From: Paludibacter sp.
GTDB lineage: Bacteria > Bacteroidota > Bacteroidia > Bacteroidales > Paludibacteraceae
Direction: 5' to 3'
Assembly (NCBI GenBank): GCA_017882285.1
Contig: JADGPS010000002.1
Location: 1 to 64,000, forward strand
DNA length: 64,000 nucleotides
Shown: positions 1 to 64,000 of the stretch, in pieces
Position numbering within the stretch: the stretch's first letter is position 1
Layout: each line of letters begins with the position of its first letter
Translations under genes and position numbers: made by a program
Notes under the pieces: model-generated
Databases searched by the model: none
Seen by the model: only the letters and a program-made list of their open reading frames with translations
Told to the model about the DNA's origin: nothing

Positions 1-72
1 TGAAAGTATTTGCTCGTAATTCATAAATTGCTGTATTAATTTCTTGCAAAGATAACACATTTATTTGAATAA

Positions 73-336
73 ATAAACGCTATTCTAAACTACAGCCAAC
101 GGTATGAAAAAGAAAAAGCCGATATTCAAAACGATGCAAAAAAATTTGAAGCACTCCGCGACGAAGCTCAGAAACATTCACAAGCATTCGGCATGGCGGT
201 TATTTTCCTGCAAATATCCATCCTGCTTGCATCAATTGGCGCTTTAATCAAGCGGAAATACCTGTGGTATTTGGCGATGGGAGTTGGCGTAGTTGGTCTG
301 TTCTATTTCCTGAACGGATTTTTACTCTTCCTATAA
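73..336 (+). pseudogene. Truncated DUF4337-like membrane protein, C-terminal part only
   Basis: Open frame INAILNYSQRYEKEKADIQNDAKKFEALRDEAQKHSQAFGMAVIFLQISILLASIGALIKRKYLWYLAMGVGVVGLFYFLNGFLLFL* with an in-frame stop at 70-72 and no plausible start; two C-terminal TM segments as in DUF4337 proteins. Confidence 0.6.
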
Positions 337-368
337 ACTGTAAACTATAAACTGTAAACTGTAAACTA
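334..368. repeat. Five perfect tandem heptamers TAAACTR, ending 2 nt before the ATG at 371
   Basis: taaactg taaacta taaactg taaactg taaacta read directly. Confidence 0.9.
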
Positions 369-370
369 AC

Positions 371-1093
371 ATGATTCTTTCAAACAATAAAATCCTAATT
401 ACAGGCGGTGCCACCGGTATCGGACTCGGACTTACCGAAAGATTCTTAGCCGAAGGAAACACCGTACTGATTTGTGGCAGGAGAGCAGCTGCTTTAAAAG
501 CCGTAACCGACATATATCCATCAGTCATAACCCGTGTTTGCGATTTATCAAAAGCAGATGAACGGGAACAGCTTTATAACTGGATTTCATCCGAACATCC
601 CGATTTGAATGTTTTGATAAACAATGCCGGAATTCAGGAAGACGTGTCACTAACCGACGAATCTTTTTTCCCGAAAGCCGAAAAAGAAATTGCCATAAAT
701 ATTGAGGCGCCGCTTCACTTATCTTCCATGTTTTCAAATCTCAACTCATTGCATACAATTATGAATGTCAGTTCGGGACTGGGTTTCGTTCCTATCGCCC
801 GAATGGCTGTCTATTGTGCCACCAAGGCATTTATGCATTCATTTACGCTTTCGTTGCGGCACGTGTTGAAACCGAAAAACATGGAAGTGATTGAAATTAT
901 TCCACCGGCGGTAAATACCGATTTAGGCGGTCATGCACGACAAGGTTTGGCACCATCAGTCGAAGAATTTGTAACCGCCGTATTTGAACAACTAAAGGAA
1001 CAAAAGGCAGAAATCACTTATGGTTTTAGCGAAGGAATGCTGAAAGCCGGACACGAAGAACGTCAAAAGGCTTTTGACAGAATGAATCAATAA
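371..1093 (+). CDS. Short-chain dehydrogenase/reductase (DltE-like SDR)
   Basis: N-terminal TGGATGIGLG Rossmann motif, NNAG, YCATK active site. Confidence 0.9.
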   Translation: MILSNNKILITGGATGIGLGLTERFLAEGNTVLICGRRAAALKAVTDIYPSVITRVCDLSKADEREQLYNWISSEHPDLNVLINNAGIQEDVSLTDESFFPKAEKEIAINIEAPLHLSSMFSNLNSLHTIMNVSSGLGFVPIARMAVYCATKAFMHSFTLSLRHVLKPKNMEVIEIIPPAVNTDLGGHARQGLAPSVEEFVTAVFEQLKEQKAEITYGFSEGMLKAGHEERQKAFDRMNQ

Positions 1094-1115
1094 AGTACCG
1101 GAACTTAAATTACAC

Positions 1116-1149
1116 AAAAACGCAAATTGTCAATAGCTTTTGCGTTTTT
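1116..1149. terminator. Rho-independent terminator-like hairpin after the SDR gene
   Basis: aaaaacgcaaa ... tttgcgttttt followed by a T-rich run. Confidence 0.7.
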
Positions 1150-1261
1150 CTTTTTTATTTGAATAAATATCGTATTTTTGCCAATCACAAATTGCGAATT
1201 TTCATGAAAATTCCTACAAATTGCGCTCCCTTAATCAACATTATTAATTAAAAATCAATCC

Positions 1262-2485
1262 ATGGAAGCAACAGTTTACAAAGTGTACAAATATCGTTGG
1301 ATCATGCTTAGTGTGTATATGTTTATCGTGATTGTCAACCAATTACTGTGGATAACATTCGCACCTATCACCAGCGATGCCGTTCATTATTACGGTGTAT
1401 CGGATATACAAATCGGCATTCTTTCGATGTGTTTCATGATCGTTTTCATTATTGTTTCCATACCGGCCTCGTGGGTAATCGACACGTATGGTATTAAGAT
1501 CGGAGTCGGGATTGGTGCGGTTCTCACCGGAGTTTTCGGAATGATGCGCGGCATGGTATCCAGTTATGAGTGGGTGCTTATCGCTCAGATTGGCGTTGCA
1601 GTAGGTCAGCCATTTCTGCTCAATGCCATCACCAAACTGGCTTCGCGCTGGTTCCGCATCGAAGAAAGAGCCACCGCAGCCGGACTCGGAACGTTAGCCA
1701 TGTATATCGGCGTGTTAGTCGGAATGTTGCTGACTCCTCATCTTACCAAAATATACGGAATTAACGGAATGCTCTATATTTACGGCGTCATTTCCATCAT
1801 CGCTGCATTAGTTTTTATTTTATTTTCGCGCGAACGTCCCATGTCGGCACCTTGTCATCCCGATCAGGAAGAACGTTCTCTGGTTTTTGACGGTCTCCGC
1901 GACACATTGCGCAACAAAAATTTTTACTGGCTGTTGCTTATCTTTTTTGTGGGATTGGGGATTTTCAATTGTGTCACTACCTGGATTGAAGACATTGTCA
2001 GACCACGCGGTTTTTCAGCCGAACAAGCCGGTATCTGTGGCGGATTGATGATTGTGGGCGGCATTTTAGGTGCGTTGATTATGCCCATGCTTTCCGACCG
2101 TCTTCGAAAAAGAAAACTCTTTATCATCATTGCACTTTTCGGTTGTATAATCGGTCTGGTGGGCGTCACGTTTGCAACCACTTATAATATGTTGCTGGCT
2201 TCGGGCATTATATTGGGATTCTTCTTGTTAAGTGCCGGACCGATTGGATTCCAGTATGGCGCTGAAATTACGTTTCCCACTTCGGAAGGCACTTCGAACG
2301 GGCTGTTGATTCTTGCCGGACAGATTTCAGGGATTGCCTTTATTTTCGCCATGGATAGTTTTAAAGATCCTGTAACACACTCGATGACAAAACCGCTGAT
2401 TGTTCTTATCGGCCTTGCCATTCTCGTGTTGGCACTGTCCACACAGCTTATTGAATCATCGTTTATGACTGAGAAGAAAGAATAA
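1262..2485 (+). CDS. MFS transporter
   Basis: About 12 hydrophobic segments, MFS-type organisation. Confidence 0.85.
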   Translation: MEATVYKVYKYRWIMLSVYMFIVIVNQLLWITFAPITSDAVHYYGVSDIQIGILSMCFMIVFIIVSIPASWVIDTYGIKIGVGIGAVLTGVFGMMRGMVSSYEWVLIAQIGVAVGQPFLLNAITKLASRWFRIEERATAAGLGTLAMYIGVLVGMLLTPHLTKIYGINGMLYIYGVISIIAALVFILFSRERPMSAPCHPDQEERSLVFDGLRDTLRNKNFYWLLLIFFVGLGIFNCVTTWIEDIVRPRGFSAEQAGICGGLMIVGGILGALIMPMLSDRLRKRKLFIIIALFGCIIGLVGVTFATTYNMLLASGIILGFFLLSAGPIGFQYGAEITFPTSEGTSNGLLILAGQISGIAFIFAMDSFKDPVTHSMTKPLIVLIGLAILVLALSTQLIESSFMTEKKE

Positions 2486-2524
2486 GATGAAAAGTGATTT
2501 TATTCTTTTGGACATGTAATTATT

Positions 2525-2745
2525 CATGCTAAGGATTGACCTCGTCCGGTGAGCCGAAAAACAAGTGAAAACGACGAAGAAATCATTTCTGTTTGAGTCC
2601 CGACGTATTTCGTCGGGGCGAGTTTAAAAGATTTCAGTCGTTGAGCGTAAGTTTTTCGAGTGAGGTGGGCGCAGTCTTGAATTTTTTTGCTTCCTTTTTT
2701 GTTTCAAGACAAAAAAGGAAGTGGGGTTTTAGGGGCAAAGCCCCT
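2525..2745. repeat. Composite intergenic element with three hairpins
   Basis: cccgacg-tattt-cgtcggg (2599-2617), cttccttttttgt-ttcaag-acaaaaaaggaag (2690-2721), aggggc-aaa-gcccct (2731-2745). Confidence 0.6.
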
Positions 2746-2767
2746 GTTATTTAAAACTTTATTAAAT

Positions 2768-3478
2768 ATGCTCAAATTTACTCCCTCGATTTTTATTCTC
2801 TTTTTTCTTCTTTCAGTAAAACTGAGTGCTCAGACTGAAACCACTGATTCTTTGGTGCCTGAGCGCATTCAATACATTCAAAATGAACTGAATCAGTCCA
2901 AACCGGGAGTGAATGCCTGGTGGTACGGTTGGTTAGCAGGTTATAGTGCAGCAACTGTCGCACAGGGAACTGTTTACTTTTTATCGAATAATAATTCAAC
3001 CAAACAGGATATGGCACTTGGAGCTGCAACAACATTTCTGGGTGCGGCTTTGCAGGTTTTGACGCCTCTGAACACAGGCCGCGATGCCGAAACGCTATCC
3101 TTGCTTCCCGACAGTACCACGGATCAACAACTCAAAAAGCTCAAAACTGCGGAAGAATTTCTCAAATCCAATGCCATGAAAGAAAAAGCCGGTCGTGGTT
3201 GGCAGATTCATGCACTGAATGAAGCTGTAAATCTGGGCAGCGGGCTTATTACCTGGCTTGCTTATAAACGTACCGTGTGGGATGGAGTGAGTAATTTTCT
3301 GCTCAATACCGTTATTACCGAAACTCAAATCTGGACTCAACCTACAAAAACGCTTAAAGATTATCAGAATTATTGCCGGAAATATCAAAGCGGAATGAAT
3401 TCGGTTGCCAATAAAATTGAGCCGGAATATTTCCTGAATACTTACCCCGGCGGAGTGGCTTTAAGAATTGTTTTTTGA
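2768..3478 (+). CDS. Hypothetical exported protein
   Basis: Signal peptide MLKFTPSIFILFFLLSVKLSAQ starts at 2768; the ORF-track extension to 2687 runs into the hairpin element. Confidence 0.75.
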   Translation: MLKFTPSIFILFFLLSVKLSAQTETTDSLVPERIQYIQNELNQSKPGVNAWWYGWLAGYSAATVAQGTVYFLSNNNSTKQDMALGAATTFLGAALQVLTPLNTGRDAETLSLLPDSTTDQQLKKLKTAEEFLKSNAMKEKAGRGWQIHALNEAVNLGSGLITWLAYKRTVWDGVSNFLLNTVITETQIWTQPTKTLKDYQNYCRKYQSGMNSVANKIEPEYFLNTYPGGVALRIVF

Positions 3479-3616
3479 ACCAGAACAGATCTGCATCTGC
3501 CTCGTATTTTCAGTTCTTACAAAAGTTCTTTCCTAAAAATGCCTCGTCCCAAAATACCGTTTTATCAGAATAAAAGTTGTATTTTTGCACTCCGAAATAA
3601 ACCGATAATGGAGTTA

Positions 3617-3658
3617 ACGACATCCCGATTTATCGGGACTGTTGACTGATAACTGCAA
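3617..3658. repeat. Heptad array ACGACAT-[CCCGATT TATCGGG]-ACTGTTG-ACTGATA-ACTGCAA upstream of rlmD, with a 7-2-7 hairpin inside
   Basis: Read directly; hairpin tcccgat-tt-atcggga at 3623-3638; ATG at 3662. Confidence 0.7.
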
Positions 3659-3661
3659 AGC

Positions 3662-5071
3662 ATGGCCAAAACTAAAAAACCTCTTCCCATTCTCACAAAT
3701 GTAATTATTACTGATATTGCCGCCGAAGGAAAAGCCATTGCCAAAGTAAATGATATGGTGGTGTTTGTTCCTTTTGTGGTACCGGGCGATGTGGTTGATT
3801 TGCAGGTTACGCGCAAGAAAAGCCATTTTATGGAAGCACGCGCCATCAAATTTCATTGCTATTCCGATAATCGGCGCACAGCAGTTTGCGAGCACTTCGG
3901 CATTTGCGGGGGATGCAAGTGGCAGATTCTCCTCTATTCCGAACAAATACGGTACAAGCAAAAACAGGTGGTTGATAACCTGACACGTATCGGAAAAATA
4001 GAATTACCGGATATATCTCCGATTAAAGGTTCCGCACGTACCGAATTTTACCGCAACAAACTGGAATTCACTTTTTCAAACAAACGCTGGCGCACCAACG
4101 AAGAAATTGCCGAAGGAAAAGTTTTCGACACGATGAATGCCGTCGGGTTTCACATTCCCGGGCAATTCGATAAAGTGCTCGATATTAATAAATGCTGGCT
4201 GCAAACCGAAGATTCGAATGAAATCCGTAACGAAGTTCGCCACTATGCGCTTGAAAAAGGACTTACTTTCTTCGATTTACGTAATCAGGAAGGTTTTCTG
4301 CGAACCATGATGATTCGAACCAGTTCTACCGGCGAATTGATGGTGATTATGGTGTTTTTCCACGAAGACAAAAAAGCGCAAGACGCACTGTTGCAACATA
4401 TTGCTTATAAATTTCCACAAATCACTTCGCTTCTTTATATTATCAATTCCAAAGCCAACGACACTATTACCGATCAGGAAGTATTTGTTTTCAAAGGAAA
4501 TGAATGTATTTACGAAGAAATGGAAGGACTGAAATTTAAAATCGGACCGAAATCATTTTATCAAACTAATTCCGAACAAGCGTACGAATTGTACAAAGTT
4601 ACTCGCAGCTTTGCCAAACTTACCGGCAACGAATTAGTTTACGACCTTTATACCGGTACCGGTACAATTGCTAACTTTATTGCGCATCAGGCGCGACAGG
4701 TGATTGGGATTGAATACGTACCCGAAGCCATTGAAGATGCTTTTGTGAACTCAAAACTGAACAATATTAACAATACTTTGTTTTATTCAGGTGACATGAA
4801 AGATATTCTGAACGCTGCGTTTATTCAAAAACACGGCAAACCGGATGTAATTATTACTGATCCGCCACGTGCCGGAATGCATGTAGATGTAATTAATGCT
4901 ATCATTTTTGCTGAACCAAAACGAATTGTGTACGTCAGTTGCAATCCTGCCACTCAGGCACGCGATTTGAATTTACTCGACAGCAATTATAAAGTCACCG
5001 CAATTCAACCGGTTGATATGTTCCCGCATACTCATCATGTTGAAAACGTTGTTTTGCTGGAACGAAAATAA
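3662..5071 (+). CDS. rlmD: 23S rRNA (uracil-5-)-methyltransferase, RlmD/RumA family
   Basis: TRAM-like N-terminus, CxxxxxCGGC cysteine cluster (CEHFGICGGCKW), DLYTGTGTI, DPPRAGMH, SCNPATQARDL. Confidence 0.9.
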   Translation: MAKTKKPLPILTNVIITDIAAEGKAIAKVNDMVVFVPFVVPGDVVDLQVTRKKSHFMEARAIKFHCYSDNRRTAVCEHFGICGGCKWQILLYSEQIRYKQKQVVDNLTRIGKIELPDISPIKGSARTEFYRNKLEFTFSNKRWRTNEEIAEGKVFDTMNAVGFHIPGQFDKVLDINKCWLQTEDSNEIRNEVRHYALEKGLTFFDLRNQEGFLRTMMIRTSSTGELMVIMVFFHEDKKAQDALLQHIAYKFPQITSLLYIINSKANDTITDQEVFVFKGNECIYEEMEGLKFKIGPKSFYQTNSEQAYELYKVTRSFAKLTGNELVYDLYTGTGTIANFIAHQARQVIGIEYVPEAIEDAFVNSKLNNINNTLFYSGDMKDILNAAFIQKHGKPDVIITDPPRAGMHVDVINAIIFAEPKRIVYVSCNPATQARDLNLLDSNYKVTAIQPVDMFPHTHHVENVVLLERK

Positions 5072-5149
5072 TTTAAATTTTTAATATTCAGATTCTCAAA
5101 ATAGTAGGTTGTTAGATTTTATTTTTAAATTACACTAAATTTTATCAAT

Positions 5150-8100
5150 ATGCAAAGGCAAATCTTTCAAACTAATTCATCTACCCGTTGGAAAAGTTTT
5201 ATTTGGTTTATACGTATTTTGGTTGTTTTTTTGATTGTAATCCTTGCTTCAGTTGGTATATCTTTACTTAATAAGCGGGTGTATGACCTAAAAGTGCTGA
5301 CTTATAATGCCAAAAGACTGCCTGATTTGAATACCGATAAAACAAAGACCTATGTTCCAACTTCAGAGCAAATAGCCTTTGCGAAGCATCTTGAAAGATA
5401 TCGAAAGAAACACCAAAAATTACTCAAACAAAGAATACATGTTAAACATTCATCTTCGCCCGAAGCAGATAAGTTTTTACCTGTTAGAGCAGGCTTTTAT
5501 GTAAATTGGGATCCAAACTCCAAAATCTCGTTGCATAGAAACATCAATCAGTTAAATATGATTTTACCTGAATGGTTTTTTCAAAAGGATTCAAAAGGGA
5601 ATATAGATGTCCGAATTGAAAACGAAACATTAGATTTTATTCAAAATCATAAAATTGCTGTTGTTCCGATGTTAAGTAACTTTTTCAACAAACGTTGGAA
5701 TGGGGATAGCACGTTCGTTTTACTTAAAAATCCAAAAGCACGGAAATTATTAATTTCACGTATAAAAAATCTGCTGGATAAAAATGATCTTCAAGGCGTT
5801 AACATCGACTTGGAAAATCTGCCGAAAGAAGCCCATCGTTATTTACTTCAGTTTTCGAAAGAACTTTCTACAACCCTGCATGCTGAAGGATATATTACCA
5901 CCATTGATATAAACCCTACTGATGAAGGAGTTACATACAAAGATATTTCACAATATTACGATTTCATTTTTTTGATGGCTTACAATGAACATTCTCCCGA
6001 TGATCCTCCGGGAAGTATTTCTTCATTAAATTTTGTGGAAACTGCCATAGATGAAGCTATGAAAGAAGTTTCATCAAAGAAAATTATTTTATGCGTTGCA
6101 TCCTACGGTTTTGATTGGGAAAAAGGGAAACCGGGCACCAGAATTACCTATCAGAGTTTAATTTCCACAGCCAACGAACTGAATGAACCGGTATATTTTA
6201 ATTTCAGTCAATCAGATTTAACTTTACACTATTATGATGATAATAATGCTGAACACGAAGCCCATTGTAATGATGCCGCAGGGACGTTTAACATTATTCG
6301 AACCGCTCAGGATAATGATGCTGCGGGTGTATGTTTGTGGTACTTAGGCTCGGAAGATGATCGAATATGGCGTTTTTATTCTCAAAATTTAGATGATAGT
6401 TTCTTAAAATTATCTCCGTTTAACTTTAAACAATTAGAATTCATTAATTCTATATCGGCTGTAAGTTACGATGGTAAAGGGGAAATTCTGGAAATGATAA
6501 ATGTGCCTGATAATGGTCATGTAAAAATCACTTACAATAAATTCGACCAGTTAATAACGGACGAACGATACGATGATTTACCAAGTTCATACATGTTGAA
6601 ACGGTATGGTGCAAGTAATCCAAAGCATGTAGCACTTACTTTCGACGATGGCCCGAACGAAGAATATACACCTAAAATTTTAGATATACTTAAAGAAAAG
6701 AAAGTTCCGGCAACTTTCTTTGTGACAGGTGCTAATATTCAAAACAATATTCCACTCATCAAAAGAGAATACCTCGAAGGTCATGAAATTGGTAATCATA
6801 CATTTACACACCCAAATCTGGAGGTAACTACCGACAATCGTGAACGAATAGAATTACGGTCAACGCGACTCTTGTTGGAGAGTATCTTAAATTATTCTAC
6901 TCTGTTGTTCCGTCCACCCTATATTACTGATGCAGAGCCTACAAATCTTTCTCAGATTAAATCTTTGGCTGTTGCTAACGATGAGGGATTTATTTGTGTG
7001 ACGGCTTATATTGACCCAAATGACTGGGAAGAAGATGTAAGTGCAGATACAATTGTAGCAAGAGCCATTAAACACCGAAACGATGGAAATATCATTTTAA
7101 TGCATGATGCAGGTGGTGACCGAACTGAAACGGTTAAAGCTTTACCTCAAATTATTGATTATTACAGAAAACAAGGCTATCAATTTGTTTCTGTGTCTGA
7201 CTTAATGGGCAAAACACGTGATCAGGTAATGCCTCGGGTTCAATCCAAATTCAAATTTACCGACACGTTGGATTTGATTTTCTTTACAATAACTTTTATC
7301 TGGGAACATTTTCTGGATGGGTTCTTTATTGTTGCCATTGTGCTGATTATCTCCCGGTTACTTGCAATTGGAATTTTGGCAATGCTGCAACATTATAAAG
7401 AAAAGAAACGGAAAAATAAATCCACAGATTATCAACCAAAAGTGAGCATAATTGTTCCTGCCTTTAACGAAGAAGTAAATGCTGTACGAACTGTAGAATA
7501 TTTATTAAAATCCACTTATCCTGATATAGAGATAATTTTTGTGGACGATGGTTCGAAAGATAATACTTTTGATAACGTAAATAAAGCCTTTAAGAAAAAT
7601 GCCAGAGTCAAGGTAATTACCAAACCCAATGGAGGAAAAGCTTCAGCTTTAAACTTTGGTATTGAACAGGCAACAGGCGAGATACTGGTTTGTATTGATG
7701 CAGACACTATTTTATCGGCTGATGCAATCGATAAAATGATATCCTATTTTGCAGATTCAAAAGTGGGAGCAGTAGCCGGAAATGTTCGGGTTGGAAACAA
7801 ACTTAACATGTTAACTTATTGGCAATCTATCGAATATACAACAAGTCAGAATTTCGATCGTCGGGCTTATGATACTGTCAATGCAATTTTGGTTGTGCCC
7901 GGTGCAATAGGTGCTTTCCGTAAATCGGCAATGGAAACTATAAATGGGTTTACAACAGACACTTTAGCCGAAGATTGCGATTTGACCTTACGAATGCTTC
8001 GTGCCGGATTTGTTATTCGCACCTGCAACGACGCATTAGCTTTGACAGAAGCACCTGAAACGCTTAATAATTTCATGAAGCAACGTTCGCGCTGGACATT

Positions 8101-8506
8101 TGGAATGATGCAAAGTTTCTGGAAACATCGCGATTTATTATTTAGTTTCAAAAAATCGAATATTGGTTGGATTGCGCTACCTAATTTACTTATATTCAAT
8201 TTTATAATTCCTTTGTTTTCACCGTTGGTAGACATTCTGTTTATCATAGGACTCTTTACTCACGATGCTAATCAGTACTTATTCTTTTATTTACTCTATT
8301 ACTTTGTAGATTGTATAATTTCTTCATTAGCATATCATTACGATCATCAAAAGTTTGATTTGAAAAAAGCATTGTATCTTTTTGTTCAACGTTTTATTTA
8401 TCGTCAAATCTTGTTCGTTGTGTTATTTAAAGCATATATAAAAGCATTAAAAGGCGAGCTGGTAAGTTGGGGTGTAATTAAAAGAACCGGTAACGTGAAA
8501 GAATAA
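5150..8506 (+). CDS. Fusion protein: GH18-like domain + NodB polysaccharide deacetylase + GT2 processive glycosyltransferase
   Basis: LQGVNIDLENL (GH18-like), HVALTFDDGPNEEYTPKIL and GNHTFTHP (NodB), VSIIVPAFNEE, FVDDGS, DADT, AEDCDLTLR, QRSRW (GT2), TM helices. Confidence 0.92.
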   Translation: MQRQIFQTNSSTRWKSFIWFIRILVVFLIVILASVGISLLNKRVYDLKVLTYNAKRLPDLNTDKTKTYVPTSEQIAFAKHLERYRKKHQKLLKQRIHVKHSSSPEADKFLPVRAGFYVNWDPNSKISLHRNINQLNMILPEWFFQKDSKGNIDVRIENETLDFIQNHKIAVVPMLSNFFNKRWNGDSTFVLLKNPKARKLLISRIKNLLDKNDLQGVNIDLENLPKEAHRYLLQFSKELSTTLHAEGYITTIDINPTDEGVTYKDISQYYDFIFLMAYNEHSPDDPPGSISSLNFVETAIDEAMKEVSSKKIILCVASYGFDWEKGKPGTRITYQSLISTANELNEPVYFNFSQSDLTLHYYDDNNAEHEAHCNDAAGTFNIIRTAQDNDAAGVCLWYLGSEDDRIWRFYSQNLDDSFLKLSPFNFKQLEFINSISAVSYDGKGEILEMINVPDNGHVKITYNKFDQLITDERYDDLPSSYMLKRYGASNPKHVALTFDDGPNEEYTPKILDILKEKKVPATFFVTGANIQNNIPLIKREYLEGHEIGNHTFTHPNLEVTTDNRERIELRSTRLLLESILNYSTLLFRPPYITDAEPTNLSQIKSLAVANDEGFICVTAYIDPNDWEEDVSADTIVARAIKHRNDGNIILMHDAGGDRTETVKALPQIIDYYRKQGYQFVSVSDLMGKTRDQVMPRVQSKFKFTDTLDLIFFTITFIWEHFLDGFFIVAIVLIISRLLAIGILAMLQHYKEKKRKNKSTDYQPKVSIIVPAFNEEVNAVRTVEYLLKSTYPDIEIIFVDDGSKDNTFDNVNKAFKKNARVKVITKPNGGKASALNFGIEQATGEILVCIDADTILSADAIDKMISYFADSKVGAVAGNVRVGNKLNMLTYWQSIEYTTSQNFDRRAYDTVNAILVVPGAIGAFRKSAMETINGFTTDTLAEDCDLTLRMLRAGFVIRTCNDALALTEAPETLNNFMKQRSRWTFGMMQSFWKHRDLLFSFKKSNIGWIALPNLLIFNFIIPLFSPLVDILFIIGLFTHDANQYLFFYLLYYFVDCIISSLAYHYDHQKFDLKKALYLFVQRFIYRQILFVVLFKAYIKALKGELVSWGVIKRTGNVKE

Positions 8507-8693
8507 TTATTCAATTATTATTCGATAATTGATTTAATAATTGGAAGGTGAATCTATAATTAACATATAAATTAGTTTGAAAATCAAATAGATAGAATCT
8601 ATAAAAGCAAAAAACCACACAAAATGTTGGCAGTTGGGATTATTTTCCGTTATTTTACACGATTTTTTGAATATAAATTTAATATCCTGAAAC

Positions 8694-9818
8694 ATGTCAG
8701 TATCAATCCGCGAAGTAAGTTCAAAGAAAGATTTAAAAAAGTTTATCTGGTTCGGTATTAATCTTTACAAAGATTGCAAATTTGCAGCGCCACCTTTATT
8801 TATGGACGATTTGCTTAATTTGAGTAAAGGTAAAAATCCGGCATTGGATTTCTGTGATACGGCATATTTCATTGCTTATAAAGACAATAAAATTGTCGGA
8901 CGTATTGCGGCCATTATTAATCCGGTTGCAAACGAAACATGGAATCAGAAAAATGCCCGATTTGGGTGGGTTGATTTTATTGATGATTTGGACGTTTCGA
9001 AAGCATTATTTGATACTGCTATTGCTTGGGCAAAAAACAAAGGAATGACTTCTATTCATGGGCCACTTGGATTTACCGATTTAGACCATGAAGGCATATT
9101 AATCGAAGGATTTGATAAACTGGGTACACTGGCAACTATTTACAACTATCCCTACTATCCAAAACATTTCGAACAATATGGATTTGTAAAAGATGTTGAT
9201 TATAATGAATACCTGATTACGGTCCCTGAAGTTTTTCCTGAAAAGTATTTCAGAATAGCTGAAATCGTTAAACAAAAATACAACTTAACATCAAAACATT
9301 TCAAAAAGAGAAAACAAGTTGTTGATAAATACGGTTTAAAAATTTTTGAATTGCTTAACTTGTGCTATCAGGATTTATATGGATTTACCAAATTAAATCA
9401 AAACCAAATAGATTTTTACATTAAATTATATTTCAGCTTTTTCCGACTGGATACAGTTTCAATTGTTGTAGATCAAAAAGACGATGTGATTGCACTTGGT
9501 ATTGCCATGCCCAGCTTTACAAAAGCCTTACAGAAAGCTAAGGGAAACCTTTTCCCATTTGGTTGGTACTACATGCTCAGAGCTTTAAATAAAAACGATG
9601 TGATTGATCTTTACCTTATGGCCGTACATCCTGATTATCAAAATAAGGGCGTAAATTCAGTTATGTTTGCAGATATTATGCCTAACAGTGCCAAAAATGG
9701 TTACAAATTTGCAGAATCCAATCCGGAATTGGAAACAAATACTAAAATGTCTTCACAGTGGGGAACTTTTGAACATGTAAACCACAAGAGACGAAGAGTT
9801 TACATTAAAAAATTATAA
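8694..9818 (+). CDS. GNAT-like N-acetyltransferase family protein
   Basis: FIAYKDNKIVGRIAAIIN and LYLMAVHPDYQNKGVNSVMF acetyltransferase-like motifs. Confidence 0.65.
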   Translation: MSVSIREVSSKKDLKKFIWFGINLYKDCKFAAPPLFMDDLLNLSKGKNPALDFCDTAYFIAYKDNKIVGRIAAIINPVANETWNQKNARFGWVDFIDDLDVSKALFDTAIAWAKNKGMTSIHGPLGFTDLDHEGILIEGFDKLGTLATIYNYPYYPKHFEQYGFVKDVDYNEYLITVPEVFPEKYFRIAEIVKQKYNLTSKHFKKRKQVVDKYGLKIFELLNLCYQDLYGFTKLNQNQIDFYIKLYFSFFRLDTVSIVVDQKDDVIALGIAMPSFTKALQKAKGNLFPFGWYYMLRALNKNDVIDLYLMAVHPDYQNKGVNSVMFADIMPNSAKNGYKFAESNPELETNTKMSSQWGTFEHVNHKRRRVYIKKL

Positions 9819-9832
9819 TAGATTTTCACGAG

Positions 9833-9868
9833 TTGAGCAGTAATTAAAAACTACTGCTCAAATTTTTT
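9833..9868. terminator. Rho-independent terminator
   Basis: ttgagcagta-N9-tactgctcaa perfect 10-bp stem followed by a T run. Confidence 0.8.
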
Positions 9869-9927
9869 CAACATATTAAAGCAGTATTTGTTTTATATAT
9901 ATACTGTAACTTTTTAAACTAAATAAA

Positions 9928-11505
9928 ATGACACGTAAATTCGATTTTTTGGTCATTGGAAGCGGTATTGCGGGCATTAGTTTTGCATTGAAAGCTGCTA
10001 AATATGGTAAAGTTGCATTACTTTGCAAAACTTCATTGAGTGAATCAAACACCTCTTTTGCTCAGGGTGGAATAGCTTCTGTAACTTATGACCCGGACAA
10101 TTTCGAAAAACATATTGAGGACACCTTAATTTCTGGTGACGGACATTGTGAATTGGCTGCAGTTGAAAAAGTGATTTACGAAGCTCCAAATCAGATAAAA
10201 GAATTACTAAATTGGGGAGTTGATTTCGATAGGGATGAAGACGGTAAATTCGATTTGCATCGTGAAGGCGGACATTCTGAGCACCGAATTTTACATCATA
10301 AAGACAATACCGGTTATGAGATCCAGGAAACTTTAATTCGTCAAGTAAAAGCTCATCCGGAAATTGAAGTTTATGAGCATTATTTTGCAATTGAAATTCT
10401 TACTCAGCATCATTTGGGAGAAGTTGTAACGCATCATACTCCGGGTATTGAATGTTATGGTGCTTATGTACTAAATCAACAAACGAACAATATTCACACA
10501 TTCCTATCCAAAGTTACCTTACTTGCAACCGGTGGAATTGGCAGTGTCTATTCAACAACTACAAATCCCGAAATTGCCACCGGTGATGGAATTGCGATGG
10601 TTCACAGAGCCAGAGGAATAATTAAAGATATGGAATTCGTACAGTTTCATCCTACAGCTCTGTATCATCCCGGTGAAAGACCAACATTTTTAATATCAGA
10701 AGCGATTCGAGGTTATGGAGCAATTTTGCGAACTCAGGATGGAAAACTATTCATGCAAAAATACGATGAACGTGGTTCACTTGCTCCACGCGACATAGTG
10801 GCACGTGCCATTGATAATGAAATGAAAATTCGCGGTCATAGTTTTGTATATCTGGATGTTACACACGAAGATCCAAAAGAAACCAAAAAACATTTCCCCA
10901 ATATTTATAAAAAATGTCTCGAATACGGGATTGATATTACAAAAGATTATATTCCCGTTTCACCCACTCAGCATTATCTTTGCGGCGGAATAAAAGTGGA
11001 TTTGAATGGACGTTCTTCCATTAATCGATTATATGCAGCCGGCGAATGTTCGTGTACAGGATTACACGGTGCTAATCGATTAGCATCAAATTCACTGATT
11101 GAAGCTATTGTTTATGCCGATGCAGCAGTGAAAGATGCTGTTAAAATAATTGATTCTCTAACATTTAATGAGTTTATACTCGATTGGAATGACGAAGGCA
11201 CTTCACTTCCCGAAGAAATGGTTTTAATAACTCAAAGTTTCCGTGAAGTTGAGCAAATTATGAGTACCTATGTGGGCATTGTTCGTTCCAATTTGCGTTT
11301 GATCAGAGCTATGAATCGGTTAGAGATTCTTTATCGAGAAACAGAACATTTGTTTGAAAAGTCAGTTGTTTCAAGAGAAATTTGTGAACTTCGTAACGTT
11401 ATCAGCATTGCCTATCTGATTATAAAACAAGCACTCATGCGAAAGGAAAGCCGTGGGTTACATTATACGGTTGATTATCCCGACCGAATGAGAAATGAGA
11501 CTTGA
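9928..11505 (+). CDS. nadB: L-aspartate oxidase
   Basis: FLVIGSGIAGISFALKAA, SNTSFAQGGIASV, REGGHSEHRILH, GLHGANRLASNSLIEA. Confidence 0.95.
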   Translation: MTRKFDFLVIGSGIAGISFALKAAKYGKVALLCKTSLSESNTSFAQGGIASVTYDPDNFEKHIEDTLISGDGHCELAAVEKVIYEAPNQIKELLNWGVDFDRDEDGKFDLHREGGHSEHRILHHKDNTGYEIQETLIRQVKAHPEIEVYEHYFAIEILTQHHLGEVVTHHTPGIECYGAYVLNQQTNNIHTFLSKVTLLATGGIGSVYSTTTNPEIATGDGIAMVHRARGIIKDMEFVQFHPTALYHPGERPTFLISEAIRGYGAILRTQDGKLFMQKYDERGSLAPRDIVARAIDNEMKIRGHSFVYLDVTHEDPKETKKHFPNIYKKCLEYGIDITKDYIPVSPTQHYLCGGIKVDLNGRSSINRLYAAGECSCTGLHGANRLASNSLIEAIVYADAAVKDAVKIIDSLTFNEFILDWNDEGTSLPEEMVLITQSFREVEQIMSTYVGIVRSNLRLIRAMNRLEILYRETEHLFEKSVVSREICELRNVISIAYLIIKQALMRKESRGLHYTVDYPDRMRNET

Positions 11506-11629
11506 TCAGGATAAGTTGGTAAACGGAATTTACAAAGTCAAAACAAAGTAAATTTAAGAATAACAACTAAAATTTTAGAGATTAATTCAGAGAAATGCAC
11601 TAACTTTGACCACTGAGAATTAATTCAAA

Positions 11630-12052
11630 ATGAAACGTGTGAAACTTTTAAAAATCAGGCGAATGATACGAATATTTACACTTTTAATATTGTGTGTGTC
11701 CGTTGCAGGTCTTAACGCCCAAATCACTTCAAAAGGAGACTCACATAATACAAATCAAAATGTTGTAATAAAAATTGAAGGCAATCAGAATGGCTGGGTG
11801 AAAGGAGATAATGATGTTTCTTCCGGGATAAGTACTCCGGCTTTAGGAAATGAGAATGTCAGTTTTAATGCAACTTCCGAAGGAATATATGTCACAATTA
11901 ACAAAGGCACAAATAAAATAAAATTATTTGCACTTACCGGACAATTACTATTAGACGGCGACTTAAAGCAAGGTCGTTTCTTTATTCCAACCCGAACAGG
12001 AATTTATTTTATGAAAATAAATAACAAAAGCTACAAAGTTATTTGTAGATAA
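11630..12052 (+). CDS. Small secreted protein with type IX-like C-terminal domain
   Basis: Signal peptide; C-terminal IKLFALTGQLLLDGDLKQGRFFIPTRTGIYFMKINNKSYKVICR. Confidence 0.6.
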   Translation: MKRVKLLKIRRMIRIFTLLILCVSVAGLNAQITSKGDSHNTNQNVVIKIEGNQNGWVKGDNDVSSGISTPALGNENVSFNATSEGIYVTINKGTNKIKLFALTGQLLLDGDLKQGRFFIPTRTGIYFMKINNKSYKVICR

Positions 12053-12080
12053 AAACCACCCTCTAAACAAACTTATTCAT

Positions 12081-12386
12081 ATGCTCAAACATCTCGTTTT
12101 TTTTAGTTTAGCCGAGAATGCCGAAGGAAAAACAAAAGCTGAACATGCTGAATTAATTAAATTAGGATTAGAAAATCTTAAGAATCTAATTCCTGAAATA
12201 ATTCATATTGAAGTTGGTATAAACTGCCCGAATGCTCCCAAAACAGATTACGACATTGCATTATATTCCGAATTCGACAGTTTTGAAACACTCGATATTT
12301 ATCAGAATCATCGTGAACATAAGCGTGTTGCATCTTATATTGGTAAAGTCAGAACTTCTCGTGCCGCTGTTGATTATGAAGTTTAA
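12081..12386 (+). CDS. Dabb family (stress-responsive alpha/beta barrel) protein
   Basis: MLKHLVFFSL...EIGINCPNAPKTDYDIALYSEFDSFETLDIYQNHREHKRVASYI pattern. Confidence 0.85.
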   Translation: MLKHLVFFSLAENAEGKTKAEHAELIKLGLENLKNLIPEIIHIEVGINCPNAPKTDYDIALYSEFDSFETLDIYQNHREHKRVASYIGKVRTSRAAVDYEV

Positions 12387-12466
12387 TATACTTCTTTACT
12401 TTAAGTAAAATCAACATTTAGCTAAGTTGTTTATTTTAAGTATCTTACATTTAACCATATTATTTT

Positions 12467-12507
12467 AATGGTCAATATTTTTATTAATTAAAAAATATTT
12501 GACCATT
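12467..12507. promoter_or_regulatory. AT-rich inverted repeat upstream of ssb
   Basis: aatggtcaatattttt ... aaaaatatttgaccatt, one bulge. Confidence 0.5.
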
Positions 12508-12587
12508 ATTGTTTTATATTCAAAAAATATAATTATTTTTACATCAAATTAACAACTTATTTATTAATCTTTTAAAATCTAAGATTT

Positions 12588-13010
12588 ATGTCTGTAAACA
12601 AAGTTATTTTAGTTGGAAATGTAGGGAAAGATCCCGAAGTTCGTTATTTGGATAAGAATGTGGCTGTAGCAAATTTTTCACTTGCAACCACTGATAGAGC
12701 TTACACAACTCAAAATGGAGTACAAGTTCCCGAACGTACTGAATGGCACAATATTGTGGCTTGGAGAAGTTTGGCAGAAATGACCGAAAAATATGTTAGA
12801 AAAGGAACTCAACTTTACATTGAAGGTAAAATTCAAACCCGTTCGTGGGAAAAAGATGGAATCAAACGGTACTCCACGGAAATTTATGCAGACACAATTC
12901 AATTATTAGGTAAGAAACCCGAATCAACCGATGCACTTAGTGCAGTAGCTGCACCACCTGCAGATGCCATTCAAGCACCTCCTCATGTTGAAGATGATCT
13001 GCCATTTTGA
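12588..13010 (+). CDS. ssb: Single-stranded DNA-binding protein
   Basis: OB-fold SSB sequence, C-terminal acidic tip EDDLPF. Confidence 0.95.
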
Positions 13011-13036
13011 TTTCTTTTTTCGATAAAGTTTATGAA

Positions 13037-13073
13037 AGAGGCTGTATCAAAAAGTGATGCAGCCTCTTTTTTT
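13037..13073. terminator. Terminator after ssb
   Basis: agaggctgtatca-aaaag-tgatgcagcctct followed by T7. Confidence 0.85.
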
Positions 13074-13092
13074 CTCTTTCTGAATTATCGGT

Positions 13093-14133
13093 TTATTCAA
13101 TACTTAACAATCGACCGGTTTGTTGATCAATCCTTACTTTAAGATTGGGTTGTTTAAATATACTTTCGGGCAATGGAACGGTTTTTCCAAATTGAGAGAC
13201 AAAAAATTCATTACTGTATAAAGTATTTATTCCATCACTTATTGAAATCTGGGTTGAAGCCGGTAAAATGTAGAAAAGTGACTGTTCTTCGTGTTTAGCT
13301 TTCGAGTCAGCATGAGAAACAGGGATGATTACCGGTACAATATTAATATAATAAGGTACACCACTTAAATCATCCGAAGCGACAATTCCTTTGAATGCTG
13401 ATAAACGGAACAAAACCAGATCGTTAATGGCTGAAGTGGGAGTAATAACTATATTTTGGGTTTGAGTTTCGGTTATTGTTTTGCCTAAAAAAAGTTCTGT
13501 CAGTTCGCGTTCCATTTTGTATTGACCGTCAAGCATAGATTTAAAAGAATCACCATCGGCAGGCATTTTTTCAACATCGGCAGTGAGTAAACTCAATCTG
13601 CTTTCGCGAATACGGTAAATTTGTTTTGCCACACCTTCGGCTAATTTTGCTTCGGAGCCTGCCATCATATATTCTTCGCCAAGGGGGAGCAATGCATCGG
13701 TTTTTGAAACATCTTTTGTTGTCAATCCAACAGTTTTTTCAGAAACTTTTTCAAGTTCACAAATTACATTTACACCACATAAAATTCCCTGTGAATTTAC
13801 CGACAAACGGGTTGTATGAATGGATTTTTCGGGGATATATGAATATGTCCTGTTAGGATCAGGCAACGAACGTGTTTTTATTTTTATACTTTTCAGTCGA
13901 AAACTCGTTTTTTCTTCTGTAATTACTTTCTTTGTAGCTAAATAACGTTCAGAATAACGATAAAAAACACCCGGTTTTTGAGTTGTTTTTTCAGTTTTGA
14001 TTTCAATACAAAATTCTGTTTTTGGTAATGAATATACAATCGCCGGTTCTCCTTTGTTCAGAGAAAAGGATGTTTGTGACTTAACCGGCAAGCTAAGCAC
14101 AAATAATGCTGAAAATAAAATTAGGTTTTTCAT
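13093..14133 (-). CDS. DUF4831-like exported protein
   Basis: Signal peptide MKNLILFSALFVLSLPVKSQ; PGVFYRYSERYLATK context. Confidence 0.6.
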   Translation of the reverse strand: MKNLILFSALFVLSLPVKSQTSFSLNKGEPAIVYSLPKTEFCIEIKTEKTTQKPGVFYRYSERYLATKKVITEEKTSFRLKSIKIKTRSLPDPNRTYSYIPEKSIHTTRLSVNSQGILCGVNVICELEKVSEKTVGLTTKDVSKTDALLPLGEEYMMAGSEAKLAEGVAKQIYRIRESRLSLLTADVEKMPADGDSFKSMLDGQYKMERELTELFLGKTITETQTQNIVITPTSAINDLVLFRLSAFKGIVASDDLSGVPYYINIVPVIIPVSHADSKAKHEEQSLFYILPASTQISISDGINTLYSNEFFVSQFGKTVPLPESIFKQPNLKVRIDQQTGRLLSIE

Positions 14134-14153
14134 TGCAACTTGTTTGTTAACAA

Positions 14154-16523
14154 TCATTTTTTACTCTTTGCTTTGGCTTTCGGCTTAATTACCGCAGCTT
14201 TTCTTCCAAATGCTTTCTTTTTAGCGCCGGCTTCGGGTTGAGCTGCCATCAATTCCTGACATCTTTCGAGCGTAAGCATTGCTGGATCAGTTCCTTTTGG
14301 AATTTTGTAATTCACTTTATCGCAGGTAAAATAAGGTCCGAATCGACCATTCAACACCTGAATTTCGGCATTTTCACCTAAGGTTTGGATAATTCTGTTC
14401 TTTTCTACTTCACGCTTTTCTTCTATAATTTCTATAGCACGTTCAGTTGTAACTTCCATCGGATCGTCAGTCTTTGGCAACGAATAGAATGATACATCGT
14501 GGCGGATATAGGGACCGAAACGACCAATAGCCACCGTCATCACTTTCCCTTCGAATTCACCAATCTGACGAGGTAATTTGAATAAATCCAACGCTTCATC
14601 CAACGTGATACTTTCGATAGATTGTTCTTTCCGAAGTGACGCGAATAAGGGTTTTTCTTCTTCTTCGGAAGTACCAATTTGAGCCAACGGACCGTATTTA
14701 CCAAGTTTAACCGAAAGTTGGCGACCACTAGTTGGGTCTATACCAAGAATCCGCTCACCAACTTGACGTTCTGAGTTTTTCATTGTGTCTTCTACAATCG
14801 GATGGAATTTTTTGTAGAACTTATCTATCGATTTTGTCCATTTTATTTTTCCATCTGCAATCGAATCGAATTCTTTTTCCACATCAGCCGTGAAATTGTA
14901 ATTTAAAATCGTTGGAAAATATTCAGTCAAAAAGTCATTTACCACCGTACCAATATCGGTCGGGAACAGTTTTGATTTCTCGGCACCGGCATTTTCTTCT
15001 TTTATTTTATCGGTAATTTTTCCTACTTTCAGTTTCAATACATTGTATTCGCGTTTCTCAGCCGGACGATCACCTTTTTCGACATACGAACGGTTTTGAA
15101 TGGTCGAGATAGTCGGTGCATAAGTGGAAGGACGACCGATTCCAAGTTCTTCCATTTTGCGCACCAGACTGGCTTCACCATAACGTGGTGGTTTTTGCGA
15201 GAAACGTTCCTGAGCCACAATTTCTGTTGTCAAAAGTTTTTCGCCGTTTTTCATTGCCGGTAATAAGGATTCTTTTTCTGAATCCACTTCGTCATCAGTC
15301 GATTCCATATAAACTTTCAGAAAACCGTCGAAAACAATCACTTCGCCCGAAGCCACAAACTGATGCTGACTACCTGAAACATTGATATAAATAGACGTTT
15401 TTTCCAGTTCGGCATCAGCCATTTGCGAAGCAATGGTGCGTTTCCAGATTAATTCGTACAAGCGTTTTTCCTGTACAGTACCTTCCACGGTGTGAGTATT
15501 CATGTAACTCGGACGTATGGCCTCGTGGGCTTCCTGTGCACCTTTAGTTTTGTTGTTAAACTTGCGAATATGCACATATTTTTGACCTGCCATGCTGATA
15601 ATCTCCACTTTGGAAGCACCTAAAGCCAAATTGGACAGATTTACCGAGTCGGTACGCATGTAGGTTATTTTCCCTGCTTCGTACAGTCTTTGCGCCACCT
15701 GCATAGTTTGTGCCACCGAAAAGCCCAGTTTACGGGCAGCTTCCTGTTGTAGTGTGGAAGTGGTAAAAGGTGGAGCCGGAGATTTTTTAGCCGGTTTGGT
15801 AATTATATCGTCAATGCTGAATTGAGCATTTTTGCATGTTTCAAGGAATGCCAGTGCTTCTACTTTGATAGCAAATCGCTGTTGAAGTTCAGCTTTCAGT
15901 TCAACAGTTTTGCCATTTGCATCCACAGAACTAAATACTGCGTTGACACGATAGGATGCTTCAGGAACAAATTGATTGATTTCTCGTTCACGGTCCACAA
16001 TCAGACGCACAGCTACCGACTGAACCCGACCTGCTGAAAGGGATGGACGAACTTTACGCCACAGAATAGGTGATAATTCAAACCCGACAATACGGTCCAA
16101 CACCCGGCGGGCTTGTTGTGCATCTACCAGATTTACATCAATATCACGTGGGTTTTCGATGGCATGAAGTATGGCATCTTTCGTAATTTCGTGGAAAACA
16201 ATGCGACGGGTAGAATCTTTTTTTAGTTTCAGCTCTTCGTACAAATGCCAGGCAATGGCTTCTCCTTCGCGGTCTTCATCGGAAGCGAGCCAAACAATTT
16301 CGGCATCTTTACTTGCCTTTTTTAACTCTGACACCGTTTTCTTCTTGTCAGCAGAAACTACGTATTGTGGTTGATAGTTATTTTCGAAATCAATACCAAT
16401 TCCTTTTTCGGCTAAATCACGAATGTGCCCGAAACTGGACATGACCTGATAATCTTTTCCAAGAAATTTTTCAATGGTTTTAGCTTTGGCAGGTGACTCT
16501 ACTATGACAAGATTTTTAGACAT
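14154..16523 (-). CDS. topA: DNA topoisomerase I
   Basis: LVIVESPAKAKTIEKFLG, SDEDREGEAIAWHL, YMRTDS active site, FGPYI repeats. Confidence 0.97.
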   Translation of the reverse strand: MSKNLVIVESPAKAKTIEKFLGKDYQVMSSFGHIRDLAEKGIGIDFENNYQPQYVVSADKKKTVSELKKASKDAEIVWLASDEDREGEAIAWHLYEELKLKKDSTRRIVFHEITKDAILHAIENPRDIDVNLVDAQQARRVLDRIVGFELSPILWRKVRPSLSAGRVQSVAVRLIVDREREINQFVPEASYRVNAVFSSVDANGKTVELKAELQQRFAIKVEALAFLETCKNAQFSIDDIITKPAKKSPAPPFTTSTLQQEAARKLGFSVAQTMQVAQRLYEAGKITYMRTDSVNLSNLALGASKVEIISMAGQKYVHIRKFNNKTKGAQEAHEAIRPSYMNTHTVEGTVQEKRLYELIWKRTIASQMADAELEKTSIYINVSGSQHQFVASGEVIVFDGFLKVYMESTDDEVDSEKESLLPAMKNGEKLLTTEIVAQERFSQKPPRYGEASLVRKMEELGIGRPSTYAPTISTIQNRSYVEKGDRPAEKREYNVLKLKVGKITDKIKEENAGAEKSKLFPTDIGTVVNDFLTEYFPTILNYNFTADVEKEFDSIADGKIKWTKSIDKFYKKFHPIVEDTMKNSERQVGERILGIDPTSGRQLSVKLGKYGPLAQIGTSEEEEKPLFASLRKEQSIESITLDEALDLFKLPRQIGEFEGKVMTVAIGRFGPYIRHDVSFYSLPKTDDPMEVTTERAIEIIEEKREVEKNRIIQTLGENAEIQVLNGRFGPYFTCDKVNYKIPKGTDPAMLTLERCQELMAAQPEAGAKKKAFGRKAAVIKPKAKAKSKK

Positions 16524-17062
16524 ACAGATTAATTTAAAATAATTGAGTGAATGTTACTTTTTGTTTTACCAAGAACAACCTTTTTTTATTAATTAAAATC
16601 AAAGGATTTACAATATAAATGTAAAAGGATTTATGAAATTGGGTGCAAAATAACAAAAACAAGTTGGTACAAGCCAAATTTTCAGTACATTATTTTTGTT
16701 TTTTATTGTTTTTGTTGGGAAAATTCTATTAAAAGTTGATGTTCTGAGTAAACTTTTTACAAAAATCAAAGCGAAAGCCATACTCTAATTAGAAAAGCAT
16801 TGCGTTAAATATATAATACCTGAAATCGTGAGAGCAAAATACTGCATCTGTTTGAAATCTGTTGAGACGATTAAAGATGATATTTTCAAAATCACGACTC
16901 TGAATTTTTAAATTATATATCACTTGGCTTAAATTCAGTTGATTTTAGATAAATAATCATTCACACCGACACAAATTTTTTGTTGATTTTTTGGAAAACA
17001 CTTTGTTTTAGTGAATAATTGTGTAATTTTGACAAATAATAAACTTAGAAATCAATAACATT

Positions 17063-17635
17063 ATGAAAACTAAAAAACACTTTCTATTAGCTGTATTTTT
17101 TTTCTTTTGTTTTTCAGGTTTTTCTCAAGACCATTTAAAATTTAAAGGAATACCAATAAATGGTACGATTGCCAACTTTGTTAATGAATTGTCAAAACAA
17201 GATTATATTATTACAAATACGGCAATTGACAGTATTACTTTAAAAGGTACATTTGTTGGGGAACTAAGTAGGATTGTTGTGGAAGCTGGAAGAGCTGGAA
17301 ATTTATTATACAAAGTTACTGTTTATTTGCCTCCAAGAGATAATTGGATGTCTTTGACTAAAAGGTACGATGAAATTCTAAAAGAAATGACAATTAAATA
17401 TAGAAAAAGTACACCATTCTATTATTTCTTTGAACCATATTATAATGGTGATGGAAAAGAGATGGAAGCCTTGTCGAGGGGAAAGATAACTTTTACGGAT
17501 TTTTGGACTAATAATTCTGGGGGAGAAATATTATCTATAATAGAATCAAAAGAAATATCTATAGAATATGAAGATGATTTGAATAGGAAAATTATAGAAA
17601 CTGACAAGAAAAATATAATTAACAAGGATATATAA
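17063..17635 (+). CDS. Hypothetical exported protein
   Basis: Signal peptide MKTKKHFLLAVFFFFCFSGFSQ; AT-rich isolated ORF. Confidence 0.6.
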   Translation: MKTKKHFLLAVFFFFCFSGFSQDHLKFKGIPINGTIANFVNELSKQDYIITNTAIDSITLKGTFVGELSRIVVEAGRAGNLLYKVTVYLPPRDNWMSLTKRYDEILKEMTIKYRKSTPFYYFFEPYYNGDGKEMEALSRGKITFTDFWTNNSGGEILSIIESKEISIEYEDDLNRKIIETDKKNIINKDI

Positions 17636-17726
17636 TCATTGTATTACATCTTTTAGTGTGAATTTAAAGGAAGAAATTTGAGCAAAAACAGAAAATGTTC
17701 CAGTAATGTTCCAGTAATAAATTTTA

Positions 17727-17762
17727 AAACCCCCACAATCCTTTGATTATGAGGGTTTTTTC
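17727..17762. terminator. Bidirectional terminator-like hairpin
   Basis: aaaacccccacaatc-ctt-tgattatgagggtttttt. Confidence 0.7.
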
Positions 17763-17774
17763 ACTAATTAATCG

Positions 17775-17857
17775 TACCCGAAGCGGGACTTGAACCCGCA
17801 CAGCCGTGAAGCCAAAGGATTTTAAGTCCTTCGTGTCTACCATTCCACCATCCGGGC
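17775..17857 (-). tRNA. tRNA-Leu(UAA)
   Basis: gcccgga...acttaaaat...variable arm...gcgggttcaagtcccgcttcgggta; anticodon TAA; acceptor stem pairs. Confidence 0.92.
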
Positions 17858-17890
17858 AGAATACGACAAATACCCTTATTTAACCTAAAA

Positions 17891-17959
17891 GAAGCCAAAG
17901 GATTTTAAGTCCTTAGTGCCTGCCTGCGGTAGGCAGGTCTACCATTCCACCATCCGGGC
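17891..17959 (-). pseudogene. Truncated tRNA-Leu copy (5' portion only) with a 19-nt hairpin insertion in the D-arm
   Basis: Matches the 5' part of tRNA-Leu 17775-17857 except one substitution and insertion cctgcctgcggtaggcagg at 17919-17937; variable and T arms absent. Confidence 0.88.
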
Positions 17960-17969
17960 AGGGTACTTG

Positions 17970-18042
<73 letters not shown>

Positions 18043-18045
18043 AAT

Positions 18046-18080
18046 TATTTGTCTTTTATCTTGATTCTTGGCTCTTGAAT
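18046..18080 (-). repeat. Heptad array ATTCAAG AGCCAAG AATCAAG ATAAAAG ACAAATA
   Basis: 7-bp phase, consensus ANNMAAG on the minus strand. Confidence 0.75.
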
Positions 18081-18127
18081 CGGAAGAAACTTTTCTCTCA
18101 AAGCGGCTGCAAAGATACGTTATTTTT

Positions 18128-18760
18128 TTAATTTCCGAAATTTTTTGGCAGAAAAATATTGGCAAATCTTTTTCTTGCAATAGATTTTGGAGTGGCAAGT
18201 GATTGATCGATGTGAGGTAAGTTAGCAGAGAAATTGCCTTTTAATTCTAATTTATCATCCGTTTTAAAATCACAAGCAATGCTATAAGTATTTCCAAATC
18301 TGATTGCGGTAAGAGTCCCGCCGGTAATAAGTTTGAGCGTTGATCTGGCAGAATTTACTTCGTAATATGAAATATACGCACCGATTGGGTAAACTTCATT
18401 ATCAACCGTATCATTCTTTCCGGGAGAAACCGTAAATGGCAACCCACTATCGCTTATGGTATAAGTTCCATTCGGAAGTAATGTGTCAGTTGGGGCTATA
18501 AAAACATCTTCCAGAAACAAATATTGACCTACACCAACCAAACTTCCTATATCATTGATTTTCAATGAATCAGAAAATAGAGACAATGATATGACATTGT
18601 CATTATTGCCATAATCGGCATAATAAGCTCCGTAAAACTCAGCATAACCCCAACTATAAGTTGGATTTGTATTGTAAACATAAGGAGGATTAGGTTGTAC
18701 TCCAACACAGGAAGCCAACAATCCGGCAAGTAATATTATCGACAAATTATGATTTTTCAT
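18128..18760 (-). CDS. Hypothetical lipoprotein
   Basis: MKNHNLSIILLAGLLASC lipobox. Confidence 0.7.
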   Translation of the reverse strand: MKNHNLSIILLAGLLASCVGVQPNPPYVYNTNPTYSWGYAEFYGAYYADYGNNDNVISLSLFSDSLKINDIGSLVGVGQYLFLEDVFIAPTDTLLPNGTYTISDSGLPFTVSPGKNDTVDNEVYPIGAYISYYEVNSARSTLKLITGGTLTAIRFGNTYSIACDFKTDDKLELKGNFSANLPHIDQSLATPKSIARKRFANIFLPKNFGN

Positions 18761-18844
18761 TGAAAAAAAATCTGTTTTGAGTTTATTTTTTTAATAACGA
18801 AAATAAAGTTGTGATGTTATACGGCTATTCAATTAACAATAATT

Positions 18845-20110
18845 TTATTCAACCAAATTTTCTTTTATCCGAATATAACGTACCGGATAATATGCCGCCA
18901 AAAATCCCATAAACAAAACGGTTATAAATACCAAAAATATATCCAATGTATTGGTTACTACAGGATAAGCATCAACCACATAACCGGTTCCAAGTTTCAG
19001 TAGCCCAAAATATTGTTGCATCAGACAAAGTAACGTTCCTAAACAAATGCCAATCAACGCTCCTACACCGGATATCATCCAACCTTCAAAAAGAAAAATG
19101 CGCTTAATTAATTGATTGTTAGCACCCAAATTCCTTAAAGTTTGTATGTCAGCTTTTTTATCAATAATCAACATAGATAACGACCCAATAATATTAAAGC
19201 TGGCTATCAGTAATATAAAACAGAGAATCAGGTAAGTTATCCATTTCTCAATTTTCATGATTTTGAAGAAACTTTCCTGCTGTTCGTAGCGGTTCTTAAC
19301 TTGAAAACGATCACCAAGCAAAGTTTGGATTTGCTTTTGAATTTCGGATTGCTTTACACCTTTTGCCAATTTCAATTCCACAGCCGACACAGTTGATTTT
19401 TCATATTCAAATAAATTACGGGCTAAATCAATGGAAACCAACACATAATGATCGTCGTATTGCAACTGCTTGACTGAAAAAATTCCTGAGACAAATGTTC
19501 CGATCTGATTAAAGCTATTTTCGGGTCGGAGCAAATTAATTTTCGAGGTTCGTTTTGGTGCATAAATGTAAAGCGGATCAATAAAATGCGTTCCAAGCCC
19601 GAGAATACTCGCTACACCAACTCCGGGAACAGCCCGTTGAAAAGCACCGTCAAAAAGTACAAATCTTCCGTCGTACATGATGCTGTCGATGCGCGTCATT
19701 TTTTCAAAATCTTTGCTGACACCTTTGATGGTTGCCGGCATTTGTTTGTCTTTAAAGCGTAACAAAGCATTTTCTTCCACCACTTCGGTGAAATAAGCAA
19801 CTGATTTCATTTTATGTAATTCATTGAATTCCTTTGAATTAACATCAAATGTTTTGCCATGTGTCAACGTAATTTTCAAATCAGGATCGAAAGCCGAGAA
19901 CATATCCGAAATAAGCGTTTCAAAACCATTGAACACAGACAAAACACAAACCAACGCCATCGTTCCAATAGCCACACCTGCCGCCGAAATACCGGAAATG
20001 ATATTGATGGCATTGTGTGATTTTTTTGAAAACAAATAGCGTCGGGCTATCCTGAACGAAAAAGATAGTCCTCGAAATTTGTTGTGTGTTGATGTGTTTT
20101 GATTTGGCAT
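18845..20110 (-). CDS. FtsX-like permease (LolC/LolE-type ABC transporter permease)
   Basis: N-terminal IARRYLFSKKSHNAINIISGISAAGVAIGTMALVCVLSVFNGFE, C-terminal FtsX TM region. Confidence 0.88.
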   Translation of the reverse strand: MPNQNTSTHNKFRGLSFSFRIARRYLFSKKSHNAINIISGISAAGVAIGTMALVCVLSVFNGFETLISDMFSAFDPDLKITLTHGKTFDVNSKEFNELHKMKSVAYFTEVVEENALLRFKDKQMPATIKGVSKDFEKMTRIDSIMYDGRFVLFDGAFQRAVPGVGVASILGLGTHFIDPLYIYAPKRTSKINLLRPENSFNQIGTFVSGIFSVKQLQYDDHYVLVSIDLARNLFEYEKSTVSAVELKLAKGVKQSEIQKQIQTLLGDRFQVKNRYEQQESFFKIMKIEKWITYLILCFILLIASFNIIGSLSMLIIDKKADIQTLRNLGANNQLIKRIFLFEGWMISGVGALIGICLGTLLCLMQQYFGLLKLGTGYVVDAYPVVTNTLDIFLVFITVLFMGFLAAYYPVRYIRIKENLVE

Positions 20111-20124
20111 CGTAAATTAGAGTG

Positions 20125-20505
20125 CTAATCCAATTCAATAACTTCACCCTCTTTTAAAGGCGATGGCGGATCGCTTTTCAATAAATTATCTATATTTTCC
20201 AAATAATCCAACGAATCGTCCACATGAAAAAAAAGTTCAGGTACAATGCGTAATTGGTGCCGAACACGTTTGCCCAAATCGAAACGGATGGCTCTGGTGT
20301 CGGCGTAAATATGTTCTAAAACCGCCTTAGCTTTTTCACTTGGGAAAATGCTCAAATGCGTGCGGGCAATTCCCAAATCGGGACTTACACGAACAGTGGT
20401 TACGGTAATCAAAGTGCCGTGTAATTGGCGGGCATACAACAAAAAGATTTCTCCCAATTCTTTCTGCAACATACGCGATATTTTTTGTTGTCTGGTTGTT
20501 TCCAT
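20125..20505 (-). CDS. rbfA: Ribosome-binding factor A
   Basis: METTRQQKISRMLQKELGEIF..., RHQLRIVPELFFHVDDSLDY; start moved to the internal Met. Confidence 0.9.
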   Translation of the reverse strand: METTRQQKISRMLQKELGEIFLLYARQLHGTLITVTTVRVSPDLGIARTHLSIFPSEKAKAVLEHIYADTRAIRFDLGKRVRHQLRIVPELFFHVDDSLDYLENIDNLLKSDPPSPLKEGEVIELD

Positions 20506-20559
20506 AGTTTTAGTTTTTATCCCTAATCCCAAAAGTTGGAATTAAAGCATTGGTTAATT

Positions 20560-20599
20560 ATTAGCAAATTAGCATATTGTCCAATTAGCACATTTTTAT
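20560..20599. repeat. Octad array ATTAGCAA ATTAGCAT ATTGTCCA ATTAGCAC ATTTTTAT
   Basis: 8-bp phase read directly; the last unit overlaps the cysS stop codon. Confidence 0.8.
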
Positions 20600-22062
20600 A
20601 TTTTCCACTCAAACCCATCCTTAGTATCTTTAATTTCAAATCCAAGAGCCGTGAGTTTATTGCGGATTTTGTCGCTGGTTGTCCAGTCTTTATTTCGCTT
20701 TGCTTCCAATCGCAAATTCAACAGTAAATCTATCGCTTTCTTGTAAGCTTCTAATCCATTAGATGTTTCATTTTCAGTTCTTAAACCAAGTAAATCTACT
20801 AAATAAAGTTTGAAAACACTTATTAGCTCATTTAGATCCTCTTCAGAAATCATCTGAAATTCTAAATAAATAGTAGCTATTAACGGCAATGCGTTAAAAA
20901 GATGAGATATTACAATTGGAGTATTGAAATCATCACACATAGCTTTCTCACATTTAGCTCTAAGATCTGAAATGTCAATAGTTGACTTAGAAGATGGAAC
21001 CAGTTTTTGCAAGCGGGCATAACCTTCCATCAAGCGGCTCAAGCCTTTTTCTGATGCTTCCAAAGCTGCGCTGCTGAAATCAACCGTGCTGCGATAATGC
21101 GCTTGGAGAATAAAAAAACGAACCGTCATTGGGCTAAATGGGTGCGTGAGCAACGCATGATTTCCGGAGAAAAATTCTTCCAAGGTTATGAAATTGCCCA
21201 ACGATTTTCCCATTTTCTGACCACCAATGGTAATCATATTGTTGTGCATCCAATATTTCACCGAATCTTTGCCCAAACCGGCTTTGTTCTGAGCAATTTC
21301 ACATTCGTGGTGCGGAAACATTAAATCCATTCCACCGCCGTGAATATCAAATTGTTCGCCAAGATATTTTGTTCCCATAGCCGAACATTCGAGGTGCCAT
21401 CCGGGAAAACCTTCGCTCCAGGGCGATTTCCAACGCATGATATGCTCCGGTGAAGCTTTTTTCCACAAGGCAAAATCCACGCTTCGACGTTTTTCTGATT
21501 GTCCTTCCAAATCGCGGGTTGATTCCAACATATCTTCAATATTTCGACCGGAAAGTTTGCCGTAATGGTTTGATTGATTGTATTTTTCCACATCAAAATA
21601 AACCGACCCTTGACTTTCGTAAGCAAAACCGGCATCCAATATTTTTTGTACAAAATCAATTTGTTCCATAATGTGACCCGAAGCATGTGGCTCGATGCTG
21701 GGTGGCAAAACGTTCAAGGCTTCCATGGCTTTGTGGTAGCGATTTGTGTAATACTGAACCACTTCCATTGGCTCCAATTCATCCAGTCGAGCTTTTTTGG
21801 CTATTTTATCTTCGCCGCTGTCGGCATCATTTTCCAAATGACCGACATCCGTTATATTTCGTACATATCGGACTTTATATCCTAAATGAAGAAGGTAACG
21901 AAACACAACATCGAAGGTAATGGCAGGTCGCGCATGACCTAAATGAGCATCGCCGTAAACCGTTGGTCCGCAAACGTACATTCCTACCTTGTTCTCGTGT
22001 ATTGATACGAACAATTCTTTTTTGCGACTTAATGTGTTGTAAATATATAGTTTGTGTTCCAT
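20596..22062 (-). CDS. cysS: Cysteinyl-tRNA synthetase
   Basis: [55 protein letters not shown]. Confidence 0.97.
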
Positions 22063-22064
22063 AA

Positions 22065-22092
22065 TTATCAGTTACAAGAATTTAGTTACGAG
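22065..22092 (-). repeat. Heptad array CTCGTAA CTAAATT CTTGTAA CTGATAA, 2 nt upstream of the cysS ATG
   Basis: 7-bp phase on the minus strand. Confidence 0.7.
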
Positions 22093-22111
22093 TAATTGCT
22101 GTATTTAAAAA

Positions 22112-23254
22112 TTAATTTATTATCTCTCCTGCCCACAATCGTTCTAAAAAAACTTTCCATGGGAGAATCAGAATATTATCCACCAATCGCGGAAGCGGAT
22201 CGTTGCTAATAAGTATACTTTTTTTCACATCATATTCTTCGGAAAAAGCTTTCAATCCTTTCAAATGCCGGACATTAGCTTGTTCGGTCGATTTTACTTC
22301 TATCGCCACTTCGTTGTCGCCCAACACAAAGTCAATTTCCAGTTGCGATGCTGTACGCCAATAATAAATTGGATAATTCTTTTCGGAATATTTGCTGTGA
22401 GCATAAATTTCTTGATAAATAAAGTGCTCAAAAGCTTTTCCGAAAAGCTCCGTTCCTTTTTCAATCCGACTTCGGTTCAACAAAAAGTTGGTTATTCCAA
22501 CGTCGAACAAATAAAACTTGGGTGCAGTGATAACTCTTCGTTTCGGTCTTTTTTGAAATGAAGGTAAATATCTGCCAATCAATGTATCTTCCAAAATCTG
22601 AAAATATTCTTTTATTGTTGTAGCACTCACTCCGCAATCAGAAGCAATATTGGCATAATTTACCATTTCGCCGTTTGTAAGAGCAGCTACTTCGAGAAAC
22701 CTCGAAAAAGAACTTACATTCCGAATTCGTGCCTCAGCTACTATTTCATCACGTAAATAACTTCCAATATAAGCAGAAATTAATTTACTTGGATTTTTTG
22801 CATCATAATGTTTAGGTAATAACCCATTATTAAGAGCCTTTAATAAATCAAAATCCGGAATCTCTACACTTATCAATGGGTAAAGTTCATATCTCAAAGC
22901 CCTGCCACCAAGCAAATTTGCTCCTGAACGTAAGATCTTTCGTGGACTAGAACCACACATGATAAAACGAACATTGTGATTTGATATCAACCAATGTACT
23001 TCATTCAATAATGTAGGAATTCGCTGAATTTCGTCAATTATTACAGGCGAAACCGAAAGATTTGCTAAAATGGTTTCACGGAGAATTTCAGGATTTTTAT
23101 TTAGTTTTTCATATTCATTCGAAAGTAACAAATCGAACCAAAGTGCATTAGGGAAAAGCTCTTTTAAAAGTGTGCTTTTCCCTGTTTGTCGAGCTCCCCA
23201 CAAAAATAAACTCTCGTTTTCCGCTCCCTCAAATATTTGTCTTCTTGAATACAT
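22112..23254 (-). CDS. AAA ATPase with DUF4143
   Basis: GARQTGKSTLLKELFP Walker A, VIIDEIQRIP Walker B, C-terminal DUF4143 nuclease-like region (ELDFVLGDNEVAIEVKST). Confidence 0.9.
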   Translation of the reverse strand: MYSRRQIFEGAENESLFLWGARQTGKSTLLKELFPNALWFDLLLSNEYEKLNKNPEILRETILANLSVSPVIIDEIQRIPTLLNEVHWLISNHNVRFIMCGSSPRKILRSGANLLGGRALRYELYPLISVEIPDFDLLKALNNGLLPKHYDAKNPSKLISAYIGSYLRDEIVAEARIRNVSSFSRFLEVAALTNGEMVNYANIASDCGVSATTIKEYFQILEDTLIGRYLPSFQKRPKRRVITAPKFYLFDVGITNFLLNRSRIEKGTELFGKAFEHFIYQEIYAHSKYSEKNYPIYYWRTASQLEIDFVLGDNEVAIEVKSTEQANVRHLKGLKAFSEEYDVKKSILISNDPLPRLVDNILILPWKVFLERLWAGEIIN

Positions 23255-23280
23255 AAAACCTTGTCAAATCTTATAAAATA

Positions 23281-23321
23281 TCATGATAATCTAAAGTTCA
23301 TCTTTGGTTTGTCATGATAAT
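23281..23321. promoter_or_regulatory. Two direct TCATGATAAT repeats, 31-bp period, upstream of the ATPase gene
   Basis: tcatgataat at 23281-23290 and 23312-23321. Confidence 0.45.
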
Positions 23322-23392
23322 ACAAAGTATAAATCCAATGCAAAGATACTAAATATATTGTAATAGAGAAAATTACATACAAATATTGCAAC

Positions 23393-24127
23393 CTACACAA
23401 TTCCCCGTTTTTTTTTCAAATTTTCGTACGCTTCATTAATCGAACGGAATTTTTCGGTGGCCGATTTTTTCACTTCGTCGCCCAAATCATTTACTTTGTC
23501 TGGATGATATTTCATTGCCATGCGGCGATAAGCTTTTTTAATTTCTTCGTCGGTTGCGGATGATTCAATTTCGAGTGATTTGTAAGCCCAATCACGGTCA
23601 ACCTGTTTCATGTAAGGTGCCTTGATTGATTCAAAGTCAAGCCGATCAATGTGGAAAATATTGGCAATCCGCTGAATGGTAGCCAATTCCGAAGAAACAA
23701 CTTCCCCATCGGCATAAGCAATATTAAAAAGCAAATGAAGCAGTTCCAGTTTCGACGAATAATTCATATACTGACCAATTTGTGTGGCAACTTCAGTTTC
23801 GTCAATTGGCTGATCCAAAAGATTTTTGAGAATTTGCAGTGCTTCCAACGCGCCTTGTTCGCCAAAATTGGCAACCAAAAACTTTTTCACTACTGCCAGT
23901 TCAGCTTTGTCAACACGTCCGTCGGCTTTCATTATACAAGCCATTAAAACGAGCAAACTCATCTTGAAATCACCTTCTGTTGTGCGATTTGGGACCAAAG
24001 TGTGAGTTGAAGTTAATATTTGAGTGCCATCGAACATCGAACCCAATGCAAAACCTATTAATGCACCGATTGGTCCTCCTAACACAAAACCGAGTCCTCC
24101 ACCGATAAACTTCCCGTAACTTCCCAT
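23393..24127 (-). CDS. TerB-like + C-terminal J-domain protein (DjlA-like)
   Basis: TerB-like helical region; [32 protein letters not shown] with HPD motif. Confidence 0.88.
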
Positions 24128-24471
24128 AACGACTTTTTTTGAAATGATTTTAGGACAACAAAGATACGAAAAATCGCTTTGAAAATGTGCTAATTTTAAA
24201 ATCTAAAATTTAAAACAGAAATTGCTGTATCCGGAATGAATATTGCACTTTTTTGTTAAAATTCTCTTTTAAATTATTCTTCCAATTTCTCCAGCAACAA
24301 TTTCACACCTTTTTCCACATTCTGTGTTTTGTTGAGGGTTTTGAATAAAAACAGCTACTTTTTTAATGTCATTTATTGAGCATTATTTACGATATCAAAA
24401 ATCAACATTTAATGTTATCCAATATAAGTATATAGTTTAACGAAGTATCTTGTTTGAAATCTGACTAATAA

Positions 24472-24586
24472 CTAAATCCCAACTTTGTCAATCCCGTTTG
24501 CACCTGTGTGTTTTGCATAAACAGGTTCCAAAGTAATCCGGTGCGGTAGTTTTCAATCATCACCACGATAGGCCATGATCGATGGC
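24472..24586 (-). pseudogene. Decayed C-terminal fragment of a third GH144/glucoamylase-like gene
   Basis: Minus-strand AIDHG(frameshift)IVVMIENYRTGLLWNLFMQNTQVQTGLTKLGF* aligns to [38 protein letters not shown] of the 33060-34652 gene; one-base deletion near 24571. Confidence 0.88.
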
Positions 24587-24629
24587 TATTTATTTGCTGG
24601 AATTAAATATTTTAGGTAATTGCCAAATC

Positions 24630-24666
24630 AAAAAAACCGCAACTGAAAAACAATTGCGGTTTTTTA
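24630..24666. terminator. Terminator downstream of the PUL
   Basis: aaaaaaccgcaa ... ttgcggtttttt. Confidence 0.85.
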
Positions 24667-24745
24667 ATCTAAAAATTTATTCAATATTTAATCTTTTTCA
24701 AGCTAACTTGTACTTTACAATAGTAAATCGATGATTCTATATATT

Positions 24746-26662
24746 TTATTTTACTGCAACTTTTGAGTTTCCTAAGGTTGTATTTACAATATAAATTCCT
24801 TTTTCAATTGAAACCCGAAGTTTTCCATCATTAGCCAACCCTTCAGCTACCGTTTTTCCAGCGAGGTCAAAAACACGGACGTTACCTACGTAATCAGGAA
24901 TTTGAATTTCACCGTTTGCATAGAATGCAGATATATATTTTTGAACTGTAGGTGTGAATATACCTGTTGTAGAAACAGTAATAAAATTTATTTCATCTAA
25001 ATATATTGTATGTTCTGCATTATCAATTGCATTTTGTGAGAAGAATACACCATGAACCAAGTCTTTAGCTGTAAAAGTTGCATCGGCAGCCCAAATGTCA
25101 GCAAGTGGGATAGTTACTTCTGTCCAGGTGTTAGCAGCCAAGTCAGCTGTCAGGTAATTTCCTACTTGCACTTTGCCGCTATGATTAGGAGTGCCTGAAG
25201 CTGATTCAAAATAAAGATTAGGCAATGCTGTTTTAGCTAATGCGACAGGAGAGTTTACCCAAAAATCAAGATCAGTTCTGGTTGTTAAATCATAAACAGT
25301 CCATCCAATAGCTGCAACCATACCCATCCAGTCACCACCTGTCGTCGATTTCCAGTCTAATTTCAACGCATTAGTTCCTGAATAAACAGGTGAAGAAACA
25401 ACAGGATATTTATCTCCTGGATCTGATGAAGTAGGATCCCAATTTACAGCAACCACAGTACTTGGGGCAGTTTGGTTTATCCAACTTGTGTCGTAAAAAC
25501 GGTTATCTCCGCTATCATGAAATAAAGTCGAGATGTTTACAAACGTGAATTCATCCAAATACATAATGTGTTCAACATTATCTGTAGCATTTTGTGAGAA
25601 AAATACACTATGCACTAAGCCTTTCGATGTAAATGTAGCATCTGCCGCCCAAATATCAGCAAGTGGGATTGTTATTTCAGTCCAGGTATTTGCTGCTAAA
25701 TCGGTTTTCAAATAATTCCCTAAATCAACTTTTCCTGAAATATTTGGAGTGCCTGAAGTTGCTTCAAAATAAACATTTGGAAGAGCTGTTTTAGCTATCG
25801 CTACAGGAGAATTTACCCAGAATTTCAAGTGAGTCATGGTTGTCAAATCGAAAACTTTCCAACCTATGGAAGCTACCATTCCCTTCCAATCACCAGCGGT
25901 AACGGATTTCCAATCAAGTTTTAACGCATTTGTTCCGGCTTTTACCGGTGAAGTTACAACAGGGAATTTATCTCCCGGATCAGATGACGTAGGATCCCAA
26001 TTTACTGTAGCCACTGTACTAGGAGCGGTCTGATTAATCCAACTTGTGTCATAAAAACGGTTATCTGCACTATTATCAAACAAAGTAAGCGATGTAGGAG
26101 CAGGAGTGATAGAAGGGTTATAGATAACCGTAATATCATCAATATAACATTTTGCTGTTGGATCAACTGGGGTGTTAAAATCAGGTTGAAATCCTAACAC
26201 TGAAATGTTCAGAACTCCATTTGCAGTTAAATCATATACCATAGTTTCCCATTCATTCGTTTTAGAAGCAAGAGTTACAGGCAAAAATTCCTTTGTAACA
26301 GCACCTTCACAATGAATACGAAGTTGTGAAGTCGCATTTGAACGCATATACTTAACTTCAATGCGAGCATAACCTTTTGGAATTGGGTTTGTTAATATAG
26401 ACCAAAAGCCAGCCCAATTTTGGTTATCAACTCCTAAATCATATCGATCCCATTCCCATGCCTTATTACTGGTGTTAATTCCTGTTTTTACGGGATTATT
26501 GACCACCATGTAATCAAAACTTGCCGGCGGGTTACCATGGATTTCAGTGGTAAAATTCACCAATCCGTTTTCAAAATCGTCGAGCACAAAAGTTGCCAAT
26601 TGTGCATACGTGCTGACACTTACAAATAGTGCCAATGCAAAAGAAAAGAGTAGCTTTTTCAT
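24746..26662 (-). CDS. Secreted, two-repeat, putative glycan-binding protein with type IX-like C-terminal domain
   Basis: Signal peptide; internal ~180-aa duplication (NRFYDTSWINQTAPSTV...LDE); C-terminal VRVFDLAGKTVAEG...GIYIVNTTLGNSKVAVK; last gene of the PUL. Confidence 0.75.
   Translation of the reverse strand: MKKLLFSFALALFVSVSTYAQLATFVLDDFENGLVNFTTEIHGNPPASFDYMVVNNPVKTGINTSNKAWEWDRYDLGVDNQNWAGFWSILTNPIPKGYARIEVKYMRSNATSQLRIHCEGAVTKEFLPVTLASKTNEWETMVYDLTANGVLNISVLGFQPDFNTPVDPTAKCYIDDITVIYNPSITPAPTSLTLFDNSADNRFYDTSWINQTAPSTVATVNWDPTSSDPGDKFPVVTSPVKAGTNALKLDWKSVTAGDWKGMVASIGWKVFDLTTMTHLKFWVNSPVAIAKTALPNVYFEATSGTPNISGKVDLGNYLKTDLAANTWTEITIPLADIWAADATFTSKGLVHSVFFSQNATDNVEHIMYLDEFTFVNISTLFHDSGDNRFYDTSWINQTAPSTVVAVNWDPTSSDPGDKYPVVSSPVYSGTNALKLDWKSTTGGDWMGMVAAIGWTVYDLTTRTDLDFWVNSPVALAKTALPNLYFESASGTPNHSGKVQVGNYLTADLAANTWTEVTIPLADIWAADATFTAKDLVHGVFFSQNAIDNAEHTIYLDEINFITVSTTGIFTPTVQKYISAFYANGEIQIPDYVGNVRVFDLAGKTVAEGLANDGKLRVSIEKGIYIVNTTLGNSKVAVK
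24981..25525 (-). repeat. Internal coding duplication, copy B
   Basis: LFHDSGDNRFYDTSWINQTAPSTV...YLDEINFI matches copy A; boundaries approximate. Confidence 0.8.
25541..26084 (-). repeat. Internal coding duplication, copy A
   Basis: LFDNSADNRFYDTSWINQTAPSTV...YLDEFTFV; boundaries approximate. Confidence 0.8.
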
Positions 26663-26724
26663 GATTGTAAAAAATTAAATTGTTAGTAAAAATAATTATT
26701 GATAATAAAAAATTGTTTTGTTGA

Positions 26725-28413
26725 TTATCGCAATCGTACAATTAAAGGATATTCCCTGCCGTTAGGAGTTTTCATTTTAATTGTATATTGTTTTCCGTTT
26801 AATATTTTAGAACTTTTAAATGCAAATATATTTTCACCCGAGGTGGCATTCAATATTGTATCCACTATTAGAACATTAGAGCTACTTGTTATTTTAAAAG
26901 TAGTGTTACCCGCTGAACTTACTATATAATTTAGTTCAAATACTTCCCTGTCGGGATGGCGCATCATGTCAAATTCGTGGGTTACCGTATTGGTTACAGC
27001 TAAATTGAATCCTTCCTGATAATCGGGTTGAACCTTTACACCTGCCAACAGTAAGCCGGCTTTTACATGTTCATTTTTCATCATCAGGTTCCAGATAAGC
27101 CCGGATCGATAATTTTCCATCATTACCACTATAGGACCTTCGTCAATAGCTAATTCTTTCTTTTCAGAAGTACTGGTTTGAGGACAATAGGCATCGGCAA
27201 ATCCGTAAGTTCCTTGTGCCAGTGTGTTTTTTGCTAATTGTAAAAGAACCTGAGTACTATAGAACGGTGTATAAGGATAAGAACCTAATGCTGCTGTCGG
27301 TGCAATTACTCCATCATCGTTTAATGGTGAGCGTGCAAGATAATTCCATGCCGGAAGCTTTGCTCCGGAACAAGCAGTCAATCCCCAGTTGTTTTCATCA
27401 TACTTGTAAGTTGCTGGTGCTTCTACAAGGCAATAATTGCGATTTATCATGGTATGCGCCACGTTTTGTTTCCAATAATTTACATACTGATCTTCAATCT
27501 TTCGGGGATCGAGACCCAAAAATGAATAGTGAGCAAAAAACAATGGTCCGCCTTTATCTTCACCCAACGGAAGTAAATAGCCATAATCAGATCTGTCAAT
27601 ATTATAAATTCCATTATTGTTGAGCCAACCTTGTGTATAAGTATCGGAAGAAATATTGTGTGGTGACGGAGCTGCCAAAGCCATTATATAACAAATCCAC
27701 GCCTCATTCCAACCACCGAACTGAAATGCCAACCGGTTTTCCTGAGAATACCAGATCCAGTTTAATCCTGTACCAGTACCCGCATAAAATTTCCAATTAA
27801 TTGTATCCCAAAATGATGCAACTGAATCCCGGATTTCAGTTTCCACAGTTGAATTGGCTGTATAGTACTCCGAAGCAGTAAGCAGACCGGCTATCATAAA
27901 CGAAGTTTCAACCAAATCTCCTGCTTTGACCTGATCGCCAAAAGGTGTTGAAAGTCCATCGGGAGTATACCAATGGGACCAGACTCCTTTAAATCGCTCG
28001 GCCTGACCAAGAAAACGCACTATTTTTTGTGTACGTTCAGCTGCTTGTGTGTGGGTTATCCAGCCACGTTCCGAACCCACGATGATAGCCATCAATCCAA
28101 ATCCACTTCCACCAATGGTCACTACTCCACCATCATTACGATCGTTTCCTTCCAAAGCCAGTCCGCAAGGACTCGCACCATCCCAAAAATAATTGAATGT
28201 TTTATGTTGCCATTCTTCCAAAACTGGTCGTACTTTAGCCGGTGAGTAAGTTTCATCGTTCTTAATAACTACAACAGTTGGTACTTCAGGTTCCTTGCAT
28301 GTTGAAAGAATGAAGATAAAAGAAAGTACTAACCACAAAGAACCCCCAGCCCCTAAAAGGGAGCTTAAGTTAGACTTAAATTTTAAAACATGATGTAAAA
28401 AACTGTTTTTCAT
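26725..28413 (-). CDS. GH144/glucoamylase-like (pfam10091-type) lipoprotein
   Basis: TFNYFWDGASPCGLALE, GGSGFGLMAIIVG, GVWSHWY, NEAWICYIMALAAPSP, GPIVVMMENYRSGLIWNLMM; ILSTC lipobox. Confidence 0.87.
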   Translation of the reverse strand: MKNSFLHHVLKFKSNLSSLLGAGGSLWLVLSFIFILSTCKEPEVPTVVVIKNDETYSPAKVRPVLEEWQHKTFNYFWDGASPCGLALEGNDRNDGGVVTIGGSGFGLMAIIVGSERGWITHTQAAERTQKIVRFLGQAERFKGVWSHWYTPDGLSTPFGDQVKAGDLVETSFMIAGLLTASEYYTANSTVETEIRDSVASFWDTINWKFYAGTGTGLNWIWYSQENRLAFQFGGWNEAWICYIMALAAPSPHNISSDTYTQGWLNNNGIYNIDRSDYGYLLPLGEDKGGPLFFAHYSFLGLDPRKIEDQYVNYWKQNVAHTMINRNYCLVEAPATYKYDENNWGLTACSGAKLPAWNYLARSPLNDDGVIAPTAALGSYPYTPFYSTQVLLQLAKNTLAQGTYGFADAYCPQTSTSEKKELAIDEGPIVVMMENYRSGLIWNLMMKNEHVKAGLLLAGVKVQPDYQEGFNLAVTNTVTHEFDMMRHPDREVFELNYIVSSAGNTTFKITSSSNVLIVDTILNATSGENIFAFKSSKILNGKQYTIKMKTPNGREYPLIVRLR

Positions 28414-28476
28414 AAATGGTAATTATTTGATCGATGCTAATCTAATTCCCCTTCAGGGGTCGGGGATTCTTAGTTT

Positions 28477-29967
28477 TTAATATCCGGGGTTTTGTATAAT
28501 TACTCCGCTTGATCTGTCGATTTCAGTTTGCGGAATAGGGAAAAGTTCGTGTTTGCCAACCACAAAACCTGTAATGGCTGTCTTTGCTTCATCCCAACGC
28601 ACTAAATCATAAAATCGTTCCCATTCCATTGCTAATTCAATCCGCCTTTCCTGATGTATTTTAGCCCGAAGTTCAGTTACATCAGTAGTAGATATTTTTG
28701 GTAAAACGCTGGCATTTCCTCCGCGGGCACGGGCACGAACCATTTCTAATTTATCTAATGCTTCGGTGGTATTTCCCAATTCGCAAGCTGCTTCAGCGTG
28801 CATAAGTAAAACATCGGCATAACGGATTAAACGAATATTCAACCAATATGCCTGAGGATCGGTAGAACGGTTATACAGACTTCTTTCAGCAAGACTTACA
28901 TACGCTTTTTTGTTGAAGAATTTATTATAGCATGCCTGATCTGCTTTAATGGCTTTACCATCGAGTATATCGCCGGTAGCTATCACAGTTGCCGCTTTTC
29001 GAGGGTCACCGGCTTCATATGCACTCATCAATGCCAAACTGGGCGAGTTAAATCCCCAACCTAAATTTGGAATTCCCCGAATGCCCTGAATTTGACCAAA
29101 CTGACTGCTCATGTCAATTTTCAATGAAGGTTTTTGATCACAATACACTTCAAAAACCGATTCAGAACCATACTCATTGGCCTCGGTAAACATATCGGCA
29201 TAGGCAGTATTCAAATCATTATCGCCCGAAGTTATGATGGTTGTAGTTTGAGCTAATGCATCCGACCATTTCTTTTGATATAAATAAACTTTTGCCAATA
29301 CAGCCCGGGCTGCATTTTGAGTCGCACGTCCCTGATTCCCACTACCATTCAATAAGACACGCGTAGGTAAATACGGAATTGCATACGTTAAGTCTTTCTC
29401 AATATTGCTCCAGATTTCTTCCCGCGTAGAACGAGCCGGGGATTTTTCAGTCTTTCCCAATACTTTATTTACATAAGGAACTCCCCCATAAGCTTGTGCA
29501 AGACGGAAATACATTACCGAACGCAAAAATAAAGCTTCGGCTGTGTAAGTATTTTTTGTTGATAAAGGCACAGAATCTGCAAGTGCCGAAATAAGGACAA
29601 TTGCCTCATTTGTGTAGTAAATTGTATTGTAACAGCTGGTATAATAATCGGTAATAGGAACACTGCTAGCTGTATAACTTAATGTTTTGAATTGAGATAT
29701 TTCGCCACCATCGCTGGGTGTACTTCCCTTTTCTACATCGGGTGTGGTATAATTATTCATTGCCAACCCCGACCATTGAAATGCCCAGCTTCTTAATGTT
29801 CCATATGCTTGCATTAATTTTGCTTCAACTAAAATCTTTCGATCTAAATGAGTAGTATCCGTGTAAGTTGTTGAATTCTCATACCCTTTAGGTGTTAAAT
29901 TCAATAAATTATCCGTACAAGATATTCCTAAAAGAGTAACAGCTAAAAATAATATAGTCTTTTTCAT
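28477..29967 (-). CDS. SusD/RagB family outer-membrane lipoprotein
   Basis: Lipobox GISC; EALFLRSVMYFRLAQAYGGVP; C-terminal RIELAMEWERFYDLVRW. Confidence 0.95.
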   Translation of the reverse strand: MKKTILFLAVTLLGISCTDNLLNLTPKGYENSTTYTDTTHLDRKILVEAKLMQAYGTLRSWAFQWSGLAMNNYTTPDVEKGSTPSDGGEISQFKTLSYTASSVPITDYYTSCYNTIYYTNEAIVLISALADSVPLSTKNTYTAEALFLRSVMYFRLAQAYGGVPYVNKVLGKTEKSPARSTREEIWSNIEKDLTYAIPYLPTRVLLNGSGNQGRATQNAARAVLAKVYLYQKKWSDALAQTTTIITSGDNDLNTAYADMFTEANEYGSESVFEVYCDQKPSLKIDMSSQFGQIQGIRGIPNLGWGFNSPSLALMSAYEAGDPRKAATVIATGDILDGKAIKADQACYNKFFNKKAYVSLAERSLYNRSTDPQAYWLNIRLIRYADVLLMHAEAACELGNTTEALDKLEMVRARARGGNASVLPKISTTDVTELRAKIHQERRIELAMEWERFYDLVRWDEAKTAITGFVVGKHELFPIPQTEIDRSSGVIIQNPGY

Positions 29968-29978
29968 TGTATTTATGA

Positions 29979-32900
29979 TTAAAAATTAACTGATAAGCCT
30001 GCGGTAAATGTACTGGGAATAGGATAAGTACTGCCATTGTCGACACTTCCATTTAGAATATCCCCTCCAATTTCGGGAGTATAGCCGCTATTACTTTTGA
30101 AAGTAAATAAGTTTTGAGCATTTGCAAATACACGAAGTTTACCTACACCTATATATTTTAAGGTATTTGCTGGTAAATTATATCCTATCTGAATGGAACG
30201 AATTCGCAAATAAGCGCCACTTTCGAGCAAGTTTGTAGAGGGCAAAATGTTTTGACCTCGGGAAGTATCTAATAACGGTTCAAAATTGGAAGTGCCTTCG
30301 CCATGCCAACGATTCAGTGACGTAGAATAGAAATTAAATTGAGAATAGGTTGGCAGTTTTTTCACGTTAATAATCTGATTACCATATACTCCATTAAAAT
30401 CAATACTTAAGTCAAAATTTTCATAGCCTGTGTTCACACTGAATCCGTAGGTAAAAGTCGGAATAATTGTTCCAATAAAAGTACGATCCTTATCCGAGAT
30501 TTTACCGTCACCATTTACATCTTTATACCTGATATCACCCGGTTTCGAAGTCCATGGAGCAGGATAATAATTGTTTATCTCCGTTTGATTCTGGAAAATT
30601 CCATCCTGAACATACCCATAAATGGCTCCCACGGGATGACCCACTGAAGTTAGATGGTAATTATCCGAAATAATATCCGAATTATCATTTCCCAAAGCAA
30701 GTACTTCGTTTTGAAGTGTTGCTCCGTTTACACTGACTCCGTATGTAAATTTTTCAATCTTATCACGCCAAGAAAGAATAAATTCCACACCACTATTTCT
30801 AACCGATCCGGCATTAGTAACTTTTAATGTGTTACCGTTCGATGCCGGTGGAATTACATGTGCCAACAGATCCGAAGTTGTTTTGGTAAAATATCCTAAA
30901 TCCAATGATAGGCGATTGTCAAAGAGTTGACTTTCAAATCCGGCATCCAATCCTGTTACCACTTCCCAATGTAAATTTTCATCTACCAGATAATCATAAG
31001 TAGGTAAATAATAGGTAGTTCCATTGACCATTACTTGTTGACCTTTCGGATAAATTCTTGGATAATTCAAGAAACTTCCTATTTTATCATTACCAAGCAT
31101 ACCCCACGAGCTCTTTATTTTCATATAATTAAGCACATCTTTCATTCCGCTCATAAAATCTTCATCGGTAATCACCCAACCCAACCCAATGGAAGGGAAA
31201 TAGCCCCAACGATGCTTGGGTGAAAATTTAGAAGAACCATCTGCACGAAATGTAACCGATGCCAAATATTTATCAGCATACGAGTAATTAAGCCTGCCCA
31301 AATATGAAATAAATGCCTCAGCATCATACGAATCTGAATTGCCGGCAAAATTCGCGTTTCCCTGACTTAACATTTGGAGATCTGTTGGAATAATATGGGG
31401 ATGAATATCACTTTCTAAAGAATCGGCAGTGGCACTGAATCCCAGGCTTTCCTGAATTCGGGCAGTATAACCTACCATCGCATTAATTTTGTGTGATCCA
31501 ATTTTCTTGTTGTAATTTAAAATTAAATCTGCCTGATATTTACTATATTCAGTCTCACTGCGACTAAATTTATTAAAATCATTTTTGTAAGATGAAATTG
31601 ATGTGGCATTATTAATATTGTATTGTGGAGTAAATACACTGCCGAGATTAATGCCAATATCTCCGTACCCTGTTGCTTTGAAAGTGAAATCTTTCAGAAA
31701 TGAAATTTCGGCATATATATTTCCAACGGCACGATAGCCATAATTATTGGTGTTTCCTTTGTTTATTTCCATTACTGCTACCGGATTTGGCACGTCTTTC
31801 TGAATTCCGGGATTAGGTGTGTAATACGACGCTATATTATTCGGATTGTGATCTTCGATCGGAGAATAAGGCGAATAAGTCGGTAATGCCTGCACTGTAT
31901 TTATTACACTTGCAGCCGCAGGGCTTGAATTCCAACGACTCAGGTTTACATTTCCACCCAGCTTCAACGCTTTTGAAACAATGTAATCGCCTGCCAAACG
32001 TCCATTAAAACGTTGATAATCATTATATTTTACAACTCCATCTTGTTTGAAATAGCCAATTGAGAAAACAGTACTTGCCTTATCATTAGAATTGCTGACC
32101 GTAATGCCATGATTCATAATCATTGCCGGACGGAATATATATGATTGCCAATTAGTTCCACCACCCAATAAATCGGGAACCCATTCAGCTGCTGCAGGAT
32201 TAGCATTTTTAAGTTGTTCGTTGTATAACATGGTAAAATCAGATGCATTTGTGAGTTTTACTCTGTCGGCATCAAGTAACACCTGTGAACCCGCGTAACC
32301 ATCGTAACTAACACTCAATTTGCCTTTATCAGCACGTTTGGTGGTAATAATAATAACCCCATTTGCACCCTGAACACCAAATATTGCCAGCGAAGATGGA
32401 TCTTTTAATACTTCTATCGAAGTAATGTCATTTGGATTGACAAAGTCAATATTGTCGATAAACATTCCATCTACCACATACAATGGATTAGTTCCGGAAA
32501 GTACAGTGGCAACACCACGGAGATGTACTGTAGGGCTGGCACCGGCTTCACCACTGTTGGTCACCATTAATCCGGGAACTTTCCCCTGTAATCCTTTCAC
32601 CGGATTATAATCAGGCGAATTTTTCAGGCTTTCGCCACTAATTGAAACAATAGAACCGGTCAGGTCGCGTTTGCGAGCCGTACCATAACCTACCACAACG
32701 ACCTCTTCCAGTGATTCAGTGTTCGAAATCAGTTGAATCCGTAATTTGTTAGCATTTTGTATAACTAATGCCTGAGAAGAATAGCCTACATACGAAATTG
32801 CTAAAGTAGATCCTAATGGAGCAGAAATGGAAAATACACCGTCTATATTGGTGATTGTTCCTTTTTGAGTACCTTTTTGCATAACTGTTGCTCCAATCAG

Positions 32901-33014
32901 TGGCTCATTTGTTTTTTTATCAACAATTACACCTTCGATATTAATATTTTGTGCAAAAAGCGAAGTTGCGAAACTGAGTGCAACCACTAAAAGTAAAGTA
33001 ATTTTTTTTCTCAT
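29979..33014 (-). CDS. SusC/RagA family TonB-linked outer-membrane protein
   Basis: Carboxypeptidase-like N-domain, TonB box region EEVVVVGYGTARKRDLTGSI, plug VDGMFIDNIDFVNPNDITSIEVLKDPSSLAIFGVQGANGVIIITTK. Confidence 0.97.
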   Translation of the reverse strand: MRKKITLLLVVALSFATSLFAQNINIEGVIVDKKTNEPLIGATVMQKGTQKGTITNIDGVFSISAPLGSTLAISYVGYSSQALVIQNANKLRIQLISNTESLEEVVVVGYGTARKRDLTGSIVSISGESLKNSPDYNPVKGLQGKVPGLMVTNSGEAGASPTVHLRGVATVLSGTNPLYVVDGMFIDNIDFVNPNDITSIEVLKDPSSLAIFGVQGANGVIIITTKRADKGKLSVSYDGYAGSQVLLDADRVKLTNASDFTMLYNEQLKNANPAAAEWVPDLLGGGTNWQSYIFRPAMIMNHGITVSNSNDKASTVFSIGYFKQDGVVKYNDYQRFNGRLAGDYIVSKALKLGGNVNLSRWNSSPAAASVINTVQALPTYSPYSPIEDHNPNNIASYYTPNPGIQKDVPNPVAVMEINKGNTNNYGYRAVGNIYAEISFLKDFTFKATGYGDIGINLGSVFTPQYNINNATSISSYKNDFNKFSRSETEYSKYQADLILNYNKKIGSHKINAMVGYTARIQESLGFSATADSLESDIHPHIIPTDLQMLSQGNANFAGNSDSYDAEAFISYLGRLNYSYADKYLASVTFRADGSSKFSPKHRWGYFPSIGLGWVITDEDFMSGMKDVLNYMKIKSSWGMLGNDKIGSFLNYPRIYPKGQQVMVNGTTYYLPTYDYLVDENLHWEVVTGLDAGFESQLFDNRLSLDLGYFTKTTSDLLAHVIPPASNGNTLKVTNAGSVRNSGVEFILSWRDKIEKFTYGVSVNGATLQNEVLALGNDNSDIISDNYHLTSVGHPVGAIYGYVQDGIFQNQTEINNYYPAPWTSKPGDIRYKDVNGDGKISDKDRTFIGTIIPTFTYGFSVNTGYENFDLSIDFNGVYGNQIINVKKLPTYSQFNFYSTSLNRWHGEGTSNFEPLLDTSRGQNILPSTNLLESGAYLRIRSIQIGYNLPANTLKYIGVGKLRVFANAQNLFTFKSNSGYTPEIGGDILNGSVDNGSTYPIPSTFTAGLSVNF

Positions 33015-33059
33015 GATATATTAGTATAAAGTTCTTAAAGCTCAAAGTTTATAAATTTT

Positions 33060-34652
33060 TTACGACTTATTGTCCACTGTTTTAAATCCCAGCTTTTGTA
33101 ACCCTTTGTGAATCTCCGGATTGCTCATAAATAATTTCCAAAGCAAACCGCTACGGTAATTTTCAATCATAACGGCTATTGGTCCCTGATCTATTGCCAG
33201 ATAACTATGAACAACCTGTTGTCCATCAACCAATCCGGCATTAAAAGCATCGTAAAAACCGTATTTTCCAAATAAAATGTTTCCTTTATTGTAGTAAAAG
33301 TGTCGAAGAGCATCCAACGATGCTTTAGGTGTATAAACTATTGATGACAAAGCTGCGGTTGGTGAAATTGTTCCATTTTCATCGTTTGTCCCCAAATCGT
33401 GCGAAGTATAACTATTTATGGGATCATCTGATGAGGTGAAACCCCAGCAATTTGCTCCATATTCAATGTGTTTTTTAGGATTATCAGTTGCATAAGCCAC
33501 CTGTATTAAAGCATGTGCTTTGTTTCGTTCGAAATAGTTCGTGTGTTTGTCCGACAAACCATTCGGATTCAATCCTAAAAAAGAATAATGTGTAAAAAAC
33601 AGAGGACCGCCGTACTCCATTCCCAAATCAAGCTTAATTCCGTAATAACTTTTTCCATTCAAATAGTAGCTTGAGTGTTTATAACAATTCTCATACACAG
33701 AACGTTCAATCGGATAGGTTGGTGATGAGGCTGCCAGAATATATGTTATCATGGTTTCATCAAAACCTGTAATGCGATGGTTCATTTTGAACCCGTAATT
33801 TTTCGACCAATGCCAGTAAAGTGCATCGGTACTTCCTTGTGTGTACCAGCTCCATTCAACAGTTTCCCAAAGTTGTGTAATGCGGTTCACCAATACTTGT
33901 TCTGTTGCGTTTCCATTTCGGAAGTATTCGCGGGCAGTCAATAAACCTTCTGTCATAAAAGCAGTTTCCACCAAATCACCGCCATCGTCAAATTGGCTGA
34001 AACTGAATACTTTTCCGGTTCCGGCATCATACCAATGCGCCCATGCACCATGAAAACGTTCGGCTTTTTCTAGGAAACTTACTATTTTTTCAATGGTTTT
34101 GAAAGCATCATTTCTGCTGAAATAATTCCGTTCGGCACCAGCAATCAAAGCCATAATACCAAATCCGGTTCCGCCGGTGGTAATAATATCGCCATTCACA
34201 TCGTTGCTGCGTTCACGCGCCAAACCGGTTTGCGGTTGAGCAAAATCATAGAAATAACGGGTGGTATAGCGTTGAGTCATATCCAGTAAATCATCATCAG
34301 TGGCGGGACGAACGGCGACTGAAACTTCAAACTTTAAGGCGTCTTTACTATTGACAGATAAACCTTTTGGCAAAATACGATAAACGATGGTTTGTTCTTT
34401 TTGAACCTGTTTTTCAAAGAAATCCAGATACTGGTTTGAATTTGATTCGCCGGTTTTTACAAAATCTTTCCCGCCATTTTCGGAACGATAAATTTCATAT
34501 ACAAACCCAACGCGGTTTTCCCATGTCAATTCTGCATGAGCTGAATAACCAACACCTTTCAATTTTTTTGGCACGATATAATTCAACTTTTCAGCAACGC
34601 AACAGCCAAAAGTCAGAATTAAAACGAATAATACGATTATTTTTTTTAACAT
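33060..34652 (-). CDS. GH144/glucoamylase-like (pfam10091-type) lipoprotein
   Basis: TRYFYDFAQPQTGLARERS, GGTGFGIMALIAGAERNYFSR, HGAWAHWYD, DQGPIAVMIENYRSGLLWKLFM; lipobox. Confidence 0.87.
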   Translation of the reverse strand: MLKKIIVLFVLILTFGCCVAEKLNYIVPKKLKGVGYSAHAELTWENRVGFVYEIYRSENGGKDFVKTGESNSNQYLDFFEKQVQKEQTIVYRILPKGLSVNSKDALKFEVSVAVRPATDDDLLDMTQRYTTRYFYDFAQPQTGLARERSNDVNGDIITTGGTGFGIMALIAGAERNYFSRNDAFKTIEKIVSFLEKAERFHGAWAHWYDAGTGKVFSFSQFDDGGDLVETAFMTEGLLTAREYFRNGNATEQVLVNRITQLWETVEWSWYTQGSTDALYWHWSKNYGFKMNHRITGFDETMITYILAASSPTYPIERSVYENCYKHSSYYLNGKSYYGIKLDLGMEYGGPLFFTHYSFLGLNPNGLSDKHTNYFERNKAHALIQVAYATDNPKKHIEYGANCWGFTSSDDPINSYTSHDLGTNDENGTISPTAALSSIVYTPKASLDALRHFYYNKGNILFGKYGFYDAFNAGLVDGQQVVHSYLAIDQGPIAVMIENYRSGLLWKLFMSNPEIHKGLQKLGFKTVDNKS

Positions 34653-34670
34653 TTTTGGTTGTTTATCGAT

Positions 34671-34705
34671 ATTATCGATTCTTGATTTTAAATTTCAGAT
34701 TGGCA
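34671..34705. repeat. Heptad array ATTATCG ATTCTTG ATTTTAA ATTTCAG ATTGGCA
   Basis: Five heptads each starting ATT; between the GH3 and GH144 genes. Confidence 0.65.
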
Positions 34706-34722
34706 AACTTGTAACTATATTA

Positions 34723-36945
34723 TTATTTCAATTTAAATTCCGTTTCCTTCACTTCTCTCGAATTACCACCAATAAACAATTTGTAATCACCAGGTTCGGT
34801 TCCATAACTCATATCCAAGCGATGAAACGCCAGCATTCCCGGTGTAATAATGAATGTTACAACTTTACTTTCGCCCACTTTCAAAGCAATTTTTTCAAAA
34901 CCTTTCAATTCTTTTACCGGACGTGTGACGCTTCCCACCAAATCACGAACATAACATTGAACAACTTCTTCGCCATCTTTGTCTCCGGTATTTGTTACAT
35001 TTACCGAAGCTTTTAATTCCCCTTTTTCAGTCAGTTCGGTGGTCGAAAGTTTGATATCAGAATATGCAAAGGTGGTGTAACTCAATCCAAAACCGAACGG
35101 AAACAATGGATCATTCGGACAATCAATGTATCTCGATTTATATTTCGGATTAGGTAAATAAAGAGGTCGACCGGTATTTTTTTCATAATAGAAAATCGGC
35201 ACTTGTCCCAGATTACGTGGGAAAGTCATGGTCAGTTTTCCTGCCGGATTGTATTCGCCAAAAAGAACATGGGTAATGGCTTTTCCACCCATTGTTCCCG
35301 GAAACCAGGTTTCGAGCATTGCATCAGCCAGTTCGCTTTCTTTCGATAAATCTAACGGACGACCGTTCATCAAGACCACCACTATCGGTTTGTTTAATGT
35401 TTTTAGTTTTTCAAGTAATTCTGTTTGAACACCGGGAATGCTTATGCTGGTTCGGCTTGTTGCTTCACCACTTAAATCCCAGCTTTCGCCAATTACCATT
35501 ACAATTTTTGAAGCACGTTGCGCGGCAAGCATTGCAGCTGAAAATCCACTCCGGTCTGTACCGGAAGTTTTACAGCCTTTGGCATAGATTACATTTGCTT
35601 CGCCGTTATATATTTTCAGTTCATCCAATGTTGATTTCATAAAATTCCAATCACCTGCGGCTTTCCACGAACCAAGCAAATCGCGAGTTGAAGCTGCAAG
35701 TTGGCCTATAACCGCTATTTTTTCTCCTTTTTGCAATGGCAACGTATTGTTGTCGTTTTTCAATAAAACCATCGATTTTTTGGCTACATCAAAAGCTGCT
35801 TCCAAATGTGCTGGTGAATAAATTTCTCGTTTTTCCCTTGCCTCGTTACAATACCGGTAAGGATCGTCAAACAAACCGAGCATAAATTTCACTTTCAAAA
35901 TCCGGCGGACGGCATCATCAATCATTTTTCCCGGAATTAATCCTTCTTCTACTTGTTTTTTCAGGTATTTGAAATATACTTCGCCCTGCATATCCATATC
36001 CACACCGGCTTTTACTGCCAACAAACCGGCATCGGCTTCGGTGGAAGCAACGCCGTGATTTACCATTTCATTAATGGACGTATAATCGGTTACAACAAAT
36101 CCTTTGAATCCAAGTTTTGTACGTAAAATATCGGTAAGTAAATATTTACTTCCGCTGGCTGGAACGCCATCCAATTCATTAAATGACGACATAACACTCA
36201 TTGCTCCGGCATCAATGGCAGCTTTGTAAGGTGGAAGATACATGTCGAGAAAAACACGTTCCGACATATCCACCGTATTGTAATCGCGACCGGCAAGGGG
36301 TGCTCCGTAGGCAGCAAAGTGTTTTACACAAGCTAAAATGGTAAGTGTGTCGGATAAGTCATCGCCCTGAAATCCATGAACGCGAGCAGCAGCAATTTTA
36401 GAACCCCAAAACGGATCTTCACCTGCTCCTTCAGAAACTCTTCCCCAACGTGGTTCAACTGAAATATCGCACATCGGAGCAAAAGTCCAGTTAATGCCGG
36501 AAGCAGCCGCTTCTGTGGCAGACACACGAGCCGATTTTTCAATGGCAGCCAGATCCCACGAGGTCGATTCTCCCAACGAAATGGGGAAAATAGTTTTGTG
36601 CCCGTGAATAACATCGTAACCAAACAAAAGCGGAATATGTAACCTTGATTCTTCGACAGCAATTTTTTGGAGTTTGCGAGTGTAAGCTGCCGTGTGTGCA
36701 TTAAATATATTTCCACAATTTCCTTTTCGGATATCGTCTATATATCCTTTTTTGAGGGAAGGACCGGTAACATCCCAGTCGCTTGAGTACAAAACCATTT
36801 GACCGATTTTTTCATCCAGAGTCATTAACTTCATTACTGAATCGACTTTCTGTTCGATTTTCGATTCCTTATCCGATTTCCCTGACGAGGCACATGCGGT
36901 CAAGAGGGATGCCGCAATGAGTGCAAAGACAATATTTTTTTTCAT
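34723..36945 (-). CDS. GH3 beta-glucosidase lipoprotein
   Basis: TFAPMCDISVEPRWGRVSEGAGEDP, GFVVTDYTSI, C-terminal Fn3-like domain; LLTAC lipobox. Confidence 0.93.
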   Translation of the reverse strand: MKKNIVFALIAASLLTACASSGKSDKESKIEQKVDSVMKLMTLDEKIGQMVLYSSDWDVTGPSLKKGYIDDIRKGNCGNIFNAHTAAYTRKLQKIAVEESRLHIPLLFGYDVIHGHKTIFPISLGESTSWDLAAIEKSARVSATEAAASGINWTFAPMCDISVEPRWGRVSEGAGEDPFWGSKIAAARVHGFQGDDLSDTLTILACVKHFAAYGAPLAGRDYNTVDMSERVFLDMYLPPYKAAIDAGAMSVMSSFNELDGVPASGSKYLLTDILRTKLGFKGFVVTDYTSINEMVNHGVASTEADAGLLAVKAGVDMDMQGEVYFKYLKKQVEEGLIPGKMIDDAVRRILKVKFMLGLFDDPYRYCNEAREKREIYSPAHLEAAFDVAKKSMVLLKNDNNTLPLQKGEKIAVIGQLAASTRDLLGSWKAAGDWNFMKSTLDELKIYNGEANVIYAKGCKTSGTDRSGFSAAMLAAQRASKIVMVIGESWDLSGEATSRTSISIPGVQTELLEKLKTLNKPIVVVLMNGRPLDLSKESELADAMLETWFPGTMGGKAITHVLFGEYNPAGKLTMTFPRNLGQVPIFYYEKNTGRPLYLPNPKYKSRYIDCPNDPLFPFGFGLSYTTFAYSDIKLSTTELTEKGELKASVNVTNTGDKDGEEVVQCYVRDLVGSVTRPVKELKGFEKIALKVGESKVVTFIITPGMLAFHRLDMSYGTEPGDYKLFIGGNSREVKETEFKLK

Positions 36946-37036
36946 AACAATATGATTTTTTTATATCCTTGAGAAAAGGCAACACTTCAAAGTAACGGAG
37001 ATATTTTACTTAAAACAATTTTCTTGACCCAATTAG

Positions 37037-37105
37037 AACCCTACATGAAAAAAATGTCAAAAAAAGAAACCCTATTATAACCCTACAAAGGATTAAAATA
37101 GGGTT
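37037..37105. promoter_or_regulatory. Cluster of AACCCTAY motifs (3 direct, 1 inverted) upstream of the PUL
   Basis: aaccctac 37037, aaccctat 37068, aaccctac 37079, inverted atagggtt 37098. Confidence 0.55.
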
Positions 37106-37211
37106 TTAATATATTGATTAATAGTTTGTTGTTAGTTTACCGGTTTTTAGAAAAAATTACTTGAATTCTATCAAAAAGATGGAAAATGAATGATTGAAGA
37201 GCTAATAAACA

Positions 37212-37243
37212 ACATTTTCAATTGCGGACGCAATTGAAAATGT
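37212..37243. repeat. Perfect 15-bp hairpin with 2-nt loop
   Basis: acattttcaattgcg-ga-cgcaattgaaaatgt. Confidence 0.85.
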
Positions 37244-37288
37244 GCGATAAAACTTAGGTCATTGTACTAAAATCCGCTTTGAGAGCTG

Positions 37289-38158
37289 CTATTCGTCTTT
37301 TTGTTTACGTTCCAAAGGCACTATTCCTCCAGCCATTTCTCCAATAATGTTTACCAATTCGGTTCCTGCTGGAACCACTATTTTGGCATTTTTAGAGAGC
37401 GATACTTCAACGGCTTCCAATTTCCGTAATAATTGAGCATTTCCGATAAAATATTTATTTGCGGCATCATTTACCAATCGAATGGCTTCAGCATCACCTT
37501 CGGCATGTAAAATCTTTGATTGTTTATATCCTTCAGCTTCTTTAATTTTAGCCCTTTTTACTCCATCTGCAACCGTTTCGGCAGCAGTGGCTGAATCAAT
37601 AGCTGCAATTTTTTCGTTTTCGGCTTTTACCACTTTATTCATGGTTTCCTGAACGTCTTTCGGCGGATCAATTTCTTTCAGTTCAGTCCGTACGATTTCG
37701 ATGCCCCAACTTTGGGTTTCAAGATGCAAGGTATTATAAAGTTCGGCGTTGATTTTTCCACGTTCACTGTTGGCAGATTTAAGCGTAAGTGTGCCGATAA
37801 TGTTACGAAGCGTTGTGCGCGCCAGATTCACAATCTGCCATTTGTAATTGTTGACGTTGTAGATGGCTCCTTTAACGCTATCTTCTTCGCTTTTCACCCG
37901 GAAATAAACCTGAGCATCCACGCTTGCATTCAGATTATCGTTCGTAATTATTTCCTGTGGATCGGCATTCACCATTTGTTCGGTTACATTTACAATGTAA
38001 ATTTTATCAATCACAGGAATAATCCAATGAAAGCCGGGATTTGCAAATTTGTTGTACTTCCCAAGTCTCTCAATTAAGCCTCGTTCTGTAGGTCGTACAA
38101 TTTTAATTCCAATAAAAAACACGAGGACGACAAAAATTGCTACATACAAATAGATCAT
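37289..38158 (-). CDS. SPFH/band 7 domain protein (stomatin/paraslipin-like)
   Basis: VRPTERGLIERLGKYNKFANPGFHWIIPVIDKIYIVNVTEQMV; coiled-coil C-terminus. Confidence 0.9.
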   Translation of the reverse strand: MIYLYVAIFVVLVFFIGIKIVRPTERGLIERLGKYNKFANPGFHWIIPVIDKIYIVNVTEQMVNADPQEIITNDNLNASVDAQVYFRVKSEEDSVKGAIYNVNNYKWQIVNLARTTLRNIIGTLTLKSANSERGKINAELYNTLHLETQSWGIEIVRTELKEIDPPKDVQETMNKVVKAENEKIAAIDSATAAETVADGVKRAKIKEAEGYKQSKILHAEGDAEAIRLVNDAANKYFIGNAQLLRKLEAVEVSLSKNAKIVVPAGTELVNIIGEMAGGIVPLERKQKDE

Positions 38159-38533
38159 TTTAATTCCCTTTCTTTTGTTTAATGAATAATTATTTTAACT
38201 GTTTGGTTAAGAAAATAAATATGTGTAAAGTTACAGTAAATATTAATCTATTGTACAAAAATTTGAATTTAATTTTATACGAAACATACGCTATATACTT
38301 TGATTTGAACATAAATGACTAATCCGTGCCAGTAGGGGAGAAGATATAAGCTGGAATTATTTAATTTCAGGTGAAGTCGATTTCTAATTTCAATTGCGTA
38401 TTAGTTAGAATTAAAAAAATCAACTACTTTTACCATAGTTATTTCGCTATGAAATTTACTTAATAAATCATATTCTCTGACATTTTAGTCAGGTTGTTGT
38501 TCTGAGCAGCTAATCCTTAATATATTTTTCGTT

Positions 38534-40957
38534 ATGAAAACTAACCTATTTTGTAAACGACATTTCCTTTCAGTATTTTTTGTCAGCCTGTTCTCTACCT
38601 TTCTTTTTTCGCAGTCAACCACTGTTGTGTTCAATGTAAATATGAAACAACAAATTGTCATTGGTAATTTTAAACCGGCTACTGATTTTGTAGATTTACC
38701 GGGCAGTTTTAATAATTGGAGTTCAACAATGCTCACCGACAGCAATGGCGACAGTATTTATACTGCTTCCATTGCACTCAATGTTGGAGATAATATAGAA
38801 TTTAAAGCCCGAATTAATGGATTGTGGAATGGTAAAGAAGAATTTTCAGGCGGTGGACCAAACCGGACTTATACCGTAGTTCAGAATGGAGTTGTGAGTT
38901 TTTGGTACAATGATGTTATTCCATCAAACGTATTAGCTATTACAGTTCAAGCATCGAGTCGGGCGGTAATTCCCGGCAGTGTTATTCAGTTTTTTGATAA
39001 ATCAAATGGATTTCCTGTTTCATGGGAATGGTCATTTCCGGGGGGTGCACCCCTTACTTCAAGAATCCAAAATCCAGTTATTACTTATTCAACAGAAGGA
39101 AAATTTCCGGTAACATTGAAAATAAAAAATGCCAAAGCAGATTCAATTTCACAAACACTGACCGATTTTATTAATGTATCGAAAGCAAACACCTACTGGT
39201 GGAATGATGCTGTTTTTTATGAAGTATTTGTACGAAGTTTTTACGATCAAAACGGCGATGGCAATGGAGATTTAAAAGGTTTGACTGCAAAATTGGATTA
39301 TCTGAACGATGGCGATTCGACAACTCATACCGATCTGGGAATTACGGGCATCTGGTTAATGCCGGTGATGCTATCGCCCAGTTATCATGGATACGATGTG
39401 ACTGATTATCGCACAATTGAGAGTGATTATGGAACCAATGCAGATTTTACGGCTTTTATTCAGGCTGCTCACCAGCGTGGAATCAAAGTTATTATTGACT
39501 TGGTAATGAACCATACTTCCAATCAAAATCCCTGGTTTACTCAATCTGCGGCAAGTACAACTTCTACATACCGAAACTGGTACAGATGGAATACCACCAG
39601 CCTTGGCGGACAATGGTTTTACAATAACAGCGCTTATTATTACGCAGTGTTTGGGAGTGGTATGCCCGATTTGAATTATGCAGATGCGGATGTAAAGACC
39701 GAAATGTTCGACATTGCACGCTTTTGGTTGCAGGATATGCATGTGGATGGTTTCAGGTTAGATGCAGTGAAATATATTTTTGAAACTGCCACTCAGACCG
39801 AAAATGTACTCGCAACGTTCCAATTCTGGAAAGATTTCATGGCCTCTTATAAATCGGTCAATCCCGAAGCATTTGCAGTAGGAGAAGCGTGGACATCCAC
39901 CAATATTATTAAGAAGTATGTAGAAAACAACGGACTGGATTATTGTTTTGAATTTAATCTGGCTAGTGCTTTGGTCAATGCAGCGAACAACGGCGATGCA
40001 ACTGGTCTTCGGACCCGAGTTGAAGACGCGATGGCAAGTTATCCTTATCTGCAGTTTGGAACGTTCCTCACCAATCATGATCAGGAACGGGTGATGTCAA
40101 CTTTAGGCAACGATTTATCAAAAGCTAAACTTACGGCTCAACTATTGCTGAGCTTTCCGGGTATTCCGTTTATTTATTATGGAGAAGAAATAGGAACTGT
40201 AGGTCCGAAACCCGATGAAAATATTCGTACTCCATTGCAATGGAACAACACTGCCAATGCAGGCTTTAGTACAGGAACGCCCTGGCGAGCACCTCAATCA
40301 GACTACACGACTAAAAATATAACCAGTCAGCAACTTGACAAAACGTCGTTGTGGTCTACTTACAATAAGATGATTCAACTCCGAACGAATGAACCCGCCC
40401 TGCGTAGAGGAAACTATGCAACGGTAACAAGCAATACAATTTCGGCGTTCGTTTTTCTGCGTCAGTACCAGAATGAAACCATTTTTGTTGCATCAAATCT
40501 GAGTAACTCGCCGCTCAGTAATATTGAAATAAGTCTTTATCCGGGCTCTTTGTCTGCGGGCACTTATCAGCTTAAAGATTTACTCACCGGTACAATTCAG
40601 CAAATTGTTGTGACAGCCGACGGTGGAGCTACGTCTCAAAATATTGGCAATCTAGCTGCCCGGGCAACAGCTATTTATAAAGTGATTGGTTATCGTTCGG
40701 GTCTGACTGGTCTGGAATCAAATTCGTTTCTCCTTTTCCCGGTTCCGGCTAATGATAATATAAACATTCAACTTGATAATAAAATTGGTAATAGTGTGAG
40801 CGTAAACATTTGCGATATGTCCGGTAAGGTTTTAAAACAAGAACAAATCACAGGTTCAACTTCTTTGTCGGTGAAAGATTTTTTACCGGGATTTTATGTT
40901 GTGAAAGTAACTGATGGAATTAATACACATTCCGGAAAAATAGTAATTGAAAAATAA
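38534..40957 (+). CDS. GH13 alpha-amylase with PKD-like domain and type IX-like C-terminal domain
   Basis: DLVMNHTS, GFRLDAVKYI, GEAW, TNHDQER; PKD-like WEWSFPGGAP; C-terminal VNICDMSGKVLKQEQ...PGFYVVKVTDG. Confidence 0.92.
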   Translation: MKTNLFCKRHFLSVFFVSLFSTFLFSQSTTVVFNVNMKQQIVIGNFKPATDFVDLPGSFNNWSSTMLTDSNGDSIYTASIALNVGDNIEFKARINGLWNGKEEFSGGGPNRTYTVVQNGVVSFWYNDVIPSNVLAITVQASSRAVIPGSVIQFFDKSNGFPVSWEWSFPGGAPLTSRIQNPVITYSTEGKFPVTLKIKNAKADSISQTLTDFINVSKANTYWWNDAVFYEVFVRSFYDQNGDGNGDLKGLTAKLDYLNDGDSTTHTDLGITGIWLMPVMLSPSYHGYDVTDYRTIESDYGTNADFTAFIQAAHQRGIKVIIDLVMNHTSNQNPWFTQSAASTTSTYRNWYRWNTTSLGGQWFYNNSAYYYAVFGSGMPDLNYADADVKTEMFDIARFWLQDMHVDGFRLDAVKYIFETATQTENVLATFQFWKDFMASYKSVNPEAFAVGEAWTSTNIIKKYVENNGLDYCFEFNLASALVNAANNGDATGLRTRVEDAMASYPYLQFGTFLTNHDQERVMSTLGNDLSKAKLTAQLLLSFPGIPFIYYGEEIGTVGPKPDENIRTPLQWNNTANAGFSTGTPWRAPQSDYTTKNITSQQLDKTSLWSTYNKMIQLRTNEPALRRGNYATVTSNTISAFVFLRQYQNETIFVASNLSNSPLSNIEISLYPGSLSAGTYQLKDLLTGTIQQIVVTADGGATSQNIGNLAARATAIYKVIGYRSGLTGLESNSFLLFPVPANDNINIQLDNKIGNSVSVNICDMSGKVLKQEQITGSTSLSVKDFLPGFYVVKVTDGINTHSGKIVIEK

Positions 40958-41063
40958 GCAATTTACCGATTCATAAAGCCTCAGTTCAGCGTAGTCTTCC
41001 GACATGCAATAAATATTAAATTATTGTCATCCGCAGGATTTATTGTCTGTTAACAAATTTATT

Positions 41064-43928
41064 TTATTTAAACTCTATCATAAACTCAGTCAAACTCTTG
41101 GTAGAAGGAAGACCGATTTTCTTCCGGATACGGGAGCGGGCTACTTCTACTCCTTTGAGTGAAATATTCATCAGGTGAGCAATGTCCTTGCTGGACAGAT
41201 TCAGTCGCAGATAGGCACAGAAGCGCAAATCGTTGGAAGTGAACTCGGGATAATTGATATGTAAGTTGCGGAAGAAATTCTCATGTATGCGGTCGAAGTT
41301 GGTTTGAAAAATAGCCCAGTCGTCTTCCGATGACAAGTTTTCGTCTAACAAACGAATCAGTTTATCGTAATATTTGTTCGGATATTGCGTGCGCAGCTCC
41401 TTTTTCTGCTTGATTACTTCTACTTTAATCGTAGCTAGAATCTCATTTTTCTTGATAATAGTCATGGTCGATTCAGCTAATTCTTTGCTCTTTAGGATCA
41501 GTTTCGATTCCAGATTTTCGTTTTGAAGAGCAATGATTTGTTGTTCTCGTTTTTCAATCTCTTTCCGATGGATTTCTTCTTGTTCTAACCGAACTTTTTC
41601 CTTTTTTTCATGAATTAAACGAAGAATATACAAATAAATACCAACGCCAAACAATACAATCAGAATAAGATACAGAATTCGGGCAGTAATGCTCCAATAT
41701 AAAGGAGGTTCCACTTCGAAACTGTAAGATAATTTCGACAATTTGATGCCGCTCCTGGTCAATACTTCCACGTTCAGCGTATATTCACCGTGAGGCAAAT
41801 AGCTGTATGCTTTTTGCGACGAAGCGGTAGTTTCGCCCCACACTTTGTCTAATCCATCCAGTTTGTAGCGGAAATTTAAATTATTCAGATTGTTGTATAG
41901 CGGATAAAATACGGTAAAAATGATATTATTTCTTCTGAAAGGCGTTGTTGGAGTTGATTTTGATGAAAGAGGCAGAAGAACGGTTACTTTCGATTCGGCA
42001 TCCGAAGTCTGAATACTTTTCAATTGCAAAGCGGTGTGTGAAGTTTTAGTTTGCAATTTATCGGTGTGATACAATGCCAATCCGTTTTCGAGCGTAAAAA
42101 TGCATTCTTCTTCCGAAATCGGGATGATATTTTGATAATCGTCCACTATTTGATTTAAGAAAAGGGCATATTGAACTATATCCAATATTCTGATTTTACC
42201 TGGTTTTACCTGTACCAAAGCTGCTTCGTCATTTTGAATAAACCAGTATAAATCAGCTTTAAAATGACATACACGATAAGCATGTGAGAAATAGCCAAGA
42301 TTTTTATTCAGCTCATCATACGGAATAATTTTCTTTTGAATGTCATCATAGGTATAAAAAGCAGTATTGTCGGTGAATACAACCCGATTATTGATGGAAA
42401 ACACATTAATCGGAAATTTGTGCTGCTGATCCAATGAGTTGAAAGTGCTGATATGCTCCATTTTCTTTAAGTCATGAGTAAGCTGAATGGCATACAACCC
42501 CTGATGCAAATGACTTGCCCAAATAGTTCCGGTGTAATCAATTTCAATATAGCGTATTGGATTTACAAAATTTTCAACGGTATGACTGAATTTCCAGTTT
42601 CCATTCACTCTTTCATAGATACAAAGCTGTGTATAAGTTCCTTGCACCAACACTTCTTTACCATGAATAATGCCTTTTTTGATACAAATTCCGCCTTTTA
42701 CCGGCGAAAGAAAGCGCGTTCCATTTTCCGAAACATCAAAAGTAACTTCGTTATTTCCGCAAATTTGCTGTTTGTCGAATTGATTAATACTCCAAACCTG
42801 ACCTTTGATTTTTGGTTCTAATTGTAGATTATGAATGCTTTTTTTGTCTTTGCTCAGTTCGGCTTTGTACAATCCTTGATTAGTTCCAATATACAAGTTT
42901 GGTTCGTTGTAGCTTAGCGAATAAATAGCACCAACCGAAGGATCGAAAGAGTGAATGTATCGAATCGACGAGTTGAGTTGCAGGAGCGCGATGCCTTTGT
43001 CTAACGCCAGCCACAGGTTATTGTCGCGGTCGCAATACATGCCCAGCACTGTGTTATTTTGCAGAACATTCGACGTGTTAAGCGTCCACAGTTTTTGTCC
43101 TTGTTTGTTGATAGCCGTTACACCATTCAATATGGTTCCAAGCACAATGAATCCATCCGGCGAGATAATCGCGCGGTTTATTTCCGCTTTTTTCAGTTCT
43201 TCGTCCGCATTGGTAACGAAACGGCTAACGGTTGTTCCATCGTACAGGAACAATCCATCCGATTTGGTAACCAATAATGCCCTCGAATTATCGAAAGTCA
43301 AGACAGAAATTACCGGACTTTTCAATAACCCATTATTCAGAGGAACAAACGTATTATTTTTCGAATCTAACGTACCTAGTCCGAACTGATCGGTGTGAGT
43401 GAAAATTGTATGATGGTAGATATTGAAAAACAGAAAGGTGAACGGGCAACGATAGCCTTTTACTTCTCCGTTTTTATAGGTAAAATAGGAAGTAAACGAT
43501 TGAAAAATAATGGTTCCATCCAGATTGAGGATGCTCCATATTTCATCGTTTTGCATTTGGTAATTCCGCAGTTTGGCCGAAAGCGACTGGTAATTCAGCT
43601 GTCCGTTTTTATCTTTTTCGAAATAGCCGAACTCCTCAAACGAACCAGCATAAATCAGGTTATCTTTGTCAATCATCAACGAACGAACTGTTTTATTTCC
43701 TGGTATTTTGTACGTTTGCCACATCGAACCGTCAAATTCCAGTAATCCCTTATTGTTTCCGAAGTACAAAATGCCATCCTTCCCCTGAGCAACCGACCAA
43801 TTTTGGTTCGAAGCATTGTAATCTTTCTTGGTAAATTGAATGACAACGGGGGTAAACTTCTGTCCGATAATGTGTATGGAAATGAAAATCAGGGTAAGAA
43901 GTACATACTTTTTTGAAAAAACATTCAT
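41064..43928 (-). CDS. SusR-like membrane-spanning transcriptional regulator (beta-propeller + Y_Y_Y + TM + coiled coil + LuxR-type HTH)
   Basis: Propeller repeats, LDKVWGETTASSQKAYSYLPHGEYTLNVEV, TM ILYLILIVLFGVGIYLYI, C-terminal LSSKDIAHLMNISLKGVEVARSRIRKKIGL; start moved to Met at 43928. Confidence 0.85.
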   Translation of the reverse strand: MNVFSKKYVLLTLIFISIHIIGQKFTPVVIQFTKKDYNASNQNWSVAQGKDGILYFGNNKGLLEFDGSMWQTYKIPGNKTVRSLMIDKDNLIYAGSFEEFGYFEKDKNGQLNYQSLSAKLRNYQMQNDEIWSILNLDGTIIFQSFTSYFTYKNGEVKGYRCPFTFLFFNIYHHTIFTHTDQFGLGTLDSKNNTFVPLNNGLLKSPVISVLTFDNSRALLVTKSDGLFLYDGTTVSRFVTNADEELKKAEINRAIISPDGFIVLGTILNGVTAINKQGQKLWTLNTSNVLQNNTVLGMYCDRDNNLWLALDKGIALLQLNSSIRYIHSFDPSVGAIYSLSYNEPNLYIGTNQGLYKAELSKDKKSIHNLQLEPKIKGQVWSINQFDKQQICGNNEVTFDVSENGTRFLSPVKGGICIKKGIIHGKEVLVQGTYTQLCIYERVNGNWKFSHTVENFVNPIRYIEIDYTGTIWASHLHQGLYAIQLTHDLKKMEHISTFNSLDQQHKFPINVFSINNRVVFTDNTAFYTYDDIQKKIIPYDELNKNLGYFSHAYRVCHFKADLYWFIQNDEAALVQVKPGKIRILDIVQYALFLNQIVDDYQNIIPISEEECIFTLENGLALYHTDKLQTKTSHTALQLKSIQTSDAESKVTVLLPLSSKSTPTTPFRRNNIIFTVFYPLYNNLNNLNFRYKLDGLDKVWGETTASSQKAYSYLPHGEYTLNVEVLTRSGIKLSKLSYSFEVEPPLYWSITARILYLILIVLFGVGIYLYILRLIHEKKEKVRLEQEEIHRKEIEKREQQIIALQNENLESKLILKSKELAESTMTIIKKNEILATIKVEVIKQKKELRTQYPNKYYDKLIRLLDENLSSEDDWAIFQTNFDRIHENFFRNLHINYPEFTSNDLRFCAYLRLNLSSKDIAHLMNISLKGVEVARSRIRKKIGLPSTKSLTEFMIEFK

Positions 43929-44063
43929 AAGGGTGTGATTTCGATAAAGGCTAACCTTGAGATTGATTTTTTGATTCACAAATAACGGAAAGTTCTTCGA
44001 CATGACAAAATATTTTTGTGCTTATCTGATCCTTGTGATTTGCATTGCCCGAAAATAGCAATA

Positions 44064-44097
44064 AAAAAGCCTCACTGAATCATCAGCAAGGCTTTTT
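44064..44097. terminator. Bidirectional terminator
   Basis: aaaaagcct ... aggcttttt. Confidence 0.75.
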
Positions 44098-44125
44098 CGG
44101 CTTTTATAAAACGTATTTCTAAGAA

Positions 44126-47100
44126 TTATTTATTTGTATCATGAGCAAGTTTCTTATTTTCTTTTTTAATTCTACCTAAACTAATTAGTTTCTGCATTTC
44201 AACGGTAATAGGTGAAGCGATAAATACGGAGGAATAAGTTCCGATAAAAATACCAAACAACATAGCGAAAATAAATCCGCGAATGGTTTCACCACCAAAG
44301 ATAAACATTGAAAGTAAAGTCAGGATTACGGTAGCAGTTGTACTGAATGTTCGTCCTAACATTTCATTTACAGACAGGTTAATCAGTGATATTCTGTCGC
44401 GTTTAGGGAACAGAGAAACGTTTTCACGAATACGGTCATAGTTGATTACAGTATCGTGAACCGAGTATCCGATTACCGTAAGAATAGCCGCGATAAATGC
44501 CTGATCAATTTCCATAGAGAACGGTAAGAATCCGTAGAATAATGAGAATAGACCCAGCGTGATAATAGCATCGTGAGCTAAGGATATGATTGCTCCCAGA
44601 GCATAACCCCATTCTTTGAATCGGATAAAAATATATAAACCGATTCCGAAGATTGCAAGGATTACAGCCCAGATAGCTGATCGTTTAATATCATCAGCCA
44701 CAGTGGGTCCTACCTTTTGAGAACTTTTTATATTTTCCTTAATAAATTCAGCTTTTGTAACCGAAGTTTTAAGTAATGGTTTTAAGTTATCATAGAGTTT
44801 GCCTTCAATTTCGTTATCAATCGTTGGAGCGTTATCGTTGATTTTGTATTTAGTAGCAATACGAACCTGTTTGTCACTTCCGATTGTAATTACCTGAGGC
44901 ATATCTCCTTCAAACGCTTTTTCAAGCATACGGCGAACATTATCTGTACTTACTGGTTTATCAAAAGCTACTATGTAGTTACGTCCTCCTGAGAAATCAA
45001 TACCCAAACTAAAACCACGTGTTGCAAAAGATATGCAGCTGATTACTATCATTGCAACTGATATTCCGTACATCCATTTACGGATTCCCATAAAGTCAAC
45101 TTTCGTATCTTTAAACCAGTTTTTAGTTACACCGGTAATAAACGTAATTTCTTTAGCACTTTCATGGTTAGCATACAAATACAACATGTAACGGGTAAGG
45201 AATACTGCGGTAAAGAATGAAGTCATTACTCCGATTATTTCAGTTACAGCAAATCCTTTAATAGGTCCTGTTCCAAAATAAGCCAAAATCACACCGGTAA
45301 TAACGGTTGTTACGTTCGAGTCGATAATAGCAGAAAGTGCATGGCCAATACCATCGTCAATCGCTTTTCGCATGGTTTTTCCTTTATTCATCTCCTCCCG
45401 GATACGCTCATACATAAGTACGTTTGCATCCACCGCCATACCCAGCGTCAATACAATACCCGCAATACCCGGCAATGTAAGAACAGCACCAAAGGATGCC
45501 AGAACACCGAACAGGAAGAATACATTGATAATCAACGCTATATCGGCAATAAGTCCCGGAACAACTCCGTAATATAAAATCATATAAAGCAATACCAACA
45601 CAAAGGCGATAATAAATGAAATTAATCCATTATTAATAGCTTCTTGTCCCAATGTTGGTCCTACAATGTTTTCTTGAACAATACGTGCCGGAGCAGGCAT
45701 TTTACCGGATTTCAACGTGTTCGCTAAATCCTTTGCTTCTTCAACAGTAAAGTTTCCGGTAATTTGTGAGCTACCTCCGGTAATTTCAGCATTTACTGTT
45801 GGTGCAGAATATACATAACCGTCCAAAGCAATGGCAATTGATTTGCCGATATTATCTTTAGTCATGCGTGCCCAAGTTTTTGAACCTTCGGCATTCATAG
45901 TCATACTTACGTTGGCATACGCTGAAGTCTGACTAAAATCGGCACGGGCATCAGTAATTACATCACCTCCAAGTGGTGCACGTCCATCACGATTGGAAAC
46001 TTTGATAGCGTAAAGTTGGAATATTTCCCCTTTTTTATCAAGAGGTTTAACTCCCCAACGCAACCCTAAGTCGCGGGGTAAAATTTCACGTACCTGTTTG
46101 GTTTTGAAATAGTTATTAATTTGAACAGTATCTTTACTGTGCGCATAACCAATAATAGGTCCACGTCCGGCTTGTCCACCTTGTGCATTTAACTGAAGAA
46201 CAGCAAACAAAGGATTGTCTTTTCTGCTCTTTTCCATCATTTTAGTAGAATCGGTCACATTGGCTGTTTTCTTTTGCAAGGCAGCTTTTAAACTGTCAAC
46301 ATCACTCAATTTTTGAGTTTTTGGTGTGGAGGCAATCGCTTTAGACGCAGTTGTATCTTTTGTCACACTCGCGTTTCCACCGGTTGCATTAAGAGTAGCC
46401 AACAATTTATTTGCTTCAACAATATTATTGATAATTTCATTTAAATCGTATGTTTCCCAAAATTCCAGATTGGCAGAACCCTGAAGCAATTTACGCACAC
46501 GTGCCGGTTCTTTGATACCCGGTAGCTCAACCAAAATACGTCCGTTGCCTAATTTCTGAATGTTAGGTTGAACAACACCAAACCGGTCGATACGTTGGCG
46601 TAACACATTGAATGAGTTAGCAATGGCTCCGTCAACTTCCGTTTTCAACACTTTTACCACATCAGCATTCGAAGTTGTGAGTGAAATTTTATCTTTCAAT
46701 TCGAATGTACTGAAAATAGTTGCCAGTTTGGCTTGCGGATCTATCTTCGTGTAAGCATCAACAAACAAATCGATATAGGATATCTGACTGTTCGTTTTTT
46801 GGAGTTCGGTAGCATTGGCCAATGCCTGATTAAAGTTGGTGTTGGTGTTAAAATCTGATAATGAACGAAGAATATCCGATTCGGAAACTTCAAGTGTAAC
46901 GTTCATTCCACCTTTTAAGTCGAGACCAAGGTTAATTTCTTTATCTCTGCATTCTTTCAGTGTGTAACCCAACCATACTTTTTCACTTCCGATAGAGTCT
47001 AAGTAGTTGTATTCTTTCAATTGATTGCCAACGGCATATTCCTTTGCTTTTTTGTTGTACATATTTGTGACAACACTAAATGAAAGGTAAAATAAACACA

Positions 47101-47149
47101 CTAAGGTGAGTGCAATTGCAAAAAGTCTGATAAGTCCTTTGTTTTGCAT
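44126..47149 (-). CDS. secDF: Protein translocase SecDF fusion
   Basis: LGLDLKGGMNVTLEV, GMAVDANVLMYERIREE, second half SLGIDFSGGRNYIV, GYSVHDTVINYDRIRE. Confidence 0.96.
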   Translation of the reverse strand: MQNKGLIRLFAIALTLVCLFYLSFSVVTNMYNKKAKEYAVGNQLKEYNYLDSIGSEKVWLGYTLKECRDKEINLGLDLKGGMNVTLEVSESDILRSLSDFNTNTNFNQALANATELQKTNSQISYIDLFVDAYTKIDPQAKLATIFSTFELKDKISLTTSNADVVKVLKTEVDGAIANSFNVLRQRIDRFGVVQPNIQKLGNGRILVELPGIKEPARVRKLLQGSANLEFWETYDLNEIINNIVEANKLLATLNATGGNASVTKDTTASKAIASTPKTQKLSDVDSLKAALQKKTANVTDSTKMMEKSRKDNPLFAVLQLNAQGGQAGRGPIIGYAHSKDTVQINNYFKTKQVREILPRDLGLRWGVKPLDKKGEIFQLYAIKVSNRDGRAPLGGDVITDARADFSQTSAYANVSMTMNAEGSKTWARMTKDNIGKSIAIALDGYVYSAPTVNAEITGGSSQITGNFTVEEAKDLANTLKSGKMPAPARIVQENIVGPTLGQEAINNGLISFIIAFVLVLLYMILYYGVVPGLIADIALIINVFFLFGVLASFGAVLTLPGIAGIVLTLGMAVDANVLMYERIREEMNKGKTMRKAIDDGIGHALSAIIDSNVTTVITGVILAYFGTGPIKGFAVTEIIGVMTSFFTAVFLTRYMLYLYANHESAKEITFITGVTKNWFKDTKVDFMGIRKWMYGISVAMIVISCISFATRGFSLGIDFSGGRNYIVAFDKPVSTDNVRRMLEKAFEGDMPQVITIGSDKQVRIATKYKINDNAPTIDNEIEGKLYDNLKPLLKTSVTKAEFIKENIKSSQKVGPTVADDIKRSAIWAVILAIFGIGLYIFIRFKEWGYALGAIISLAHDAIITLGLFSLFYGFLPFSMEIDQAFIAAILTVIGYSVHDTVINYDRIRENVSLFPKRDRISLINLSVNEMLGRTFSTTATVILTLLSMFIFGGETIRGFIFAMLFGIFIGTYSSVFIASPITVEMQKLISLGRIKKENKKLAHDTNK

Positions 47150-47202
47150 GGAAAATTTTATTTAAAATAAGACATTAATTAGTTCAATTTTTTTAAGAGG
47201 TG

Positions 47203-47210
47203 CAAATATA
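47203..47210 (-). promoter_or_regulatory. -7 box TATATTTG upstream of secDF
   Basis: Matches Bacteroidota TAnnTTTG; no clean -33 seen. Confidence 0.4.
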
Positions 47211-47385
47211 GCGTTTTTTTTATTATAAACATAAAAAAAAGGCAGTAAATCTTGTATCTAAAGACTTAAAAAAGAAAAGAACTGACTGTTTCAATTTGGA
47301 ATTGACCTAAATTTAGGTAGAGGTCTTCCAATTTATAAATAGTAAACAAGAGCTATCGATCAATGACCTTTTTCGGGTTCAAAAA

Positions 47386-47413
47386 AACCGCCGTTGATTT
47401 CTCTGTTGGCGGT
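47386..47413 (-). terminator. Terminator of recQ
   Basis: Minus strand accgcc-N15-ggcggttttttt. Confidence 0.75.
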
Positions 47414-47437
47414 CATGAATGATTTTGTACAATCGAA

Positions 47438-49624
47438 TTAATTTCCTATTTCAGAAAGAAATTTGATACGAACAAGTCGCACTTCTGTTTCACTAAAATC
47501 ATCTTCGCCTAATTTGTCAAGGGCTGAATCGATTTTATCAGTTTCGGCAGTTCTGAAATAATCAAAAATTTCGTCGATATGATCCGGATCCATAATCTCA
47601 TCAAGGAAATAATCGATATTAATTTTGGTGCCGGAATAAACAATGGCTTCAATTTCGTCTAACAATTCAAAAATGTCGAGACCTTTTGAAAGCGCAATAT
47701 CGTCTAAAGCAATTTTACGATCAATTGCCTGAATGATAGAAACTTTCAACTTTGATTTGTTGGCTACTGTTCGAACGCGTAAATCTTCGGGTCGAATAAT
47801 TTCGTTTTCTTTGACGTGTACTTTTATTACTTTCAAGAACTCTTCACCATACCGTTTTGCTTTTCCTGCTCCAACGCCCGGAATATTTTGCAATTCTTCG
47901 ATGGTAATCGGGTAGGTGGTTGCCATAGCTTCAAGAGAGGGATCCTGAAAAATAACAAAGGGGGGTACTACCAGTTTCTTCGATAATTTTTTCCGAAGAT
48001 CTTTTAAAATCGAAAACAACACATCGTCCGCTGCGCAAGTTCCACCGGTACTTCTAACGGTAGAATCTTCTTCCTCGTCATCAAATTCATTGTCTTTTAC
48101 AATCGGGAACGGGTGCGGTTTCTTCAAATAGGCTTTTCCTGCTGAGGAAACTTTCAGTAAGCCGTAATTTTCAATTTCTTTGCTAATTAGACCGGCTATC
48201 ATGGCTTGGCGAATAACGGCATGGAGCAATCGTTCATCTTCGTCGGAGGCTGAGCTAAAATTCTCCAGTTCATCGTGTAGATACGATTTTATATCCGATG
48301 TTTCGTTACCTTTTAAAATGTCAACGATATGCTCGGCTTTAAATTTTTCTTTTACAATTAGAATCGTTTCTAACACAAGCGATAATAATTCTTGTCCTTC
48401 AATAAATTTGCGTGGTTTCATACAGTTATCACAACATCCGCAGTTATCTTCCTGATATTCTTCTCCAAAATAATGGAGTAATAATTTCCGTCTGCAAATG
48501 GAAGATTCGGCATAAGCTTGTGTTTCCAATAATAATTGATTGCCAATTTCTTGCTCGGCAACAGGTTTGCCTTGCATAAATTTACGTAGTTTATCTAAAT
48601 CTTTATAAGCATAAAATGCGATACATTGACCTTCCCCGCCATCGCGTCCGCCCCGACCTGTTTCCTGATAGTAACCTTCCAGGCTTTTAGGCATATCGTA
48701 GTGTAATACGTAACGTACATCGGGTTTATCAATTCCCATCCCGAAAGCAATTGTTGCAACAATTATATCGGCTTTTTCCATTAAAAAACTATCTTGATTT
48801 TGACTTCTCACAGCCGAATCCATTCCGGCATGATACGGAAGAACAGAAATGCCGTTCATGTGAAGCGTTTCAGATAATTCTTCTACTTTTTTTCTACTCA
48901 GACAATAAATAATCCCCGACTTGCCAGCTTGTGAACGAATATATTTGATAATATCTTTATCAACATTTGTTGTCTTAGGTCGAACTTCATAATATAAATT
49001 GGGACGATTAAACGACGATTTAAAAACCGATGCATTCAACATTCCAAGATTTTTTTGAATATCATGTTGCACTTTGGGAGTGGCGGTTGCAGTTAGTGCA
49101 ATAAGCGGTGCCACGCCAATGTCGTTGATAATCGGACGAATACGCCGATATTCCGGGCGAAAATCATGTCCCCATTCCGAGATACAATGTGCTTCGTCCA
49201 CAGCGTAAAATGATATTTTTATCTGCTTTAAAAACTCAATATTTTCATCTTTTGTCAGCGACTCGGGTGCAACGTAAAGCAATTTTGTTTTACCGGAAAC
49301 AATATCGGCTTTCACAGCATCAATGGCCTGGCGCGTAAGCGAAGAATTGATAAAGTGGGCGATTCCATCTTCTTCACTAAAATTGCGCATGGCGTCCACC
49401 TGATTTTTCATCAAAGCAATAAGCGGAGATATAACAATGGCAGTCCCTCCCATTAAAAGTGATGGAAGTTGATAGCACAATGATTTCCCTCCACCTGTTG
49501 GCATTAACACAAAAGTGTCCTTGCCATCAAGCACATTTTGAATAATTGCTTCCTGATTTCCTTTGAAGTTGTCGAAACCGAAGTTCTTTTTCAACTGCTT
49601 GGATAATTCAGCTAATTTGGCCAT
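47438..49624 (-). CDS. recQ: ATP-dependent DNA helicase RecQ
   Basis: VLMPTGGGKSLCYQLP, AVDEAHCISEWGHDFRPEY, QETGRGGRDG, HRDC domain. Confidence 0.95.
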   Translation of the reverse strand: MAKLAELSKQLKKNFGFDNFKGNQEAIIQNVLDGKDTFVLMPTGGGKSLCYQLPSLLMGGTAIVISPLIALMKNQVDAMRNFSEEDGIAHFINSSLTRQAIDAVKADIVSGKTKLLYVAPESLTKDENIEFLKQIKISFYAVDEAHCISEWGHDFRPEYRRIRPIINDIGVAPLIALTATATPKVQHDIQKNLGMLNASVFKSSFNRPNLYYEVRPKTTNVDKDIIKYIRSQAGKSGIIYCLSRKKVEELSETLHMNGISVLPYHAGMDSAVRSQNQDSFLMEKADIIVATIAFGMGIDKPDVRYVLHYDMPKSLEGYYQETGRGGRDGGEGQCIAFYAYKDLDKLRKFMQGKPVAEQEIGNQLLLETQAYAESSICRRKLLLHYFGEEYQEDNCGCCDNCMKPRKFIEGQELLSLVLETILIVKEKFKAEHIVDILKGNETSDIKSYLHDELENFSSASDEDERLLHAVIRQAMIAGLISKEIENYGLLKVSSAGKAYLKKPHPFPIVKDNEFDDEEEDSTVRSTGGTCAADDVLFSILKDLRKKLSKKLVVPPFVIFQDPSLEAMATTYPITIEELQNIPGVGAGKAKRYGEEFLKVIKVHVKENEIIRPEDLRVRTVANKSKLKVSIIQAIDRKIALDDIALSKGLDIFELLDEIEAIVYSGTKINIDYFLDEIMDPDHIDEIFDYFRTAETDKIDSALDKLGEDDFSETEVRLVRIKFLSEIGN

Positions 49625-49800
49625 AACAGTAATTAAGTGTAAAAAATGAATGCGAAAGTAATATTTATTGTCGGATTAAATGCACTGGTTTATATGTATT
49701 TTTATTGTTTATTGCAAATATACTCTAATTTGACACTTTTTCTAACAGGTATTTTATAAACAAAAATATAAACAGATTTTATATATACAACATCTTTTGA

Positions 49801-49853
49801 AAAATAAATCAGGATATTAACTAATTAAATTAGTTAATATCCTGATTTATTTT
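49801..49853. repeat. Perfect 26-bp inverted repeat with 1-nt centre
   Basis: aaaataaatcaggatattaactaatt-a-aattagttaatatcctgatttatttt. Confidence 0.92.
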
Positions 49854-49891
49854 ATCATTGGTTTGAATATAAGCGTATTAATCTAAATTGT

Positions 49892-51124
49892 CTACGCAAT
49901 TTTTAACCGATTTATATTTGCCTTTTCTATTTTACTTTGGGCGTATGGTAGTGAAATAGTCAGTTCCTTCTCTTTTTTCGAAGGCATCTCAAACATTTCA
50001 TCCATCATGATGGTTTCAGTAATCGACCGAAGACCACGCGCTCCAAGTTTAAATTCAATGGCTTTGTCCACAACATATTCCAAAACTTCTTCTTTAAATA
50101 CTAATTCAATGCCGTCCATGTCGAAAAGTTTAGTGTATTGCTTAATAATCGAATTTTTTGGTTCGGTCAGAATTCGTCTCAACGCACTTCTGTCAAGCGG
50201 TTCCAGATAAGTAAGTATTGGTAATCGACCGATAATTTCGGGAATTAGTCCAAATGCCTTTAAGTCCTGAGGTGCAATATATTGCAGCAAATTGTGTTTG
50301 TCAACCTGTTCACTTTCTTTGGCGGCAGTATACCCAACAACACGTGTGTTCAGACGTAAAGCAATTTTTTTCTCGATACCATCGAAAGCACCACCGCATA
50401 CAAATAAAATATTTTGCGTATTCACGGCAATCATTTTCTGGTCTGGGTGCTTGCGTCCGCCTTGTGGTGGTACATTTACCACGGCGCCTTCGAGCAGTTT
50501 CAGTAATCCTTGCTGAACACCTTCGCCGCTTACATCGCGGGTTATGCTCGGGTTGTCGCTTTTACGGGCTATTTTATCAATCTCATCGATAAACACAATG
50601 CCGCGTTCGGCAGCTTTCACATCATAATCGGCCACTTGTAACAAACGAGTCAGGATGCTTTCAATATCTTCGCCAACGTAACCTGCTTCGGTCAATACGG
50701 TTGCATCAACAATGGCAAAAGGAACGTGCAGCTTTTTGGCAATTGTTTTGGCTAGTAGTGTTTTACCGGTCCCGGTAGAACCCACCATGATAATATTCGA
50801 TTTCTCAATCTCCACATCATCATTGGTTTTTTCCTGCATCAACCGTTTGTAATGATTGTACACCGCTACCGACAGGTATTTTTTTGCTTCTTCCTGTCCA
50901 ATTACATATTGATCAAGATATTCCTTTATTTCAATGGGTTTAGGAACCTGTTCTTTTTTTATATTGGGTAAATTCGTTTTTTTAGACGAGTTTTCCTTCA
51001 CAATTTCAGCTGCCTGAACGGCGCAATCGTTGCAAATTTGCGCACCTTCCTGACCCATGATGAAAAAATCCACCTGCGATTCCGGGCGTCCGCAAAAGCT
51101 GCAATGTTTGGTGTTTTTAGCCAT
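49892..51124 (-). CDS. clpX: ATP-dependent Clp protease ATP-binding subunit ClpX
   Basis: Zn finger [11 protein letters not shown]...[36 protein letters not shown]. Confidence 0.97.
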
Positions 51125-51802
51125 TTACTTTTTCTTTTCATTAAATAACACCTTATCAATCATGCCATAATCAAGAGCTTCTTCCGAAGTCATCCAATAG
51201 TCGCGGTCCGAATCTTTTTCGATGCGTTCGAATGGATTGTTCGAATGTTCGGCAATAATAGTATAAAGTTCTTTCTTGAGTTTTTGAATTTCACGGGCGG
51301 TAATTTCAATATCCGAAGCCTGACCCTGAGCGCCACCCATTGGCTGGTGAATCATAACGCGTGAATGTTTCAAAGCCGAACGTTTGCCGTTGGCACCGGC
51401 TACCAGCAATACTGCTCCCATCGAAGCAGCCATTCCGGTACAAATGGTTGCCACATCGGAGCTGATAAACTGCATGGTGTCGTAAATTCCCAATCCGGCA
51501 GAAACCGAACCGCCCGGCGTGTTCAGATATATGGAAATATCTTTGCCCGGATCGGATGAATCAAGGTAAAGTAACTGTGCCTGAATAACATTGGCTGTAT
51601 AATCGTCAACCTGAATCCCGAGGAAAATAATACGATCCATCATCAAACGGGAGAAAACATCCATTTGAGTTACGTTTAATTGACGCTCTTCGAGTATAGA
51701 CGGTGAAATATAGTTGCTGGTAATGTCGGCATATTTATCCAATGCCAACCCATTCATACCAAGATGTTTGGTAGCGTAATTGCGAAAATCGTTATTGTTC
51801 AT
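51125..51802 (-). CDS. clpP: ATP-dependent Clp protease proteolytic subunit
   Basis: YLNTPGGSVSAGLGIYDTMQFI, GMAASMGAVLLVAG, MIHQPMGGAQGQASDIEI. Confidence 0.97.
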   Translation of the reverse strand: MNNNDFRNYATKHLGMNGLALDKYADITSNYISPSILEERQLNVTQMDVFSRLMMDRIIFLGIQVDDYTANVIQAQLLYLDSSDPGKDISIYLNTPGGSVSAGLGIYDTMQFISSDVATICTGMAASMGAVLLVAGANGKRSALKHSRVMIHQPMGGAQGQASDIEITAREIQKLKKELYTIIAEHSNNPFERIEKDSDRDYWMTSEEALDYGMIDKVLFNEKKK

Positions 51803-51872
51803 AATTATATGAGTTTGAAAAGTTTATAAAGTTAGAAAGCTTATCTGCGATGTGATGGGTTAAAGTTTAAAA

Positions 51873-51912
51873 GAATAATCAACTCAACAAATAACCGAAT
51901 AATCGACTCAAC
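51873..51912. repeat. Octad array GAATAATC AACTCAAC AAATAACC GAATAATC GACTCAAC upstream of clpP
   Basis: 8-bp phase, consensus RAMTMAHC; preceded in phase by GGGTTAAA GTTTAAAA. Confidence 0.75.
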
Positions 51913-52028
51913 CTGTTTTTTAATCGAAAAAGACTTTTAACCTTTTCCAAAAAAGAAACAAAGATAAATCTATTTTGTTTGATTTTTTAGCATTTAAAAG
52001 CCTTTTCGGCAAAATGTGTGAAAAAAAA

Positions 52029-53384
52029 TTATTTTGCTTCAAACATTTTGTTGAATTCTTCAATCGAAACTTCTTTATTGTCGAGTTTAACAGTTTCTTT
52101 AACTACCGCAAATACTTTTTCTTCAGCTACTTTGTCGATCAGACTTTTCAAAGTTTCCTCTTTTTTCATCATGTCTTTAGCATAGTTGGCAATGATTTCG
52201 TCGTCCATGCCAATCATTCCGTATTGTGCGAACTGAGCTTTAGCTATTTTCTTGGCATATTCTTCCACATCGGCAGTTTCCACTTTTAAATCGTTTGCTT
52301 TAGTCAGTTTTTCTTTAATTAAATGCCATTTCAGGTCGGCAATCATTTTTGGATAATCTTCTTCCAATGTTTCGGCTTTTATTTTCTGGTTAGAAGATAA
52401 CAACCAACGTTTCAAGAAAGTATCGGGGAAAGATAAATCGCTGAATTTTGCAACCAACATTTCTTTAGCGTCAACACTAAATTTGAATTCGCTGTCTGAA
52501 ACTAAATTGTCTTGAATGTTTTCTTTGATTTTAGTGCGGAATTCTTCTTCGCTTTTAACCACGCCATCACCATATACTTTATCAAACAATCCCTGATTGA
52601 TTTCCGATTCGTGGTAGCGGGTAATGCTTTCGATTTTCAATAGAAAATCACTATCGACTTTTTTTGCCTGATCTTTCGAAATTTTCAACAACGAACTGAT
52701 CTCAGTTTCGTTATCGAATGCTTTTGAAGGGTTAAAAATGATAACATCGCCTTTTTTCGCGCCAAAGAAAAGTGCTTTCTGAGTATCGTTTTTCATGTAA
52801 GCAGGTGTAAGTGTGGCATCTTGTACTTTAATGCCCGACTCGTTTACTTTGCCGTTTGCCATTTCAAGCAATTCTCCTTTCAACATATCTTTTTCTTCTA
52901 CTACTTCTTCCTGAATGTATTTACCATAACGTCCGGTGTACGATTTTACTTGATTTTCAATCATTTCGTCGCTTACCGTGATGTTGTAATAGTTTACTTT
53001 GTCTTTTTTAGTCAATTCCACTTCAATTTCAGGTGCAATTCCCAAATCAAAAACAAATTCGAAGTCATCTTGTGTATCGAAATCGAAAGGTTTTTGTTCA
53101 GTTTCGTTTGGAAGCGGTTCACCAAGAATATTCATGTTATTTTCGCGAATATAACTGTATAGATTTTCCGAAACCAGTTTGTTGATTTCTTCGGCCATCA
53201 CGGCTTTACCGTACATTTTTCTTACTAAACCCGCCGGCACCATACCGGGGCGAAAGCCAGGGATATTCGCTTTTTTGCGAAAGTCACGCAGATTTTTATC
53301 CACTTTTTCGGCGTAATCCGCTTTTTCAATGCGTAATGTTACAATTGCATTGTTTTGATCGAGGTCTTTTCTGACAATATTCAT
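52029..53384 (-). CDS. tig: Trigger factor
   Basis: N-terminal FRKKANIPGFRPGMVPAGLVRKMYG ribosome-binding region. Confidence 0.93.
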   Translation of the reverse strand: MNIVRKDLDQNNAIVTLRIEKADYAEKVDKNLRDFRKKANIPGFRPGMVPAGLVRKMYGKAVMAEEINKLVSENLYSYIRENNMNILGEPLPNETEQKPFDFDTQDDFEFVFDLGIAPEIEVELTKKDKVNYYNITVSDEMIENQVKSYTGRYGKYIQEEVVEEKDMLKGELLEMANGKVNESGIKVQDATLTPAYMKNDTQKALFFGAKKGDVIIFNPSKAFDNETEISSLLKISKDQAKKVDSDFLLKIESITRYHESEINQGLFDKVYGDGVVKSEEEFRTKIKENIQDNLVSDSEFKFSVDAKEMLVAKFSDLSFPDTFLKRWLLSSNQKIKAETLEEDYPKMIADLKWHLIKEKLTKANDLKVETADVEEYAKKIAKAQFAQYGMIGMDDEIIANYAKDMMKKEETLKSLIDKVAEEKVFAVVKETVKLDNKEVSIEEFNKMFEAK

Positions 53385-53543
53385 ATTTATAATAATAGTG
53401 TAATTTTCTGATGTTTAACTTTCAGTAATGGGGTGCAAAGGTATAAAAAAAAGAGATATAACCTACTTTTTTTTTATCAAAAATTATTTTTTGATACCGT
53501 ATTGAGATACAATGACTTTGAAAATAGTTGTTGAATAAGCAAA

Positions 53544-53576
53544 AATAAAAAAAGCAAATCTATCCGGATTCGCTTC
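53544..53576 (-). terminator. Terminator of the 53625-54266 gene
   Basis: Minus strand gcgaatc-cggata-gatttgc followed by a T-rich run. Confidence 0.65.
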
Positions 53577-53577
53577 T

Positions 53578-53619
53578 TATCAATCTTTATTCTTGGTTCT
53601 AATATCTTTATTCTTGACT
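53578..53619 (-). repeat. Heptad array AGTCAAG AATAAAG ATATTAG AACCAAG AATAAAG ATTGATA
   Basis: 7-bp phase; same ANNMAAG consensus as 18046-18080. Confidence 0.8.
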
Positions 53620-53624
53620 CTAAA

Positions 53625-54266
53625 TTAAAAAAGATATACCAAATTAATATTATAAACTCGATTGGTAGAATTTGTGGGTGTCGGCATTCCTGTCGTCGAA
53701 TTTGATGTATTTTTAAGTCCCTGACTCCAGTTAAATCCAAATTGAATTTTTTTGAATAGTTCCAATCCCCCACCTAAGTTGTATCCATAATCTACATGAT
53801 CCATGAAACTCTGGTAATTTTCTTTTTGAATGCTATTGGTTTTTTCATCAACAGTTTGTCCGCTAAGTGCGTACGCACCATAAACACCGGCAATACCATA
53901 TACGCCTATAAATCCGAGCAAAATCCGATAGCGTATATTAAATGGTACTTCTACATAATTCAGTTCCTTATAACCTTGTTTAATTACGTTCGCAATGTTG
54001 GTGCTATCGCTGAAAGTGCTTCCTTTCTGCGAAAGTAATGCTCCGATTTCACATCCTAAGCCTGATTTTTTAGGCATTGCCTGATAAATCAACCCGATTT
54101 GATATCCGGTAAGATTTTTAGAGCTAAATCCTGCAGCAATATAGGCCTGACTAAATGATTTAATTTCGTTTGCCAAATTTACACCTGCTTTAATGCCTAA
54201 CTGAGCATATAAACCGGAAGTGCAAAGTAATAATGCAATCAGAAAATAACAGTTTTTATTTTTCAT
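53625..54266 (-). CDS. Outer-membrane beta-barrel protein (PorT-like)
   Basis: Signal peptide; LGIKAGVNLANEI, GFSSKNLTGYQIGLIYQ, C-terminal YNINLVYLF. Confidence 0.8.
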   Translation of the reverse strand: MKNKNCYFLIALLLCTSGLYAQLGIKAGVNLANEIKSFSQAYIAAGFSSKNLTGYQIGLIYQAMPKKSGLGCEIGALLSQKGSTFSDSTNIANVIKQGYKELNYVEVPFNIRYRILLGFIGVYGIAGVYGAYALSGQTVDEKTNSIQKENYQSFMDHVDYGYNLGGGLELFKKIQFGFNWSQGLKNTSNSTTGMPTPTNSTNRVYNINLVYLF

Positions 54267-54361
54267 ACTTTCAAAATAATATTTGACAATTACGATTTTA
54301 AAACGACTATTTCAATTTTATAGTATAATCTTGACGTAAAATATCAACTGGTTATATTTGC

Positions 54362-56161
54362 TTACTTACGGGTCATACGTTTCCGTTCGTTCTCGTCAAG
54401 ATAGATTTTCCGTAAGCGAATACTGGCTGGTGTAATTTCCACATATTCATCTTCTTTGATGTATTCCAACGCTTCTTCCAGACTGAAAACAATAGGCGGA
54501 ATCAATTTGGCTTTATCATCGGCACCCGAAGCACGCATGTTAGTGAGCTTTTTCGGCTTTGTAACGTTCACAACCATATCACCTTCTTTAGCACTTTCAC
54601 CAACTACCTGACCTGCATAAATTTCATCTTGTGGAAAAACAAAGAATCTTCCTCGATCTTGCAATTTATCCAAAGAGTAGGCAAAAGCCGTGCCACTTTC
54701 CATAGCAATTATTGAACCGTTATTGCGTTTTTCAATTTCACCTTTGTACAGTTGATATTCAAAAAAGCGATGCGACATAATGGCTTCACCGGCCGAAGAA
54801 GTCAAAACATTGTTACGCAATCCGATAATACCACGCGATGGAATTAAAAATTCCAATTGAATGCGGTCGTTCATCACGTCCATGCTAAGCATTTCACCTT
54901 TGCGGATAGCTACTATTTCAATAATTTTGCCGGAACATTCTTCAGGGAGGTTGATAGTCAACTGTTCAATCGGTTCGCAACGTTTTCCGTTAATTTCTTT
55001 AAAAATTACCTGTGGCTGACCAACTTGCATTTCATAGCCTTCGCGACGCATTGTTTCAATCAGCACAGATAAGTGAAGTACGCCCCGTCCGTAAACGTGC
55101 CAAATATCCGAATCAATATTTTTTTCAACCCGCAAAGCCAGATTTTTATCCAATTCTTTCATCAAACGGTCGTGAATGTGGCGCGAAGTAACGTATTTTC
55201 CTTCTTTTCCGAAAAATGGTGAATTGTTGATAGTGAAAACCATACTCATAGTTGGTTCGTCGATGGCAATTGGAGTAAGTGGTTCAGGGTTTTGCAAATC
55301 GCAAACCGAATCGCCAATTTCAAAACCTTCGATACCAACCAATGCACAAATATCACCCGATTTTACTTCCGTAGCACGTGTTCGTCCTAAACCGGTAAAG
55401 GTATGCAATTCTTTAATGCGCGATTTGATGGTTTTTCCATCACGTTTTACCAAATTCACATCCATTCCTTCGCGCAAAGTTCCACGGTGAACTCGCCCTA
55501 CCGCAATACGACCAACATACGACGAATAATCGAGTGATGTAATCAACATTTGTGGTGTTCCTTCCAGATATTCAGGTTCAGGAATATATTTGATAATGGC
55601 ATCGAGCAAAGGTAAAATGCTGTCGGTCCGGTCTTTCCAGTCTTCCGACATCCAATTTTGTTTTGCCGAACCATAAATGGTGTGGAAATTCAACTGTGTT
55701 TCAGTTGCATCCAAATTATACATTAAGTCGAAAACAGCTTCATGAACTTCGTCGGGACGGCAGTTCGGTTTGTCCACTTTATTTACAACTACAATGGGTA
55801 AAAGTCCCATTTGTAAGGCTTTTTGCAACACAAAACGGGTTTGTGGCATTGGCCCTTCAAAAGCATCAACTAACAACAATACGCCGTCGGCCATGTTCAG
55901 TACACGTTCTACTTCACCACCAAAGTCGGCGTGACCCGGAGTGTCAATAATATTAATCTTGTACCCTAGATAATCGATAGACACGTTTTTTGCTAATATG
56001 GTTATGCCACGTTCACGTTCAAGGTCGTTATTATCCATAATTAACTCTCCGGCGTTTTCGTTGTCGCGGAACAGGTGTCCGGCTAATAACATCTTGTCAA
56101 CCAGCGTAGTTTTACCATGATCGACGTGGGCAATTATAGCAATGTTTCTAATTTTCTGCAT
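54362..56161 (-). CDS. typA: GTP-binding protein TypA/BipA
   Basis: [44 protein letters not shown]. Confidence 0.95.
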
Positions 56162-56318
56162 GTAACACAATCTTTTTTTTGAGGGTGCAAAGTTAGTGAA
56201 AATAATTCAATAACTATTTCATTTAAGAATTCATCTGATTAAGAGCACATAAACCAACTATTTTAGTGATTTATTTTTGTGTTATTACGGAAAATAGTTT
56301 GAAAAAGACGCTTAAACT

Positions 56319-56349
56319 TTTGTCAGATAAAAAAAAAGCTGTACTTTTG
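56319..56349 (+). promoter_or_regulatory. Bacteroidota promoter TTTG-N19-TACTTTTG for rplS
   Basis: tttg 56319-56322, 19-nt spacer, tacttttg 56342-56349. Confidence 0.7.
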
Positions 56350-56433
56350 CAGTCCAATTTTAGCGTAATCTCTGACAGAATAAATGAGGTCTGTGAATAT
56401 TGCGCATAATATTAATTAAAATAAAGAGCAATA

Positions 56434-56781
56434 ATGGACTTAATTAAAGTTGCAGAACAAGCATTTTTGGTTGAAAAAACGCACCCTGAATTCAAAGCCG
56501 GTGATACGGTTACCGTTGCTTACCGTATTATTGAAGGTAGCAAAGAACGTATTCAGGAATATCGCGGCGATGTCATCAAAATCGTTGGGCATGAAGGTAA
56601 AAAACGCTTTACCGTTCGTAAAATTTCAGGAAATGTGGGCGTAGAACGTATTTTCCCGTTGGATTCACCATTTATAGAAAGCATTACCGTTAACAAACGC
56701 GGTAAAGTTCGTCGCGCTAAATTGTATTATTTACGTGCACTTACCGGTAAAAAAGCCAGAATCAAAGAAAGACGCGTGTAA
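56434..56781 (+). CDS. rplS: 50S ribosomal protein L19
   Basis: [55 protein letters not shown]. Confidence 0.97.
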
Positions 56782-56811
56782 TCACAATCTTCGGAAACAA
56801 CATAAAAAAGA

Positions 56812-56841
56812 GAAATTCGTTTATCGGATTTCTTTTTTTTT
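56812..56841 (+). terminator. Terminator of rplS
   Basis: gaaattcg-tttat-cggatttc followed by a T run. Confidence 0.75.
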
Positions 56842-56890
56842 GTGGAAAAAATTTTCTAGGAGAATATCAGCGAAATCAACGGAAAATCTA

Positions 56891-59188
56891 TCACTCTGTA
56901 AACTTCGGATTAAATAGCAAAAAACCGATATTGACACCAAAATTCCACTGACTGGCTGCTGAGCTGTAATAGTTTACAAACATCCCCGCCGAAGCAATTT
57001 TAAAATTAAACGCCAGGGTGGTTTCAGCTATGAACTGCGAAGAAGTAAATGGGGTTAAGTAATATGCCTTATTATCTGCAGAACGGCTAATGCTTTGGTA
57101 GGGCACAAACCAATACGCTTCGCCGCGAAGATGAAGTTCTTTGGTAAAATTATAAATCGTTTTTAAACCAATGGCAGCAAACTGATTGGCACTAAAAGCT
57201 TCATTAAATACGGTTCGGCTATGTGGCGTTGGCCGAAAAGCCGGTGCCTGAATAAGACTTGCCGTGTAGTTTTGCAACAATTTCCGGTTTGTAACCGCTA
57301 ATTCACCATAAGTTCCCAAGGTAAAATGAGAAGAAATGGGAAAATACTGATCAATTTTCGCTCCCCACTTTATCCACAGATCAGAAATTTCAGGAACAGT
57401 TTGAGCAGGATTAATGCCTGATTTAAAGGTTTCTTCGCCACCAATCAACTGGAGGGAAGTAGTATAATTGTAACCAGTTGTTGGATACATTAGGTTGTTG
57501 AGGGTGTAACTTTCAATTCGTCCAAAAATGCTTCCGAGCGAAAATATACTTTTATCGTTTACGGTGGTAGCAGTTGCAGTGGAACGATCCTGAATGTAGC
57601 TGTCTGTCAGGGCACCGTATCCAATTCCAAACTCCATTCGTCCTTTCGTGTTAAGTGGAATGCCAATACTCAGTTTTGTATAAAACTCATTTTGTGTGAA
57701 ATTGGAAGTCCGGGTATCAGCATAAAAAATCTGATCACCTTCAAAATAATCAAATTTATGAACCACCACTCCTAACTTCATATACCAGTTTTTTTGAGAT
57801 GGAATTTCAATCCGTGTTCCCAATCCTAATCCGTTATAAACTTTGCCAAACTGAGCATCGATATAAGCGGTTTGTGCAAATTCAGTCAGGTTTTGATAGG
57901 TCAATCCGAAATAAGCCTGATTGGAGGTGGATGACGAAACATTACCACCAAGAAGCACTTTCAGGTGATCTTGTATTTTTACATACAGATTTAAATCAAA
58001 ATTTCCGGTTGCCGAATTAAAAACGGCATGTGGCATAACTTCCATGATTTTATCGTCGGAAATTAATTTGAAATACGAATCTTTAAATTCTTTAAGCGTG
58101 AATACATCGTTTTGGTAGTGAAAAATATTCTCTACATATTGTTTTTGCAAACTGTCGACACCTTCCACAATTACTCGTTGAAATTTCAACTTGGGGAAGC
58201 GGTTTTTGAAATTATTCCGTTTCTCGGCAATTTCCTGTACTGTCACACGTCGTGGAACTCGCGCTTTAATTTCATCAATATGTTTCATTACCGAATCATA
58301 ACCCATTTGAACCAGTTCATCCACTCTATTAAAATTGAAAAGTCTGACATTAGTGGTTTTAAACTTTATTAATAAACCATCTTTTTTCGGAATAGTGTAA
58401 TCAGTATGTGACATAATCATATTTTCAATTTGCATGATAATATCCTGCTGGTCGGGTTTGCGTGGATTGTTCGAAACCACACTTCCAATCATAAAGTCGG
58501 GATTAAAATCCTTGCGCATCACATCTACAGGAAAATTATTGAAAATGCCACCGTCGAATAGCAATCGGTTGTCAATCATAATGGGCTTAAACATAAATGG
58601 ATAAGTCATTGACGCTCTTATCGCATCTCCCAACACACCATATCTGAAAACTACTGCTTCTTTTTTGTAGATATCGGAAGCAACGCAACGGAAGGGCACA
58701 AACAATTTGTCGAAATCGCCGCCTGCAACGGCATTTGCCTGAGCAGTGAGGGGTAAAAACGCATAGTTCATCTGCCGCGGTGATACGAAATTAGTTGGAA
58801 GAACAGTCGATTTCAAATTAATGGAATCGATATTGCTTATATTAAAGGGAATTTCAACAAAATTCGGTTTTGGATCGGCATTACGAAAATAATATTGGTA
58901 ATTCGAGTTCACTTCGCCTGTCGACCAGCGTTTAAAATCAGGAGATTTGATAATTTCAATCATTTCGTCGGTGGTGTAACCCATTGCGTACATGCCACCT
59001 ACAATGGCTCCCATAGAGGTTCCGGCAATGTAATCAATCGGAATGCCGTTTTCCTCCAGTGCTTTGATTACCCCTATATGCGAAATGCCTTTGGCACCAC
59101 CACCACTTAAAACAAGACCGACTTTTTGTGATGATAATGAAAGAAATATGCTTGCAGAGAAAGTGAAAATCAATAATACTTTTTTCAT
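56891..59188 (-). CDS. Patatin-like phospholipase with C-terminal outer-membrane barrel
   Basis: GLVLSGGGAKGISHIGVIKAL, GTSMGAIVGGMYA, DGGIFNNFP; POTRA-like and barrel region; start moved to internal Met. Confidence 0.9.
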   Translation of the reverse strand: MKKVLLIFTFSASIFLSLSSQKVGLVLSGGGAKGISHIGVIKALEENGIPIDYIAGTSMGAIVGGMYAMGYTTDEMIEIIKSPDFKRWSTGEVNSNYQYYFRNADPKPNFVEIPFNISNIDSINLKSTVLPTNFVSPRQMNYAFLPLTAQANAVAGGDFDKLFVPFRCVASDIYKKEAVVFRYGVLGDAIRASMTYPFMFKPIMIDNRLLFDGGIFNNFPVDVMRKDFNPDFMIGSVVSNNPRKPDQQDIIMQIENMIMSHTDYTIPKKDGLLIKFKTTNVRLFNFNRVDELVQMGYDSVMKHIDEIKARVPRRVTVQEIAEKRNNFKNRFPKLKFQRVIVEGVDSLQKQYVENIFHYQNDVFTLKEFKDSYFKLISDDKIMEVMPHAVFNSATGNFDLNLYVKIQDHLKVLLGGNVSSSTSNQAYFGLTYQNLTEFAQTAYIDAQFGKVYNGLGLGTRIEIPSQKNWYMKLGVVVHKFDYFEGDQIFYADTRTSNFTQNEFYTKLSIGIPLNTKGRMEFGIGYGALTDSYIQDRSTATATTVNDKSIFSLGSIFGRIESYTLNNLMYPTTGYNYTTSLQLIGGEETFKSGINPAQTVPEISDLWIKWGAKIDQYFPISSHFTLGTYGELAVTNRKLLQNYTASLIQAPAFRPTPHSRTVFNEAFSANQFAAIGLKTIYNFTKELHLRGEAYWFVPYQSISRSADNKAYYLTPFTSSQFIAETTLAFNFKIASAGMFVNYYSSAASQWNFGVNIGFLLFNPKFTE

Positions 59189-59372
59189 TGTTGAAATAGG
59201 GTTGTTAAACACAGTAAAATTACATAAAAATTCATTACCAACGTATTATTTTTTGCAAAAAACCTTGTAATAAATACTTGGATTTCGAATATTAAAAATG
59301 CCTTGTTTGTTAAAATGCATTTTCGAAGACTAATCAACAATCGAAAATTACATTATAAATGAAACAATTTTC

Positions 59373-60536
59373 ATGTTGAAACGTTTAAATTTGCAATTAG
59401 AAATATTATTTAAACGATTTATGAAAATAGGATTTATTATTATTGCTTTAGCAATACTTTTTTCACTTAATGGATATGTGATGGTACGCGGATGGCAAGC
59501 CCTGCCACCCGTTTCTGTTTCCCGTCCCATTTATCTTATCACTGCAATTTTACTTTTTCTGGTTATGATGGTTGGGATGATATTTGGAAATGCCATGCAG
59601 CCTGTTGTTGCAAAAACCGTCAGTTTTATCGGATTTAGTTATATTATAGTTTTTATTTATTTGTTTCTTAGCTTTTTAGTGGTCGATATTGTTCGGATTG
59701 CTAACTATTTTATAGAATTTGCCCCATCCGGTTTGACAAGTTTCCGTCTTTGGGCGATGGTAGTAACATTGGGCATTACCGGAATTGCAATGGTAATTGG
59801 AAACATCAAATTCAATCATCCTGAAATTGTAACACTTAATTTAAGTATCGATAAACCAACTCAACATAAAGTACTGAAAATTGTTGCAGCAAGCGATTTT
59901 CATCTTGGAATTTCTATTGATAAAAAATGTCTGCATAGCTATGTTAAAATGATAAATGAACAACATCCCGATATTGTTTTGTTGGCTGGTGATATCTCCG
60001 ACCGCTCGATTATTCCGTTGATAAATCAAAATATGGCAGAAGAATTTCGAGCTATCAAAGCTTCATTTGGCGTTTATGCCATTAACGGCAATCACGAACA
60101 TTATACCGAAACGCCTAATGCAACAGCCAATTATCTAAAAAGTGCCGGAATTAAAGTTTTACGCGACGAAACTTGTCTGGTGGATAGTAGTTTTTACCTG
60201 GTTGGACGCGATGACCGAAGTAATTTAAATAGAAAAAATCTTAAGGAATTAGTGAATGGTTTGGATGTTAATAAACCAAGAATTCTGATGGATCATCAGC
60301 CTTATTATCTCGAGGAAGCCCAACAAAATGGAATCGATTTACAAATTTCGGGACATACTCACAACGGACAGTTTTTCCCTGTAAACTTTCTTGTAAAACA
60401 CATGTATGAGCTCAGTTACGGCTACAGGAGAATAGGCAAAACACATTACTATGTTTCCTCCGGTCTTGGCCTTTGGGGACCACAATATCGTATCGGAACA
60501 AGTTCGGAATTGGTGGTTATAAATTTGAAATATTAA
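59373..60536 (+). CDS. Membrane-anchored metallophosphoesterase
   Basis: ASDFHLG, LLAGDISDR, INGNHEHY, SGHTHNGQ; N-terminal TM helices. Confidence 0.9.
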   Translation: MLKRLNLQLEILFKRFMKIGFIIIALAILFSLNGYVMVRGWQALPPVSVSRPIYLITAILLFLVMMVGMIFGNAMQPVVAKTVSFIGFSYIIVFIYLFLSFLVVDIVRIANYFIEFAPSGLTSFRLWAMVVTLGITGIAMVIGNIKFNHPEIVTLNLSIDKPTQHKVLKIVAASDFHLGISIDKKCLHSYVKMINEQHPDIVLLAGDISDRSIIPLINQNMAEEFRAIKASFGVYAINGNHEHYTETPNATANYLKSAGIKVLRDETCLVDSSFYLVGRDDRSNLNRKNLKELVNGLDVNKPRILMDHQPYYLEEAQQNGIDLQISGHTHNGQFFPVNFLVKHMYELSYGYRRIGKTHYYVSSGLGLWGPQYRIGTSSELVVINLKY

Positions 60537-60580
60537 CCTGCTTATCAACTATCCGGTCGGATAAGGACAACTTTCATCGA

Positions 60581-60596
60581 GTTCATTTCAATGAAC
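60581..60596. repeat. 16-nt hairpin gttcatt-tc-aatgaac
   Basis: 7-2-7 geometry, like 3623-3638. Confidence 0.7.
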
Positions 60597-60607
60597 ATAC
60601 TAATGCA

Positions 60608-60642
60608 GAAATTGCCATATTCATTCAGAATACGGCAATTTC
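60608..60642. terminator. Bidirectional terminator-like hairpin
   Basis: gaaattgccatattc-attca-gaatacggcaatttc, one mismatch. Confidence 0.7.
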
Positions 60643-60658
60643 TTTTCAATTGTAAATT

Positions 60659-63600
60659 CTATAAGGTTTTCCGTACTTCTGTTTCTTCAAAACTTTCAAT
60701 CATATCGCCAACACGGATATCGTTATAGTTTTTGATATTCAAACCGCACTCGTAGTTAGTTCCCACTTCTTTTACATCATCTTTAAAACGTTTGAGAGAT
60801 TCCAATTCACCGGTGTAAACTACAATACCATCACGAATAATCCGAACTTTATTGCCACGTTTAATTTTACCTTCACGAACCAAACAACCCGCTACAGTAC
60901 CCACTTTGGTGATTTTAAATACTTCGCGGATTTCAACGGTAGCTGTAATTTCTTCCTTGATTTCCGGGGAAAGCATACCTTCCATTGCCGATTTGATTTC
61001 TTCAATCGCATCATAAATGATTGAATACAAGCGAATATCAATTTCTTCTTTTTCTGCCATTTTACGTGCAGTCGTAGTTGGACGTACCTGGAATCCACAA
61101 ATAATGGCGTTTGAAGCGGCTGCCAGCAAAATATCCGAATCGGAAATAGCACCAACTGCTTTGTGAATCACATTTACCTGAATATTCTCGGTCGAAAGGT
61201 TCAATAATGAATCCGACAAAGCTTCAACCGAACCATCCACGTCCCCTTTTACAATGATATTCAGCTCTTTGAAATCACCCAGCGCAATACGGCGACCCAA
61301 CTCGTCGAGCGTGAAGTGCTTTTTTGTACGAAGACTTTGTTCGCGTTGTAATTGTTCGCGTTTGTTGGCAATCTCGCGCGCTTCGTGTTCCGAGGTCATC
61401 ACATTGAAATTATCACCTGCTTGAGGAGCTCCGTTTAACCCAAGAATTAATGCCGGTTCTCCCGGTAATACTTCAGTGATTCGCTGATTACGTTCGTTGA
61501 ACATGGCTTTAACTTTTCCGTAGTTAATTCCGGCCAGAACCACATCACCCAATTGAAGTGTACCATTTTGAACCAGAATAGTGGAAACAAAACCTCTCCC
61601 TTTATCCAAAGTCGATTCGATGACAGAACCGATTGCCCGTTTGTTCGGATTGGCTTTTAATTCAAGTAATTCGGCTTCCAATAAGACTTTTTCAAGTAAT
61701 TCGGCAATTCCGGTTCCCTGTTTTGCAGAAATATCCTGTGATTGGTATTTACCACCCCAGTCTTCAACCAAATAGTTCATTTGTGCAAGTGTTTCCTTGA
61801 TTTTTTCAGGATTTGCACCCGGTTTATCCACTTTATTTATGGCAAAAATCATTGGAACGTTGGCGGCAGAAGCGTGATTGATAGCTTCAATCGTTTGTGG
61901 CATCACGTTATCGTCGGCCGCAACAATAATGATAGCAATATCGGTAACTTTAGCACCGCGGGCACGCATGGCTGTAAATGCTTCGTGACCCGGAGTATCA
62001 AGGAAAGTAATACGTTGACCATTTTCCAGTTTTACGTTGTAAGCTCCTATATGTTGTGTAATACCTCCGGCTTCACCGGCAATAACGTTTGTTTTACGAA
62101 TATAGTCGAGCAAAGAAGTTTTACCGTGGTCAACGTGACCCATAACAGTTACAATCGGTGCACGTGGAAGTAAATCAGCTTCTGTATCTACTTCTTCTTC
62201 GCCGATTGCTTCAATAACATCGGCACTCACATATTCAGTTGTAAATCCAAATTCTTCGGCTACGATATTGATAGTTTCAGCATCCAACCGTTGATTGATC
62301 GACACCATTAAACCAATGTTCATACAAGTTGCAATAACTTGATTAACACTTACATCCATCATAACTGCCAATTCACTTGCCGTTACAAATTCGGTAAGCT
62401 TAATTACACTTTCTTCATCGCGTTCACGTTGGGCTTGTTCTTGCTGACGAGCATTGATGCTTTCACGTTTATCGCGACGGTATTTTGATCCTTTTCCTTT
62501 TTTGTTTGCCCCCGAAAGACGAGCCAACGTTTCTTTAATTTGTTTTTGTACGTCTTCTTCGTTTACAACCGTTTTGATTGACTTTTTAAGACGGTCTTTA
62601 TTCGGTTTTGATCTACCACCGGTGGTTCCGGGAGTTACTTTTTTAGGATGGGCAAATCCCTGAGTTGCACCATTTGTTTGCGAAGCTTTTGTAATATCAA
62701 CTTTCTGACTGGAAAAACGTTCGCGTTTTTTCTTTGGATGAACCGATGTCGGATTTGCTGCAACTTCAGCCGGGGACCGCAGAATTTTCTTTTCTCCGGC
62801 TATCGGTGGCTTTTTGCCATCGAAATTGATTTTGCTTTTTTCTTCGCGTTCTTTCCTTTTTTGTTCTTTCGTTTTGGCTTTTGGCCGGGTACTTTGATTT
62901 AAAAGATTCAAATCGATATTTCCTATCACTACCGGCGCCACATCAAGGGTTGATACATTCAACTTAAATACTTCATCTTCTTCGTGATCGTTATCTTTTG
63001 TCTCGATAATTCCTTCCGGAAAATCGTCCTCAACTTCTTCAATTGGTTTTACTTCAAATTTCTTTACCGGTTTTTGAGGTTGAACTCTCGGTTCTGGTTT
63101 AGTCTGGGTTTCGGAGCTTATTTGTTCTTTTTGTTCAGTCTTAATTTCTTCTTTTACAACCGGTTTTTCTTCAACCTTTACTTCTGGTTTTGGTTCAGGT
63201 GTAATTGGTTCTTTTTTCAATTCCGGTTTTACTGTTTCTATAATCGGTTTTGGTTCTTCTTTTTTTAAGTTGTCGGTTTTGTCAATTTCCTTTTGTTTTT
63301 CAACGGCATGTTTTTGAATTTTTTCTTCAACTTTTGGTTCGGCTTGATTTTCTTTAGCTTTCAAATCGATATGACCAACAGATTTGAAATGAGGTAATTT
63401 GTCTTCGGGTACTGAAACAGGTATAGTCTCCACCGTTTTCTCGACCGGTTTTGGTTGATTATAACCTTCAATAGCCACTGTGGAACCTTTTTCTTTCAGC
63501 AAACGCTCCTGACTTAATCGCTCCGATTCAAGTTTTAGAGCCATATCTTTATTGAACTCCTTTGCAAGTAAAAGGTGCAGATCGTCATCCAATTTCAAAT

Positions 63601-63703
63601 TGGGGTCGTGTGCTATTTTATGACCTTTTTTAGCTAAGAATTCAATTGCGGTGGTCATCCCAACATTCAAATCTTTACAAGCTTTACTTAATCTTATGGA
63701 CAT
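60659..63703 (-). CDS. infB: Translation initiation factor IF-2
   Basis: [39 protein letters not shown], long charged Lys/Glu/Pro N-terminal region. Confidence 0.97.
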
Positions 63704-63766
63704 ATTCTTTAATTACAATTTTCTATTTTAAAAAATCCGGTTTTAATAGTTTTCATTTCTGTCTAT

Positions 63767-63801
63767 CACGGAACACGGAACGCAAAACGTGGAACACAAA
63801 A
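63767..63801. repeat. Heptad array CACGGAA CACGGAA CGCAAAA CGTGGAA CACAAAA
   Basis: Five heptads, consensus CRYRRAA, between nusA and infB. Confidence 0.85.
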
Positions 63802-63806
63802 ATGTG

Positions 63807-64000
63807 TTATGCTTCGTCTTCGAACTCAGCTGTCAGAATGGCCAAAACTTCGTCAACGGTTTCTTCTTCCAAATCGGTACGACGAATCAAATCCTGACGC
63901 GAAATTGCCAAAACATTTTTAGCTGTATCACAACCAATTGCTTTCAACGCATCGATTACCCATTGGTCAATTTCGTCACTGAATTCATCTAAGTAAATAT
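63807..64000 (-). CDS. nusA: Transcription termination/antitermination factor NusA, C-terminal end (partial)
   Basis: Minus-strand ...YLDEFSDEIDQWVIDALKAIGCDTAKNVLAISRQDLIRRTDLEEETVDEVLAILTAEFEDEA*; upstream of infB. Confidence 0.85.
   Translation of the reverse strand, partial: IYLDEFSDEIDQWVIDALKAIGCDTAKNVLAISRQDLIRRTDLEEETVDEVLAILTAEFEDEA

Follow-up and report, generated by a model that had tools for sequence, protein, structure and literature searches.

Organization of the tRNA-Gly/tRNA-Leu locus

The window analyzed here, a 64,000-nucleotide stretch of the genome of Paludibacter sp., contains an intact pair of tRNA genes with a broken tRNA-Leu copy between them (Table 1). By alignment, the 69-nt fragment corresponds to positions 1-50 of tRNA-Leu(UAA) with one substitution (window position 17915) and a clean 19-nt insert, which begins after ...GGTAGA and whose insertion point is ambiguous by one base. 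The earlier note had already described a 5' copy of tRNA-Leu(UAA) that differs by one substitution and by a 19-nt insert in the D-arm, and ARAGORN predictions and alignment reproduced its coordinates exactly. The fragment lacks the 3' side of the variable arm, the T-arm and the 3' strand of the acceptor stem, and an Rfam scan that scored both intact tRNAs left it unscored; the previous statement that it cannot be a working tRNA thus stands.

The hairpin formed by the insert has a predicted folding energy of -12 kcal/mol (z -3.1), and the whole fragment folds about as well as its shuffles (z -1.0). The number of chance matches to the palindrome expected in the window (three or fewer mismatches) was 0, and an origin of the palindrome by chance is excluded. 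The 3' part of the spacer between the fragment and the intact tRNA-Leu (TTGTCGTATTC) matches the plain Gly-Leu spacer of scar-less relatives, and the ORF list at the locus held no ORF trace within this spacer.

Table 1. Features of the tRNA-Gly/tRNA-Leu locus in the window.
Feature	Coordinates	Strand	Basis or remark
Intact tRNA-Leu(UAA), working copy	17774..17857	-	ARAGORN; Rfam RF00005, 58.3 bits
33-nt spacer, fragment to intact tRNA-Leu	17858..17890	-	Position of the GIY-YIG ORF in full 5'-type elements
Displaced 5' part of tRNA-Leu(UAA), positions 1-50, with hairpin	17891..17959	-	Alignment; common to G002 and G020
19-nt palindrome CCTGCCT-ACCGC-AGGCAGG in the D-loop, after tRNA position 22	17919..17937	-	Alignment, copy search, folding
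Intact tRNA-Gly(GCC), upstream neighbour in the tRNA pair	17969..18042	-	ARAGORN; Rfam

A palindrome family dispersed in the genome

The earlier note had taken the hairpin to be a unit that inserted as a whole, and the copy search supports this view. The 19-mer is not unique, having five exact copies in the genome, and its core TGCCT-N5-AGGCA was found at 35 places, one of them AT-rich and chance-like, which leaves about 34 sites, whereas the reversed control gave two matches on each strand. The copies fall mainly into two versions, CCTGCCTACCGCAGGCAGG and CTTGCCTGCGGCAGGCAGG, and nearly all of those examined lie outside long open frames. The genome thus has a dispersed, REP-like palindrome. 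A search for a RAYT-type transposase, proposed at the same time, returned one RAYT-like Y1 transposase gene with the same palindrome approximately 120 bp upstream of its ORF. A GTAG-type tag is not conserved beside the palindrome copies (the GTAG at the window copy is tRNA sequence, and the other copies have none), and assignment to the GTAG-tagged REPs was rejected on this tag criterion.

Several copies have a context of their own. In G000, the palindromes at L003, L019 and L020 lie within a shared AT-rich repeat, TTTATAAAGTTTGAAAG-[palindrome]-TTTATAAAGTT, and are therefore flanked by direct repeats. The CTTGCCTGCGGCAGGCAGG version occurs inside longer repeated sequences at L014 and L025-L027 of G000, once as an inverted pair 64 bp apart, resembling a composite REP element. 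In one Patescibacteria genome, the palindrome CCTGCCTGCGCAGGCAGG is found in frame (DLPAQAG) in an atpD-like gene (L239, G385:C33:9975-9998), a situation similar to that of the Rickettsia palindromic elements. Among the other hairpin families, only TCCCGA-TCGGGA was seen in 181 kb of flanks (5 matches against 0 in the reversed control), in a pool too small to decide the matter.

The Gly-Leu spacer in related species

The fragment and its hairpin also occur in G002 and G020, two further species of the genus, where they lie in the same Gly-Leu spacer and the fragment has the same truncation point (GGCTTC/TTT). The reading of the earlier note would have failed with a 19-mer unique in the genome and sister strains pointing to local slippage or an assembly error, but the 19-mer is not unique and these relatives have the same allele. 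Assembly error was rejected, as fragment and hairpin coincide in three independently assembled genomes. In G032, G027, G031 and G028 the Gly-Leu spacer is short and plain. Five further species (G017, G001, G004, G022 and G018; L055-L059) carry a tRNA-Gly 3' tail fused to the hairpin TCCCGAT..ATCGGGA in this spacer, again ORF-less, and this remnant is a second kind of scar. With two different hairpin-bearing tRNA remnants in the Gly-Leu spacer, the combination of a partial tRNA and a hairpin must have arisen at least twice there.

In G022, a T-to-C change is common to the tRNA-Gly fragment and the intact tRNA-Gly, a hint of gene conversion. In G002, a CRISPR-like array (L053, approximately 1850-2800, G002:C15; repeat of 47 nt, period of 77 nt, at least 12 copies) begins directly behind the tRNA-Leu terminator, and a short ATGTTTACG stretch ahead of this array resembles the start of a Leu-type GIY-YIG ORF.

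GIY-YIG ORFs between broken and intact tRNA genes

A scan of approximately 85,000 species genomes for the D-loop junction matched the two relatives and two unrelated genomes, L083 (Patescibacteria) and L084 (Woesebacteria). In L083, a tRNA-Leu 5' part, read as GGTAGA/CCTGCCTGCCGGCAGGCAGG/CACGCGGG, is followed by a GIY-YIG ORF (MYYVYILQSMSKGVFYKGLTNN...) and an intact tRNA-Leu(CAA), the stop codon of the ORF lying inside the downstream tRNA. In L084 (3020-3150), an intact tRNA-Leu(CAA) has upstream of it two tRNA-Leu 5' fragments in succession, whose D-arm hairpins differ.

Because of the arrangement in L083, the genus was searched for GIY-YIG genes. There, short GIY-YIG ORFs adjoin intact tRNAs, with a hairpin-bearing, truncated copy of the adjoining tRNA behind the ORF. 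In L120 (G016), tRNA-Gly and tRNA-Leu(UAA) are followed by a terminator, the ORF and then TAAAATCCTTTGGCTTCACGGCTGTTCGGG, CCTGCCTGCCGCAGGCAGG and TTCAAG..., so that the tRNA and the palindrome family of the window recur in mirror arrangement. This mirror type (3' type) is common in the genus; at tRNA-Leu(UAA), and with the same palindrome family, it was found in L120 and L139. The genome of the window itself holds two complete elements, L119 at tRNA-Met (hairpin TCCGCCAGCTGGCGGA) and L140 at tRNA-Pro (TCCCGTTAGGGCGGGA). Within the genus, no Leu(UAA) element of the 5' type that still has an ORF was found.

A search of 398 Bacteroidota and 384 Patescibacteria genomes for the pattern GGTARACCTGCCT-N4-7-AGGCAGG gave the following loci. 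L232/L233 (the same as L183; Bacteroidota) has a Leu(CAG) 5' part with hairpin plus ORF twice in tandem, followed by the intact tRNA-Leu(CAG). L234 (Patescibacteria) consists of a Leu(UAA) 5' part with hairpin, the ORF and the intact tRNA-Leu(UAA), L240 has the same order at tRNA-Lys, and L235 is an independent, ORF-less scar like that of the window. The D-loop insertion site of the window was found again in L183, L198, L175 and L234. In L198 (tRNA-Arg), the 5' fragment preceding the ORF extends over tRNA positions 1-52, close to positions 1-50 in the window.

A full element is thus composed of a broken tRNA half with a hairpin, a GIY-YIG nuclease ORF of approximately 80 codons, and an intact copy of the same tRNA. 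In the 5' type, to which the window belongs, the hairpin-bearing 5' tRNA part comes first, then the ORF and finally the intact tRNA. The 3' type starts with the intact tRNA, continues with a terminator and the ORF, and ends in a hairpin-bearing 3' tRNA part. In both types, the displaced part nearly always holds a GC-rich palindrome, usually at a tRNA loop. The short ORF between the tRNA copies is present in L083, L183, L232, L234, L120, L119 and others. The window has the same-strand displaced part of its neighbouring tRNA and the palindrome at a loop of that part (D-loop, position 22), and has no GIY-YIG ORF between the broken and the intact copy. The link to GIY-YIG genes is invisible in the window because the ORF is gone, and it was missed in the earlier note.

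Survey of tRNA-adjacent GIY-YIG genes

A profile (A1) was built from 14 tRNA-adjacent GIY-YIG proteins, in the alignment of which the catalytic residues Y5, Y16, G18, R26 and E63 are invariant. Matches to the profile were present in 90 of 149 Bacteroidota genomes and, in the phylum to which L084 belongs, in 136 of 192, and single genomes had as many as 21. Over all loci collected, ORF and neighbouring tRNA have the same orientation in 88 cases and opposite orientations in one.

Hairpins were scored in 65 pairs of fragment and intact tRNA, a perfect stem of at least 6 bp with a loop of 3-10 nt being required. Such stems were present in 46 of the 65 fragments and in 12 of their 65 intact counterparts (discordant pairs 38 vs 4, p = 3e-8). 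Of 36 inserts of at least 12 nt, 26 were located in a D, anticodon or T loop, compared to 14.4 expected (p = 5e-5). Both p values are guides only, because the survey is biased toward tRNA-adjacent proteins, from which its profile was built, and many of the pairs are related to each other. The inserts of at least 12 nt have a median fold z of -2.1. Several of the 19 fragments that fail the strict stem criterion are cut short or belong to a tRNA-Pro set with 5-bp stems. In the 5'-type fragments, the inserts are found at tRNA positions 15-23, mostly 21-23, as in the window. For the initiator-Met hairpins covariation was weak, with one of six pairs changed on both sides, not beyond shuffles.

The tRNA isotype follows the nuclease tree, with 18 changes as opposed to a mean of 34.6 and a minimum of 31 in shuffles. 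The Leu nuclease clade includes both 3'-type (L120, L139) and 5'-type (L183) elements.

Tandem arrays

Tandem arrays define the unit of the element. The 3'-type arrays start with the intact tRNA, and each unit that follows comprises a terminator, an ORF and a hairpin-bearing 3' part, as in L246, where three such units with the palindrome family of the window stand behind tRNA-Leu(UAA). In the 5'-type arrays (L243 at tRNA-Ser, L244 at tRNA-Pro) the intact tRNA stands behind the last unit. The arrays fit repeated insertion at the loop that carries the hairpin as well as single crossovers of a circle carrying a hairpin-bearing tRNA part, and the data favour neither. Another 3'-type array, L241 (G126:C34:6300-10300), has eight tandem GIY-YIG units at tRNA-Met; most of these units have a second palindrome near the acceptor side, and the first tRNA copy has no recognisable 5' half.

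Origin of the fragment and role of the hairpin

The anatomy described above recurs over many tRNA isotypes in two phyla, with nuclease clades specific for individual tRNAs and with ORF-less scars. Judged from sequence comparison, the fragment and hairpin in the window are probably (about 0.8) the ORF-less scar of a small tRNA-targeting GIY-YIG mobile element. Points against this reading are the spacer, which has no ORF remnant, and the genus, in which no ORF-bearing 5'-type element at Leu(UAA) was found. The intact tRNA-Leu, which the earlier note had used as a direct reference for the state before insertion, is then not a plain pre-insertion allele, since fragment and hairpin were probably inherited together from such an element: in many genomes, hairpin-bearing tRNA fragments recur as one end of GIY-YIG elements, with different hairpins in different tRNAs.

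A possible mechanism would start with the nuclease cutting its own tRNA gene, after which repair or recombination from the element-bearing allele could copy the element in. Since the host needs the tRNA, the element would have to bring a replacement tRNA part, so that one working tRNA is kept and the native part is displaced, as in the mitochondrial mORFs that bring a gene end of their own (PMC3630166). The hairpin may then disable the displaced part, either by breaking the nuclease target or by blocking the pairing of its RNA with the intact tRNA, and its sequence may be taken from the dispersed REP-like palindromes of these genomes. The window would then have lost the ORF and kept the hairpin-bearing part.

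As the hairpin lies 3' of the ORF in one type and 5' in the other, it is unlikely to act in the ORF mRNA alone. That the displaced part regularly has a hairpin suggests that this part is disabled, by a broken target, by blocked RNA pairing or by a DNA structure that the enzyme reads. We regard disabling of the nuclease target or of the RNA, taken together, as somewhat favoured, and a neutral bias of palindrome insertion into loops as unlikely. Equally unlikely in our judgement is that the locus derives from an element whose hairpin serves as a mobility signal and not as a disabling device, a structure-selective GIY-YIG enzyme recognising it as a cruciform or hairpin. The nearest solved structures are those of UPF0213 proteins and of the structure-selective nuclease SLX1, and an enzyme-read DNA structure is therefore a possibility; in addition, the hairpin sits at the presumed junction of element and displaced part, both in 5'-type and 3'-type elements and in all units of the arrays that were examined closely. 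Against such a signal, the sequence, length and exact place of the hairpin vary widely among elements.

Somewhat less probable again is an origin with no GIY-YIG element at the locus, by chance partial tandem duplication of tRNA-Leu and later insertion of a REP-like palindrome into the non-essential copy, the palindrome perhaps being moved by a RAYT-type transposase at the loop of a folded single strand. This sequence of events would leave the same sequence as a scar. The dispersal of the palindrome, the copy close upstream of the RAYT-like gene, the insertion of the family elsewhere (as in the atpD-like gene of L239) and the missing ORF all agree with it. However, the same D-loop site, palindrome family and Leu tRNA are found beside GIY-YIG ORFs in unrelated lineages, another hairpin-bearing tRNA remnant occupies the same spacer in five sister species, and the copies are not accompanied by a conserved GTAG tag.

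That the fragment is a conserved small RNA derived from a tRNA-Leu half is very improbable. The identity of its counterparts to it is 68/69 in G002 and 63/69 in G020, as compared to 26/40 and 18/33 for the fragment-Leu spacers, a degree of conservation that gene conversion from the nearby intact copy could also yield. On the other side, the whole fragment folds no better than its shuffles, the six substitutions in G020 break tRNA pairs, and the fragment has no Rfam match. tRNA genes are the usual landing sites of tyrosine-recombinase islands and group I introns, but a remnant of either can practically be discarded, since such islands normally duplicate the 3' end of the tRNA whereas the 5' part is duplicated here, the ORF list around the locus contains no integrase, no Rfam intron family was matched and the intact tRNA-Leu is uninterrupted.

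Beyond the scar itself, the elements may represent a large class of bacterial homing elements at tRNA genes, with one mini GIY-YIG clade per tRNA, a replacement tRNA part and a palindrome as a regular working part (for self-protection, RNA quarantine or as a mobility signal); we give this wider reading even odds. If true, the dispersed palindromes of Bacteroidota and Patescibacteria would in part be by-products or partners of the elements, and several annotation oddities would be accounted for, namely tiny tRNA-adjacent GIY-YIG genes, protein tails read from tRNA sequence and hairpin-bearing tRNA pseudogenes. The class would also offer a testable route for the entry of short palindromes into structured-RNA genes, and its minimal nucleases, specific for individual tRNAs, would lend themselves to the study of specificity.

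Comparison with known systems

Searches of open-access full texts gave no description of bacterial GIY-YIG elements with displaced, hairpin-bearing tRNA parts, and the class is therefore, provisionally, apparently undescribed. REP/RAYT sequences and the Rickettsia palindromic elements are, like the palindromes here, short dispersed palindromes that insert as units; small palindromes are among their targets, and some copies enter genes in frame (PMC3733652). Unlike REP/RAYT, the palindromes here have no conserved GTAG tag, and insertion in tRNA fragments accompanies a GIY-YIG element and not a Y1 transposase.

The insertions in rRNA genes of CPR bacteria are likewise non-intron, contain GIY-YIG ORFs and affect structured-RNA genes, most of them being located at the top or base of stem-loops (PMC11270868). 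They differ in lying within rRNA genes, and the main-text passages of that report mention neither tRNA nor hairpins and present no GIY-YIG homing pattern (PMC11270868). SegB of phage T4, a free-standing GIY-YIG homing endonuclease, resembles the tRNA elements in that its gene is intron-less and lies among tRNA genes, and it spreads by homing, but the target listed for it is a phage tRNA intergenic region, and the account in that source describes no flanking duplicates of tRNA parts and no hairpin (PMC2988022).

The nearest known kind is the fungal mitochondrial mORF with a replacement gene end, as given in the relevant part of PMC3630166 for Allomyces atp6 and for atp6, atp9, cox2 and nad3 of Glomus. 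In both systems, a working hybrid gene end and the displaced native end flank a free-standing ORF of homing-endonuclease type, and the Glomus atp9 mORF is, like the tRNA elements, of the GIY-YIG family (PMC3630166). The mORFs target protein-coding genes in fungal mitochondria, with no hairpin reported for the displaced end in that part of the source (PMC3630166), whereas the elements described here target bacterial tRNA genes and regularly have a hairpin in the displaced part. This mORF-like anatomy of endonuclease ORF plus replacement gene part is present in the relatives, while the ORF is absent in the window. If the class is real and mobile, it would reside in essential tRNA genes in most of the Bacteroidota and Patescibacteria that were sampled, and would be a common bacterial counterpart of the mitochondrial endonuclease ORFs that replace gene ends.
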